From a virus: a stretch of DNA of 38,343 nucleotides. The notes beneath the pieces were generated by a model. It was not told the DNA's origin. It made no database searches and was given only the letters and a program-made list of their open reading frames with translations. Of this stretch, positions 1 through 38,343 are shown one piece after another; positions within the stretch are counted from its first letter, which is position 1; the number at the start of each line of letters is the position of its first letter. The stretch covers positions 1 through 38,343 of the IMG/VR virus record IMGVR_UViG_3300035682_000084, one strand, 5' to 3'. The position numbers and the translations under genes were made by a program.

Positions 1-127
1 TCCGCTGCGAGGTCAAAGGAAAGCGTCAGCGGTTCGTCCGCCGTCGAGATGGCATCGGCCAGCCGCTTCGCCCCCTTGCGGGTCTGCGCCGTGCCGCGCT
101 CCAGGCGCATGTTGACCGAGTCCTGCA
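1..127. repeat. Terminal direct repeat, left copy (circle overlap)
   Basis: These 127 bases are identical to 38217-38343. The length of exactly 127 matches a common largest assembler k-mer, and the tail-nozzle frame continues through the join. The simplest reading is that a circular molecule (or circularly permuted virion DNA) was opened here, not that the phage has a true 127-bp terminal repeat. Confidence 0.95.
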
Positions 128-221
128 GCATACCGGCCGGCAGGGTCAGCGGGTTAAGGCGCGACGCGAAGCCAAGGAAACCTTGGTCGCCGTCACGTTG
201 GACTGGGGAGTTGATGGGCAT
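1..221 (-). CDS. Tail nozzle protein, N-terminal part (wraps round the circle)
   Basis: This is the start of the tail nozzle gene whose remainder lies at 36062-38343. The ATG at 221-219 shares one base with the TAA of the amidase gene (TAATG), and reading leftward gives a protein beginning MPINSPVQRDGDQGFLGF. The frame enters the 127-bp overlap and matches residue for residue the frame at the right end of the window. Joined through the circle, the product is 791 residues. An internal ATG at 110 (equal to 38326) is in frame but would remove 37 plausible residues, so 221 is the preferred start. The N-terminal motif resembles the start of podovirus tail tubular B/gp10-type proteins, which often begin with a short arm about reading the sample loaded. 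That comparison is from memory. Confidence 0.85.
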   Translation of the reverse strand, partial: MPINSPVQRDGDQGFLGFASRLNPLTLPAGMLQDSVNMRLERGTAQTRKGAKRLADAISTADEPLTLSFDLAA

Positions 222-808
222 TAGTTCAATGCGCCTTCTAGTTTGCTCCGAAATCGTATTGCGTCGGCGGGCGAGATGTCCGTCTTGCGGGTAGGGGAAA
301 CCTGCTGATGCGTCACGACCATGTTGAGGTCGATGCCCCACTTGCGCATTCTTGGGACAAGCCACTCGATGGCGCTGGCCATGGCATCGTCGCCCAAGGG
401 GTATTCGTAAGTATTCCCCTCCCAGGCGACGCCGAGGGACCAACTATTGAGATCCGGGCGCCCCATCCAGTTGCTACGGCCCGCATGCCAGGCGCGTTCG
501 GTGTCGTTGGCAAACACGGTGCGTCGGCCGTCTCGGGCGATGAGAACGTGGTAGGACACTTTAGATGCCGGGTTGGCGATCCACTCGCAGCCCCCGCGAT
601 AGCTGCCGTCGCTGTGATGTAGCACCACCGCCTCCGGGATGATCACGTTGCTCCCCTTGTTCGGCGTGTGGACCCTTCGCTCGTCGTAGGTGGTCTTGGG
701 CGGCTCGACGGTGAAGCTCGGACTGGATACGGAGACAGAGTTCGGCGAGGCCGGCGCTGGGGTAGCGGCGGACTTGCTGCCAAATAGTCTCTTGATCCAC
801 GTCCACAT
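221..808 (-). CDS. Endolysin: T7-lysozyme-type N-acetylmuramoyl-L-alanine amidase
   Basis: 195 residues. This peptidoglycan hydrolase should cut the amide bond between N-acetylmuramic acid and L-alanine at lysis. The Amidase_2/PGRP core spans about residues 55-190. Visible zinc ligands are His64 (in VVLHH), His167 (VVTHQQ) and Asp177 (RKTD, in the place where T7 lysozyme has Cys). The catalytic pair equivalent to T7 Tyr46 and Lys128 is Tyr86 (SYHVL) and Lys175; His108 lies in the AWHAGRS motif. A Ser/Pro/Thr-rich linker (about 13-40) follows a short amphipathic start (MWTWIKRLF), which might be a weak membrane or export signal but is not a clear signal peptide. The gene is last in a lysis cassette, 3 bp after the small lipoprotein gene, and its stop overlaps the tail nozzle start. 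Confidence 0.93.
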   Translation of the reverse strand: MWTWIKRLFGSKSAATPAPASPNSVSVSSPSFTVEPPKTTYDERRVHTPNKGSNVIIPEAVVLHHSDGSYRGGCEWIANPASKVSYHVLIARDGRRTVFANDTERAWHAGRSNWMGRPDLNSWSLGVAWEGNTYEYPLGDDAMASAIEWLVPRMRKWGIDLNMVVTHQQVSPTRKTDISPADAIRFRSKLEGALN

Positions 809-811
809 TGC

Positions 812-955
812 TTACTTTGCGAGTCCCTTGGTGCTTGGGGTCACGGTCACGGTTGCCTGCTGCTTCACAAAGTCATAGCCCAGCGTCACGCAGCCGGGGA
901 GTAGCAGGTAGCCAGCGAAGACCAAGGCGGCGGCGATAAACTTAGCCGCGAGCAT
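812..955 (-). CDS. Small lysis-cassette lipoprotein (possible spanin-like)
   Basis: 47 residues, found by direct translation. The N-terminus MLAAKFIAAALVFAGYLLLPGC is a textbook lipoprotein signal: a lysine, a hydrophobic stretch and a lipobox LPGC with Cys22. The +2 residue is Val, which predicts outer-membrane sorting. The mature peptide would be only 26 residues, rich in Thr/Val/Lys. The start overlaps the preceding holin-like gene by 14 bp and the stop lies 3 bp before the amidase, so it belongs to the lysis operon. Rz1-type o-spanins are small outer-membrane lipoproteins in this position, but they are usually proline-rich and paired with an i-spanin, which is not evident here. The lipoprotein call is firm; the spanin role is an inference. 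Confidence 0.75.
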   Translation of the reverse strand: MLAAKFIAAALVFAGYLLLPGCVTLGYDFVKQQATVTVTPSTKGLAK

Positions 956-1115
956 TGTTGTCCTTGGCCATCACAAGTCCCCAGGCGGCGGCCAGCGAAG
1001 CGGCGATGAGGCCGATGTCGGGGAGGCTGCCGGTGGAGAGAAATTCTTTGGCGCCGGTGGCGATTGCAATTAGCGCCGTCAAGACGCCGAGTGTAGTTGT
1101 TTTCCAGTTGTTCAT
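942..1115 (-). CDS. Holin-like protein with two membrane segments
   Basis: 57 residues beginning MNNWKTTTLGVLTALIAIA. Two hydrophobic helices are visible (about residues 8-20 and 33-49), separated by a short polar turn containing KEFLSTGSLPD, and the tail is charged (AKDNNARG). This size and topology fit a class II-type holin, which would form the membrane lesions that release or activate the endolysin. A Shine-Dalgarno-like GGGAG lies about 12 bases before the ATG. It follows the 76-residue membrane protein after 1 bp and overlaps the lipoprotein gene. The upstream 76-residue protein is the other holin candidate, and which one is the true holin is undecided. Confidence 0.7.
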   Translation of the reverse strand: MNNWKTTTLGVLTALIAIATGAKEFLSTGSLPDIGLIAASLAAAWGLVMAKDNNARG

Positions 1116-1116
1116 A

Positions 1117-1347
1117 TTATTTGTTCTCCCTTTGTTTCTTCCGAAGGTCGTGGTAGACCGAAATTAAAGTGATCACACCTACCGCGAGCCCGACGCAAAG
1201 ACCGGCCACCCGCAGGTAAAGCTCAAGGTGGCTGACCATGGAGACGGCCGCGCTGCCGAGAGACGCAACGGTTCCGAGCGCGCCGCGTTCGACTGTCGAA
1301 AGATGTTCGTGCAGGAAGCTCACGGCATTGCGTCTAATTGCGCCCAT
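1117..1347 (-). CDS. Small membrane protein of the lysis cassette (holin or antiholin candidate)
   Basis: 76 residues. The first half (MGAIRRNAVSFLHEHLST...) is amphipathic; a strong hydrophobic helix covers about residues 44-63 (LRVAGLCVGLAVGVITLISV) and is followed by a basic tail, YHDLRKKQRENK. A weaker hydrophobic patch at 24-40 could be a second segment. This is typical of small phage holins or pinholins and is too short for an i-spanin with a periplasmic coiled coil. It overlaps the upstream 120-residue gene by 28 bp and is followed after 1 bp by the two-helix holin-like gene, so the two may act as a holin/antiholin pair. That is an inference from position. Confidence 0.65.
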   Translation of the reverse strand: MGAIRRNAVSFLHEHLSTVERGALGTVASLGSAAVSMVSHLELYLRVAGLCVGLAVGVITLISVYHDLRKKQRENK

Positions 1348-1682
1348 GCTGCGAGCAGACCGTCCCGCAGTTCAACGGGCAGGGACTCGCTGCTGAATAC
1401 TACGCTGCGTGATCCGGCGGCTGCGTGAGCGGTGACTGCTGCGGAAAGTTTGGCGCGGGTGCTGGTGGCATTGCCTTCCTCGTCTACCTCACTGTGCGTG
1501 CCGTCTGGTTCGATGAACACTTGGCCGACTGACTCGCCTTCGACGAGTTGCGATTGAAGCCATGCGAGAAGGGTCTGCGCGGTTGCGGCCAGGTCGCCGT
1601 CTAGGGGGATGGCGGTGGTGGTGGCGTAGTCGCCGCTTTTTGCGTAGCGGGTTAGCTGGTTGTTGGAGAGTAAGAGTTTCAT
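1320..1682 (-). CDS. Unknown protein downstream of the fibre-like gene
   Basis: 120 residues, no family recognised. The ATG overlaps the stop of the fibre-like gene (ATGA), so it is translationally coupled to it. The sequence is acidic and alanine-rich, with no membrane segment and no cysteines. It contains a short region, VGQVFIEPDGTHSEVDEEGNA, that reads like a small beta element, followed by an Ala-rich helix with AKLSAAVTAHAA. The position between a fibre and the lysis genes suggests a fibre-associated chaperone or cap, but nothing in the sequence proves this. Confidence 0.6.
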   Translation of the reverse strand: MKLLLSNNQLTRYAKSGDYATTTAIPLDGDLAATAQTLLAWLQSQLVEGESVGQVFIEPDGTHSEVDEEGNATSTRAKLSAAVTAHAAAGSRSVVFSSESLPVELRDGLLAAWAQLDAMP

Positions 1683-2956
1683 TGTTGCATTACAAAACCG
1701 GGGTTAGCAAACGCGCGCATCATGCTGCTGTTTGTGCTTGTGTTGCTCATGGACATGACCCAGCCAAAGTCATTATCGGTGCTGTTGTTTGTTGGAACGC
1801 TGTTGGTCACCGTGGCAACCAATGTTGTGCCTGCGTAAAATTTTGCTACGCCAGCTTCTACGATGGCCCAATAAAGCATTGGGTTTGTAGCGGTCACGGC
1901 GTTGGTTGTTTCAAAGCCTGTAGTGCCGTTGTGCGTTTCAAAAAACACACTGTTGGTCGCAATTCTCACGCCAACCCCACGGGCAGATAGTGCGGCGTGC
2001 GTTGTAGCGTTGTATGTGCGTCCATATTGCAGGCGAATTTCTGAATTAGTGGACAATGCTCGCACAAACCACCAACCAACCATGACGCGACCCGTCCACA
2101 CGGTTGAAACTCCGCCAATTCCAGCAGTGTGCTTGCGACCAAACGTTGCAGATGATGATGCGTTCCAAACTGCTGTTGCGTTGTTGCTTGATCCAGTCGT
2201 TAATTCAAAGCCTCCTGCCGCCTTTGACCCACTTGCACCATTGGCCAAGGTAACTGTGCCAAAATCCGCTTGCGCTTGGTCGGCCAAGCCAAAAGCTAAT
2301 GGAAGACGCTCATCGTAAAGGTTGCGCGTCATCAAACTCGACGCGCTGTCTGCCGTCTGCGAGGGCGCAGTGTTGCCAACGCCGTTGAGGGTCGCGTTGC
2401 CGGATGAGTTTACACTAAACAAAACGCTTCCAACGCCAGCCGTTGGACCGCTCAAAACTCTAAAACCATTTACCGCGCTTACAGTTAAACCAGAAGATCC
2501 CCCTTGAAGATAAGCATTGTATTTTTCTGCACCGCCCCCAGTTCCGCTTAATCGCAGGGCTGCGAAGCTGTTTGTCCCCGAAGTATCAAGCCACAGTGTA
2601 GAGTCATCACCATTGTCAGTAGCATTTGCGGCAATCATTCGTAGCCTGCGAAACTCCACGTTGTTGGTTGTGCCAAGTCCGAGATTGGTGCGGACGGCTG
2701 CCGGACTAAGAGAAGAAACTGTGTTGTCCGCGTTGATTCGGAGATAAAGTTCCTGATACTGTATGGGAACAGTAAATATATTTGCACCCACAATGCTGGC
2801 ACCAAGAGCAGTTCTGGCAGCGTTAGTTGAAGCCGCAGTAAGCACAGCTCGGCCGACTGCCGTGGCGTCCACGATGTTCACGCTGGTCGGCGGATTGTCG
2901 ATCTGGCCGTGCGCCGTGGCGGCGGCCAGCAGTAGAATGGTGAGCAGGCGGTTCAT
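1679..2956 (-). CDS. Fibre-like surface protein with Sec signal peptide
   Basis: 425 residues from the ATG at 2956, 2 bp after the upstream stop and preceded by AAGGA; the frame is open further upstream but overlaps the previous gene. The body is rich in Asn, Thr, Ser, Ala and Gly and contains the fibre-style repeat motifs TNAARTALGA and RTNLGLGTTNNVEF (about 45-110), then beta-rich segments and a distal part with WWFVRALSTNSEIRLQYGR. These features are typical of phage tail fibre stalks. Unusually, the N-terminus MNRLLTILLLAAATAHGQ looks like a classical Sec signal peptide with cleavage after Ala or Gly about residue 16-18. A virion protein assembled in the cytoplasm should not need one, so it may be exported, or the hydrophobic start may anchor it. 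The fibre-like nature is fairly sure; the role is not. Confidence 0.72.
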   Translation of the reverse strand: MNRLLTILLLAAATAHGQIDNPPTSVNIVDATAVGRAVLTAASTNAARTALGASIVGANIFTVPIQYQELYLRINADNTVSSLSPAAVRTNLGLGTTNNVEFRRLRMIAANATDNGDDSTLWLDTSGTNSFAALRLSGTGGGAEKYNAYLQGGSSGLTVSAVNGFRVLSGPTAGVGSVLFSVNSSGNATLNGVGNTAPSQTADSASSLMTRNLYDERLPLAFGLADQAQADFGTVTLANGASGSKAAGGFELTTGSSNNATAVWNASSSATFGRKHTAGIGGVSTVWTGRVMVGWWFVRALSTNSEIRLQYGRTYNATTHAALSARGVGVRIATNSVFFETHNGTTGFETTNAVTATNPMLYWAIVEAGVAKFYAGTTLVATVTNSVPTNNSTDNDFGWVMSMSNTSTNSSMMRAFANPGFVMQQ

Positions 2957-2958
2957 CT

Positions 2959-3276
2959 TTAGATTCCTTCTTTGGCTACGAACTGTTTGGTCGTGGAGCT
3001 GCAACGCACAAAAAGCTCCTGCGATGGCACCCACGCAGAATTAAATGTTACGGACCCGCCGGGCTGCACTTGGATGCCGTTGGCCTCCGTGGCTGTTTCG
3101 CCGAAATTTATGCGCATGAGCGTGTCGGAAATGTTCTGAAAGACTAAGTATGTCCGGCTCTCGTTGGCCGGCATGACCGACTGCGCTCCGAGGGCGGCAG
3201 TGGTAACGGCGGTTTCGGTGCTGTGATCCAGCACATTGCCGGTGGATGGTTTGGTTCTTACGTTTGGGTGGCCCAT
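2959..3276 (-). CDS. Small putative virion protein
   Basis: 105 residues, no family named with confidence. The sequence looks all-beta (SRTYLVFQNISDTLMRINFG, VQPGGSVTFNSAWVP), a style common to small head-fibre, cap or receptor-binding accessory proteins found between the head-tail adaptor and fibre genes of podoviruses. It has a single cysteine and no membrane segment. It follows a 32-bp spacer containing a TTCAGTGTTCAG repeat and has no clear Shine-Dalgarno sequence. The next gene begins 2 bp after its stop. Confidence 0.6.
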   Translation of the reverse strand: MGHPNVRTKPSTGNVLDHSTETAVTTAALGAQSVMPANESRTYLVFQNISDTLMRINFGETATEANGIQVQPGGSVTFNSAWVPSQELFVRCSSTTKQFVAKEGI

Positions 3277-3286
3277 AGGATTAGTG

Positions 3287-3302
3287 TTCAGTGTTCAGTT
3301 TT
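3287..3302. repeat. Dispersed 16-bp intergenic repeat, copy 1
   Basis: TTCAGTGTTCAGTTTT is repeated exactly at 12630-12645. Both copies sit in the short gap after a core virion gene (here the head-tail adaptor, there the large terminase) and before a gene without a Shine-Dalgarno motif. In transcript sense it reads AAAACTGAACACTGAA. It could be a leader or mRNA-stability element. Confidence 0.75.
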
Positions 3303-3308
3303 CGGTTT

Positions 3309-3956
3309 TCAGTAAGGCCCGACGTTGGCGGTCCAGCGGCGGACTTGGCGTTGTTGAAGGGTGAATTTCTCGGTTTCTTTGACCAGTGACAGCTCGGCCC
3401 GCTGATACATGACCTGGGCTTTGTCGAGCTGGCCGTCTTCTGTCAGGAGGTCGCCGGTCAAAGAGAACTTGAGGTAGTCAGCAAGGATCTGCGGGACGGT
3501 CTGGTCAAGGGCCGTGGCGAGGACGGGCGAAACAACAAGGCCGTTGGGGTCGCGGGGCTCGGCCGCCGGGGTCAGCCGGAAGCGGACATAGACGGTGTCA
3601 GGGCAGTCGCTCGGCAGGCGGATCTTGTCGAGATCGAGACTGAAATGGATCTCGCGGGGCGCGGCGTGCGTGTTTGGATTGTCCTGGTAGACCGAGAAAA
3701 CGTCGCCGATCTCCGTCTCGCCGGCCTGCGCTAGATCAAGATAGATGTCCTCGTCCACGCCGGTCTGCACCGTGCGTTCTTCCGTGCGGCACAAATCGGG
3801 CCAGTCAAAAAACTCCCAGGCGTCGCGGAGGTGGCTGGCGAGATTGTCCACCATGATCGACTTGGTGGTCGTGGGCAGGTTGTCGATGGACGAACCATCC
3901 AACCCGGCGCGGCTGGCGGCGTTCGTAATGATGCTGGAGACGGTGACGGTTTTCAC
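3309..3956 (-). CDS. Head-tail adaptor (tail tubular A / gp4-like)
   Basis: 215 residues. The N-terminal two thirds is helical (VSSIITNAASRAGLDG, VDNLASHLRDAWEFFDWPDL) and the C-terminal helices carry QTVPQILADYLKFSLTGDLL and DKAQVMYQRAELSLVKETEKF. This pattern, with an aromatic 'WEFFDWP' motif and paired late helices, is characteristic of podovirus adaptor proteins (T7 gp11 / P22 gp4 type) that form the ring joining portal to tail nozzle. The length is close to T7 gp11 (about 196). Its place after the portal and two small proteins supports the call. The start overlaps the stop of the preceding 91-residue gene (ATGA). Confidence 0.75.
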   Translation of the reverse strand: MKTVTVSSIITNAASRAGLDGSSIDNLPTTTKSIMVDNLASHLRDAWEFFDWPDLCRTEERTVQTGVDEDIYLDLAQAGETEIGDVFSVYQDNPNTHAAPREIHFSLDLDKIRLPSDCPDTVYVRFRLTPAAEPRDPNGLVVSPVLATALDQTVPQILADYLKFSLTGDLLTEDGQLDKAQVMYQRAELSLVKETEKFTLQQRQVRRWTANVGPY

Positions 3957-4228
3957 GCGGCCTCCTTAATCACGATGATCGCGGCCTTGCCGGCAAAGGT
4001 GTAGTCCGACTCGCGGCTGACATTGCCAGCGGATGAGCGGACGTAGACGCCGGGGGAGTGCCGGTTGTAAAGCGGGATGCCGGAGCCCGCCAAGACGCGC
4101 CAGGCCGAGCCCAACGGCGCCGATCCGTTGAGCGGAAGGTCAGCATAGGTCGCAACCTCGCGGGCCAGCGGCGCGGCGGCCGAGGGTGCGCTGGCAACAA
4201 TGGTGCCGGTTAGAGCGTTGTAAGTCAT
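3953..4228 (-). CDS. Small putative structural protein
   Basis: 91 residues. The central motif YADLPLNGSAPLGSAWRVLAGSGIPLYNRHSPGVYVR resembles a short beta module that occurs in phage fibre and head-decoration proteins (ADLP...G...YRV). No membrane segment is present. It sits between portal and adaptor, starts inside the TAATG overlap with the 72-residue gene, and is coupled to the adaptor by ATGA. A virion accessory role is inferred from context only. Confidence 0.6.
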   Translation of the reverse strand: MTYNALTGTIVASAPSAAAPLAREVATYADLPLNGSAPLGSAWRVLAGSGIPLYNRHSPGVYVRSSAGNVSRESDYTFAGKAAIIVIKEAA

Positions 4229-4446
4229 TAGCTGCGGGTCACGGTGGCCAGAGGGGTGTTGTCGGCGGTTGGCGGCTGCGTGGTGTAGGTGAAGGTGACG
4301 GTGGCAACTACGGTGCCCGAGGCGCCGCCTTCGCGGTAGGTCACGGTTTGGGCGTTGTTCGTCGCGCCGTAATACGTGAAGGCAATATAATTGTGCTCAG
4401 GGATGTTTAGGCCGGCCACATTGCGGACTTTGACGTTTGGATTCAT
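4228..4446 (-). CDS. Small unknown protein after the portal
   Basis: 72 residues, mostly predicted beta strand (YIAFTYYGATNNAQTVTYREGGASGTVVATVTFTY), with no cysteine or membrane segment. It follows the portal gene by 4 bp and shares a TAATG junction with the next gene. It may be a small head-completion or decoration protein. I do not recognise a family. Confidence 0.55.
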   Translation of the reverse strand: MNPNVKVRNVAGLNIPEHNYIAFTYYGATNNAQTVTYREGGASGTVVATVTFTYTTQPPTADNTPLATVTRS

Positions 4447-4450
4447 GGCT

Positions 4451-6577
4451 TTAGGCGGCGGCCGCCGGCGCGGTCTGCATCATCTGCCCCTGCAAGGCGG
4501 GGACGGCGCCGACCCGGCCGATCTGGGCGTTTTGGGTTTGCTGCACTTGGAAGGCGAAGGCTTTCAATCTTGCTTCGATCATGGAGCGGAAGATTTCGTC
4601 GTTCTGGAATCGCTGACTCACCGCGGGGTTGGCCTGGACAATCCCCTGGAGGACTTGGGTGCGGAGCTGGGCGTTCATGCCCTCGGTCGGCAACGGGGGC
4701 TCGGTGCCGGCGGCGATCTTGGTGTAGGCCAGCTGCTCGTCTTCGGCCTCCTGGGCGGTGGCGACTTCCTGCGGGCGCACGATCTTTTGGGCCAGCGACG
4801 GGTCGATGGCATTCATCACGAATTGGACGAGGCCGGCACGGTCAATCGTGCCGGCCACGTCGAGGGGAACAGCCAGGCGGGTGATCGCGTCGAGGCGCTT
4901 GGCCAGCAACTCCACGTCGAGATCCCGGACGTCGTATTCGGCGACCAAATCAAAACGTCCCTGGATGCCCTCGCGGGTCAGTTGGAAGGGCGCGGGCATG
5001 GCGCCGGCCACGCGGAAGAATTCGATGTCCGTGATGTATTGCTGCATCAAGGCAAAGGCTTGGGCGACCATGGCCTTGCAGCTGCGGAGCCAGCGGTCGA
5101 CCTGCGTTTGCTGCTGCAGCATGGTAAGCGGCTGCGGCACGCTGTTGGCGAAGCGGCCGAAGTATTGGTCGACGTCGGCCCGGGTGCTGGCCTCGATCTC
5201 GATCGTTCCCTGGTCAAAGCGGGGTGGCTCCATCCAACCGAATTCATTGGGGCGCCGCTCGGGGATCTGGGCGCCGGGGCCAAAGACGAGATTTACCTTG
5301 CCGCGGTTGCTCGGCACGCGAATTGGGGGAAGCACGGCGATACTGGCGCGGTCGCTTCGGAAATCTCGCTGCGTCTTGATCTCGAGCTGTTGGGATTCGA
5401 CCAGCTCGGGGACGCCGCGGCTCTCGAGGATGTTGCGGCTGACCCGCTCGCGGCAGAATTCGACGAAGGGGTATTGCTGATGATGATACGGGAGCAGCTC
5501 GGAAAGGCCGGTCACGTTCGAGACGCTCTCGTGGAGGACACTGTAGGTGATCCGGGTGGTCTGGTCCTTGTTGTGCTGCTTCTCGTAGTAGTGCCACAAT
5601 TCGATCATCTCGCGCTCCGTATCGAGGTTGATCAGCTCCTGGCGGTAGTAGTTGCGGATCGGCCGGCGGTAGGCGCCTTTGTGCCGGAGGGCGGACTCGA
5701 CAAATTCCTCGTCGTAGCCGGCCGTGACGATGCGCTCGCGTAGCTCGGTTTCGCTCACCACTTCGCGCCAGGCGACGAAGCGGGCGCGTTGCAGGTCGCC
5801 GGTTTGCGCTGGGAAATAAATGTCCTCCCAGGGCTCGAGGGCGACAAACTCCGGGCGGTTCTCGAAGATATACGGGTTGTCGTATTCGGCCGAGCCGGTG
5901 TTGCGCAGGTCGCGGATCACGCTGACCTTGGCCGCGGCCGGGCTGACCAGGTCTTTGAGCATACGCACGGCGTCCGCTTCCTGCAGGGGATCGAGGATGC
6001 TCTCGAGGAGGATCTGGATCATGGGGTCGCCGGTTTCGGCGAGCATGGCTTGAAATTCGTCCAGGCTGATCGTCTTGCGCTCGGTGCGGGTCGTCCGTCG
6101 CCAGTTGATCGCCATTATCCCGAGCCCATACATCTCCTGGTATTGGGCGACCAACTCGATCTCGCGCCTCAGATCATCGGCGGCGTGCTGGAAAAGCATC
6201 CAGCGCAGGGCGGTTTCCGCGGCAACCTTCGAGGCGGCGTCACCTGTCTCGATCGGCTGGAGCTGGAGCTTGCTGCGGAAGAAGGCGTTGGAAAGTAGGG
6301 AGACATTCTCGTTGACGATCTGGTCGGCCAGGCGCACGCGGGCATCGGAGGCGCCTTCCCAGGGGAAAGCCTGCCGGCCGAGGGCTTGCGACTTCTTGCG
6401 GCCGCTCGGGTCTTGGCCGTTCCAGAGGGCGTGCCGGGTTTCGTAATTCCTCTGCTTCTTGTCCAGGTAGCCGCCGACGTCGGACTCGGCCTCTTGGATG
6501 TTGAGCAGGTAGCCGCGGATCGTTTCGACGTCGGGGGCGCCGAGGACGGCGGAGGTGTCGTAGCCGGAAGCCATCAT
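4451..6577 (-). CDS. Portal protein
   Basis: 708 residues from the ATG at 6577, which shares one base with the upstream stop (TGATG); the frame stays open another 46 codons but these overlap the preceding gene. Typical podovirus portal features are visible: an N-terminal region with DKKQRNYETRHALWNGQDPSGRKK, a wing core (NENVSLLSNAFFRSKLQLQPIE), the PWEDIYFPAQTGDLQRARFVA segment, a long C-terminal crown helix region (VEYD..LDVELLAKRLDAITRLA) and an Ala/Gln-rich C-terminus. About 700 residues matches P22 gp1-type portals and is larger than T7 gp8 (536). The dodecamer would form the DNA channel and docking site for terminase and adaptor. It lies directly downstream of the capsid genes. Confidence 0.85.
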   Translation of the reverse strand: MMASGYDTSAVLGAPDVETIRGYLLNIQEAESDVGGYLDKKQRNYETRHALWNGQDPSGRKKSQALGRQAFPWEGASDARVRLADQIVNENVSLLSNAFFRSKLQLQPIETGDAASKVAAETALRWMLFQHAADDLRREIELVAQYQEMYGLGIMAINWRRTTRTERKTISLDEFQAMLAETGDPMIQILLESILDPLQEADAVRMLKDLVSPAAAKVSVIRDLRNTGSAEYDNPYIFENRPEFVALEPWEDIYFPAQTGDLQRARFVAWREVVSETELRERIVTAGYDEEFVESALRHKGAYRRPIRNYYRQELINLDTEREMIELWHYYEKQHNKDQTTRITYSVLHESVSNVTGLSELLPYHHQQYPFVEFCRERVSRNILESRGVPELVESQQLEIKTQRDFRSDRASIAVLPPIRVPSNRGKVNLVFGPGAQIPERRPNEFGWMEPPRFDQGTIEIEASTRADVDQYFGRFANSVPQPLTMLQQQTQVDRWLRSCKAMVAQAFALMQQYITDIEFFRVAGAMPAPFQLTREGIQGRFDLVAEYDVRDLDVELLAKRLDAITRLAVPLDVAGTIDRAGLVQFVMNAIDPSLAQKIVRPQEVATAQEAEDEQLAYTKIAAGTEPPLPTEGMNAQLRTQVLQGIVQANPAVSQRFQNDEIFRSMIEARLKAFAFQVQQTQNAQIGRVGAVPALQGQMMQTAPAAAA

Positions 6578-6948
6578 CACGCGAAGTTCGCCACGGGCGC
6601 GGAGTTTTTGGTTTTCGGTTCTGAGGCTGAATCGAGGCCGGCGAAGCTGACTCGAGTTTTGCTGGACGTTGACTGCACCCGACACTCCGGATTGTCGCGG
6701 AGTAGGCTCTTCCACCAGTCTTTCTGGCGGGTGATGCCGGGGTGGCGGCGCTCCCAGTCGATGAAGCTGAAGGCGTCGATACTGGCGACGTGCTGCCCTA
6801 CCCCTTCGATATGGGCGTGCTCGAGGCGGGCGTTGGCCGCGGCAATGCGGAGCTGGCGGGCCTTAGCATTGACTGCCTGGGCATACCAGCCGCGGCACAG
6901 TTCCTCTTTGACCAGGAAGCCGAGTTCACCATCGAGGGAGTCGAGCAT
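6577..6948 (-). CDS. Conserved-looking small protein before the portal
   Basis: 123 residues from the ATG at 6948 (MLDSLDGELGFLVKEELCRG); a TTG at 6993 would add 15 residues with no better ribosome site. It is largely helical with an aromatic motif, SFIDWERRHPGITRQKDWWKSLLRDNPECR, and a disordered Ser/Lys-rich C-terminus. Proteins of this size and motif appear next to the portal in several podoviruses as unknown head proteins; this is a recollection, not a search. It is coupled to the portal gene through TGATG. It could be a connector or head-completion protein. Confidence 0.6.
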   Translation of the reverse strand: MLDSLDGELGFLVKEELCRGWYAQAVNAKARQLRIAAANARLEHAHIEGVGQHVASIDAFSFIDWERRHPGITRQKDWWKSLLRDNPECRVQSTSSKTRVSFAGLDSASEPKTKNSAPVANFA

Positions 6949-7015
6949 GTTAAAAAATGAAAGCTGAGGGTGAAACCTGTGGTGAGGTGCCAATGCTCAG
7001 CATTCCTTTGGTAAA

Positions 7016-7086
7016 TTTGCGGGCCCGGCCGGGATCAATCCCATTCCCATGTCCGTTGCAAACAGCTGCTCCGGCCGGGCCGCAAA
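7016..7086. terminator. Long GC-rich inverted repeat between capsid and portal genes
   Basis: The left arm 7016-7032 (TTTGCGGGCCCGGCCGG) and right arm 7071-7086 (CCGGCCGGGCCGCAAA) are complementary except for one bulged base, with a 38-base spacer. It lies in the gap between the 150-residue head gene and the pre-portal gene, in minus-strand sense after the capsid block. There is no U-tract, so it may be an attenuator or RNA-stability stem that raises capsid over portal expression, not a strict terminator. The rest of 6949-7107 shows no gene. Confidence 0.55.
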
Positions 7087-7107
7087 TGTGTCTCGCTACT
7101 TCATCGG

Positions 7108-7560
7108 CTAGGTCAGCGTGTCGAGCTGGGCGACTTCGAGGAAGATGTGAACTTCCCCGGCGTCGAGCTCGGCCAGGTCATACGCCGCCATGGAGGCGAA
7201 GTTGGCCACGATGGCGGTCGCCGCAACGTAGGCGAACGGGATGGTCGAGGCATGGGCCTTGGCCAGCACGTCGGAGGCGTTGTTGTTATTGATCTGCTGC
7301 GACGCAATAACACGGTCCGTGTCGCCGGAATCGCCGACGATAAGGACGTTGCTGTTGTAGGCCGCCGTGCCGGTCTTCTCGAAGGGGGTCTTCAAGTAGG
7401 TGGCGGCGGATTTCACAACCGAGTTGGCCGGCAGGGTAATCAGTGTGATGTCCTGCGCGGTGTTGTCTGCCGAGGTCGTCAGATCGGTATGATCGATGAC
7501 GAAGCGGTAGTTGTAGCCACGAGGGGACTCGTGGAGTGAGCGGAATGCGTTGGTTGTCAT
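7108..7560 (-). CDS. Small head protein (possible decoration protein)
   Basis: 150 residues following the major capsid gene after 18 bp, with AAGGAAA before the ATG. The sequence is beta-rich (YNYRFVIDHTDLTTSADNTAQDITLITLPANSVVKSAATYLKTPF) and ends GEVHIFLEVAQLDTL. It has no cysteines and no membrane segment. The position directly after the major capsid protein and the size are typical of phage capsid decoration proteins that trimerise on the shell, but the fold is not proved from sequence. It is the last gene before a strong inverted repeat, which could help set a high expression level. Confidence 0.6.
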   Translation of the reverse strand: MTTNAFRSLHESPRGYNYRFVIDHTDLTTSADNTAQDITLITLPANSVVKSAATYLKTPFEKTGTAAYNSNVLIVGDSGDTDRVIASQQINNNNASDVLAKAHASTIPFAYVAATAIVANFASMAAYDLAELDAGEVHIFLEVAQLDTLT

Positions 7561-7578
7561 AATGCTGTTTTCCTTGGG

Positions 7579-8592
7579 TTAATCCGCGGTGCTGGCGATT
7601 TTGCCAAACATCAGGGGGTTATCGACCTGGAGGCCGGCAATGGTGTCAACGATGCCGCGGGGACCGCCACCTTCGTCGTCGAGGGGCATGTAGCGCGGGC
7701 GCCGGTTGTAGCGGATGTGAACCGCATCCATATCGAGGATGTAACCACGGCGCAGCTGCGAAGCGGCGACCTGGTCCTTGGCCAGAAATAGGGATGGGGT
7801 CAAAACCAGCTCGCCGAAGTCACCAACAAACAGATCGACCTTGGCGTAGTAAGACGCGTCGGTGGCATCCTGGTTGAAGAGACGCACGGAGGCGCCGGTG
7901 TTGGCGCTGCCGAACTGGGTCTGTTGAAAACCCGTGAAGCGGCGCTTGAGGTTGGGTCCGCAGAGGAGCGTGTAGCTCTTCACCTTGCCGGTCTGCTCGT
8001 AGAGAGACTGGAGTAGCGCCTGGATGGTGCTGTCGGTGATGCTGCTTGTGCCCGTCGTGCTGATCGAGGCGGCCGGGGTGCGATACGCGGCGGGGACGGC
8101 TGTGGCCGTATCCGATTGCGCACTGTTCGAAATCCAGCTGCCCAATCCACGCGTGGTAAAGGGTGTGACGCCGGATTGTTCCGTGCTGTCGCGGTCGGAG
8201 CAGAACACCGACTCCAAATCCCTTGCAATTTCTTGTAGGCTCTTTGTCACCGCTCTCGCCATCTCACGCTTGCGGCCGATGCCGGCCACGTCAGAAACTG
8301 ACTCGGCTAGATCATCGATTTTTGGCAGCCTGCGCAGCTTTTGAATCCGGCCGTAGAGACGCTGGCGTCCGGCGGCGGGATTGCTGAAGGTTGTCGCGTC
8401 AGCGTTGGAGAGAACGCCGGTGAGGACGGGCTCTTCGAGGTTGTCGACCAGCCAGCTAAAAAGCGGGTTGGTCGGGTCTTTGGATTTGCGGGCCATCGAG
8501 AGCAACGGGGTGCTCTTTTGGTCTGCAACTGCGATTAAATCGGCCAGGTCCTCCCTGGCGCCGACTTGATTTTGAATTAAAAGCTCAGCCAC
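7579..8592 (-). CDS. Major capsid protein, SU10/DUF5309-like HK97 fold
   Basis: 337 residues from a GTG at 8592 (read as MAELLIQNQVGAREDLADLI). The frame runs on upstream but overlaps the scaffold gene and turns Arg/Pro-rich, so it is not coding there. The pattern GAREDLADLI...STPLLSM...NPLFSW, then a helix with KREMARAVTKSLQEIARDLESVFCS and RTRGL-like TTRGLGSWI, matches my memory of the SU10 major capsid family (DUF5309) with N-arm, spine helix and P-domain. A large C-terminal beta part contains LDMDAVHIRYNRRPRYMPLDDEGG. About 400 copies would form the shell. Upstream scaffold and downstream head gene support the call. No ribosome site is visible at the GTG, which is odd for such an abundant protein. 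Confidence 0.85.
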   Translation of the reverse strand: MAELLIQNQVGAREDLADLIAVADQKSTPLLSMARKSKDPTNPLFSWLVDNLEEPVLTGVLSNADATTFSNPAAGRQRLYGRIQKLRRLPKIDDLAESVSDVAGIGRKREMARAVTKSLQEIARDLESVFCSDRDSTEQSGVTPFTTRGLGSWISNSAQSDTATAVPAAYRTPAASISTTGTSSITDSTIQALLQSLYEQTGKVKSYTLLCGPNLKRRFTGFQQTQFGSANTGASVRLFNQDATDASYYAKVDLFVGDFGELVLTPSLFLAKDQVAASQLRRGYILDMDAVHIRYNRRPRYMPLDDEGGGPRGIVDTIAGLQVDNPLMFGKIASTAD

Positions 8593-8641
8593 TGTATTTG
8601 GTTTTTCTAAATATTGGTTTCGAAGTTTGGGCGGAAGTTCC

Positions 8642-9697
8642 TCACACGAGGGCTTCCATGAATGCTTCGAGAGCGCCGCGATCGCCTCGACCCTTGAGCG
8701 CCGCCTCGGCCTTCTGCCGCAGGGATGCGCCCGGTGAGGATACCTTCGGGCTGGCCGACGGGTTCGGGGTGTTCGGAATTCGATCCGAGCCCGCCGTCTT
8801 GGCCGGTGCTGGCTTACTGGACTTGCCGGCCGATGCTCGCTTTTGCATCTGCTCGACTCTGGCCATGCGAAGTCGCTGCCCTTCAAACGCGTCGCCCACG
8901 ACCAACTCCCAGCCGGGGATCTTGGTGATGAACGGATATTGCTTCAGCGTGGCGACCAGGAAGTTGTGGGCGCTCGTGCCCGATTTGAAGAAATCGGGAT
9001 AGAACGCTTGGGCTTCCGGCAAGGTTTGGGCTCGAACCGACAGGTATTCCTGCTGCTTCGGGCCGGCCTTGAGTAACGACTTGGCGTTGGAGCGGATCTG
9101 TTTGACTGCGTCGGCGTCGTAGAATTTCTCCTCGCCGTTCACGGTTACTGTTCCGCCATCGCGGTTGTCGTCGGTCCAATCAAGGACCGCCTGCGCTTTG
9201 GCAATCTCCGCCTCGAGGGCGTTGACGTCTGAGAAGGCACTGAGCGGATTCTCCGGGTCCATGGTGACGATCGGAGGCTTGGCCGCGGCGGTTGCCGTGG
9301 CGGCTTCGAGGTCGGCCTTGATCGCGTCGAGCTGCTCGCGCAACTCGTGCTTCTCGGCCGTGAGCTTGTCGATTCGCTTTTGGACTTTGTCCGGGGCGAC
9401 CTTATCGGTCGCCGCGTCCTGGTCTTTGGGCTCGGATTCCTCGCCGGCTGTTTCCTCCGGTTCGTCCTCCGTCGTGGGCTCTTCGTCGTTCTGGTCCTGC
9501 GCCTCGTCCGTTTCCGGATCTGGCTCGGTGGATTCGTCAGCTGCTGCTTCGTTTGGCTCGGTCGTCTCTTCGTCGGGTTTGGCTTCGGGCGCTGGCTGCT
9601 TGAGTTGAATCCCAAGGTTGGCTGCGACTTCGGCGAAATCGACGTCACTGACGTCCGCTCCGGTAGGTAGCACCTGCTGTGGTGTATCCGTTGACAT
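8642..9697 (-). CDS. Capsid scaffolding protein
   Basis: 351 residues from the ATG at 9697 (MSTDTPQQVLPTGADVSDVDF); an ATG at 9763 is in frame but the added residues look non-coding. The N-terminal third is extremely acidic (Glu/Asp/Thr/Pro repeats, about residues 35-105), followed by a coiled coil at about 105-135 (KVQKRIDKLTAEKHELREQLDAI), a conserved middle with FYPDFFKSGTSAHNFL, and a basic C-terminal helix (SLRQKAEAALKGRGDRGALEAF). Acidic disorder, coiled coil and a basic capsid-binding tail are typical of internal scaffolds that are removed or released when the procapsid matures. It lies directly before the major capsid gene, 49 bp away. Confidence 0.85.
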   Translation of the reverse strand: MSTDTPQQVLPTGADVSDVDFAEVAANLGIQLKQPAPEAKPDEETTEPNEAAADESTEPDPETDEAQDQNDEEPTTEDEPEETAGEESEPKDQDAATDKVAPDKVQKRIDKLTAEKHELREQLDAIKADLEAATATAAAKPPIVTMDPENPLSAFSDVNALEAEIAKAQAVLDWTDDNRDGGTVTVNGEEKFYDADAVKQIRSNAKSLLKAGPKQQEYLSVRAQTLPEAQAFYPDFFKSGTSAHNFLVATLKQYPFITKIPGWELVVGDAFEGQRLRMARVEQMQKRASAGKSSKPAPAKTAGSDRIPNTPNPSASPKVSSPGASLRQKAEAALKGRGDRGALEAFMEALV

Positions 9698-9970
9698 GGT
9701 TTTTAAGCGTCCAAGAACGCGACAGGATTCAAGTTGTCCGGCGTCGTTTGCGTCGCCAAACATGCGCGGTGAATCAAGAAGTCCGCTTGCATGTCAGGGG
9801 AATTACGGGCGACTGCCGCGGAATGATAGAGCAAGCCGTCGGAAGCAACGCCAAAGCGCATGAAGTAGCGCGAAAAAGCGTCTTAGATTACTTACCCAGC
9901 GCCCCGGACGTGTTTAATAAATGCGTTTCTTTCGACACGTTTTGTCGACGTGTCTAAACCAGCGACATGT
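9698..9970 (-). promoter_or_regulatory. Intergenic region before scaffold/capsid genes, candidate late promoter region
   Basis: No convincing gene in 273 bp. It holds an inverted repeat GACACGT/ACGTGTC (9934-9940 and 9948-9954), and three short motifs shared with the other large gap at 11490-11744: in transcript sense CGCATTTATT (about 9924-9915), GACGCTTTTT (9882-9873) and TTTGGCGTTGCTT (about 9856-9844). Such sharing between two operon-head gaps suggests phage-specific promoter or operator sites. I see no good sigma-70 consensus. Confidence 0.5.
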
Positions 9971-10393
9971 CTACAACGCTTTCTGCAGATAAACCGCACT
10001 GGCCCCACCCCACTTGGTCGCGGGGACGTAGAAGCGGAAGCCGCAATGGACCAGGCTATTGATCGACGCGGCGTTGTAGGTCATGCAATACGTGACCAGC
10101 TCGTTGACCGCGAGCTGCCGGGCGGCGGCGACGCGGGCGCGGATGAGTCGCTTTTGCAGGCCGCGGCCGCGGTGCCCGGGGACCACGCCGGCACGATTGA
10201 GGAAGGCGAGGCCCTCGTTGCGCGGATCTCTGCACAGGCGCATCCCGGCGTAGGCGACGGGTGTGTTGCCGCACCAGGCGATCCACCAGAGGCCGCCGTC
10301 GGGATTGACCCGGTCGTCGCTGGGGAAACAGATTTCATCCAAGGCCATCACGGCCACCGGCAGATCCGCCAGGGCGATGCGGTAGGGCTTCAC
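9971..10393 (-). CDS. GNAT-family acetyltransferase
   Basis: 140 residues. The acetyl-CoA-binding motif A is clear: NRAGVVPGHRGRGLQKRLIRARVAAA (about residues 66-91), with the R-G-x-G-L core HRGRGLQ, followed by the later strand-helix TYCMTYNAASINSLVHCGFRFY, where Asn-x-x-Ser-x-x-x-x-x-x-x-GF is typical of GNAT motif B. It should transfer an acetyl group from acetyl-CoA to an amine. The substrate is unknown and could be a host factor, phage protein or toxin. The start overlaps the stop of the winged-helix gene (ATGA). It ends a small accessory operon just before the scaffold region, and a 273-bp regulatory gap follows. Confidence 0.85.
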   Translation of the reverse strand: MKPYRIALADLPVAVMALDEICFPSDDRVNPDGGLWWIAWCGNTPVAYAGMRLCRDPRNEGLAFLNRAGVVPGHRGRGLQKRLIRARVAAARQLAVNELVTYCMTYNAASINSLVHCGFRFYVPATKWGGASAVYLQKAL

Positions 10394-10665
10394 TTCTCCA
10401 GGAGGCGGTAGTGCGGGACGGCGCGGACGCGCTGCTCGAGCTGGATGACGAAGTCTTTGCGCTCGGCGTCGCCGTTTTTGACCATGTGGTTCAGCCGCGG
10501 GCCAACCGTGACCGGGGACTTGCCTGATTTATTGGCTAGGTCCGCAACCGTAAACCAGCCGAGCGGGACAACATCCGGGGTCACTAAGGGTTTGGCCAGC
10601 TGGCGGCAGAAAGCCTCGAGCGAGGATTCGATCTGCTCGGCCGTGATCTTGGATTTCTTGGTCAT
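10390..10665 (-). CDS. Small winged-helix DNA-binding protein
   Basis: 91 residues from the ATG at 10665, which overlaps the stop of the phosphoesterase gene (ATGA). The region WFTVADLANKSGKSPVTVGPRLNHMVKNGDAERKDF (about 43-78) reads as a helix-turn-helix with wing: first helix TVADLANKSG, recognition helix SPVTVGPRLNHMVKNG, then a beta hairpin. The C-terminus RVRAVPHYRLLEK is basic. It may regulate late genes or act with the phosphoesterase. It is co-translated with the GNAT gene on the other side by another ATGA. Confidence 0.7.
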   Translation of the reverse strand: MTKKSKITAEQIESSLEAFCRQLAKPLVTPDVVPLGWFTVADLANKSGKSPVTVGPRLNHMVKNGDAERKDFVIQLEQRVRAVPHYRLLEK

Positions 10666-11489
10666 ATCCGCGTCACTTTGGGCGCCGGCGGGTTGTAGAA
10701 AATGTGGGTCGGCGTGGGCAGGGCGCCTTGCGGCTTCCCTCGCCAATCGAGAATGAGAAGGCTCGGCCGCGGGATGCTATCGGGGACGACTTTGTGCCCG
10801 TGCCTGGTCAAGAATTGCCAGCCGCCGGTCACGCCGATCAGGCCGGAGCCGTCGCTGAAGACGCCGCCGCAATGCCGGTGGCCGCGGAGATAGACCTGGG
10901 CGACCGGATGGCCGGCGCGGACGCTGTTCAGGCGGGCGTTGCCCAAGGTGATCGAAAGGGCGCTGGCCTCGAGGTAGGCGCGGCTGGTCGCGCCGATGTG
11001 GTGGGTGGCGTCGATCGCGCACCCGTGGATGTTGAGCAACCACTTCTCGCGGGCCACATCGTCCTGGGCGCCGATCAGCCTGGCCAGATAAGTCTCGACG
11101 TCATGGGTATGGCACTCGGTCCCCTTCGTGATAAAGGTTGCCGCGGCTTTGGAGGTGAGCGGCTTGAGGGCTTCGGCCGCCATGGTGCAATGGTTTTCGA
11201 TCAGCGAGGCGACGACTTCCGGCGACCGGTGGTGGATGCCTTCGGTCGCGTCACCGTTGACCAGGACGGCGTAGGGATCGCGGCCGGCGATGCTGGCGAC
11301 TTGGGCCAGGGCATCTTGCCAGCACTCCCAGAGCCAGGCTTGGTGGTGGTTCGATCCGAAATTGATCGTATTGCCGGCCAGATTTTCCGAGTCCGGCGGC
11401 ATGAGCCCGACGGACGATCCGCAGTGAAGGTCGGAGACGATGACCAAGATGGACGTCCTGGCCGCGGCTTTCTTTATCCGGCGTGGCAT
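10662..11489 (-). CDS. Calcineurin-like metallophosphoesterase
   Basis: 275 residues. The metal-binding blocks of the family are present in order: SDLHCGS (Asp20, His22), VNGDATEG (Asp80), KGTECHTHD (122-130, in place of the usual GNH[DE]), ATHH (His163/164) and GHRHCGG (His204, His206). It would hydrolyse phosphomono- or diesters with two metal ions. The substrate is unknown; phage members are often coded near terminase and capsid genes. The replacement of GNHD by GTECHTHD is seen in other phage relatives as I recall, so the enzyme is probably active. The first 10 residues are basic. It heads a three-gene operon, with the winged-helix protein and acetyltransferase coupled by ATGA overlaps. 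Confidence 0.88.
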   Translation of the reverse strand: MPRRIKKAAARTSILVIVSDLHCGSSVGLMPPDSENLAGNTINFGSNHHQAWLWECWQDALAQVASIAGRDPYAVLVNGDATEGIHHRSPEVVASLIENHCTMAAEALKPLTSKAAATFITKGTECHTHDVETYLARLIGAQDDVAREKWLLNIHGCAIDATHHIGATSRAYLEASALSITLGNARLNSVRAGHPVAQVYLRGHRHCGGVFSDGSGLIGVTGGWQFLTRHGHKVVPDSIPRPSLLILDWRGKPQGALPTPTHIFYNPPAPKVTRI

Positions 11490-11744
11490 GAGATTGGGGA
11501 AGGCGCAGAGGGTTGATTAGGACCGCTTACCTGCGCAAAACCTTCCCGTAGCACAGAGGAAGGAACAGGACCGTCCGGGGAATAAATGCGGCTCGCATTG
11601 CTTACGCCATGCTTTGCAATATTTTTGACGCGTTGCCTTTCATCCATGCGGGGCGAGAGATGGGGCGGGCGCCAGCGATTTACCAGCGCCGGCCGTCGCA
11701 ACAAACGCCAAACGACGCCAAGCAACGCCAAAAAGCGTCAGACC
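11490..11744 (-). promoter_or_regulatory. Intergenic region with 10-bp iterons, candidate promoter/operator
   Basis: This 255-bp gap lies before the metallophosphoesterase operon. At 11705-11734 three tandem 10-bp units begin ACGCCAAACG, ACGCCAAGCA and ACGCCAAAAA, followed by GCGTC. One-turn spacing would place proteins on one face of the helix. The same CAACGCCAAA and AAAAAGCGTC blocks occur in the 9698-9970 gap. A short frame at 11474-11647 beginning MDERQRVKNIAKHG is open but not convincing. No sigma-70 consensus is clear. Confidence 0.5.
11705..11734. repeat. Three tandem 10-bp repeats
   Basis: ACGCCA recurs at exactly 11705, 11715 and 11725, each followed by A-rich bases. The period of 10 matches one helical turn and suggests a protein-binding array next to the start of the phosphoesterase operon. 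Confidence 0.8.
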
Positions 11745-12053
11745 CTACAAGTGCTCTGCCATGGCTTCGACTCGTTTGGCCTCGAGGTCGTCGTAGAGTT
11801 CGACCAGAGCGCAGAGTTGGCCGGCGGCGTGCGCCTGGTAGCCAGGCTCCTTCGCCGTGGCCATGGCGCTCGCCAGGGCGGTCGCGTCGGCAATGCGGTC
11901 CTGCAGCGCCAACATGACGGCGATCCACACCGGCGGCGGGCTTTCGCGGGTGAAGGCGAGAGCCTCGCCGGGGTCGAAGTCGGCCGGCAGCGAGTAGAGG
12001 TCAAGCGGCGGTCGGCGCCAGCGGCGGAAGAGACGGCAGAGCAGATTTGTCAT
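11745..12053 (-). CDS. Unknown helical protein in the terminase-downstream cluster
   Basis: 102 residues. It begins with a basic aromatic segment (MTNLLCRLFRRWRRPPLDLYSLPADFDPGEA) and continues as amphipathic helices (PPVWIAVMLALQDRIADATALASAMATA, QLCALVELYDDLEAKRVEAMAEHL). It has no clear membrane span and no known motif. The ATG overlaps the stop of the 47-residue basic protein (ATGA). Genes of this kind lie between terminase and head genes in related podoviruses, but the role is unknown. It is the last gene before the 255-bp regulatory gap. Confidence 0.6.
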   Translation of the reverse strand: MTNLLCRLFRRWRRPPLDLYSLPADFDPGEALAFTRESPPPVWIAVMLALQDRIADATALASAMATAKEPGYQAHAAGQLCALVELYDDLEAKRVEAMAEHL

Positions 12054-12193
12054 TTCGGGCTGAAGGCTCCGATCCCCTTCTTCATCTGGTTGTAGATTTT
12101 CGGGGAGACAGTGCTCTTGCTTTTCGGCCGGCTAGTGCCGGCTTTCTTGCGAGCGTTGATGTTTGCGTAGAGGCCGGGGTTTTTCTTGTTCAT
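12050..12193 (-). CDS. Small basic podovirus protein (NPGLYANI type)
   Basis: 47 residues, found by direct translation, beginning MNKKNPGLYANINARKKAGTSRPKSK and ending QMKKGIGAFSPK. The KKNPGLYANI motif and the Lys/Arg/Ser-rich body match a widespread family of very small conserved phage proteins of unknown function; the DUF number is not certain to me. It starts 4 bp after the 80-residue basic protein and its stop overlaps the next start (ATGA). A nucleic-acid-binding or virion-packaged role is likely from its charge, but is an inference. Confidence 0.7.
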   Translation of the reverse strand: MNKKNPGLYANINARKKAGTSRPKSKSTVSPKIYNQMKKGIGAFSPK

Positions 12194-12197
12194 AGGT

Positions 12198-12440
12198 TTA
12201 CCATTTCACTTTGTTTGCCCAATAGGCCGCAGACATTTTGCCCTTGGCGATATTGGAGGCATGTCGGGCTTTGAATGCTTTGTTCCGTTTCGTGCCCGAC
12301 GGGCTGCCAATCACGCCCTGTTGTCCGAACCGGATAATTTTCTCCTCCCCACCAGCGCAGGCCTTGACCACGTGCGACTTGGTCGCGTGGCCGGGCGTGC
12401 GCTTGGGGGCGTTGCACTTCATCTGAGATTTTTTGATCAT
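12198..12440 (-). CDS. Small conserved phage protein (RFGQQGV / SAAYWANKVKW type)
   Basis: 80 residues from the ATG at 12440 (MIKKSQMKCNAPKRTPGHATKSH). The motifs KIIRFGQQGVIGSP, FKARHASNIAKGKMSAAYWANKVKW and the basic N-terminus belong to a well-known conserved phage protein family found near terminase in many podoviruses; function unknown. His, Cys and Arg residues are well placed for metal or nucleic-acid contact, but no motif is proved. It is coupled to the HTH gene upstream by ATGA. A longer frame to 12491 overlaps that gene and is not preferred. Confidence 0.75.
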   Translation of the reverse strand: MIKKSQMKCNAPKRTPGHATKSHVVKACAGGEEKIIRFGQQGVIGSPSGTKRNKAFKARHASNIAKGKMSAAYWANKVKW

Positions 12441-12616
12441 AGCGTTCCCTCCAAATGCAGGGCTTTGATCACGTCGGAGCGGCGAAACCATTTCTTCTTA
12501 ATGCCCTTGAGTTTGACCGGTTGGAGGAGCTTGGCTTCGATCCATTTGCGGTAGGTCGCTTCACTTATCTCGAGCCATTCGAGGAGGTCGCCGCGGTTGA
12601 GGAGTTGTTTGGTCAT
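12437..12616 (-). CDS. Small MerR/AlpA-like HTH protein
   Basis: 59 residues, found by direct translation, beginning MTKQLLNRGDLLEWLEISEA. It reads as a minimal winged helix of the excisionase/MerR-like type: first helix RGDLLEWLEIS, recognition helix EATYRKWIEAKLL, then a short wing KGIKKKWFRRSDV and C-terminal helix IKALHL. Candidates are a small terminase partner (it lies directly after the large terminase), a transcriptional regulator or an excisionase. It is far from the integrase, so a packaging or regulatory role is favoured. The stop overlaps the next gene's start (ATGA). Confidence 0.75.
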   Translation of the reverse strand: MTKQLLNRGDLLEWLEISEATYRKWIEAKLLQPVKLKGIKKKWFRRSDVIKALHLEGTL

Positions 12617-12629
12617 TTGTTTAGAAGTT

Positions 12630-12645
12630 TTCAGTGTTCAGTTTT
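12630..12645. repeat. Dispersed 16-bp intergenic repeat, copy 2
   Basis: Exact copy of 3287-3302 (TTCAGTGTTCAGTTTT), in the 43-bp gap between the large terminase stop and the small HTH gene. The sense and position relative to the flanking genes are the same as in copy 1. Confidence 0.75.
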
Positions 12646-12659
12646 TAGTGGTTGGGGAG

Positions 12660-14369
12660 TCAGTAAGAGCCGGCGGGTGTCACTTCGAGGTCTTTGGTCG
12701 AGACGTAGCTGGCGCCGCTGAGCACGAGATAGCGAAGGACATCGATCGCATCTTTAGTTCCGGCGGATTTGGTGTTGCCTTCGCCGGTGTATTGGCTGAG
12801 GGCGAAGATCATGTTTTTGCAGTTGCTGGAGATATAAAGGTTCGGTTGGTTGAGGGCGCTGATCTCCTGGTTGTCGTCGTAGCTGAGCCAGTTGATGATC
12901 ATGGTGACGCCTTCCTTGATCGAATCGCCGGGAGCGGCGGTGAAATCCAGGCCGATGTCGGCGCATTCTTCGATCAGCGTGGTCGGGGATTCGCGGGCCA
13001 CGGTGGCGCTGTTGCCGTAGCGACTGTCCATGAGGCGCTCGAAGACGGTGATCGACTCGTTGAGGCCGAGGTCGCGTCCGTGTTTGGCCTCGAGGTGCTC
13101 GATCTCCAACTTGTAATGCGAGAGGCCGAAGCCGAAGGAGCGTTGCGCTTCGCCGGCGACGCCGTCGGGATTGTTCCCGCCGGGCACGGCCCAGGGCCCG
13201 GGCAGGCCGACGCCGGGGACTTCGCGGACTTGGCTCGGCCATTCATCATAGACGAAGCAGCGGCCGGCCTCATCGAACCGGGCCCATATCATAAACCAGT
13301 TCCGCCCGCTGCAGGGGTCGACGACGTGATAATTTACGCCGGTCTTGGGCACGCGGTCCGGCGGGATGACGTGGACCGAGGTGTTGAATTTGGCGAACAT
13401 ATTCGCCGCCTTCTTGGTCGGCACGCCGTAGGCCCGCATGAGGACGCGGTCTTTGGACGACTTGAGGAGTTCGGTGCGCATCGCCTCGTAGTTGCCGAAG
13501 GGGTTGTCAGCGGTGTGGAAGTAGACGACGCGGGCGGTGGGCTTGCTGCATTGCTGGACGCGGGGCACGCGGAGTGGCTGGCCTTTGAGGTCGGTGAGGA
13601 GTTCGGCGGGCGAGTCCTCAAGCGTGATCGCTCCGGACAGATATTCGGCCACGGTGTCCGTATAGCCAAGGATCGGGGTGAAGCCGACGGCCAGCTCGCC
13701 GTTGCGGGTGATGAGACGAAAGCGCAGGGCCTCGATCCAGGCTGGCTCGACCAATTCGTCTGCCCAGCAGTAGCTCAGCTCGGCACCTTCTATGGCCTTC
13801 ACGTCCATAGAGTAAAATTTGAACCAACATTGACTGCCATTCGGCAGGACAAATGAGTTTTCTGTGAAACCCCCCTTCTGGCTGTAGGTAATATTGGTCG
13901 TGACCCCTTTGCGCATTTTGCCGCTGGCGGCGGGTTTCCATTCCGCGGGCAGATAATCCCAGATGTAGGGTTGTTGGTTCTGGATCGACGAGGCTTCGGT
14001 CGACTGCAGGCACCAGACGCGGGCGCCGGGAGTTTCGACCATGACTTGCACGGCGCGGCGGGCCAGGTAACGGGACTTCGAGGCGCGGTTGCCGCCCAGG
14101 ATGAGCAGCTCGGTGACGCCTTTGGGGAATTCTTTGCGCAGCTCGGCAAATTGCCGGTCGGCCGTGGCCCAGATGGGGATGACGTATCCGTAGCGGTAAG
14201 GATCTTGTTCCTCGAGGGCGATGCGTTCCTCGAAACGGCGATGAAATTCGGTCAGCTGGTCGGCGGTCAGCCGGCGCACGCCGTCGGGAAAACGCGCCAG
14301 GACATTTCCCGCGGCGTCTTTGCCCAGGATCTCTGGCGGTTTGTGGACTTTGTGCTCGGTGAACTGCAT
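12660..14369 (-). CDS. terL: Terminase large subunit
   Basis: 569 residues from the ATG at 14369 (MQFTEHKVHKPPEIL), 7 bp after the upstream stop; the longer frame upstream overlaps that gene. ATPase: Walker A GGNRASKS (about 92-99) and Walker B LSYCWADE (about 198-205). Nuclease (RNase H-like): Asp in VVDPCSG (about 351), Asp in LMDSR (about 448) and the late KDAIDVLRY motif (about 540-548). It packages DNA into the procapsid through the portal and cuts the concatemer. No small terminase subunit is obvious next to it; the 59-residue HTH protein just downstream and the 345-residue HTH protein at 21.4-22.4 kb are candidates. The circular assembly would fit headful packaging, but this does not prove it. 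Confidence 0.93.
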   Translation of the reverse strand: MQFTEHKVHKPPEILGKDAAGNVLARFPDGVRRLTADQLTEFHRRFEERIALEEQDPYRYGYVIPIWATADRQFAELRKEFPKGVTELLILGGNRASKSRYLARRAVQVMVETPGARVWCLQSTEASSIQNQQPYIWDYLPAEWKPAASGKMRKGVTTNITYSQKGGFTENSFVLPNGSQCWFKFYSMDVKAIEGAELSYCWADELVEPAWIEALRFRLITRNGELAVGFTPILGYTDTVAEYLSGAITLEDSPAELLTDLKGQPLRVPRVQQCSKPTARVVYFHTADNPFGNYEAMRTELLKSSKDRVLMRAYGVPTKKAANMFAKFNTSVHVIPPDRVPKTGVNYHVVDPCSGRNWFMIWARFDEAGRCFVYDEWPSQVREVPGVGLPGPWAVPGGNNPDGVAGEAQRSFGFGLSHYKLEIEHLEAKHGRDLGLNESITVFERLMDSRYGNSATVARESPTTLIEECADIGLDFTAAPGDSIKEGVTMIINWLSYDDNQEISALNQPNLYISSNCKNMIFALSQYTGEGNTKSAGTKDAIDVLRYLVLSGASYVSTKDLEVTPAGSY

Positions 14370-14376
14370 AGCAGCT

Positions 14377-14643
14377 TTACCAGGGGTCTTGGTCCCCTGC
14401 CCCGGCGGCGGCGGATTCATCGAGGAGCTTGGGCGCCGGGTCTTCTTTCGGCTTGATGAAGCCGCCGATGAATTTGACGTCGGACTTGCTGACCCGTTTC
14501 CACGCACTCAAGCGAAATTCCTTGGGCGTGCCGTCGGGCATCTCCAGGAAGGCGCTGCCGGTGTAGTCCGGTTGCGTGTCGTTGGTCTTGCGAGTGTTCT
14601 GGAACAATGTCCAGGTGTTGGGTTTTGGCTGGTAGGTTGACAT
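14377..14643 (-). CDS. Small protein resembling phage ssDNA-binding-like proteins
   Basis: 88 residues. The pattern MSTYQPKPNTWTLFQNTRKTNDTQPDYTGS, then AFLEMPDGTPKEFRLSAWKRVSKSDVKFIGGFIKPKED, resembles a common small phage family with NTGSLFKN..K..PDYTGS...YWLSAW.K.S..G.KF motifs (DUF736-like, OB-fold-like). The usual NTGSLF is here NTWTLF. The C-terminal tail is acidic and Ala/Gly/Asp-rich, as in ssDNA-binding proteins. It is 6 bp from the gene before and 7 bp from the terminase. The ssDNA-binding reading is plausible, not certain. Confidence 0.6.
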   Translation of the reverse strand: MSTYQPKPNTWTLFQNTRKTNDTQPDYTGSAFLEMPDGTPKEFRLSAWKRVSKSDVKFIGGFIKPKEDPAPKLLDESAAAGAGDQDPW

Positions 14644-14649
14644 AAAGAG

Positions 14650-15195
14650 TTATTCGCAGGAGTAGGTGTCGCGCTGGCGTTGGATGCCGGTGGGCCATTG
14701 CGGGGTGGTAAAACTTTGGTCGGCGAAGAGGACGTAGTCGGTCGGCTGGATGGTCAAGCGGCCGTTGTCCAGGGCGATGAAGGTGAATTCTTTGTTCTGG
14801 CTAGGTTCGGCGCTGAAGCCGTCGTTGAGCGGGGCGACGCTGAAGAGGTAGTCGCCGGGTTGCTCGAGGGAGTCGCAGGTGCGGGCTATAACGCGTTGGC
14901 CGTCGAGATACGGATAAGCGTTGGCGCTCCATTCCCAGCCGTAGCAGTCCCAGCGTTGCGCGGCGGTGATCGGCCAAACGGGCTCGGGCTCGGGGTCGAA
15001 GGCCAATGCGTGCGGCGGGAGATTCCGGTAGCAGGCGCCGCACTCGAGGACGACGGTGCATCCCCAGGCGCGGCCGGGCCAGCTGGCCAGGGCGAACCAG
15101 ACGGCGGGAAGGAAGCCGCGGGGTTCTTTGTAAATGAAGGCGCTGTCGATCCAGAGGTATCGATGGCGCGGGAGGGGTCCGGTGAAGGAATTCAT
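14650..15195 (-). CDS. Unknown protein near the glycosyltransferases
   Basis: 181 residues from the ATG at 15195 (MNSFTGPLPRHRYLWIDSAF). It is rich in Trp, Tyr, Cys and Pro; the region AVWFALASWPGRAWGCTVVLECGACYRNLPPHALAF includes two Cys near each other and a CGAC motif. Later segments WDCYGWEWSANAYPYLDGQRVIARTCDSLEQPGDYLFSVAPLNDGFSAEP look beta-rich. No family is named with confidence. It begins 7 bp after the glycosyltransferase gene and may act with it, for example as a small partner or as a virion surface protein. Confidence 0.6.
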   Translation of the reverse strand: MNSFTGPLPRHRYLWIDSAFIYKEPRGFLPAVWFALASWPGRAWGCTVVLECGACYRNLPPHALAFDPEPEPVWPITAAQRWDCYGWEWSANAYPYLDGQRVIARTCDSLEQPGDYLFSVAPLNDGFSAEPSQNKEFTFIALDNGRLTIQPTDYVLFADQSFTTPQWPTGIQRQRDTYSCE

Positions 15196-15202
15196 AGAGG
15201 TC

Positions 15203-15964
15203 TTAGACGGGCCATTTGATGCCTTGGGCATAGGGGGCAATGGCCGGGCGATTGAGGAAGGAGGTGCCGTCGCGGGCGATGCGCTCGCGCTCGGCGGGGT
15301 TGGCCGTGCCGCGGGCGCTGAAGCTGGGCTCTTTGGCTCGGGTGGTGAAGGCGGCGTAGGGCCCGGGGACGTACACGGCGCCGGCGCGGAGGGCGGCGAG
15401 CATGTAGCCCCAGACGTCGGACAAATAGCCGGTGGTGGCGTAACCTTCGCGTTGCAGCCAGATCAAGAGGTCGTGGCGGATCAGGCTGGCGACGCCGCAT
15501 TCGGGGCGAACGCTTTTGTGAGCGATGTAAGCGCGGTAACTCTCGGGCGGAAGGTGCACCATGACGGGGCTGTAGCGGACGGTGCGCAGGAGTTGCGCCT
15601 GGCTGTCGACGTGGTCGAAGTCGGCGAAGATGGCGCCGGGGCGTTCGCCTTGGGCGTGGAGGTAGCCGCGGCGAAGGGCGGCGATGCAGCCAGGGTAAAG
15701 GTAGTCGTCGGCGCCGATGCCGAGGACATAGTCGGTCTGGAGGTTTTCGATGATCGGCTCCAGGGCGCGGAGGTGGTCGGTGCTTTTCGCGGGATGGCGG
15801 TGGACGGTGACGCCAGGATATTCGCTGGCGATCTCGTAGCTGCCGTCGGTGCTGTGGTCGTCGATGATGACAAATTGGTCGGCGCCTTGGCCGGCGGTGG
15901 ATTCAATGGCGCGGCGGAGGGTGTCGGCGCGGTTCCAGACGGGCATGATGATGGTGATGTTCAT
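15203..15964 (-). CDS. Family 2-type glycosyltransferase
   Basis: 253 residues with a GT-A fold pattern: N-terminal ITIIMPVWNRADTLRRAIES (1-23), donor-site motif VIIDDHSTDGSYEIA (about 32-47), and the DxD-like GIGADDYLYPG (about 82-92) that binds the metal and nucleotide sugar. The later HLPPESYRAYIAHKSVRPECGVASLIRHDLL fits the acceptor side. It lacks membrane segments, so it acts in the cytoplasm on a phage or host substrate. It overlaps the second glycosyltransferase by ATGA. Likely roles are decoration of virion proteins or of a host surface or lipid precursor; the substrate is not predictable here. Confidence 0.88.
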   Translation of the reverse strand: MNITIIMPVWNRADTLRRAIESTAGQGADQFVIIDDHSTDGSYEIASEYPGVTVHRHPAKSTDHLRALEPIIENLQTDYVLGIGADDYLYPGCIAALRRGYLHAQGERPGAIFADFDHVDSQAQLLRTVRYSPVMVHLPPESYRAYIAHKSVRPECGVASLIRHDLLIWLQREGYATTGYLSDVWGYMLAALRAGAVYVPGPYAAFTTRAKEPSFSARGTANPAERERIARDGTSFLNRPAIAPYAQGIKWPV

Positions 15965-16572
15965 GGCAGGGTGTAATCGTGGACGCCGATGTGCTTGAGG
16001 CGGATGCCGCGGTGGGCGTGGACCGGGATGTCGGCTTGCCAGGCGAGATAGCAGAAGGCCCAGTCTTCGGAGAGGTAGCGTCCGTCGCGGAGGCCGGCGG
16101 GGAACCAGTGGGTCCAGCCGGGGCCTTCGGTTGGGAGGTCGGCGGCCTTCTGCATGAGGGGTCGCATGGATTCGAGGGCACGCCGGGTGACGCGTAAAAA
16201 GCCGGTGCCGATGGCGTCGACGGCGACGATGGGGCCGCGGGCGGCGGTGGGGAGGAGGCGGCCGTGGCAGGGACGGCGGCTGGCGTGGCGCAAGGGATAG
16301 AGGCCGCCGATGATGTCCTGGTCACATTGGCAGATGGTGTCGAAGTCGTCGGCAGTGAAGGCGATGTCGTCGTCGATCCAGAGGAAGGCGGGCGCGTCAG
16401 TCTGGGCCAGGGCGCGGTCGAGGAGTTTGCTGCGGCCGCGGGCGATGTCGGATTCATGGTCGAGGTGGCACCAACCGGCAAAGTGCGGGCTCTGCATGGC
16501 GGCCATGAGGCCGGCGACGTAGCCGCCGCAATAGGTGTCGTTGCGGGAGCAGGTGAGAATCAGGGTTTTCAT
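15961..16572 (-). CDS. GT-A-type glycosyltransferase
   Basis: 203 residues from the ATG at 16572 (MKTLILTCSRNDTYCGGYVAGL), which overlaps the stop of the 106-residue gene. The donor motif AFLWIDDDIAFTADDFD (about 63-79) holds the DDD metal-binding residues; WCHLDHESDIARGRSKLLDRAL and the late SEDWAFCYLAWQADIPVHAHRGIRLKHIG match phage glycosyltransferases in which the conserved SED/DW and late His residues complete the active site. The ATG chosen avoids overlap with the gene before. It is coupled to the GT2 gene, and together they form a small glycosylation cassette in the middle of the packaging operon. Confidence 0.85.
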   Translation of the reverse strand: MKTLILTCSRNDTYCGGYVAGLMAAMQSPHFAGWCHLDHESDIARGRSKLLDRALAQTDAPAFLWIDDDIAFTADDFDTICQCDQDIIGGLYPLRHASRRPCHGRLLPTAARGPIVAVDAIGTGFLRVTRRALESMRPLMQKAADLPTEGPGWTHWFPAGLRDGRYLSEDWAFCYLAWQADIPVHAHRGIRLKHIGVHDYTLP

Positions 16573-16889
16573 TCGATATGCTCGATCTGGTCGAAGAGTT
16601 GGAGGACGTCGTCGAGGGCGCGGGTCATGCCGCTCTGCACGCTGCACATTTTTTCGTGGAGGTCGGCGCGGCGGGCGTCATTCGCCGTGCGGGCTTGGCC
16701 GGCACTTTGCTGATAGGCGCCGTAGCGTTCGATGGCACGGGCGCGGAGCTGGTGGATGCCTTCGCGGGCGAGACTAGCTTGTTTGAGGAGACGCTCGTTG
16801 TGCTCGCGTTCGACTTGCCAGCGGCGTTCCCAGGCTGCGGTGGTGTTCAATTCGGCGTTCATGCGGGCGATGGTTTCTTGGTGGCTCAT
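16569..16889 (-). CDS. Unknown coiled-coil protein
   Basis: 106 residues, almost all helical with heptad-like spacing (WERRWQVEREHNERLLKQASLAREGIHQLRARAIERYGAYQQ, then RADLHEKMCSVQSGMTRALDDVLQLFDQIEHIE). No catalytic motif and no membrane segment are seen. Small coiled-coil proteins near terminase can be small terminase subunits, but no HTH is visible here. ATGA overlaps link it to both neighbours. Function unknown. Confidence 0.6.
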   Translation of the reverse strand: MSHQETIARMNAELNTTAAWERRWQVEREHNERLLKQASLAREGIHQLRARAIERYGAYQQSAGQARTANDARRADLHEKMCSVQSGMTRALDDVLQLFDQIEHIE

Positions 16890-17137
16890 GGGTCAGTTTC
16901 GGCTGTTAGCTTGTTCCTCTCCGACAACATCAGTTCGGCCAAAATCCATGCGTGCTGCACGGACGGCGTTATTTCCTCATACTTTGCCTTCTCGCCGTCG
17001 GATTCGTAATATTTTGCCGTCGTCTCAACGAAATCCGGTTGGTTGTCGTCGGTGCGGATGATGGTGTAATGCCCGGAGGCCAAGAGCCCTTGCAGGGCGT
17101 GGGCCGCGAACAATTCTCTGAGCGTGATTTCGCTCAT
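16886..17137 (-). CDS. Small unknown phage protein (LRELFAAHALQGLLAS type)
   Basis: 83 residues from the ATG at 17137 (MSEITLRELFAAHALQGLLAS), which overlaps the previous stop by ATGA; the frame is open further upstream but overlaps another gene. The N-terminal helix motif TLRELFAAHALQGLLA and late helix HAWILAELMLSERNKL match a common small phage protein of unknown function that I recall as [DR]YFAAQALTGLLA...A..AY.IADAML.ER. It may be a structural or replication accessory protein. No further motif is seen. Confidence 0.6.
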   Translation of the reverse strand: MSEITLRELFAAHALQGLLASGHYTIIRTDDNQPDFVETTAKYYESDGEKAKYEEITPSVQHAWILAELMLSERNKLTAETDP

Positions 17138-17508
17138 GCCGCCTCCTTCAGTTTGCCGGCGGCGTGCAAGGACAGTTCCATTAAAACCATTTCGGGGACA
17201 GCGTCGATGTCGACGAATTTGGTGAATTGATCGAGGTTCTGGCTGATGAATGAGGCGGCATACATAGACGCGTTGCGACTGAGCGGGGCGCGTTGCTCGG
17301 CTTGGTGCAGGGCGTCGATGGCTGCGGCCGGCAGCGTGTCGTGCGTCCATAGGTTGCCGTGGCGACTCTTGAGCAGCCGCACGCCGATCTTGTTGACGGC
17401 GCTCACTGCGATGATATCCATGTCGGCCTCGTTATCGCCGGGCAACATGGTGAGGTCTTCGAGGGTGCAGGTTTTCCAGTCCTCGCGGTATTCGATGTGG
17501 TAGTTCAT
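17134..17508 (-). CDS. Unknown protein after the replicative helicase
   Basis: 124 residues. It begins MNYHIEYREDWKTCTLEDLTMLPGDNEADM and ends VLMELSLHAAGKLKEAA. A mixed alpha/beta fold is likely. There are no known motifs, one cysteine and no membrane segment. It starts 20 bp after the helicase stop and overlaps the next gene by ATGA, so it may belong to the replication operon. Function unknown. Confidence 0.55.
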   Translation of the reverse strand: MNYHIEYREDWKTCTLEDLTMLPGDNEADMDIIAVSAVNKIGVRLLKSRHGNLWTHDTLPAAAIDALHQAEQRAPLSRNASMYAASFISQNLDQFTKFVDIDAVPEMVLMELSLHAAGKLKEAA

Positions 17509-17528
17509 AGGTTGTATGTGTTGGTTGG

Positions 17529-18956
17529 TTAATCTCCGTCTTTGTCGTTGAAGTTGTTGGGTTGGTAGGTGGATTTGCTGGTGGTGATCGCTTGGCGCTT
17601 TTCGCTTTTGTTCGAGTAAAGTTCTTCCGTGCTGTTTTTGAATTTGGTGATCTCGGCGTCGAAGAGGAGTTCGATCCGGCCGACCGGCCCGTTGCGCTGC
17701 TTGGCCAGGATCAAGACGGCTTTGCCTTTGTCTTCTTCCTTGTGCGTTATCCGCTCCGGACGATGCAGCAAGGCGACAACATCGGCGTCTTGTTCAATGC
17801 TGCCGCTCTCGCGGAGGTGGCTGAGCTTGGGCTCGGCGCGTTCTTCCGCATCACGATTGAGCTGCGAGAGGGCGATGACGGGGACGGCGAGTTCCATCGC
17901 GGTCTGCTTGAGGCCGCTGCTGATCTCGTCGATCTCGAGGCGGCGGTCCTGGGCGGCTCGCTTCGTGCTGCCTTTCATCAGCTGGAGGTAGTCGACGATG
18001 AGGAGCTTGACGCCGTATTTGGCCACCGCGCGGCGGGCGCGGGCGCGGAAGGCGGCGATGCTCAGGGCGGGTGTCTCGTCGATGTAAAGCGGGGCCTGGC
18101 TAATCTCGTCGTGCTTGGCGCCGAGGTTTTGCAAGTCGGTCTTGGACATGAAGCCGTCGCGGATGCGTTGGAGTTTCACTCCGGCCTGCGTGCAGAGGAC
18201 GCGTTCCATCAAGTCGGCGGCGCCCATCTCGAGGCTGAAGAGGGCGGTGGGGACTTTGTCGGCCAGGCAGGCGTGCTCGGCGATGTTCGTGGCGAAGGCG
18301 CTTTTGCCCATGCTCGGCCGGGCCGCGATGATGATGAGTTGCGAGGGCTTTAATCCGCTGGTCATGCGGTCGAAGTCGTGAAAGCCGGTGGCGATGCCGA
18401 TGGGCTTGCCGCGTTTCTTATAGGCTTGCTCGATCCGGTCGGCGGCTTCGCTGACCGCCGTAGCGCAGTGCTGGAGGCCGGTTTGTTTCGTATCAAGGCG
18501 GAGGTCGAGGAGGCTTTTCTCGCTCGTGTCGAGGATCTCGTCGCTCGTGCGCTGGAAGTTGCGGGCCTCGAGCATGAGGTCGACGCCGATGCGGTGGATC
18601 TCACGGCGGCGCCAGTAATCGCGGAGCTGGTCGGCCCAATGGCTGACGGTGGCGGCGCTGCATTCGGTGCGGGTGTATTCGGCGGTGATGAAGCCGGGAC
18701 CGCCTTCGATTTTTTCGAGCTCGCCGGTCTGGCGGAAGGTTTCGGTGAAGGTGAGCAAATCGACGGGCTGACGGCGGGCGCTGAGAGTCTTGAGGACTTG
18801 CCAGGCGGTTGCGTTGGCGGGGGCGAAGAACCAGTCGTCGTGCACGAGCTCGAGGGCGGCGTCGAGGGCGGTGGTGCCGCCGTTGAGGACGCTGCTGATC
18901 AAGCCGGCTTCGGCGGGCTGGGACCAGAGCGGGATGGAGTTGGGGTCGGGATTCAT
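17529..18956 (-). CDS. dnaB: DnaB-type replicative DNA helicase
   Basis: 475 residues from the ATG at 18956 (MNPDPNSIPLWSQPAEAGLIS), coupled by ATGA to the coiled-coil gene before; the longer frame upstream overlaps other genes. The N-terminal part (about 10-100) is a DnaB N-domain with SSVLNGGTTALDAALELVHDDWFF. RecA core: Walker A AARPSMGKSAFA (Lys218), SLEMG (241-245), Walker B LLIVDYLQLM (Asp322), then SQLNRDAEERAEPKLSHLRESGSIEQDADVV and the LAKQRNGPVG arginine-finger-like segment. It should unwind the fork as a hexamer. No primase domain is fused, and none is obvious in the genome. It is probably loaded by the initiator-like protein coded upstream at 19618-20535. Confidence 0.93.
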   Translation of the reverse strand: MNPDPNSIPLWSQPAEAGLISSVLNGGTTALDAALELVHDDWFFAPANATAWQVLKTLSARRQPVDLLTFTETFRQTGELEKIEGGPGFITAEYTRTECSAATVSHWADQLRDYWRRREIHRIGVDLMLEARNFQRTSDEILDTSEKSLLDLRLDTKQTGLQHCATAVSEAADRIEQAYKKRGKPIGIATGFHDFDRMTSGLKPSQLIIIAARPSMGKSAFATNIAEHACLADKVPTALFSLEMGAADLMERVLCTQAGVKLQRIRDGFMSKTDLQNLGAKHDEISQAPLYIDETPALSIAAFRARARRAVAKYGVKLLIVDYLQLMKGSTKRAAQDRRLEIDEISSGLKQTAMELAVPVIALSQLNRDAEERAEPKLSHLRESGSIEQDADVVALLHRPERITHKEEDKGKAVLILAKQRNGPVGRIELLFDAEITKFKNSTEELYSNKSEKRQAITTSKSTYQPNNFNDKDGD

Positions 18957-19189
18957 GAGAGTGGCAGGAGGTTTGACGCGCTCAGGGCTTCGATCTCGCG
19001 CTCGAGTTGGCGGATTTTTTCGAGGCGGTCGCGGGCGATGGTGATGAGATGGTCGCGGTCGGCTTGGGCCTCGTTGCGTTCGCGTTCCAGCTGGCGGGCA
19101 AAGTCGGCTGGCACGGTCGCGCAACTGTAAAAACCAATGACGTTTACGGCCTGATAGTCTGTTTCGGGGGTTTTGCTGAGGTCGATCAT
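18953..19189 (-). CDS. Small coiled-coil protein
   Basis: 78 residues. After an N-terminal part with CATVPADFARQLERERNE, it is a long helix (AQADRDHLITIARDRLEKIRQLEREIEALSASN) with heptad spacing. It has no DNA-binding motif and no membrane segment. It sits between the 77-residue gene and the helicase, with ATGA overlaps to both. It may be a helicase-associated factor or a small replication partner; this is only context. Confidence 0.55.
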   Translation of the reverse strand: MIDLSKTPETDYQAVNVIGFYSCATVPADFARQLERERNEAQADRDHLITIARDRLEKIRQLEREIEALSASNLLPLS

Positions 19190-19419
19190 TGGAGGTCGAA
19201 TTCGACGGCGGCGAGGGCGGCTTCGCGGGCGTCGAGGGCGAGTTGGTTGCGCGGGGTGCTGAGGCGCAGGGCGTAGACCAGGAGGGCGACCTGCTCGGCG
19301 GCGCGGTCGTAAAGCCGGGCAAGCTCGAGTGCGCTGGGTGCGGGGCTGGTGCCGCGGGGGTATTTGTCGTAGGGGACAAATTCGATGCGGCCGAGCTGAG
19401 GGGTGGGCTTGGGGTTCAT
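19186..19419 (-). CDS. Small unknown protein of the replication operon
   Basis: 77 residues beginning MNPKPTPQLGRIEFVPYDKYPRG, then a helical half SALELARLYDRAAEQVALLVYALRLSTPRNQLALDAREAALAAVEFDLQ. No known motif. ATGA overlaps with the 35-residue gene before and the coiled-coil gene after. The tight spacing shows it is translated with them; the function is unknown. Confidence 0.55.
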   Translation of the reverse strand: MNPKPTPQLGRIEFVPYDKYPRGTSPAPSALELARLYDRAAEQVALLVYALRLSTPRNQLALDAREAALAAVEFDLQ

Positions 19420-19523
19420 GGGCGTAAAGGGGTTGTCCCTGCCTGTTTCATGCGGTGCACAATTTTGTGGCGGCCGGTCGGCGGATCTCCCGCCGCACCA
19501 TGGGTCAGGGGCAAAGTGTTCAT
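19416..19523 (-). CDS. Tiny ORF, 35 residues
   Basis: MNTLPLTHGAAGDPPTGRHK is the N-terminal part; the rest is IVHRMKQAGTTPLRP. The case for it is the position: its ATG overlaps the stop of the 33-residue gene (ATGA), and its own stop overlaps the next start (ATGA). The sequence has no motif. It may be real and small, or a decoding bridge that keeps ribosomes coupled. Confidence 0.4.
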   Translation of the reverse strand: MNTLPLTHGAAGDPPTGRHKIVHRMKQAGTTPLRP

Positions 19524-19621
19524 GCGTAGGGGCCCCCTCCGTCGTCGTCGAACATGACCAGGAGAATCATGGCGATGAGGGCAATGAGGGCGGTGTAGGC
19601 CAGGAAGCTCGCGGGCGTCAT
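19520..19621 (-). CDS. Tiny single-span membrane protein
   Basis: 33 residues: MTPASFLAYTALIALIAMIL starts it, followed by LVMFDDDGGGPYA. A single hydrophobic helix (about 5-24) is followed by an acidic tail, so the topology is most likely N-out or N-in with a short charged end. It begins inside the stop of the initiator gene (ATGA) and ends inside the next start (ATGA), so it is probably translated. Function unknown; it may tether something to the membrane. Confidence 0.55.
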   Translation of the reverse strand: MTPASFLAYTALIALIAMILLVMFDDDGGGPYA

Positions 19622-20535
19622 GTGGGCTCCTTCTCGGCAAGGACGATGGCGGCGAGGATCTCGTGACGGAGGGACTCGGGGATGTCCGACCACTGGGCGT
19701 AGGGCATGGCTTCAGCCGGGGCGTCGGGATAAAGGGCGACCAGGGCGGCGTGCCAGACGTCAGCAGGCGGGCCCCCCATTTCTTTTTTTTGCGAATTTCC
19801 GGAGACGAGGCCGTGACGCTGACAATGGGCGGCAGCGCGGGTCAACTCGGTCGACCAGTTGTTGAGCAATGTGGCGAGGTCTTTCCGGCGGTAGTCGTCG
19901 CGGCTGGCGATGACGTCGCAATAGTAGGATTCAAGCTGGCGCCATTCGTCGTCGGTCGTGTCGGCAACGGCGGCACGGGCGGTCTTCCAGGCGCGGGCGA
20001 GGCTGCGATCGAGCGGAGTGCCGGGGCGCATGCGGAAGATGGCTTTGGCTCGGAGGAGGCTCGGATCTTCCACGCCGGAGGGCGCGACTGACTCGTCCCC
20101 GCTTGCGGGGACTATAGGGGTATCCCTTCCCTTCCCTGTTCCATTCCCTGTTCCCTGATCCTGCGTCGATTGATCGGCGAGGATTCGTCGATCGTTCGTC
20201 GAGGATTCGACGAGCGCATATTGCTTGAGGCGAGAGGGTTGCGGACGATCAACTCTTTGGTGCTTGCGGAAGTTCGCCACGCGTCCAATCGGTCGGTCGG
20301 GACTGCCGCAGAGGTCGATCCACTCGCTGCGCGAAAGCTCGTCGAGCATTCGTCGAACATTCGACGAATCTTCGCGGAAGAGGACGGCGCCGCGGATGTA
20401 GTCCGGATCGGCGTCGAAGTAGCCTTCGTCGTCGGCTAGATTTAACAGGCCGAGGGCGAGGATGCGAGTGTCGTAGGCCAACCGGCTCATGACGGGGTGG
20501 ACCCAAAATTCGGGTTTTACTGTGCGGATGCGCAT
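19618..20535 (-). CDS. Replication initiator / replisome organiser-like protein
   Basis: 305 residues. The N-terminal winged-helix part, MRIRTVKPEFWVHPVMSRLAYDTRILALGLLNLADDEGYFDADPDYIRGAVLF, is the start seen in many phage replication proteins (lambda O / DnaD-like). A disordered, polar linker with GTGNGTGKGRDTPIV (about 130-160) is followed by a C-terminal helical domain (WKTARAAVADTTDDEWRQLESYYCDVIASRDDYRRKDLATLLNNWSTELTRAA). The gene contains two 11-bp iteron arrays (20165-20219, 20330-20373), so it probably codes the protein that binds its own origin, as in lambda. The DnaB helicase lies three small genes downstream. The start overlaps the previous gene by 19 bp. Confidence 0.78.
   Translation of the reverse strand: MRIRTVKPEFWVHPVMSRLAYDTRILALGLLNLADDEGYFDADPDYIRGAVLFREDSSNVRRMLDELSRSEWIDLCGSPDRPIGRVANFRKHQRVDRPQPSRLKQYALVESSTNDRRILADQSTQDQGTGNGTGKGRDTPIVPASGDESVAPSGVEDPSLLRAKAIFRMRPGTPLDRSLARAWKTARAAVADTTDDEWRQLESYYCDVIASRDDYRRKDLATLLNNWSTELTRAAAHCQRHGLVSGNSQKKEMGGPPADVWHAALVALYPDAPAEAMPYAQWSDIPESLRHEILAAIVLAEKEPT
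20117..20157. other. Pyrimidine-rich tract next to the iterons
   Basis: The plus strand here is almost all C/T with direct repeats of TTCCCTGTTCC. It lies directly beside the iteron cluster at 20165-20219, inside the initiator gene. Strand asymmetry of this kind next to iterons could help melting, but it is GC-rich and may simply encode the Gly-rich linker. Confidence 0.4.
20165..20219. repeat. Iteron array 2 (five 11-bp units), candidate origin
   Basis: Five tandem 11-mers: GTCGATTGATC, GGCGAGGATTC, GTCGATCGTTC, GTCGAGGATTC and GACGAGCGCAT. The consensus GTCGA-N3-TTC matches array 1 at 20330-20373. The 11-bp period is not a multiple of 3, so coding does not explain it. Such tandem iterons inside a phage initiator gene are the pattern of the lambda O origin. 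Confidence 0.75.
20330..20373. repeat. Iteron array 1 (four 11-bp units), candidate origin
   Basis: Units CGCGAAAGCTC, GTCGAGCATTC, GTCGAACATTC and GACGAATCTTC lie in tandem. Three share GTCGA/GACGA and TTC with array 2. The middle two differ at one base only. The array lies inside the N-terminal domain coding region of the initiator gene. Confidence 0.75.
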
Positions 20536-20714
20536 GGCGGGGTCTTTCTTTTCGATTGAGGCATGGTGAAAGGGCGGCGGAAGGGGTTGCCCCAGACGAT
20601 GCCGCGGCGTTTGGCCCAGGCGTCCAGGGCGCGATTAAAGCCGACGCAGTCGAGCTGCTCGTAGCCAACTGTGCCGGGTTCGATTTCTATGGGGAGGCGG
20701 TTCATTTTTTTCAT
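20517..20714 (-). CDS. Small unknown protein
   Basis: 65 residues from the ATG at 20714 (MKKMNRLPIEIEPGTVGYEQ), overlapping the stop of the 45-residue gene (ATGA). The body contains LDCVGFNRALDAWAKRRGIVWGNPFRRPF, and the tail is basic. No known motif. Its stop lies 19 bp inside the initiator gene. A DNA-binding or regulatory role for this basic protein is possible but unproved. Confidence 0.55.
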   Translation of the reverse strand: MKKMNRLPIEIEPGTVGYEQLDCVGFNRALDAWAKRRGIVWGNPFRRPFTMPQSKRKTPPCASAQ

Positions 20715-20848
20715 GACCGGCGGGCCAGGCGCTCGAGGATGGACTTCCAACCGAGATAGCCGACGAGCTGCTGGCGGCCGTCGCTCTCGCGGGCAACGTC
20801 GGGAGCTTTCGCGGCGGTGGGTTTAGGGTCAGTGCTGTTGGTAGCCAT
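20711..20848 (-). CDS. Small unknown protein, 45 residues
   Basis: Direct translation gives MATNSTDPKPTAAKAPDVAR followed by ESDGRQQLVGYLGWKSILERLARRS. The first half is disordered and the second an amphipathic helix. An AAGG lies before the ATG. Its stop overlaps the next start (ATGA) and its start overlaps the end of the zinc-finger-like gene. Likely translated; function unknown. Confidence 0.5.
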   Translation of the reverse strand: MATNSTDPKPTAAKAPDVARESDGRQQLVGYLGWKSILERLARRS

Positions 20849-21026
20849 GGTAAATTTGCCTTTCGTCTTTGGTCATGGGGCGGAGTGAGTGGATGCGGTA
20901 AAGGTCGTGGGCGAGGTCCATGACGTCGCGGTTGCAGGGGACGCAAAGTGCGCCGATGTCATGAACAAAGACGGCTTCGCGGGTCTTGCCGAATTCGCCG
21001 CAGAGGATGCAGTCGGGGGCGTTCAT
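20829..21026 (-). CDS. Small zinc-finger-like protein
   Basis: 65 residues. Two CxxC knuckles are visible: CILCGE (Cys6, Cys9) and CVPCNRD (about Cys28, Cys31), about 20 residues apart, with the spacing of a four-cysteine zinc ribbon. The rest (MDLAHDLYRIHSLRPMTKDERQIYHGYQQH) is helical and basic. It may bind nucleic acid or a host protein. Its ATG overlaps the stop of the upstream gene (ATGA). Confidence 0.6.
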   Translation of the reverse strand: MNAPDCILCGEFGKTREAVFVHDIGALCVPCNRDVMDLAHDLYRIHSLRPMTKDERQIYHGYQQH

Positions 21027-21373
21027 GGGCGTTTGCCGACGGTGCGGTGATGGGCGGCTTCCCAGGAGCCGGTGTCGTTAATCTGGACAGCAAACTTTTC
21101 GCCCGCTCGGTAGTAGGCGCTGTCGCGCACCGAGACATTGATCATCCCGGCCTTGCCCTCGATCTCGCAGCCCAGCAGGCGGTGGTTGAAGTGATGGCGC
21201 CGGGCAATGGCGTAAATGGCGACGTCGTCATCAAGCTCTTCGACTGGAACCTCCGGCGCTGGCCCTGGCTGCCACAACGGAGCGTCTTCCGGCGGCTCAG
21301 GCACGTTGTCCGCCGCTTCGACGGCCAGCTGCTCCGCGGGCGCCGTGCGTCGCAGGCGCAGGGCCTCAGCCAT
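21023..21373 (-). CDS. Unknown protein; may also be the C-terminal part of a frameshift product
   Basis: 116 residues from the ATG at 21373 (MAEALRLRRTAPAEQLAVEA), with GGAAGG about 10 bases before it. The frame is open back to an ATG at 21505, but that part overlaps the HTH gene, so the shorter start is preferred. After an acidic, Pro-rich linker comes a compact domain, VAIYAIARRHHFNHRLLGCEIEGKAGMINVSVRDSAYYRAGEKFAVQIND, which may be a small beta module. It can also be reached by a -1 shift from the upstream HTH gene at 21415, giving a fused protein of about 469 residues. Which route is used is unknown. Confidence 0.6.
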   Translation of the reverse strand: MAEALRLRRTAPAEQLAVEAADNVPEPPEDAPLWQPGPAPEVPVEELDDDVAIYAIARRHHFNHRLLGCEIEGKAGMINVSVRDSAYYRAGEKFAVQINDTGSWEAAHHRTVGKRP

Positions 21374-21423
21374 TTTGCGGACGCCTTCCGTGGTCAACAC
21401 GCGGAGCCCCCCTTCTTTTTTTT
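21331..21423 (-). promoter_or_regulatory. Candidate -1 programmed frameshift cassette
   Basis: In the transcript, the zero-frame heptamer A AAA AAG (21421-21415) is the slippery sequence of E. coli dnaX. It is followed after 7 bases by GCTCCGCG (plus-strand 21400-21407), whose perfect complement lies at 21331-21338, giving an 8-bp GC stem with a 61-base loop. Zero-frame translation stops at 21394. A -1 shift enters the open frame that ends at 21023. Confidence 0.5.
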
Positions 21424-22431
21424 GGAAATCGGAGCCTTCTTCGAGGGAGGCTTCCGGGGTGATGAGGCCGGTGTTGGGCCCCCCTTCTTTTTGGTGCGTT
21501 TGCATAAAGTCGTGGCGGCGAGCAACCCCCCAGCTGCACCGCCGCCTTCCACATCGCCGCCCTTGCCTCGATCGCCGGCGCCCCTTGTATGTTCGCCAGC
21601 AACCGATGTAGTTGCGTCTTCTGTAGAATGGGCCCTTTGCCCAAAATTCTGGTTTTCCGAATCAATCCACCGGGGGGCACCATCGTCGACGCACGCACCC
21701 CCCCCGCCCCCCTCACCGGCACCGGGGGGAGGCACGCTCGGCAGTCCAGCAGTGGTCCTACAAGTGGTCCCCTCTCCCGTTGCCAGACTGTCATCTGGTC
21801 CGGAAACATCTGATTGCAGATCAGACGATCCCTCGAGCAGCCCACCGCCCGCGGCCTCAAGGCCGGCCGCCCTTTGTCCCAGCGTTTCCGCGGGAACACC
21901 CATTGAAACCACCTCAAACTCCGCATCGACGACCGGCAGCGCATCGACGTAGGCCTGCACCTGGTCGGGCTTGACCTCCACCCGCTCCACCCGGCTCGTA
22001 GCCTCGCCAGCCAGGAGCGCATACTTGTCCACCATGACCGCGGCCGTGATCGCTGCATCCTTGGCGTTCTTGAGATCCGGGATAAGCTCGATGACCTTCT
22101 CGACCGACAGGCGCCGCGCCGTCCCCAGCAGCTTCATCAACTCCTTTTTATCCTGCTCTATAGAAATGCCCTCACGCTCCCGCACCGCGACCACCGTGTT
22201 TCGACTGACACCGAGCGCCCGAGCTGCAGCCGAGATGCTCAGACCCTCGGCCGCCATCCGGACGATCGCCGAGTAAACGCCTGGCCGATCCCGAAACAAC
22301 CGCTCGCCGGTGAACTCACCAACTTGAGCCAGCCTTTCACTGGCTTCCATTTCCTCCTCAGAAAAAAAAGAGAAAGCGGGGGCCGAGCGTTCAGCCTGGG
22401 CGGCCGATAGGATGAGCGACGAGTCAGTCAT
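21394..22431 (-). CDS. HTH DNA-binding protein (regulator or small-terminase-like) with Lys-rich tail
   Basis: 345 residues. The N-terminal half is the solid part: GERLFRDRPGVYSAIVRMAAEGLSISAAARALGVSRNTVVAVRERE (about 42-87) contains a helix-turn-helix, followed by helices KKELMKLLGTARRLSVEKVIELIPDLKNAKDAAITAAVMVDKYALLAGEATSRVE. This resembles phage HTH proteins of the terminase small subunit / transcription factor type. From about 190 the protein is low-complexity Gly/Pro/Ser/Thr and ends in KAPISKKKKGGSAC. The final region holds a dnaX-like slippery site. It starts by ATGA overlap with the AlpA-like gene. It may regulate the early operon or act in packaging. Confidence 0.7.
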   Translation of the reverse strand: MTDSSLILSAAQAERSAPAFSFFSEEEMEASERLAQVGEFTGERLFRDRPGVYSAIVRMAAEGLSISAAARALGVSRNTVVAVREREGISIEQDKKELMKLLGTARRLSVEKVIELIPDLKNAKDAAITAAVMVDKYALLAGEATSRVERVEVKPDQVQAYVDALPVVDAEFEVVSMGVPAETLGQRAAGLEAAGGGLLEGSSDLQSDVSGPDDSLATGEGTTCRTTAGLPSVPPPGAGEGGGGGACVDDGAPRWIDSENQNFGQRAHSTEDATTSVAGEHTRGAGDRGKGGDVEGGGAAGGLLAATTLCKRTKKKGGPTPASSPRKPPSKKAPISKKKKGGSAC

Positions 22432-22652
22432 GCCACGCGCAGCTTGGGGCGTTTGCAGATCCGGTGAGATTCCAGCCAGGACAAGACGGCCGGCTCCGGG
22501 ATGACCACCCGGGAGCCCACCCGGTAATGCTCCAGGTCGCCACGGCTCAGCGCCTGGCTGACCGTGGTGCGTCCCAGGCCGGTCCGCCGGCAGAGCTCAG
22601 CGACGCTGAAGCAGTTGGGCAGGCTGTATGTTTCCTTGTGCTGATTTGACAT
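22428..22652 (-). CDS. AlpA/excisionase-like HTH protein
   Basis: 74 residues from the ATG at 22652 (MSNQHKETYSLPNCFSVAEL). It has the small winged-helix pattern of AlpA/Xis-like proteins: FSVAELCRRTGLGRTTVSQALSRGDLEHYRVGSRVVIPEPAVLSWLESH, with the recognition helix GRTTVSQALSRG and wing YRVGSRVVIPE. It could be an excisionase for the integrase coded 1.7 kb away or a transcription factor of the early operon. It is coupled to the 345-residue HTH gene by ATGA. A polypyrimidine tract (minus strand CCCCCTTTTTCTTTTTTT) lies just before the ATG. Confidence 0.78.
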   Translation of the reverse strand: MSNQHKETYSLPNCFSVAELCRRTGLGRTTVSQALSRGDLEHYRVGSRVVIPEPAVLSWLESHRICKRPKLRVA

Positions 22653-22680
22653 ACAAAAAAAGAAAAAGGGGGCAGCGCAG

Positions 22681-22902
22681 TTAGTCCGGCCGCGCCTGGC
22701 AATTGTCCGGCGGCATATCGTGCTCGGCGCAATACGCGGCGACGGCAGCGGCGGCCGAGGCAGCATGGACTAGCTCCCGCCAGGCGCCGGTCAGCGGGCA
22801 GAATCCCTGCACCATCCAGCGCCGCCGCGGCGCCATCCGATCCACCGGCCTCGCCCTGGTCCGGCTCGAGGCCGGCCGCTCCATCGTCGCAGCCTGGCTC
22901 AC
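22681..22902 (-). CDS. Small unknown basic protein
   Basis: 73 residues from a GTG at 22902 that overlaps the stop of the 34-residue gene (GTGA). The sequence is Arg-rich at first (MERPASSRTRARPVDRMAPRRRWM) and then FCPLTGAWRELVHAASAAAAVAAYCAEHDMPPDNCQARPD. Three cysteines and one helix are seen; no motif. It may be a small DNA-binding or anti-host protein, but nothing more can be said. Confidence 0.5.
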   Translation of the reverse strand: MSQAATMERPASSRTRARPVDRMAPRRRWMVQGFCPLTGAWRELVHAASAAAAVAAYCAEHDMPPDNCQARPD

Positions 22903-23003
22903 TTGCCACCCCTTTCAAACAACCGTTCGAATGAGTAAAGCGTCCCGGCCGCAGCCACATTGAAAGCCACCAGCAAAATAAGAAGGACGGCCGAATCGCT
23001 CAC
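22899..23003 (-). CDS. Tiny membrane protein, 34 residues
   Basis: Direct translation from a GTG at 23003 gives (M)SDSAVLLILLVAFNVAAAG followed by TLYSFERLFERGGK. One hydrophobic helix (about 4-20) and a basic tail are seen. Its GTG overlaps the stop of the RHH regulator gene (GTGA), and its stop overlaps the next GTG. Such tiny membrane proteins early in a phage operon may be membrane modulators or toxins. Likely translated; function unknown. Confidence 0.5.
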   Translation of the reverse strand: MSDSAVLLILLVAFNVAAAGTLYSFERLFERGGK

Positions 23004-23176
23004 GCCGTCACCTCGCATTCCGTATTGAGTAGCGCCGCCTTGCGCCGCTCCAGCTCCTCGATGATTAAACGCCGGACGACCGCGGATCGGCTCAGATACT
23101 GGCCTCGAGCATGGTCATGGATCTCGTGAAAGACATCCTCCGGCAACGTCACAGTCAGTGGAACGAGTTTTGCCAT
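23000..23176 (-). CDS. Ribbon-helix-helix (Arc/MetJ-type) regulator, leftward
   Basis: 58 residues from the ATG at 23176 (MAKLVPLTVTLPEDVFHEIH); the ORF extends further upstream into the operator region but no start there is good. The pattern is a typical RHH: beta strand LVPLTVTLP, helix EDVFHEIHDHARG, helix YLSRSAVVRRLIIEELERRKA. Such proteins bind as dimers or tetramers to tandem half-sites. The gene heads the leftward early operon and probably represses its own promoter. Divergently, at 23264, another RHH gene lies on the plus strand, as for Arc and Mnt of phage P22. The gene ends by GTGA with the 34-residue gene. Confidence 0.75.
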   Translation of the reverse strand: MAKLVPLTVTLPEDVFHEIHDHARGQYLSRSAVVRRLIIEELERRKAALLNTECEVTA

Positions 23177-23263
23177 GGGGTGTAAATCCCATACTTGTGA
23201 GTTCTTGACAAGAAATACTTGCAAGAAACTTGTAGATTCTTGCGGCCATGTTAAATTTGTTTC
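23177..23263. promoter_or_regulatory. Divergent control region with phased CTTG half-sites
   Basis: The 87-bp gap between the two RHH genes holds a perfect palindrome TTCTTGACAAGAA (23202-23214) and an inverted repeat GCAAGAA/TTCTTGC (23221-23227 and 23237-23243). CTTG occurs at 23194, 23204, 23218, 23229 and 23239, spaced 10, 14, 11 and 10 bp, close to one helical turn. A perfect -35-like TTGACA (23205-23210, plus strand) overlaps the palindrome; a matching -10 is weak. It is probably the genetic switch or early operator. Confidence 0.7.
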
Positions 23264-23536
23264 ATGAAACGCACAAAAAAGCCCGGCAACCACGGCCCCG
23301 GCAGCAAGTCAGTCTACATCAGCACCAGCATCCCTAAGCACATCGACGCCGAGCTCCGGCGCCTCGCCGCCCAGTCCGAGCTCACCCGCGGCGGCATGGC
23401 CCGCGAATGCATCGAAGACGCCGTCACCCGCGGCCTGGTCGTCAGCAAGACCCGCCGCAGCAGCACCGTCCTCGAGTATCCCCCGCTCCATCCCGCAAAC
23501 CCCACCCTTCCCGCTGCCGACAATGCGGGATCTTGA
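23264..23536 (+). CDS. Ribbon-helix-helix regulator, rightward
   Basis: 90 residues, the only clear gene on the plus strand. Basic N-terminus MKRTKKPGNHGPGSK, then the RHH core SVYISTSIPKHIDAELRRLAAQSELTRGGMARECIEDAVTRG (about 16-57): strand SVYISTSIP, helix KHIDAELRRLAAQ, helix TRGGMARECIEDAVTRG. The last 30 residues are Pro/Ser-rich and disordered. It is divergent from the leftward RHH gene, so it is likely to compete at the shared operators. No cI-like repressor is seen, so this pair is the best candidate for controlling lysogeny. No good ribosome site lies before the ATG. Confidence 0.75.
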   Translation: MKRTKKPGNHGPGSKSVYISTSIPKHIDAELRRLAAQSELTRGGMARECIEDAVTRGLVVSKTRRSSTVLEYPPLHPANPTLPAADNAGS

Positions 23537-23538
23537 TA

Positions 23539-23601
23539 ATGCCCCCCGAGTATCAGGAAGTAAATATCATCCGCGGACCATGGGCCGGCTCATGGTTCTG
23601 A
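23539..23601 (+). CDS. Possible 20-residue peptide after the RHH gene
   Basis: An ATG 3 bp after the RHH stop codes for MPPEYQEVNIIRGPWAGSWF. It has no matching family and no ribosome site. The reasons to record it are position and an otherwise gene-free gap. It may be chance. Confidence 0.2.
   Translation: MPPEYQEVNIIRGPWAGSWF
23577..23596. terminator. Short inverted repeat in the convergent gap
   Basis: ACCATG (23577-23582) and CATGGT (23591-23596) flank GGCCGGCT, itself palindromic at the core. It lies in the gap 23537-23613, where the rightward RHH transcript meets the leftward integrase operon. With no U-tract it is a weak candidate for a two-way terminator. Confidence 0.35.
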
Positions 23602-23613
23602 GATCCCTGCCGC

Positions 23614-23910
23614 CTACTTAGGCCAATCGCCCCGCCGCGGCCGCGGCGCCCCCGCCGGCGGCTGCAGATAAGCCCCGAGCCCCGCCAGCCCCACGAACGC
23701 CACCACCATCGCCAGCCAGCGCCAGGACTCCCCGATCGCCGACACCAGATTGGAGCCCCAGCTCATCCTCCTGCCCAGCTCCCACGGCTCCAAGACAGCC
23801 GCATCCGTCCAGATCGCCGCCGTGATCGGCGAAGCCAGAAGCAAAATCACGGCGCCCCAGCCCCCCACGAGCAGGCAAATCCAACTCACCACCAGCCGCC
23901 AGCGATTCAT
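23614..23910 (-). CDS. Two-helix membrane protein of the integrase operon
   Basis: 98 residues. Hydrophobic helices are visible at about 5-33 (LVVSWICLLVGGWGAVILLLASPITAAIW) and 64-82 (WLAMVVAFVGLAGLGAYLQ), with a polar loop (EPWELGRRMSWGSNLVSAIGESW) and a Pro/Arg-rich basic tail. No enzyme motif. Its start overlaps the stop of the lipoprotein gene (ATGA), and it is the last gene of the integrase operon, so it is probably expressed in the prophage. A superinfection-exclusion or lysogenic-conversion role is a reasonable guess. Confidence 0.6.
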   Translation of the reverse strand: MNRWRLVVSWICLLVGGWGAVILLLASPITAAIWTDAAVLEPWELGRRMSWGSNLVSAIGESWRWLAMVVAFVGLAGLGAYLQPPAGAPRPRRGDWPK

Positions 23911-24263
23911 GGTCCGAAACTAAGCGCCGGCTTCACCCCCGACAAGCCCCGCAAATCGAAAAGCATCCGCTCCGGCACCGGCTCCCCATAGCGCACCATC
24001 TTCCGCTCCCAGGCCCCGCTCGAATGCGTCACCGTGATCGCATTGATCCCCTTCGGCAGCCCCCGCTCCGACGACCGCACCCGCACCGCGATCGGCGCCA
24101 CCCCCACATAGCCCGAATTATGCTCCACCCAGCATCCGCGAGGAATCGTCTGCACCATCACCTCCTGCCAATGCTCCACCGGCGGCACATACACCACCGG
24201 CTCCGGCCTCGAGGCACAGCCCGCCGCCGCCACCGCCATCACGAGTAGCACGATCCGCCTCAT
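23907..24263 (-). CDS. Lipoprotein with PEGA-like domain, coupled to integrase
   Basis: 118 residues. MRRIVLLVMAVAAAGC is a lipoprotein signal with lipobox AAGC (Cys16); the +2 residue is Ala, which suggests the outer membrane. The mature part includes IPRGCWVEHNSGYVGVAPIAVRVRSSERG (about 55-85), which resembles a PEGA-like surface module of beta strands (short P..A.V...G...G..P). It ends with a basic/hydrophobic tail. The start overlaps the stop of the integrase (ATGA), so it is produced with it. A small outer-membrane lipoprotein expressed from the lysogeny operon is a good candidate for blocking superinfecting phage at the surface. This is inference. Confidence 0.72.
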   Translation of the reverse strand: MRRIVLLVMAVAAAGCASRPEPVVYVPPVEHWQEVMVQTIPRGCWVEHNSGYVGVAPIAVRVRSSERGLPKGINAITVTHSSGAWERKMVRYGEPVPERMLFDLRGLSGVKPALSFGP

Positions 24264-25402
24264 AACGGCGCCGCCTCCTCCAGCAAGTCATGGTAGTGAT
24301 TCCAAGTCGTCTTAAAATCGCCATGCCCCATCACCACCGCCGTCGCCGGCAAGCCGAACCGCTGGCAATACTCCGCCCCAAACTGCTTACGCAACTCATA
24401 CGCCCCCTTCGTCCGCTCCGGCACAAACTTCCGCACAAAGCCATTGATCGACCGCTCCGTCAACGTCACCGCATCCGTCATCGACGAACGAGGAATGACA
24501 TAGCCATCCCGCGACTGCAACGCCCGCCGCAGCTGCCCCAAGATCCGCCACCGCACCGGCACATCCCGCGCCGTCCCCTTCGGGAAATACCAATGACCAT
24601 CCGGAAGCAAGCGCCGCTCAAACGACCAAAGAAACGACCGCTGCCCCCGCTTCAACCACTCCCAGCGCAGACTCGCCACCTCCGAATTCCGCAGCCCGCA
24701 CCAACGCATCAGCGCATACACCGCCCACACCCGACGATCCTCCGGCGAGCTCGAGCGACGCAACACCTCCGCCGCCGCATCCATCGCCGCCAGCCGCTCC
24801 CGCCCGATCAACTTATAGCCCCGCACCCGCAGCTCCCGCGCCGACGTCTCCGCCCGCACCAAGCGCAACTCCGTCAAGTCCGGCAAGACCAAGCCCGCCT
24901 GGGCATACCACCGCCGCGGTTGATCGGCAAAGATCGCCCGGATCTGCCGCCAGGTAGAAGCCCGACCCTCCGGCGAGCCCGGCCAAGCCCGCAAGTAACG
25001 CTCCAACTCCTCCGCCGTCAGCCGAGTCATCGACACCGCATCGGCATCCTCGCCCGCAAACGACCGCACCCACTTCCGCAGCGTCGAAGCATTATTGCCC
25101 CGCGTCAGCGCCGGCGAGCGATCCAACCACACCGCCAGCAAATCGCCCACCGAAGCAAACCCGGGCCGCTTCATGGTAGCCCGAGCCTGGCCATCATGAC
25201 GTAATTCCCGAGCGATAACTTTCGCTTGAACCAGCGCCTCCTTGTAATTAGTTTTCCCGGTCGACCGCTTAAAGCGCCTACCATGCACCTGAGTCCTGTA
25301 GTAATAAACCTCCGAGCCCGGCTCCTTATAGACGGACACCTCGGAATGTTTGCGTTGCTGTTGGGGATGGGCCACTTGGGCCACTTTGAGTGCCACTTCC
25401 AT
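24260..25402 (-). CDS. int: Tyrosine integrase
   Basis: 380 residues from the ATG at 25402; a TTG at 25420 would add 6. The N-terminal region (about 20-60, YYYRTQVHGRRFKRSTGK) fits an arm-type binding and AP2-like domain, the middle (about 80-170) is the SAM-like core-binding domain, and the C-terminal catalytic domain has Arg238 (CGLRNSE), Lys275 (PKGTARDVP), Arg338 (YELRK; box II His is Tyr), His360 (MGHGDFKTT) and the nucleophile Tyr370 (NHYHDL). It integrates at a tRNA-Arg gene, as attP lies just upstream at 25512. Repeats GGGCCACTT fall in the first codons, encoding VALKVAQVAH. It heads an operon with a lipoprotein and a membrane protein. Confidence 0.93.
   Translation of the reverse strand: MEVALKVAQVAHPQQQRKHSEVSVYKEPGSEVYYYRTQVHGRRFKRSTGKTNYKEALVQAKVIARELRHDGQARATMKRPGFASVGDLLAVWLDRSPALTRGNNASTLRKWVRSFAGEDADAVSMTRLTAEELERYLRAWPGSPEGRASTWRQIRAIFADQPRRWYAQAGLVLPDLTELRLVRAETSARELRVRGYKLIGRERLAAMDAAAEVLRRSSSPEDRRVWAVYALMRWCGLRNSEVASLRWEWLKRGQRSFLWSFERRLLPDGHWYFPKGTARDVPVRWRILGQLRRALQSRDGYVIPRSSMTDAVTLTERSINGFVRKFVPERTKGAYELRKQFGAEYCQRFGLPATAVVMGHGDFKTTWNHYHDLLEEAAPL
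25369..25398. repeat. Left arm-type repeats (GGGCCACTT), integrase-binding candidates
   Basis: Three direct copies: GGGCCACTT at 25369-25377 and 25378-25386, GTGCCACTT at 25390-25398. They lie inside the first codons of the integrase gene, about 115-145 bp left of the tRNA core. Two more copies lie on the right at 25582-25602. This symmetry around the core is what arm-type sites of phage integrases look like. Confidence 0.75.
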
Positions 25403-25511
25403 GCGAACAAGATCGAACAAAGCCGAACAGCATGCAAGGAGAATTTCGAAGTAAGATCAGAAATCTCATCAGAGGCCACTGGCCCCTTTATGAGAACTTA
25501 CAAGAAGCCAC

Positions 25512-25554
25512 GCGGCCATAGCTCAATTGGATAGAGCATCTGACTACGGAGCAG
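25512..25554 (+). other. 5' half of a tRNA-Arg(ACG) gene: attP core
   Basis: GCGGCCATAGCTCAATTGG starts an acceptor 5' strand and D-arm, followed by ATAGAGCATCTGACTACGGA with anticodon ACG in loop CTACGGA. The match ends in the anticodon stem (GCAG instead of TCAG), and no T-arm or acceptor 3' strand follows. So the phage carries tRNA nucleotides 1 to about 38-42. The crossover should lie in or near the anticodon loop. It is not a complete tRNA. Confidence 0.8.
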
Positions 25555-25581
25555 GCCCTTTTCTCTGTCCGTTTCTCTGTT

Positions 25582-25602
25582 GGGCCACTTTACGGGCCAC
25601 TT
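25582..25602. repeat. Right arm-type repeats (GGGCCACTT)
   Basis: Two copies of GGGCCACTT at 25582-25590 and 25594-25602, 12 bp apart, in the same orientation as the three on the left. They lie between the tRNA half and the end of the polyvalent gene. Confidence 0.75.
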
Positions 25603-25621
25603 CCCAACCCCGTTTCGCCCT

Positions 25622-28600
25622 TTAGAATCTCCGGTCGAGATACTCCGCGGCCACCTGGTCCGGTGAGCCTTGGGGGACTTGCTTGAGCAGCTCGAGCGCC
25701 TTCTCCAGCTCCGCGATTTGCCCGCGGTTGCCAATGAGAAGACTTTGCGCGTAGCGAGTCTGCACCGTCCGCATATTCCGCTCATTCGCGTAATCCCGCT
25801 TCAGCGAATAATACTTCGCCACCCCCTGCATTTGCGCGAGCACGCCGATCCCCTTGCGCAAGTCCTGCATGTAGGCCAGCTGCACCTGCAGATGCCGCAG
25901 CTGGTCGCTGCCCAGGTCCTCCGCGGGAAACTCCGGATCACGCAGCATATTCCAGCCCTTCGCCTTCAGCCGCTCATCGAGCAGCCGCAGCCGATCCTCC
26001 ACGGCCGTCACCGACCGCACCGCCTGGCTGCCGAATCCGATCGGATCACGGACAAACAACCGCCCCACGAACGGCACATCCGCCATCTCCATCATCGGCC
26101 GGCCCCGGTCGATCGACTCCGCCAGGCGCAGCGTCTCATCCGCCTGCCGCGACAGCGCCTGCTGCACGATATACTGCAGCTTCGCCGGCGAGTAATTCAT
26201 CATCGTCCCCACCTTCCGGTAGAACTCCGGCGTCGTGCTGTAGTATTGCTCGCTCGCCGGCAGCTGCACCATCCACGGCGCCACGATATGCTTCTGGCGA
26301 AACGTCGACCAATTCATGTTCGCCTCCATGATCGTCGCCAGCTGCGGCCCGAAGAACTGCAGCCCGCTCCCCGGGTCCACGATCCGCTTCAGCAGCATGA
26401 TCGCCGTCCGGTCCGCGTCCACCTTCGGCCGCCCCAGGAGATCATCCATCGTCGCATTGTAAACCACCGAGCCCATCACGCCCTCCGGCCCGTAGGGAAA
26501 CGGCACCGAGAACCCCGCCAGATCCATGAACGACAGCCGATCATCCACCACCCGCTGACGTTCCCGCTCCTTCTCCTCCTCATCCATCATCAGGAAACGA
26601 GCGATCGCCGCCCCGCCAAACATCGCCGGGATCATCACCAGCAGCCGCGTCCACGCCGTCCCCCGCACCGCCGGGTCCGGATCGGAAAGTTTCTGTCCCA
26701 CATTGCGCACGCCCTGCAGCATCGGGTTGAGGAAGCCCGGGATGCTCATCGCAATCCTCGCATCGGCAATCCCCGAGTGCTCATTGAACTGCCCGCTCGC
26801 CGTCCAATACTTCGCCAGCGCCTCCTCATCCGTCGCCCCGCGTTCCAGCGCCGCCACCGCCGCGCCCTCGCGCCCCGCCGTCTCGAAGAACGCCGCCATC
26901 GCCCGCCCACCCGTCACCAAGTTGATCAAGTCCGCCGTCTTCCAGAGCGGGAAAAGCCAATTACTCGGCTGCAGCACCGTCGCTACCGTCTTGATCACCG
27001 GGTCCTTCGCCTGGCTCACATAGAAACCCTCGCTCAGCCACTGCCAGATCGCCCCGTGCTGGAGCGACGCCAGCATCTCCTGCTCGCTCGGCTGCACCCG
27101 CGAAAGCAGCAAACCCTCCGAAAAGACCTGCGGATACTTCTTCGTAAATTTATTGACCACGCCCTTCGTATGCGCCCAGCCCGGCACCCAGCCGATCGGG
27201 TCCGGGTTGAGCAACGTCTGCGTGAAGGTATCACGAAACAAATTCCTCAGCGCAAAGACCGCACCCTGCGTGATGTTCCGCTTCCAATTCTGCGTCATCG
27301 GCCCCAGCAGCCAAGACGCCGCCTTGCCCATCTTCGAGGCCGTCTGCGGACTGGCAAAGAGCCCGAAAATCGCCGGATCACCCAGCTGGTAATACTCCCG
27401 CACCCCATCGCGCAGCAGCGACACCACGTTCACATCCGTCGGCTTCACCGGACGCCACACATCGCGGAAACTCCACGAGAGATTCACATCCTCCGCCTTC
27501 ACCTCCGGCCGGAAGCCCAGCACCTGCTCATAGGCATCGGCGATCGACTTCATCACCCAGCCCAGCGCCTCTTCCTTGCTCACCGAAGCCGCCGCCTTCA
27601 TCGGCATCTTCATCTTCACCATCGTCGAGCCCGCCAAGATCCGCGCCTCCGCTGGCAGCGAGAGATCCTTCGCCACCGCCGCCATATTGTCATAGAGTTT
27701 CAACCCGAAGCGATTCCAGTAGTAAGCCTCAAACATCTCCCGCGTCCGCTCCTCCGTCACCTCATCGATATTCCGGATCGCCTCCCCCGAGCCCCGCGCC
27801 CGGTAGACCCCCGCCGACATATCGCCCCGCCCGCGGCCCGCCGCGCCCCGGCCCGCCGTCATCACCCGCGGCAGCGGCCAGTAGCCCGGCCGCGCCCCCT
27901 GCATCCGCGCCCGGTCCATCCCCGAGATCAGCCCGCCCGCCTCCTTCACCTCCAGGATCAAGTCATGGAAGCGCGACTGCTCCTTATACATCCGCGTAAA
28001 ATTCGGAATATCCTGCACCGCCATCGCCACGATCGCCTTCAAGTCATCCGGCAAGATCCCCTCCCGCATCCCCGGATACTCCAGGCCCCCATTCTCCCAC
28101 CGGTTCAGCGACTCCTGCGCCCACGCCGCCTGGTCAAACTGCGCCAACTTCGAAGCCGGCACCTTCTTCCGCAAATCCACCCAGGCATCATGCGTCAGGT
28201 AGCGAATACTTCCGTCCGCCTCCACAATCCGCAGCCCCTTCGAGATCCCCGTGCCCGAGATCGCCAGCTGCGTCTCCGCCCCGACCGAGAGGATCATATT
28301 GTAAGCCGACATTAGCGGCGTCAGATTCGTCGACCGCACCGCCCGCGCCTTCGTCACCGCCGCCTTGTAAGCCGTCTCCGTCTCCTTCCGTTGCTTGATG
28401 ATCGCCCGCGTGATCTTCCGATCCAGCCCCGACACCGGCGCCCCCGAAGCGATCGCATTCACCGCCGACTCCCCGCCGCGGATGATCGCCCCGATCAACT
28501 CATTAGCCGAAGGCCGCACATTCGGCGGCGCATTAAACATCGCCCACCGAGTCGCCACATCCTGTCCCTGGAAAGCATTCACCGCCCGCGCCGCATCCCG

Positions 28601-31600
28601 CAAGAGCTTCGCCATCCCAGGATAAAACCGATCCGCCGCCGCCGAGATCGCCGCCGACACCTGCAAGTTCTGCACCGTCGCCGGGTCCGTCAGCAGCAGC
28701 CGCGTCCACTCCGCCACGCCCTCACCCAACCGATAGTTGTATTGCCCCGCCGCCGAGAGCGAAGCCGGCGGATCACTCGCCATGCTGCCCGGTCGATTAG
28801 TTAGCGCAATCAGCTCCGCCCCAAACGGCACGAAAATATCCGGCAACCTCGCCCGCAAGAGATACTCCAGCCCATGCCCCGCCTCGTGAAAATTAATCTG
28901 GCTCTGCGTCTCCCGCGTGTAAGCCACATGATTCGCCGGCTTATAGTGCGCCGGATGCGTCCGCGACGTCTGCGTCGTCGACCGCCGCATCTCCAGCCGC
29001 ACCGCCTCATTGACAAAATCCACGATCGAGCGAAAGCCCCAGCGTTGCCCAGGGCGGAAATTCTCCACCCCCTTGATCAGCCGGCGCCCCGCCGACGTCT
29101 CCCCCCGAGCCATCACCCAGTCCGGAGTCTGCAGCGCCGCCATCCCCACCGGAATCCCCGGCGGCACCTGCGCTCCCCCGCCTGACCGCACCGTAGCCGG
29201 CGGCGTCAGCGGATCACTCGACAACGAGCCCGCCGGCTCCATCGCCCTCGAGGTCGCCGCATACGGAGCATCCGGCGTCTCGAGCAAGCCCCGCTGCGCA
29301 AACGTATCCGGCATGCCCGCAACGACTGCATCAAGTAGCCGAATCTGCATCAGATCGGACGCCTGGCGCACCTCCCGCACCAAGGTTTGAGCGTCCGCCA
29401 ACACCATATTGGGCAAGGACATCATCATCGCGTAAGCCCCGGCCGGCGTGGTTGCTTTCATTACATCCGCCGCTTTCACGTTCATCGGATGCCGCACCAC
29501 GCTGAGGATGCCATACCGCGTATCCAGATTGATCACATGGATCATGTTCGGGTCCGCGGTTTGCAAGGTTTGCTGAACCTTCAGTAGACTGTCCGACATT
29601 CCCATGCGCAACGGTTGTGCTGCGCTGGCCGGCGCCGCTTCAAATGGCGCCATTTGTCCTGGCGCAATCATACCTGGCGCAGCCGGCAGCACCGGCATCG
29701 TTGGATCGGCGGCCACCAGCGCCGAGGCAGGATTGCGATACGTCAGCCCGGCCTCAACAAAACTAAAATAACTTTCGCCATTCGTGATCACATGATCCAG
29801 CAATGGCAGGCCAATCATATCGCCCACCTCTTCAAACCTGCGTGTTATTGCCCGATCCGCCTCACTCGGGTCCGTTTGGCCCGAGGGATGGTTGTGCATG
29901 ATCATGAAGCCCGCCAGTTTCGCTTGGGGATTCGCTTGCTGCGCCGCCAGCACCACCGAAGCAAAATCCCGCGGATGAGCCAGCGACTCGTTCAAGGTTC
30001 CCACGCTCACCACCTGCGAATGAATCACCTGCTGCCGGTCATCAAGCACCGCAATTTTAAGGCTCTCGAAGAACGGCGTCCGGTGCGCCAGGTTATACAT
30101 CGCCAAGTCCTGCGGCGATTTGATGATCGCCCCCTTGATGTTAAACGAAGCCGGTTCCCGGGAAATATAGCCCAGCATCAACCGCGAAAGCGGCACACCA
30201 TTCTTGATCGCATCGGCCAGCGCCGCGGCGTCCCCGCCTAAGAGTGCGCGGTAAGCAGCCGCTTGACGTGCGCGGGCGTCTGCGAGTCCGACGTCCCCAG
30301 CCACTCCACCGGCAGCCGATACCGGAGCGGCTTGGTATGGCTGGTCGCTGGCTTGGACTGCGGCTTGCACCGCGGCATTGCCGGCCGGTTGTTTGCTCGC
30401 TGGGACATTACTAAAATCAAAATACGCCTGCGGGTCCGGCGGCGCAAGGGTCAAGTCCGTCCGCTCCTCCACCCGTGGCGCTGCCCCCCGCATCTCCAGC
30501 GGCACATCCTCCATGCTCTGCGTCGCCATCCCGAAAATCTCCCGACCCGAGCGAAGCCTGGTTCCCAGCAACTCGATCAGGTCCGCCTCCGTCTCCACCC
30601 GAAAGCCCTTCGCCTTTAGCGCCATGGCCATCTCATCGAGATCCATGCCATCCCGGCGGAAGAGCTTATTGATAAAGACCCCCTTCTGGTTATCGCCGCC
30701 CTTGCCCTTGCCCGCGCCCTTCGCCTCCTCGTAGAGCGCCTTTAGTTCGCCCGTCCACACCGCCCGCTTCGAGCCCGACTTCGGCGCCGGCAACCCACCC
30801 AGGTCGATCACCGCCGCCAGCAGCTCCTCCGCGCCCGCGCCGGCCATCTCCTCCCGGTATTCGCCCTCCTGCCCCGAGAGATAGTCCTCATAATCCTTCA
30901 GCGTCTGCGCATTCAGCGTCGCCGTCCCCGTCGCCGGGTCGAGGTCATAGAACGGCACCGACAAATCATAAACCTGGAACGCCTTCACCGACACCGGCTC
31001 CCCCGCATCGATCGCCGACTTCACGATCTGCAAATGCTCCGAAAGCAACGAACTCCAGTTGTCCGTCTCCGCCTCCTCCAAATCAATGCCCCGAGCATTC
31101 GCCGTATCCAGCGCCCAATTGAAAGGCTCCGCCATCGCCGCCGACATCGCCGGCGGCACCGCCACCGCCACCGCCGGCGCCGGCCCCGGCATCGGAATCG
31201 TCACCGTCCCAGGCGGCAGCACATTCACCGGCGCCTCCCGCGGCACGCTCGGTGCCGTCGTCGGAGCAGCAGTCGCCGCCGCCGCTTTCCCAGGCGCCGG
31301 CAAAGCCTGCGGCACGTCCGCCTTGGCCCGAGCCACCGCACCCTCCGGCAGCTTCACCGGCACGCGGTAGGGCACGCGAGCCGCCGCACGGCCCACCGAA
31401 GGCACCAGCCCCGCCACCGAAGTCGTCGGCACCGCCACCTCGAGCGGGCCCGTCCGCACCCCGCCCGCCGTCTCCATGCGAGCAATGGCCGCCGAGATCG
31501 CCGGCTGCGCTGCTTGGGCCAGCTTCGTCTCCGCCACCGTCAGCGACTGCCCCGCCTTCATCTTCGCCGCCACCGCGGCGACCTCCTTCGCCCCCGCCAT

Positions 31601-32914
31601 CTTGTTATTGAGGAAAAATCCACCCGTCAAAGCACCCGCCCCCGCCGCCGTGGCAAATCCCCCCGGCGTCATCTCCTGGCCCCGCACCACGGCATCGATC
31701 GGGTAGGCCACCACGCCCGTCCCTGCACCGGCGCCGCCCGCCACGGCCGCCGTCCGCGCCACCTGCGGCAAGCCGCCCGCCTGGTAAGCCGTCTGCAGAC
31801 CCCGCACCGCCTGCGGCACGCTCGTCGCCACCGCCAGCCCCGCCATGGTCAGCTCGCCCCCCGCCTTGTGCATCGGGAAAAGCTCCGCCGCCTTCATCAC
31901 ATCGTCGTATTCCGTAAAATGTTCGCCCAGCTTCTTGTAGATCGCATCGTAGCCCAAGCCCGCCGCAATACCCCCGCCGACCGCGCCCGCCACGCCAGCC
32001 ACCACGGCCGCCGCTGGCGCCAGCGGAGCACCCACGCCTGATGCCAAGAACGCCGCCCCCGCACCCGTCGCCAGCAGCTTCGCCCCGCCCACCGCACCCA
32101 CCGTCATCGCACCGCCCCGGCCCGCGCCCTGCAAGAAAGCCAGCAGCTTCGGGTCCGCCTGCGCTCGAGCCTCCAGCTTGCGCCGGTCATCCATCACCTT
32201 GAAAATTTTCGCCTCATCCGCCTTGATCTTCTCGTAGTTCGACTGCGGCAAGATCCCCGCGGCAAACGCCTCCTCGACGCCCTGGGTAAATCGCTCCGGC
32301 GACGACTGATCAAAGACAATCTGCCCGCCCGCACTCGGCACCAGCCGCGGCGCCCGCTTCAACGGATCGGTCGCCATCGTCCCCGTCTCCGGGTCCACCA
32401 CCAAGGAACCGGTAAATTGAAACGCCGGCCCCTTCGCATCGAAAGTCACATCGCTCCCATCCCCCGCCTCCGGCGTCGTCACCGGCTTCGGCGTCGGCCG
32501 CGGCGCCGGCAGCTTAATCTCCGGGGCCCGTTGCTCCGCCCCTTGGAGAAACGACAAAGCCTCCTCATCCGAAGCAAACCCCGCGGTAGGGACCAGTGGC
32601 TCGCTCGTCCGCTCCTCCGCCCCCGCCGACAAGAACGCCAGCGCCTCCTCATCCGAAGCAAACCCCGCGGCCGTCGCGGGCGGGCTAACCGGTTGCACCG
32701 GCGGCAGATCCTCATCCTCCCGCGGCAGCTGAGGTTCCCCCCGCGCATCGAGGTCCTCGAGGAACGCGGCATCCGACGCTTGGACCAGGCGATCCGGCCC
32801 CAACTCCATCTCCGCCGGCGCCTCCGGCGCAATATTGAGCTGCGGGTCCGCCACCGGACCACCGTAGAGAAAGTCCAGCGCCTGCTGGTCAGATTGGAAA
32901 GCAGCGAGAGCCAT
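25622..32914 (-). CDS. Giant polyvalent protein with RadC/JAMM and zincin domains
   Basis: 2430 residues, the largest product, last in the virion operon. Near the N-terminus the motif F-x-SD-x-x-AL-x-FL is repeated three times (about 6-16, 85-95, 113-123). Residues 264-325 are a Gly/Ala-rich hydrophobic stretch that could insert in membranes. A RadC-like MPN domain (about 930-1055) holds the full JAMM motif His1007, His1009, Ser1017, Asp1020 (HNHPSGQTDPSEAD). A zincin domain follows with HEAGH (1343-1347) and a likely third ligand, Glu1398 or Glu1402 (GEGVAEW). The C-terminal third, with SWLLGPMTQNWKRN and RNLFRDTFTQTLL, resembles large polyvalent-protein domains (LPD38-like). It is probably carried in the virion and injected with DNA, where its peptidase domains could cleave host defence proteins or its own linkers. 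Confidence 0.88.
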   Translation of the reverse strand: MALAAFQSDQQALDFLYGGPVADPQLNIAPEAPAEMELGPDRLVQASDAAFLEDLDARGEPQLPREDEDLPPVQPVSPPATAAGFASDEEALAFLSAGAEERTSEPLVPTAGFASDEEALSFLQGAEQRAPEIKLPAPRPTPKPVTTPEAGDGSDVTFDAKGPAFQFTGSLVVDPETGTMATDPLKRAPRLVPSAGGQIVFDQSSPERFTQGVEEAFAAGILPQSNYEKIKADEAKIFKVMDDRRKLEARAQADPKLLAFLQGAGRGGAMTVGAVGGAKLLATGAGAAFLASGVGAPLAPAAAVVAGVAGAVGGGIAAGLGYDAIYKKLGEHFTEYDDVMKAAELFPMHKAGGELTMAGLAVATSVPQAVRGLQTAYQAGGLPQVARTAAVAGGAGAGTGVVAYPIDAVVRGQEMTPGGFATAAGAGALTGGFFLNNKMAGAKEVAAVAAKMKAGQSLTVAETKLAQAAQPAISAAIARMETAGGVRTGPLEVAVPTTSVAGLVPSVGRAAARVPYRVPVKLPEGAVARAKADVPQALPAPGKAAAATAAPTTAPSVPREAPVNVLPPGTVTIPMPGPAPAVAVAVPPAMSAAMAEPFNWALDTANARGIDLEEAETDNWSSLLSEHLQIVKSAIDAGEPVSVKAFQVYDLSVPFYDLDPATGTATLNAQTLKDYEDYLSGQEGEYREEMAGAGAEELLAAVIDLGGLPAPKSGSKRAVWTGELKALYEEAKGAGKGKGGDNQKGVFINKLFRRDGMDLDEMAMALKAKGFRVETEADLIELLGTRLRSGREIFGMATQSMEDVPLEMRGAAPRVEERTDLTLAPPDPQAYFDFSNVPASKQPAGNAAVQAAVQASDQPYQAAPVSAAGGVAGDVGLADARARQAAAYRALLGGDAAALADAIKNGVPLSRLMLGYISREPASFNIKGAIIKSPQDLAMYNLAHRTPFFESLKIAVLDDRQQVIHSQVVSVGTLNESLAHPRDFASVVLAAQQANPQAKLAGFMIMHNHPSGQTDPSEADRAITRRFEEVGDMIGLPLLDHVITNGESYFSFVEAGLTYRNPASALVAADPTMPVLPAAPGMIAPGQMAPFEAAPASAAQPLRMGMSDSLLKVQQTLQTADPNMIHVINLDTRYGILSVVRHPMNVKAADVMKATTPAGAYAMMMSLPNMVLADAQTLVREVRQASDLMQIRLLDAVVAGMPDTFAQRGLLETPDAPYAATSRAMEPAGSLSSDPLTPPATVRSGGGAQVPPGIPVGMAALQTPDWVMARGETSAGRRLIKGVENFRPGQRWGFRSIVDFVNEAVRLEMRRSTTQTSRTHPAHYKPANHVAYTRETQSQINFHEAGHGLEYLLRARLPDIFVPFGAELIALTNRPGSMASDPPASLSAAGQYNYRLGEGVAEWTRLLLTDPATVQNLQVSAAISAAADRFYPGMAKLLRDAARAVNAFQGQDVATRWAMFNAPPNVRPSANELIGAIIRGGESAVNAIASGAPVSGLDRKITRAIIKQRKETETAYKAAVTKARAVRSTNLTPLMSAYNMILSVGAETQLAISGTGISKGLRIVEADGSIRYLTHDAWVDLRKKVPASKLAQFDQAAWAQESLNRWENGGLEYPGMREGILPDDLKAIVAMAVQDIPNFTRMYKEQSRFHDLILEVKEAGGLISGMDRARMQGARPGYWPLPRVMTAGRGAAGRGRGDMSAGVYRARGSGEAIRNIDEVTEERTREMFEAYYWNRFGLKLYDNMAAVAKDLSLPAEARILAGSTMVKMKMPMKAAASVSKEEALGWVMKSIADAYEQVLGFRPEVKAEDVNLSWSFRDVWRPVKPTDVNVVSLLRDGVREYYQLGDPAIFGLFASPQTASKMGKAASWLLGPMTQNWKRNITQGAVFALRNLFRDTFTQTLLNPDPIGWVPGWAHTKGVVNKFTKKYPQVFSEGLLLSRVQPSEQEMLASLQHGAIWQWLSEGFYVSQAKDPVIKTVATVLQPSNWLFPLWKTADLINLVTGGRAMAAFFETAGREGAAVAALERGATDEEALAKYWTASGQFNEHSGIADARIAMSIPGFLNPMLQGVRNVGQKLSDPDPAVRGTAWTRLLVMIPAMFGGAAIARFLMMDEEEKERERQRVVDDRLSFMDLAGFSVPFPYGPEGVMGSVVYNATMDDLLGRPKVDADRTAIMLLKRIVDPGSGLQFFGPQLATIMEANMNWSTFRQKHIVAPWMVQLPASEQYYSTTPEFYRKVGTMMNYSPAKLQYIVQQALSRQADETLRLAESIDRGRPMMEMADVPFVGRLFVRDPIGFGSQAVRSVTAVEDRLRLLDERLKAKGWNMLRDPEFPAEDLGSDQLRHLQVQLAYMQDLRKGIGVLAQMQGVAKYYSLKRDYANERNMRTVQTRYAQSLLIGNRGQIAELEKALELLKQVPQGSPDQVAAEYLDRRF

Positions 32915-32922
32915 GGACGCTA

Positions 32923-33588
32923 TTATCGCCCACCGCGCAACATCCGCACCGCATCGGCCTCACTGATCTGTCCCGCCAAGAACGCCGCCCTCACCGCCTC
33001 CGGCGTCGACAACGCCGGCGCAGCCACCGGAGCATTGGTTCCCGCCATCGCCGGCATCGGCGTAGCAGCTGGAGTCGCCATCGGTGTCGCCGCGGGAGTC
33101 GGAGTCGGCGAAGCCGCCGGCGCTCCACCGCCAAAGCCAAAGAATGACGCGATCCCACTTGGCGCCGCCGCCGCGCCGGCCTGCTCGCCCGCCATTTGCT
33201 CCAGCGCATCCGCCAGGGCATTCGACTTCGGGTCCATCTCAAACTGGTTCGTCGTGCCCTCGATCAGTGCTGGCGCATACGTCCCCGTTACCGGGTTGTA
33301 GTTATACGCTTTGCCATCCTTGCCCGACACCGGCTTCAAGGCCGGCTGTCTTTCGGTCATCGGTTGGGCCGAATTCGGCGACGACATAAAGTAAGGCGTC
33401 ACCTCCTTTGACACTTCATTGGTCGCCATGCCCGTCGTCGGGGTGAACGATTTTGAGGCCGTCTGCATATACCTGGCATATTGGTCCCTAAACTTGGCCA
33501 GTTCCTTGCCTTTGATCGACTGACCCTCCGCGTAGCCCAACACGGTGCGCCCGTATTCTTGGGGCGACATGATTTGTGGTTCCGCCAT
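32923..33588 (-). CDS. Putative internal virion protein
   Basis: 221 residues. Ordered N-terminus (MAEPQIMSPQEYGRTVLGYAEGQSIKGKELAKFRDQYARYMQTASKSFTP), then disordered Pro/Ala/Thr-rich repeats (about 150-190: TPTPAATPMATPAATPMPA), then a short helical tail STPEAVRAAFLAGQISEADAVRMLRGGR. SD AAGGAG precedes the ATG. It is followed by the polyvalent gene after 8 bp, so the two may assemble together. A core or ejection protein is suggested by position only. Confidence 0.6.
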   Translation of the reverse strand: MAEPQIMSPQEYGRTVLGYAEGQSIKGKELAKFRDQYARYMQTASKSFTPTTGMATNEVSKEVTPYFMSSPNSAQPMTERQPALKPVSGKDGKAYNYNPVTGTYAPALIEGTTNQFEMDPKSNALADALEQMAGEQAGAAAAPSGIASFFGFGGGAPAASPTPTPAATPMATPAATPMPAMAGTNAPVAAPALSTPEAVRAAFLAGQISEADAVRMLRGGR

Positions 33589-33597
33589 AGTGTCTCC

Positions 33598-33990
33598 TTA
33601 GAACGTAAAGCTGTCCCCGCCGGCCCCACCGGCCCCCGTGCCATCGCCCCGCCCGCCGAAGGCTGTCGCCTGTTGGTTGAGGTATTGTTGGTTCATGATT
33701 TGGCGTCCGGTGTTTTGCATGCCGATGATCTGGTCACCAATCATGGCTTGCTCGCGGGGTTTCTTCTTGAGGAACTCCTCCAGGTAACTCCCGTCGAACC
33801 CCAGCTGCTCACCGTGGCTTTTCATGAAGTCCGCATAGGCGCCACCCTTGGCATCGAGAGCCTTGTTCTCCGCGTATTGTCCGGCCAGGGCGCCGGCCGC
33901 CTGGAAGACCTGTCCGGTCATCTGCTGTATGTTCTGCCGCTGGTTCTGTTGGTTCTGTTGTTCGATCTGATAGAATTGTGCTGGTGTCAT
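33598..33990 (-). CDS. Putative internal virion protein, Gln/Asn-rich
   Basis: 130 residues. The N-terminus is a Gln/Asn-rich helix (MTPAQFYQIEQQNQQNQRQNIQQMTGQVFQAAGALAGQY), the middle has YLEEFLKKKPREQAMIGDQIIGMQNTGRQIMNQQYLNQQ, and the end is Gly-rich. A good AAGGAG lies before the ATG. No enzyme motif. The setting between two internal virion candidates suggests an ejection protein or chaperone. Role not proved. Confidence 0.6.
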   Translation of the reverse strand: MTPAQFYQIEQQNQQNQRQNIQQMTGQVFQAAGALAGQYAENKALDAKGGAYADFMKSHGEQLGFDGSYLEEFLKKKPREQAMIGDQIIGMQNTGRQIMNQQYLNQQATAFGGRGDGTGAGGAGGDSFTF

Positions 33991-34022
33991 GTTTGTTCTC
34001 CTTGGTTTCGTTGGTTAAATGT

Positions 34023-34889
34023 TTAGGAAAATGAGCCGCCCGCAGCGCCCAATCCGCCCCCCGCCAGGCCTCCGATGACGGCCCCGGGCACCGCGCCAAT
34101 GCCGCCGGCAGGAGCACCCATCATGGCGCCCATCATGGCACCTGAGAGCGCCCCAGACGCACCACCCAGGCCAGCGCCCATCATGTTGAAGCCGCCGCCC
34201 GAAAACTGTCCCCCCGAATACATCGGGCTCAGCCCCTGCGCCCCGCTGACCATGGACATGGCGTTTTGCGTCAAGTTCGCATACGGCGAGCCCATTCCCA
34301 TCGCCAGCATAGCAGGGTTGGTTCCCATGCTGAAATTGTAGGCGTCCCGGCCGAGGCCCATGCGACGCATGCGCTCCTGCTCGGCCAGCTGGGCCGACGT
34401 GCCAAGGATGCCCAAGTCTTGAGCCCGCCGCTGCTGGACAAACCGGTCGCGGTTAAGCAACTCGGCGCCGAGGCCGGCATTGCCCGTTGCCATGCCGCGG
34501 GCGGCCATACCGGCGCGGGCCTGTTGCGTGGCATCCCGAGTGTCCTGAGCCGAGAGCATGCCGGCCCGCTCGCCGACTGCACCCTGCATTTGCTCCTGCA
34601 AGCGCGTGTATTCCGGCGCCGCTGACTGCGCGGCGTCGAGCTGGCCAAGAAGGTCAGTGCGCCGGCGCATCTCGTCGGGCAAGGCCGCCTCGTAGCTGCT
34701 GCGGAGCCGTTGGTCGCCGAGCAGTCGGAGGCCGAAGTCAATATTCCTGCGGCTCTCCTGGCGCGACGCGTTGCCGGCCGCGACTGCCATGGCTGGGAGT
34801 TCTTCGCGCTGGATGGCGAGCTGCTGCCGAAGTAGGTCGGATGATTGCTTCGTGTCGAGTGTTGGTGGTGTTGCTGATCCTGATCCCAT
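34023..34889 (-). CDS. Internal virion protein (gp14-like by position)
   Basis: 288 residues from the ATG at 34889 (MGSGSATPPTLDTKQSSDLL) with AAGGAG before it. The first two thirds is helical (EELPAMAVAAGNASRQESRRNIDFGLRLLGDQRLRSSYEAALPDEMRRRTDLL, TRLQEQMQGAVGERAG). The last 70 residues are Gly/Ala/Met-rich (LGGASGALSGAMMGAMMGAPAGGIGAVPGAVIGGLAGGGLGAAGG), a glycine-zipper-like stretch that may insert into membranes. Its place in the operon and the membrane-active tail match the small ejection proteins of podoviruses (T7 gp14 type), which leave the virion with the DNA. The function is inferred. Confidence 0.65.
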   Translation of the reverse strand: MGSGSATPPTLDTKQSSDLLRQQLAIQREELPAMAVAAGNASRQESRRNIDFGLRLLGDQRLRSSYEAALPDEMRRRTDLLGQLDAAQSAAPEYTRLQEQMQGAVGERAGMLSAQDTRDATQQARAGMAARGMATGNAGLGAELLNRDRFVQQRRAQDLGILGTSAQLAEQERMRRMGLGRDAYNFSMGTNPAMLAMGMGSPYANLTQNAMSMVSGAQGLSPMYSGGQFSGGGFNMMGAGLGGASGALSGAMMGAMMGAPAGGIGAVPGAVIGGLAGGGLGAAGGSFS

Positions 34890-34891
34890 AG

Positions 34892-35254
34892 TTACTCCTT
34901 TTGTCTTTGTGTTCGTTTCAAAATGTCCACGCACCGGCGGGCGCGTATGCGGCCGTCATTGCGGCGTTGCCAGAGGACGTATTCGTGCGGCTTGGCCGCC
35001 GAGCTAAGGAACCTTTCGTGCGCATTGGCCCCGTCGCCGGCCGCCGCCAGCTGGACATACCAAGCATTCGGCTCGCCTGGCGTGATGCTCCGCGAGGCCG
35101 CGTCCCAGCGGACCTCCTGGCCCATGACGAACACATCGTTGAACGACACGACAAACCCGTCCGGCCGGGCAATGTTAGCTGCCAGGGCGAGGCCAAAGTT
35201 TTGTCCAGGGAAATACTGGTCATACCATTGGTGCGCTTTTTCCCATGGGGTCAT
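34892..35254 (-). CDS. Unknown protein in the tail operon
   Basis: 120 residues from the ATG at 35254 (MTPWEKAHQWYDQYFPGQNF), 1 bp after the fibre stop. The sequence is mixed alpha/beta: FGLALAANIARPDGFVVSFNDVFVMGQEVRWD, then EPNAWYVQLAAAGDGANAHERFLSSAAKPHEYVLWQRRNDGRIRARRCVDI. No known family is certain. The region HEYVLWQRRNDGRIRARR is conserved-looking in podovirus relatives, as I recall. It lies 2 bp before the gp14-like gene. Confidence 0.55.
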   Translation of the reverse strand: MTPWEKAHQWYDQYFPGQNFGLALAANIARPDGFVVSFNDVFVMGQEVRWDAASRSITPGEPNAWYVQLAAAGDGANAHERFLSSAAKPHEYVLWQRRNDGRIRARRCVDILKRTQRQKE

Positions 35255-35255
35255 G

Positions 35256-36056
35256 TTAGCCAAAGACGACCACGGATACCTCTGCACGGTTGGCCGCGCT
35301 CACTGTGTTGGCGGTGTAGACCGAAAATGACGCCGTGGTTCGGTTCGTTGTCGCGGTCGATTCCGCACCGGTGTCCGTATCAAGAGCGCCGGACGAGGCC
35401 ACCGCAGAATAGTTGGCCGAAGGCAGCGCCGTGGTAAAGGTGACGGTATAGTCTCCGGTGCCATTGCGCGTTACGCTGGCCACGTTTCCTGACCCGCGAA
35501 TGCCGCGGGCATAGGTCAGCGTTCCGGTTGTGGTGCCGGTTGCCGCCGTCTGAAAGGTAAAGCTGTTGTCGTCGACCCTGACGATCTCCGCGCTCGCCGT
35601 GTTGGCTGCTGTGTTCAGCCCTGTGTCAGTCGCCGAGGAAATCAGCAGCTTGTTGCCTGTAGTCAGTCCATGCGCCGCCTTGGTGACCGTTACCGTGGTT
35701 GTCGTGCGACTGTAGCTGGCGCCGGTCACGTTGGTCAGCGTGCCATCAAAGTTGACCCAGGCGCGGCAGCCGAAGATCGGCGCCGAGCCGGTTTGGGCGC
35801 CGCTGAGCTTCGCGGCAGTAATTGACGCATCAACCAAGTTGGCCGTGGTCACGGTGATCGCCGCAGGCAGGGCGCCGGTTGCCAGCTTTGACAGCGCAAT
35901 TGCTGCACTGGGCGACACGTCGGCGTTGACAATCGTCTCACCGTCCAAAGCCACGGCCGGCGATTGCGCACTGTTGAGTTTGGCCGGAGTAATGACCTCG
36001 CCGGAGACGAAGCCATTTGGGGTGTTGTAGCCCTTGGTGACGGTGAATGTTGCCAT
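35256..36056 (-). CDS. Tail fibre protein
   Basis: 266 residues. N-terminal anchor ATFTVTKGYNTPNGFVSGEVITPAKLN, then repeats of the type DASITAAKLSGAQTGSAPIFGCRAWVNFDGT (about 75-108), which is a common motif before distal fibre domains. A beta module (TTTVTVTKAAHGLTTGNKLLISSATDTGLN...RVDDNSFTFQTAATGTTTG, about 117-180) and a distal tip with VASVTRNGTGDYTVTFTTALPSANYSAVAS follow. It should bind the host receptor. It lies 5 bp after the tail nozzle, the usual order in T7-like phages. Its HGL-type module is also found in the nozzle protein. Confidence 0.85.
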   Translation of the reverse strand: MATFTVTKGYNTPNGFVSGEVITPAKLNSAQSPAVALDGETIVNADVSPSAAIALSKLATGALPAAITVTTANLVDASITAAKLSGAQTGSAPIFGCRAWVNFDGTLTNVTGASYSRTTTTVTVTKAAHGLTTGNKLLISSATDTGLNTAANTASAEIVRVDDNSFTFQTAATGTTTGTLTYARGIRGSGNVASVTRNGTGDYTVTFTTALPSANYSAVASSGALDTDTGAESTATTNRTTASFSVYTANTVSAANRAEVSVVVFG

Positions 36057-36061
36057 AGTGA

Positions 36062-38343
36062 TTAAGCTGCGTTGCGGGTGTCGGTTTGCGGGAGTCCCTC
36101 CAGCGCCGCCTCGATCGAGACATTCCGTATCTCAGGGCGTTGGAGGTTGGTCTGAAAGATGAGTTCAGCGGCGTGCGCCTTGCGCCGGATTGGTTGCTTG
36201 AGCGTGTAGTCTTCCTCCGCGCCGGTATCGTTACTTTGCCCAGGCACCAAGGTGACCGTGGCGTCCGGGTTGAAGAGCTTCGCCTCGACCGTGATTGAGC
36301 CGGCGTTAGGCAGGACAACATCGCTCAGAGCGCGGGTGAATCGCTTGCTGTGCATGTTGCCCATATTGTAGCGCCGCGTCCTAATCGTGCCGATGACTAG
36401 GCCCACATTGCTCCCGCTCGGCTCGTCGTCGGTGCCGTCATCCTTCTCGTCGAGGAGGAAGAGGCTGCCGGTCCGGCGCACGTTGAAAACGCGGCGGACA
36501 TCGCCGTAGGTGCCGACGATGAGCGCATCCACGCCAATGCCGTAGGTGTCGCGGCTCTCCCACTGGTCATTGAGGGCCGAGTAGGTGATGACCAGATCAT
36601 TCGTCTCATCCGGCGAATCGATCGTGGGGACGGCCAAGGTATACCTGTTGTTGTGCCACAGCCCAAAGGCCCGCTGCACCTTGCTCTGGTCGATGCGCTC
36701 AAACTGGTCGGCGACCGGATCACTCAGCGGCTTGGTATCGCCCCGCAATTTTAGATCAAGTTGCGTATCGAGGCGATAGACGCCGGCGTCCGAGAGGAAG
36801 AAGACGTAGCGGCCGGCCGTGGCGATACTGTTGCGGGCCGAGCAGCCGATCTCGTCAGTGATCAGCTCCAGCTTGGCGACCGCCGTGTCGATGGCAAAGC
36901 TGGCGCCGTCCGTGCTGGGAAACTGGGCCAGCGTAGCCAGCCAGATGCTTTTGCGGGCAAAGACCAAGGCGCTGCCCTCCACCCAGGGATGCACGGCGAC
37001 AATGTAGTCGCTGCCCCCGGCGCCGGCGCGGAAGCTGGCCCAGAAAGGATCGTAAACGTCGCCGTCGAGGTAGTCGGAGATGGCGACCTGGTCGCGGCCG
37101 TCGGGGATGACGAGGCGGTTGCTGATGTAGGCCGCCCACGCGACGCTCCGCATCCCTTTGTAGGTCGGGCCCGCGGCCGGCACGCCGCCCGCCGCCCGGA
37201 CGAAGCTGCCCGTGCCGGTCCAGTAGATCGGCGGCTTGACCCGGCGAAGGCGCAGTCCAGTAGTCAAGTCGCTGGCCGTGCCGCTTGGAACCGCGATGGT
37301 AAATGTGTGGTCGGTCTTGGTGGCGACATCGAACTCATGTCCGTCCAAGGCCGCCGACGATCCGGCGGTTAGGCGGATGCGGTTGCCCACGATGTAGCCG
37401 TGGCTTTTGCTGAAAATGGTGGCGGTGGTCGAGCTGACCACGGCGCTGACCGGCGTGAGAGTGTGCGTTCCGCTTTGGGTGCCGGAGGTGTTGACGGCCG
37501 TCCCGCCGCTGGTCGTGCTGATCTGCAGCGTGTCGGTCGCCTTGTTGATGACGTAATACACCGTCCCCGCCGTCACGCCGGTCGGCAAGGCGCCGGTCGT
37601 GCTGAAGACTACGGCCATGCCATTCTCCAAATTGTGGGCAGTTTTTGTGACCACGGCCGGCGAGGCAATGGTCATGGTCGCCGCACCCGCCTCGACATCC
37701 GTTCCGCGCCCCACTTCGGCAAACGTGCCGGTCTGCACCGCCTCGCGGAGCACGTAGAGCCGGTCAAAGGCTTGCACCACCGAGACATTGTCGGTCGGCT
37801 CAATGATCTCATCGGCAGGATAGCCCACCGTCTCCACCGTGTCTGTCGGCGAGGTGTTCCGCCAGAGGTAGGCTTCGCTCGGCCCGGCCATCACGATATA
37901 CTCGGCGGCGTTCTCGTAATTTTGCGAGGCGAAGACGCCGGCGGCGAAGATCCCGCCGCCATAGGTCGTCTTGACTATTGGACCCTTGTTGGCGAACGCG
38001 CTGGCCAAAATAGCGTTGGCTGTCGGCGTGCCGGTCATGGTGTATTGAAAGGTCGTGCCGCTGGGCGAGCTGATGACGAAGTCGCCGTTGTAAAGCGCAG
38101 CATCCACGCCGGTCGCCCCACGGATGTTGACTGTGGGCGTGCCGGTGTAGCCGTGCGCGGCGGTCGTGGTCACAGTGGCGAGCGTGCCGCTGCGAGTGAT
38201 CGTGCTGATGGCTTTGTCCGCTGCGAGGTCAAAGGAAAGCGTCAGCGGTTCGTCCGCCGTCGAGATGGCATCGGCCAGCCGCTTCGCCCCCTTGCGGGTC
38301 TGCGCCGTGCCGCGCTCCAGGCGCATGTTGACCGAGTCCTGCA
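36062..38343 (-). CDS. Tail nozzle protein (tail tubular B / gp10-like), main part
   Basis: 754 residues in this part, 791 with the 37 residues coded at 111-221 across the circle join. Features by the 791 numbering: modules with HGY motifs at about 82-134 (AAHGYTGTPTVNIRG) and 334-387 (SHGYIVGNRIRLTAGS), and one with HNLENGMAVVFSTTGALPTGVTAGTVYYV at 260-320, similar to the common phage FCCH-like module. The rest is a beta-propeller-like body with GRDQVAISDYLDGDVYDPFWASFRAG and FGLWHNNRYTLAVP. This order and length are those of podovirus nozzle proteins (T7 gp12, P22 gp10). It follows the amidase gene and precedes the fibre gene. Confidence 0.85.
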   Translation of the reverse strand, partial: QDSVNMRLERGTAQTRKGAKRLADAISTADEPLTLSFDLAADKAISTITRSGTLATVTTTAAHGYTGTPTVNIRGATGVDAALYNGDFVISSPSGTTFQYTMTGTPTANAILASAFANKGPIVKTTYGGGIFAAGVFASQNYENAAEYIVMAGPSEAYLWRNTSPTDTVETVGYPADEIIEPTDNVSVVQAFDRLYVLREAVQTGTFAEVGRGTDVEAGAATMTIASPAVVTKTAHNLENGMAVVFSTTGALPTGVTAGTVYYVINKATDTLQISTTSGGTAVNTSGTQSGTHTLTPVSAVVSSTTATIFSKSHGYIVGNRIRLTAGSSAALDGHEFDVATKTDHTFTIAVPSGTASDLTTGLRLRRVKPPIYWTGTGSFVRAAGGVPAAGPTYKGMRSVAWAAYISNRLVIPDGRDQVAISDYLDGDVYDPFWASFRAGAGGSDYIVAVHPWVEGSALVFARKSIWLATLAQFPSTDGASFAIDTAVAKLELITDEIGCSARNSIATAGRYVFFLSDAGVYRLDTQLDLKLRGDTKPLSDPVADQFERIDQSKVQRAFGLWHNNRYTLAVPTIDSPDETNDLVITYSALNDQWESRDTYGIGVDALIVGTYGDVRRVFNVRRTGSLFLLDEKDDGTDDEPSGSNVGLVIGTIRTRRYNMGNMHSKRFTRALSDVVLPNAGSITVEAKLFNPDATVTLVPGQSNDTGAEEDYTLKQPIRRKAHAAELIFQTNLQRPEIRNVSIEAALEGLPQTDTRNAA
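38217..38343. repeat. Terminal direct repeat, right copy (circle overlap)
   Basis: Identical to 1-127; see the left copy. Either copy should be removed before the genome is treated as a circle of about 38,216 bp. Confidence 0.95.

What the first reader, a model, noticed from the sequence alone, without database searches (positions are those of the whole stretch)
25622..32914. 2430-residue polyvalent protein with both JAMM and zincin active sites
One protein carries a complete RadC/JAMM motif (H1007, H1009, S1017, D1020), a complete HEAGH motif (1343-1347) with a downstream GEGVAEW glutamate, a glycine-rich membrane-like stretch and an LPD38-like C-terminal region. Polyvalent proteins are known in phages and conjugative elements, and are thought to enter the cell with DNA. 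Two different metallopeptidase types in one podovirus-type ejection protein point to possible self-processing or attack on host proteins (defence, ubiquitin-like or pupylation-like targets).
Basis: partly seen in the sequence, partly recalled or inferred. Interest (0 to 1): 0.85.

Follow-up and report, generated by a model that had tools for sequence, protein, structure and literature searches.

The report
Phage polyvalent protein with swappable tandem RadC
A complete small phage genome encodes a giant multi-domain protein, probably shot into the bacterium with the DNA, that carries an exchangeable module made of one intact RadC metal-enzyme domain followed by a decayed second copy; the same module sits in four unrelated giant phage proteins, and the other putative peptidase in this protein is independent of it.

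Summary
In detail: a 2430-aa ORF lies at 25622-32914, on the minus strand, with every named motif where stated. RadC/JAMM (E 6e-28) and LPD38 (8e-12) are real domains. The HEAGH "zincin" is supported only by motif and conservation: no profile or fold search confirms it.

Five relatives show that the two metal sites are not one device. The HEAGH core is constant, but the RadC part is an optional ~405-aa cassette. It is absent from a relative ~98% identical over the C-terminal half, replaced in another by an unrelated segment, and kept in a 63% relative. The same cassette occurs in three further unrelated giant phage proteins, including a DarB-like methylase-helicase; two of these have no HExxH. 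JAMM therefore cannot be required for self-processing.

New: the second half of the cassette is a second RadC/JAB domain that has lost all metal ligands. Its profile finds one PDB match, RadC (E 2.9e-4). This active-plus-dead pair in one chain was not found in 50,697 phage or 72,556 plasmid records. The 2017 survey placed RadC only in conjugative-element polyvalent proteins and LPD38 only in phage ones; here they co-occur. Substrate and virion packaging are untested.

The parts
25622..32914 (-). Polyvalent protein gene, 2430 aa
   Evidence: ORF and translation; five relatives in IMG/VR with the same core
32546..32893 (-). N-terminal triple short motif (SDQQALDFL, SDEEALAFL, SDEEALSFL; residues 8-123); relatives L005 and L009 carry three copies of SASALLA instead
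31949..32056 (-). Hydrophobic Gly/Ala-rich stretch, residues 287-322 (membrane-like)
   Evidence: hydropathy
30521..30841 (-). Unnamed domain just before the cassette (residues 692-798), also before the cassette in the unrelated protein of L018 (about 40-54% identity)
29230..30479 (-). Exchangeable segment: DNA similarity with relative L002 stops at 30479 and resumes at 29230 (93% identical on both sides); L002 has about 235 nt here instead
   Evidence: blastn, alignment A1
29255..30475 (-). RadC cassette, residues 814-1220: leader + RadC + degenerate RadC
   Evidence: same block in L005, L018, L020, L021, L035
29747..30121 (-). RadC/JAB domain with JAMM residues E950, H1007, H1009, S1017, D1020 (residues 932-1056)
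   Evidence: Pfam PF04002 E 6.2e-28; PDB 2qlc by sequence E 1.3e-15 and by fold
29255..29611 (-). Second RadC-like domain without metal ligands (residues 1102-1220)
   Evidence: profile A7 vs PDB: only hit 2qlc RadC, E 2.9e-4; hhalign to independent RadCs 94%, non-overlapping control windows below 1%; predicted helix/strand order matches RadC
28499..29125 (-). HEAGH domain (putative zincin), residues 1264-1472; HEAGH at 28874-28888, GEGVAEW at 28706-28726
   Evidence: fold not confirmed
26066..26512 (-). LPD38 domain, residues 2135-2283
   Evidence: Pfam PF18857 E 7.6e-12
32923..33588 (-). 221-aa gene immediately upstream; a 214-221 aa ORF lies at the same place in all five relatives

Best explanation
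This is a phage-type polyvalent protein built as a constant carrier with a cargo slot. The carrier (N-terminal repeats, hydrophobic stretch, HEAGH domain, LPD38) is most likely packaged in the virion and ejected with the DNA (inferred). The slot between the unnamed domain (692-798) and the HEAGH domain is refilled by recombination in the gene (shown by comparison). Here it holds a self-contained tandem-RadC module: one RadC/JAB domain with a complete JAMM site followed by a second RadC/JAB domain that has lost every metal ligand (shown by sequence). I infer that the dead copy packs against the live one as an intramolecular partner, as MPN- subunits do for MPN+ enzymes, and that the module acts in the newly infected cell as an early metallohydrolase effector serving the incoming DNA (nucleic-acid processing or counter-defence), not on the polyprotein itself. 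The HEAGH domain, constant in the carrier, is the better candidate for any processing or release of cargo.
For: Cassette optional: L002 (98% aa identity over the C-terminal 1204 aa) lacks it, L003 and L004 carry an unrelated ~270-aa segment, L009 lacks it, L005 keeps it. No other RadC was found in the records without it. Cassette portable: 45-57% identity in three further scaffolds with no similarity outside it, apart from the 692-798 domain in L018: L018 (PBECR5, LPD3), L020/L021, and L035 (4298 aa, SNF2 helicase plus methylase, DarB-like). Second domain is RadC-like. JAMM residues invariant in 6 of 6 cassettes. Purifying selection: cassette dN 0.20 / dS 0.85 between window and L005. Carrier: LPD38 is reported only from phage-type polyvalent proteins (PMC5512222). 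The gene follows the structural block of a terminally repeated, probably complete genome. The DarB-like giant of podovirus JC1 (4515 aa, end of the morphogenesis block) is in virions by mass spectrometry (PMC9144972). An MPN- partner is essential for MPN+ activity in BRCC36-KIAA0157 (PMC4579573).
Against: No experiment. Packaging is inferred. The HEAGH domain's fold is unconfirmed. The structure model of the cassette is low-confidence (mean pLDDT 52, three sequences), so packing of the two RadC domains is not shown. RadC's substrate is unknown and disputed even in E. coli (PMC5512222). Only six cassettes were found, all metagenomic.
Confidence: 0.58

Rival explanations
1. One reading: two metallopeptidases in one protein jointly process the protein or attack host ubiquitin-like or pup-like conjugates.
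For: Both motifs intact and conserved where present. JAB relatives in anti-phage systems are deconjugases. The cassette model has weak fold matches to Rpn11, JAMM1 and BubCD.
Against: HEAGH and RadC are separable in nature: L002, L003 and L009 have HEAGH without RadC; L018 and L035 have RadC without any HExxH. RadC-clade domains are argued to lack the ubiquitin-tail groove (PMC5512222). No defence-model match for the window protein.
Confidence: 0.12
2. The cassette is a nuclease or nucleotide-processing module that repairs or protects incoming DNA (the 2017 survey's reading of RadC), the second domain being a nucleic-acid-binding half rather than an activating partner.
For: The survey's contextual argument for RadC. 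One cassette is fused to a DarB-like methylase-helicase. The most conserved part of the second domain is the motif TLQTADPxMIHVxNxxTRxGxxSVxRxP.
Against: No DNA-binding domain such as HhH is recognised in the cassette; I know of no biochemistry for any RadC.
Confidence: 0.4
3. The cassette is a passenger without a phage function, present or absent by drift.
For: Absent from close relatives.
Against: JAMM residues invariant in 6 of 6 at about 45-57% overall identity between scaffolds; dN/dS about 0.24; independent presence in four scaffold families.
Confidence: 0.07
4. The HEAGH region is not a peptidase but a helical structural domain of the carrier that contains the motif by accident.
For: No profile or fold match to any zincin; the AF2 model is mainly helical.
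Against: Expected HExxH count 0.012 per protein; HEAGH and the glutamate motif GEGxAEW about 50 residues on are invariant in 5 of 5, and both lie in the confidently modelled helices.
Confidence: 0.22

Closest known systems
Phage-type polyvalent proteins (Iyer et al. 2017, PMC5512222), LPD38 group
   Same: Very large multi-domain protein of a tailed phage; LPD38; HExxH domain; enzymatic domain unrelated to the rest
   Different: [quoted passage not shown] the HEAGH domain does not match Pfam's polyvalent peptidase model
RadC family (PF04002; PDB 2qlc)
   Same: Complete JAMM residues and RadC fold
   Different: No HhH region recognised; embedded in a giant protein; followed by a degenerate RadC copy. 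RadCs of the phage records checked here are small solo proteins of at most 244 aa
P1 DarB-like / Bcep22-like podovirus giant proteins (JC1 gp69)
   Same: Giant protein at the end of the virion block; one cassette (L035) sits in a methylase-helicase protein of this type
   Different: The window protein has no recognised methylase or helicase
Eukaryotic MPN+/MPN- pairs (BRCC36-KIAA0157, Rpn11-Rpn8, CSN5-CSN6)
   Same: One JAB domain with metal ligands next to one without
   Different: Both in one chain, RadC clade, viral; pairing not shown; no membership claimed

Membership tests
Polyvalent proteins | Several domains of disparate activity in one polypeptide of a mobile element | tested here: met
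   RadC, HEAGH domain and LPD38 in 2430 aa of a phage genome
Polyvalent proteins | Delivered into the host with the DNA | not testable with these tools
   Gene order and LPD38 only
RadC family (PF04002) | RadC profile above cut-off with JAMM ligands E, HxH, S, D | tested here: met
   97.6 bits against a cut-off of 22.1; E950, H1007, H1009, S1017, D1020
RadC family (NCBI full-length RadC) | Full-length RadC model (NF000642, TIGR00608) above cut-off, HhH region included | tested here: not met
   93.7 and 89.2 bits against cut-offs of 180 and 133.9; only the C-terminal JAB part aligns
RadC/JAB fold, second domain | Homology to the RadC JAB domain | tested here: met
JAMM metalloenzyme, second domain | Metal ligands | tested here: not met
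   No HxH or S/D equivalents in the aligned sequences
Zincin metallopeptidase | HExxH helix plus a downstream glutamate helix | tested here: met
Zincin metallopeptidase | Zincin fold or profile match | tested here: inconclusive
   No match, but model and profile are weak
MPTase-PolyVal (PF18818) | Profile match | tested here: not met
   No match at E up to 10
LPD38 | Profile match above cut-off | tested here: met
   46.1 bits against 27
MPN+/MPN- enzyme pair | Physical pairing that supports activity | not testable with these tools
   Needs structure and assay

The most novel reading that the evidence does not exclude
The cassette is a single-chain MPN+/MPN- enzyme of the RadC clade: a portable effector in which a dead RadC copy switches on a live one. 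Several lineages of phages load it into their ejected giant proteins, which would give RadC a defined biological role as an early-infection effector.
Probability: 0.35. Interest if true: 0.8.

Novelty: new variant of a known kind. Interest (0 to 1): 0.62.

Why it matters
RadC is one of the commonest bacterial proteins with no agreed function. A compact ~400-aa module in which RadC is always followed by a dead partner domain, carried by four unrelated ejected-type giant proteins and naturally missing from a relative 98% identical over the C-terminal half, makes its role testable in a phage infection. It also shows the polyvalent protein as a carrier with a swappable cargo slot, and separates the cargo from the candidate processing peptidase.

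Tried and rejected
(1) Zincin confirmation by Pfam, PDB profile, PF18818, N4 vRNAP and L020 profile comparison, and Foldseek against PDB and BFVD: all negative or uninformative. (2) A SUMO-like stretch in the cassette leader: several SUMO chains at E about 0.5-1 and one at 0.0009 (a chain matched in two stretches) over 32 residues; predicted helical at low confidence, taken as chance. (3) Recent horizontal transfer of the cassette between window and L005, suggested by 73% against 62-63% identity: rejected, because dS is similar in cassette and flanks (0.85 against 0.69-0.99), so the cassette is merely more constrained. (4) Host prophage copies: two scans of genome contigs found none. (5) Cassette relatives in isolated phages and plasmids: only ordinary RadC stretches; the second domain finds nothing. 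(6) L003 replacement segment: no Pfam match; L005 extra insert: weak GNAT only, E 0.12.

Full report
OBSERVATION. The ORF at 25622-32914 lies on the minus strand and encodes 2430 residues without a stop. Pfam recognises RadC (932-1056, E 6.2e-28) and LPD38 (2135-2283, E 7.6e-12); nothing else passes its cut-off. PHROGs finds only the RadC stretch. From the protein's composition one expects 0.012 HExxH and 0.0006 HxHx7SxxD by chance.

CONTEXT. The window starts and ends with the same 127 bases, so it is probably a complete genome of about 38.2 kb; this inference is mine. Read along the minus strand and across the repeat, a large terminase-like protein, scaffold, major head protein, SU10-type portal, head fibre, endolysin, tail proteins, small late genes, the giant gene and an integrase follow one another. 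The giant gene thus follows structural genes; in N4 the virion RNA polymerase likewise follows virion protein genes, and in JC1 the DarB-like protein ends the virion block and was found in virions (PMC9144972). Packaging of the window protein is inferred from this and from LPD38.

RELATIVES OF THE WHOLE PROTEIN. IMG/VR gave five: L002, L003 and L004 (the last two encode identical proteins, from separate records), L005 and L009. Isolated phages gave only RadC matches, and the C-terminal 922 residues gave nothing significant. The alignment shows a constant N-terminal ~800 residues and a constant C-terminal ~1200 residues, with a middle that changes. The window has the RadC block. L002 has a short linker. 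L003/L004 have an unrelated ~270-aa segment bounded on both sides by copies of the linker TVRSGGGxQVPPG. L005 has an extra segment with a weak GNAT match plus the RadC block. L009 has a linker. At DNA level, similarity to L002 stops at 30479 and resumes at 29230, 93% identical on both sides. RadC is found nowhere else in the records without it, though these may be fragments. HEAGH and GEG(V/I)AEW are present in all.

RELATIVES OF THE CASSETTE. Searches with the block itself found it in L018, a 3187-aa protein with PBECR5 and LPD3; in L020 (2316 aa, with its own HELWH) and L021, which share a scaffold; and in L035, a 4298-aa open protein with SNF2 helicase and methylase domains. Identity to the window inside the block is 45-57%. 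Outside it there is no detectable similarity to the window protein, except for the domain just before it in L018. That makes four scaffold families. L018 and L035 have no HExxH at all. The two metal sites are therefore independent of each other, and the JAMM site cannot be a general requirement for processing this protein family.

A SECOND, DEAD RADC. The conserved ~115 residues after RadC had no assignment. The AlphaFold2 model of the cassette, low in confidence overall (mean pLDDT 52), gives them the order H-E-E-H-E-H-E, the same as RadC. A profile of this region alone finds a single chain in the whole PDB at E up to 10: the RadC structure 2qlc, E 2.9e-4. Profile-profile comparison with five RadC proteins from other phages and plasmids gives 94% (score 50). 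Windows of the same protein that do not overlap the RadC or post-RadC regions stay below 1%, and 100 column shuffles of the region reach at most 3% against the cassette RadC profile. None of the metal ligands is present in the aligned sequences. The cassette is therefore a live RadC followed by a dead one. Its strongest conserved run, TLQTADPxMIHVxNxxTRxGxxSVxRxP, lies in the dead copy, which argues that this copy does a job. Window-L005 dN/dS is about 0.24 in the cassette and 0.33-0.46 in the flanks.

THE HEAGH DOMAIN. Motif, spacing and conservation favour a zincin. The helix with HEAGH and the helix with GEGVAEW are the best-modelled parts. Every homology test failed, with shallow alignments. 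I treat it as a probable, unproven zincin.

MECHANISM. Shown: the exchange of cargo at a fixed slot, the portability of the cassette, the intact JAMM site, the ligand-less second domain, the constant HEAGH. Inferred: packaging and ejection; intramolecular pairing of the two RadC domains by analogy with BRCC36-KIAA0157, where the MPN- partner is essential (PMC4579573); action on a substrate in the newly infected cell. Between nucleic-acid-directed and peptidase action I lean to the former, following the contextual argument for RadC in PMC5512222, without a test.

COMPARISON. Iyer et al. [quoted passage not shown] The window and L005 have both in one chain, and three further scaffolds from the viral collection carry RadC. 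That division no longer holds. I found no description of the tandem, within the limits of an open-access library.

Noticed in passing
window 1-127 and 38217-38343: Exact 127-bp terminal direct repeat: the window is probably a complete circularly assembled genome of about 38.2 kb.
   Followed up: partly
window 32546-32893 (-); N-termini in L002-L005, L009: Two or three copies of a 9-residue motif at the N-terminus (SDEEALAFL type), replaced in L005/L009 by three copies of SASALLA; found in no other ORF of these loci. Possibly a loading or docking tag.
   Followed up: partly
L002, L005 and L009, middle of the giant protein: Linkers with QMDLLG and QGDLFG, which resemble sliding-clamp-binding motifs (from memory); absent from the window protein.
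   Followed up: no
L003:8349-9347 and the same place in L004: Segment of about 270 aa that replaces the RadC cassette; no Pfam match.
   Followed up: partly
L035:3-12896: 4298-aa open protein with methylase, SNF2 helicase and tandem RadC, DarB-like: an injected anti-restriction type protein that carries the cassette.
   Followed up: partly
L005 and L009 giant proteins: N-terminal part much closer (dS 0.24) than C-terminal part (dS 0.81): recombination within the gene, with the cargo slot in between.
   Followed up: partly
window 25670-28315 (+): 881-aa open frame antisense to the giant gene, probably a G+C-rich shadow.
   Followed up: no
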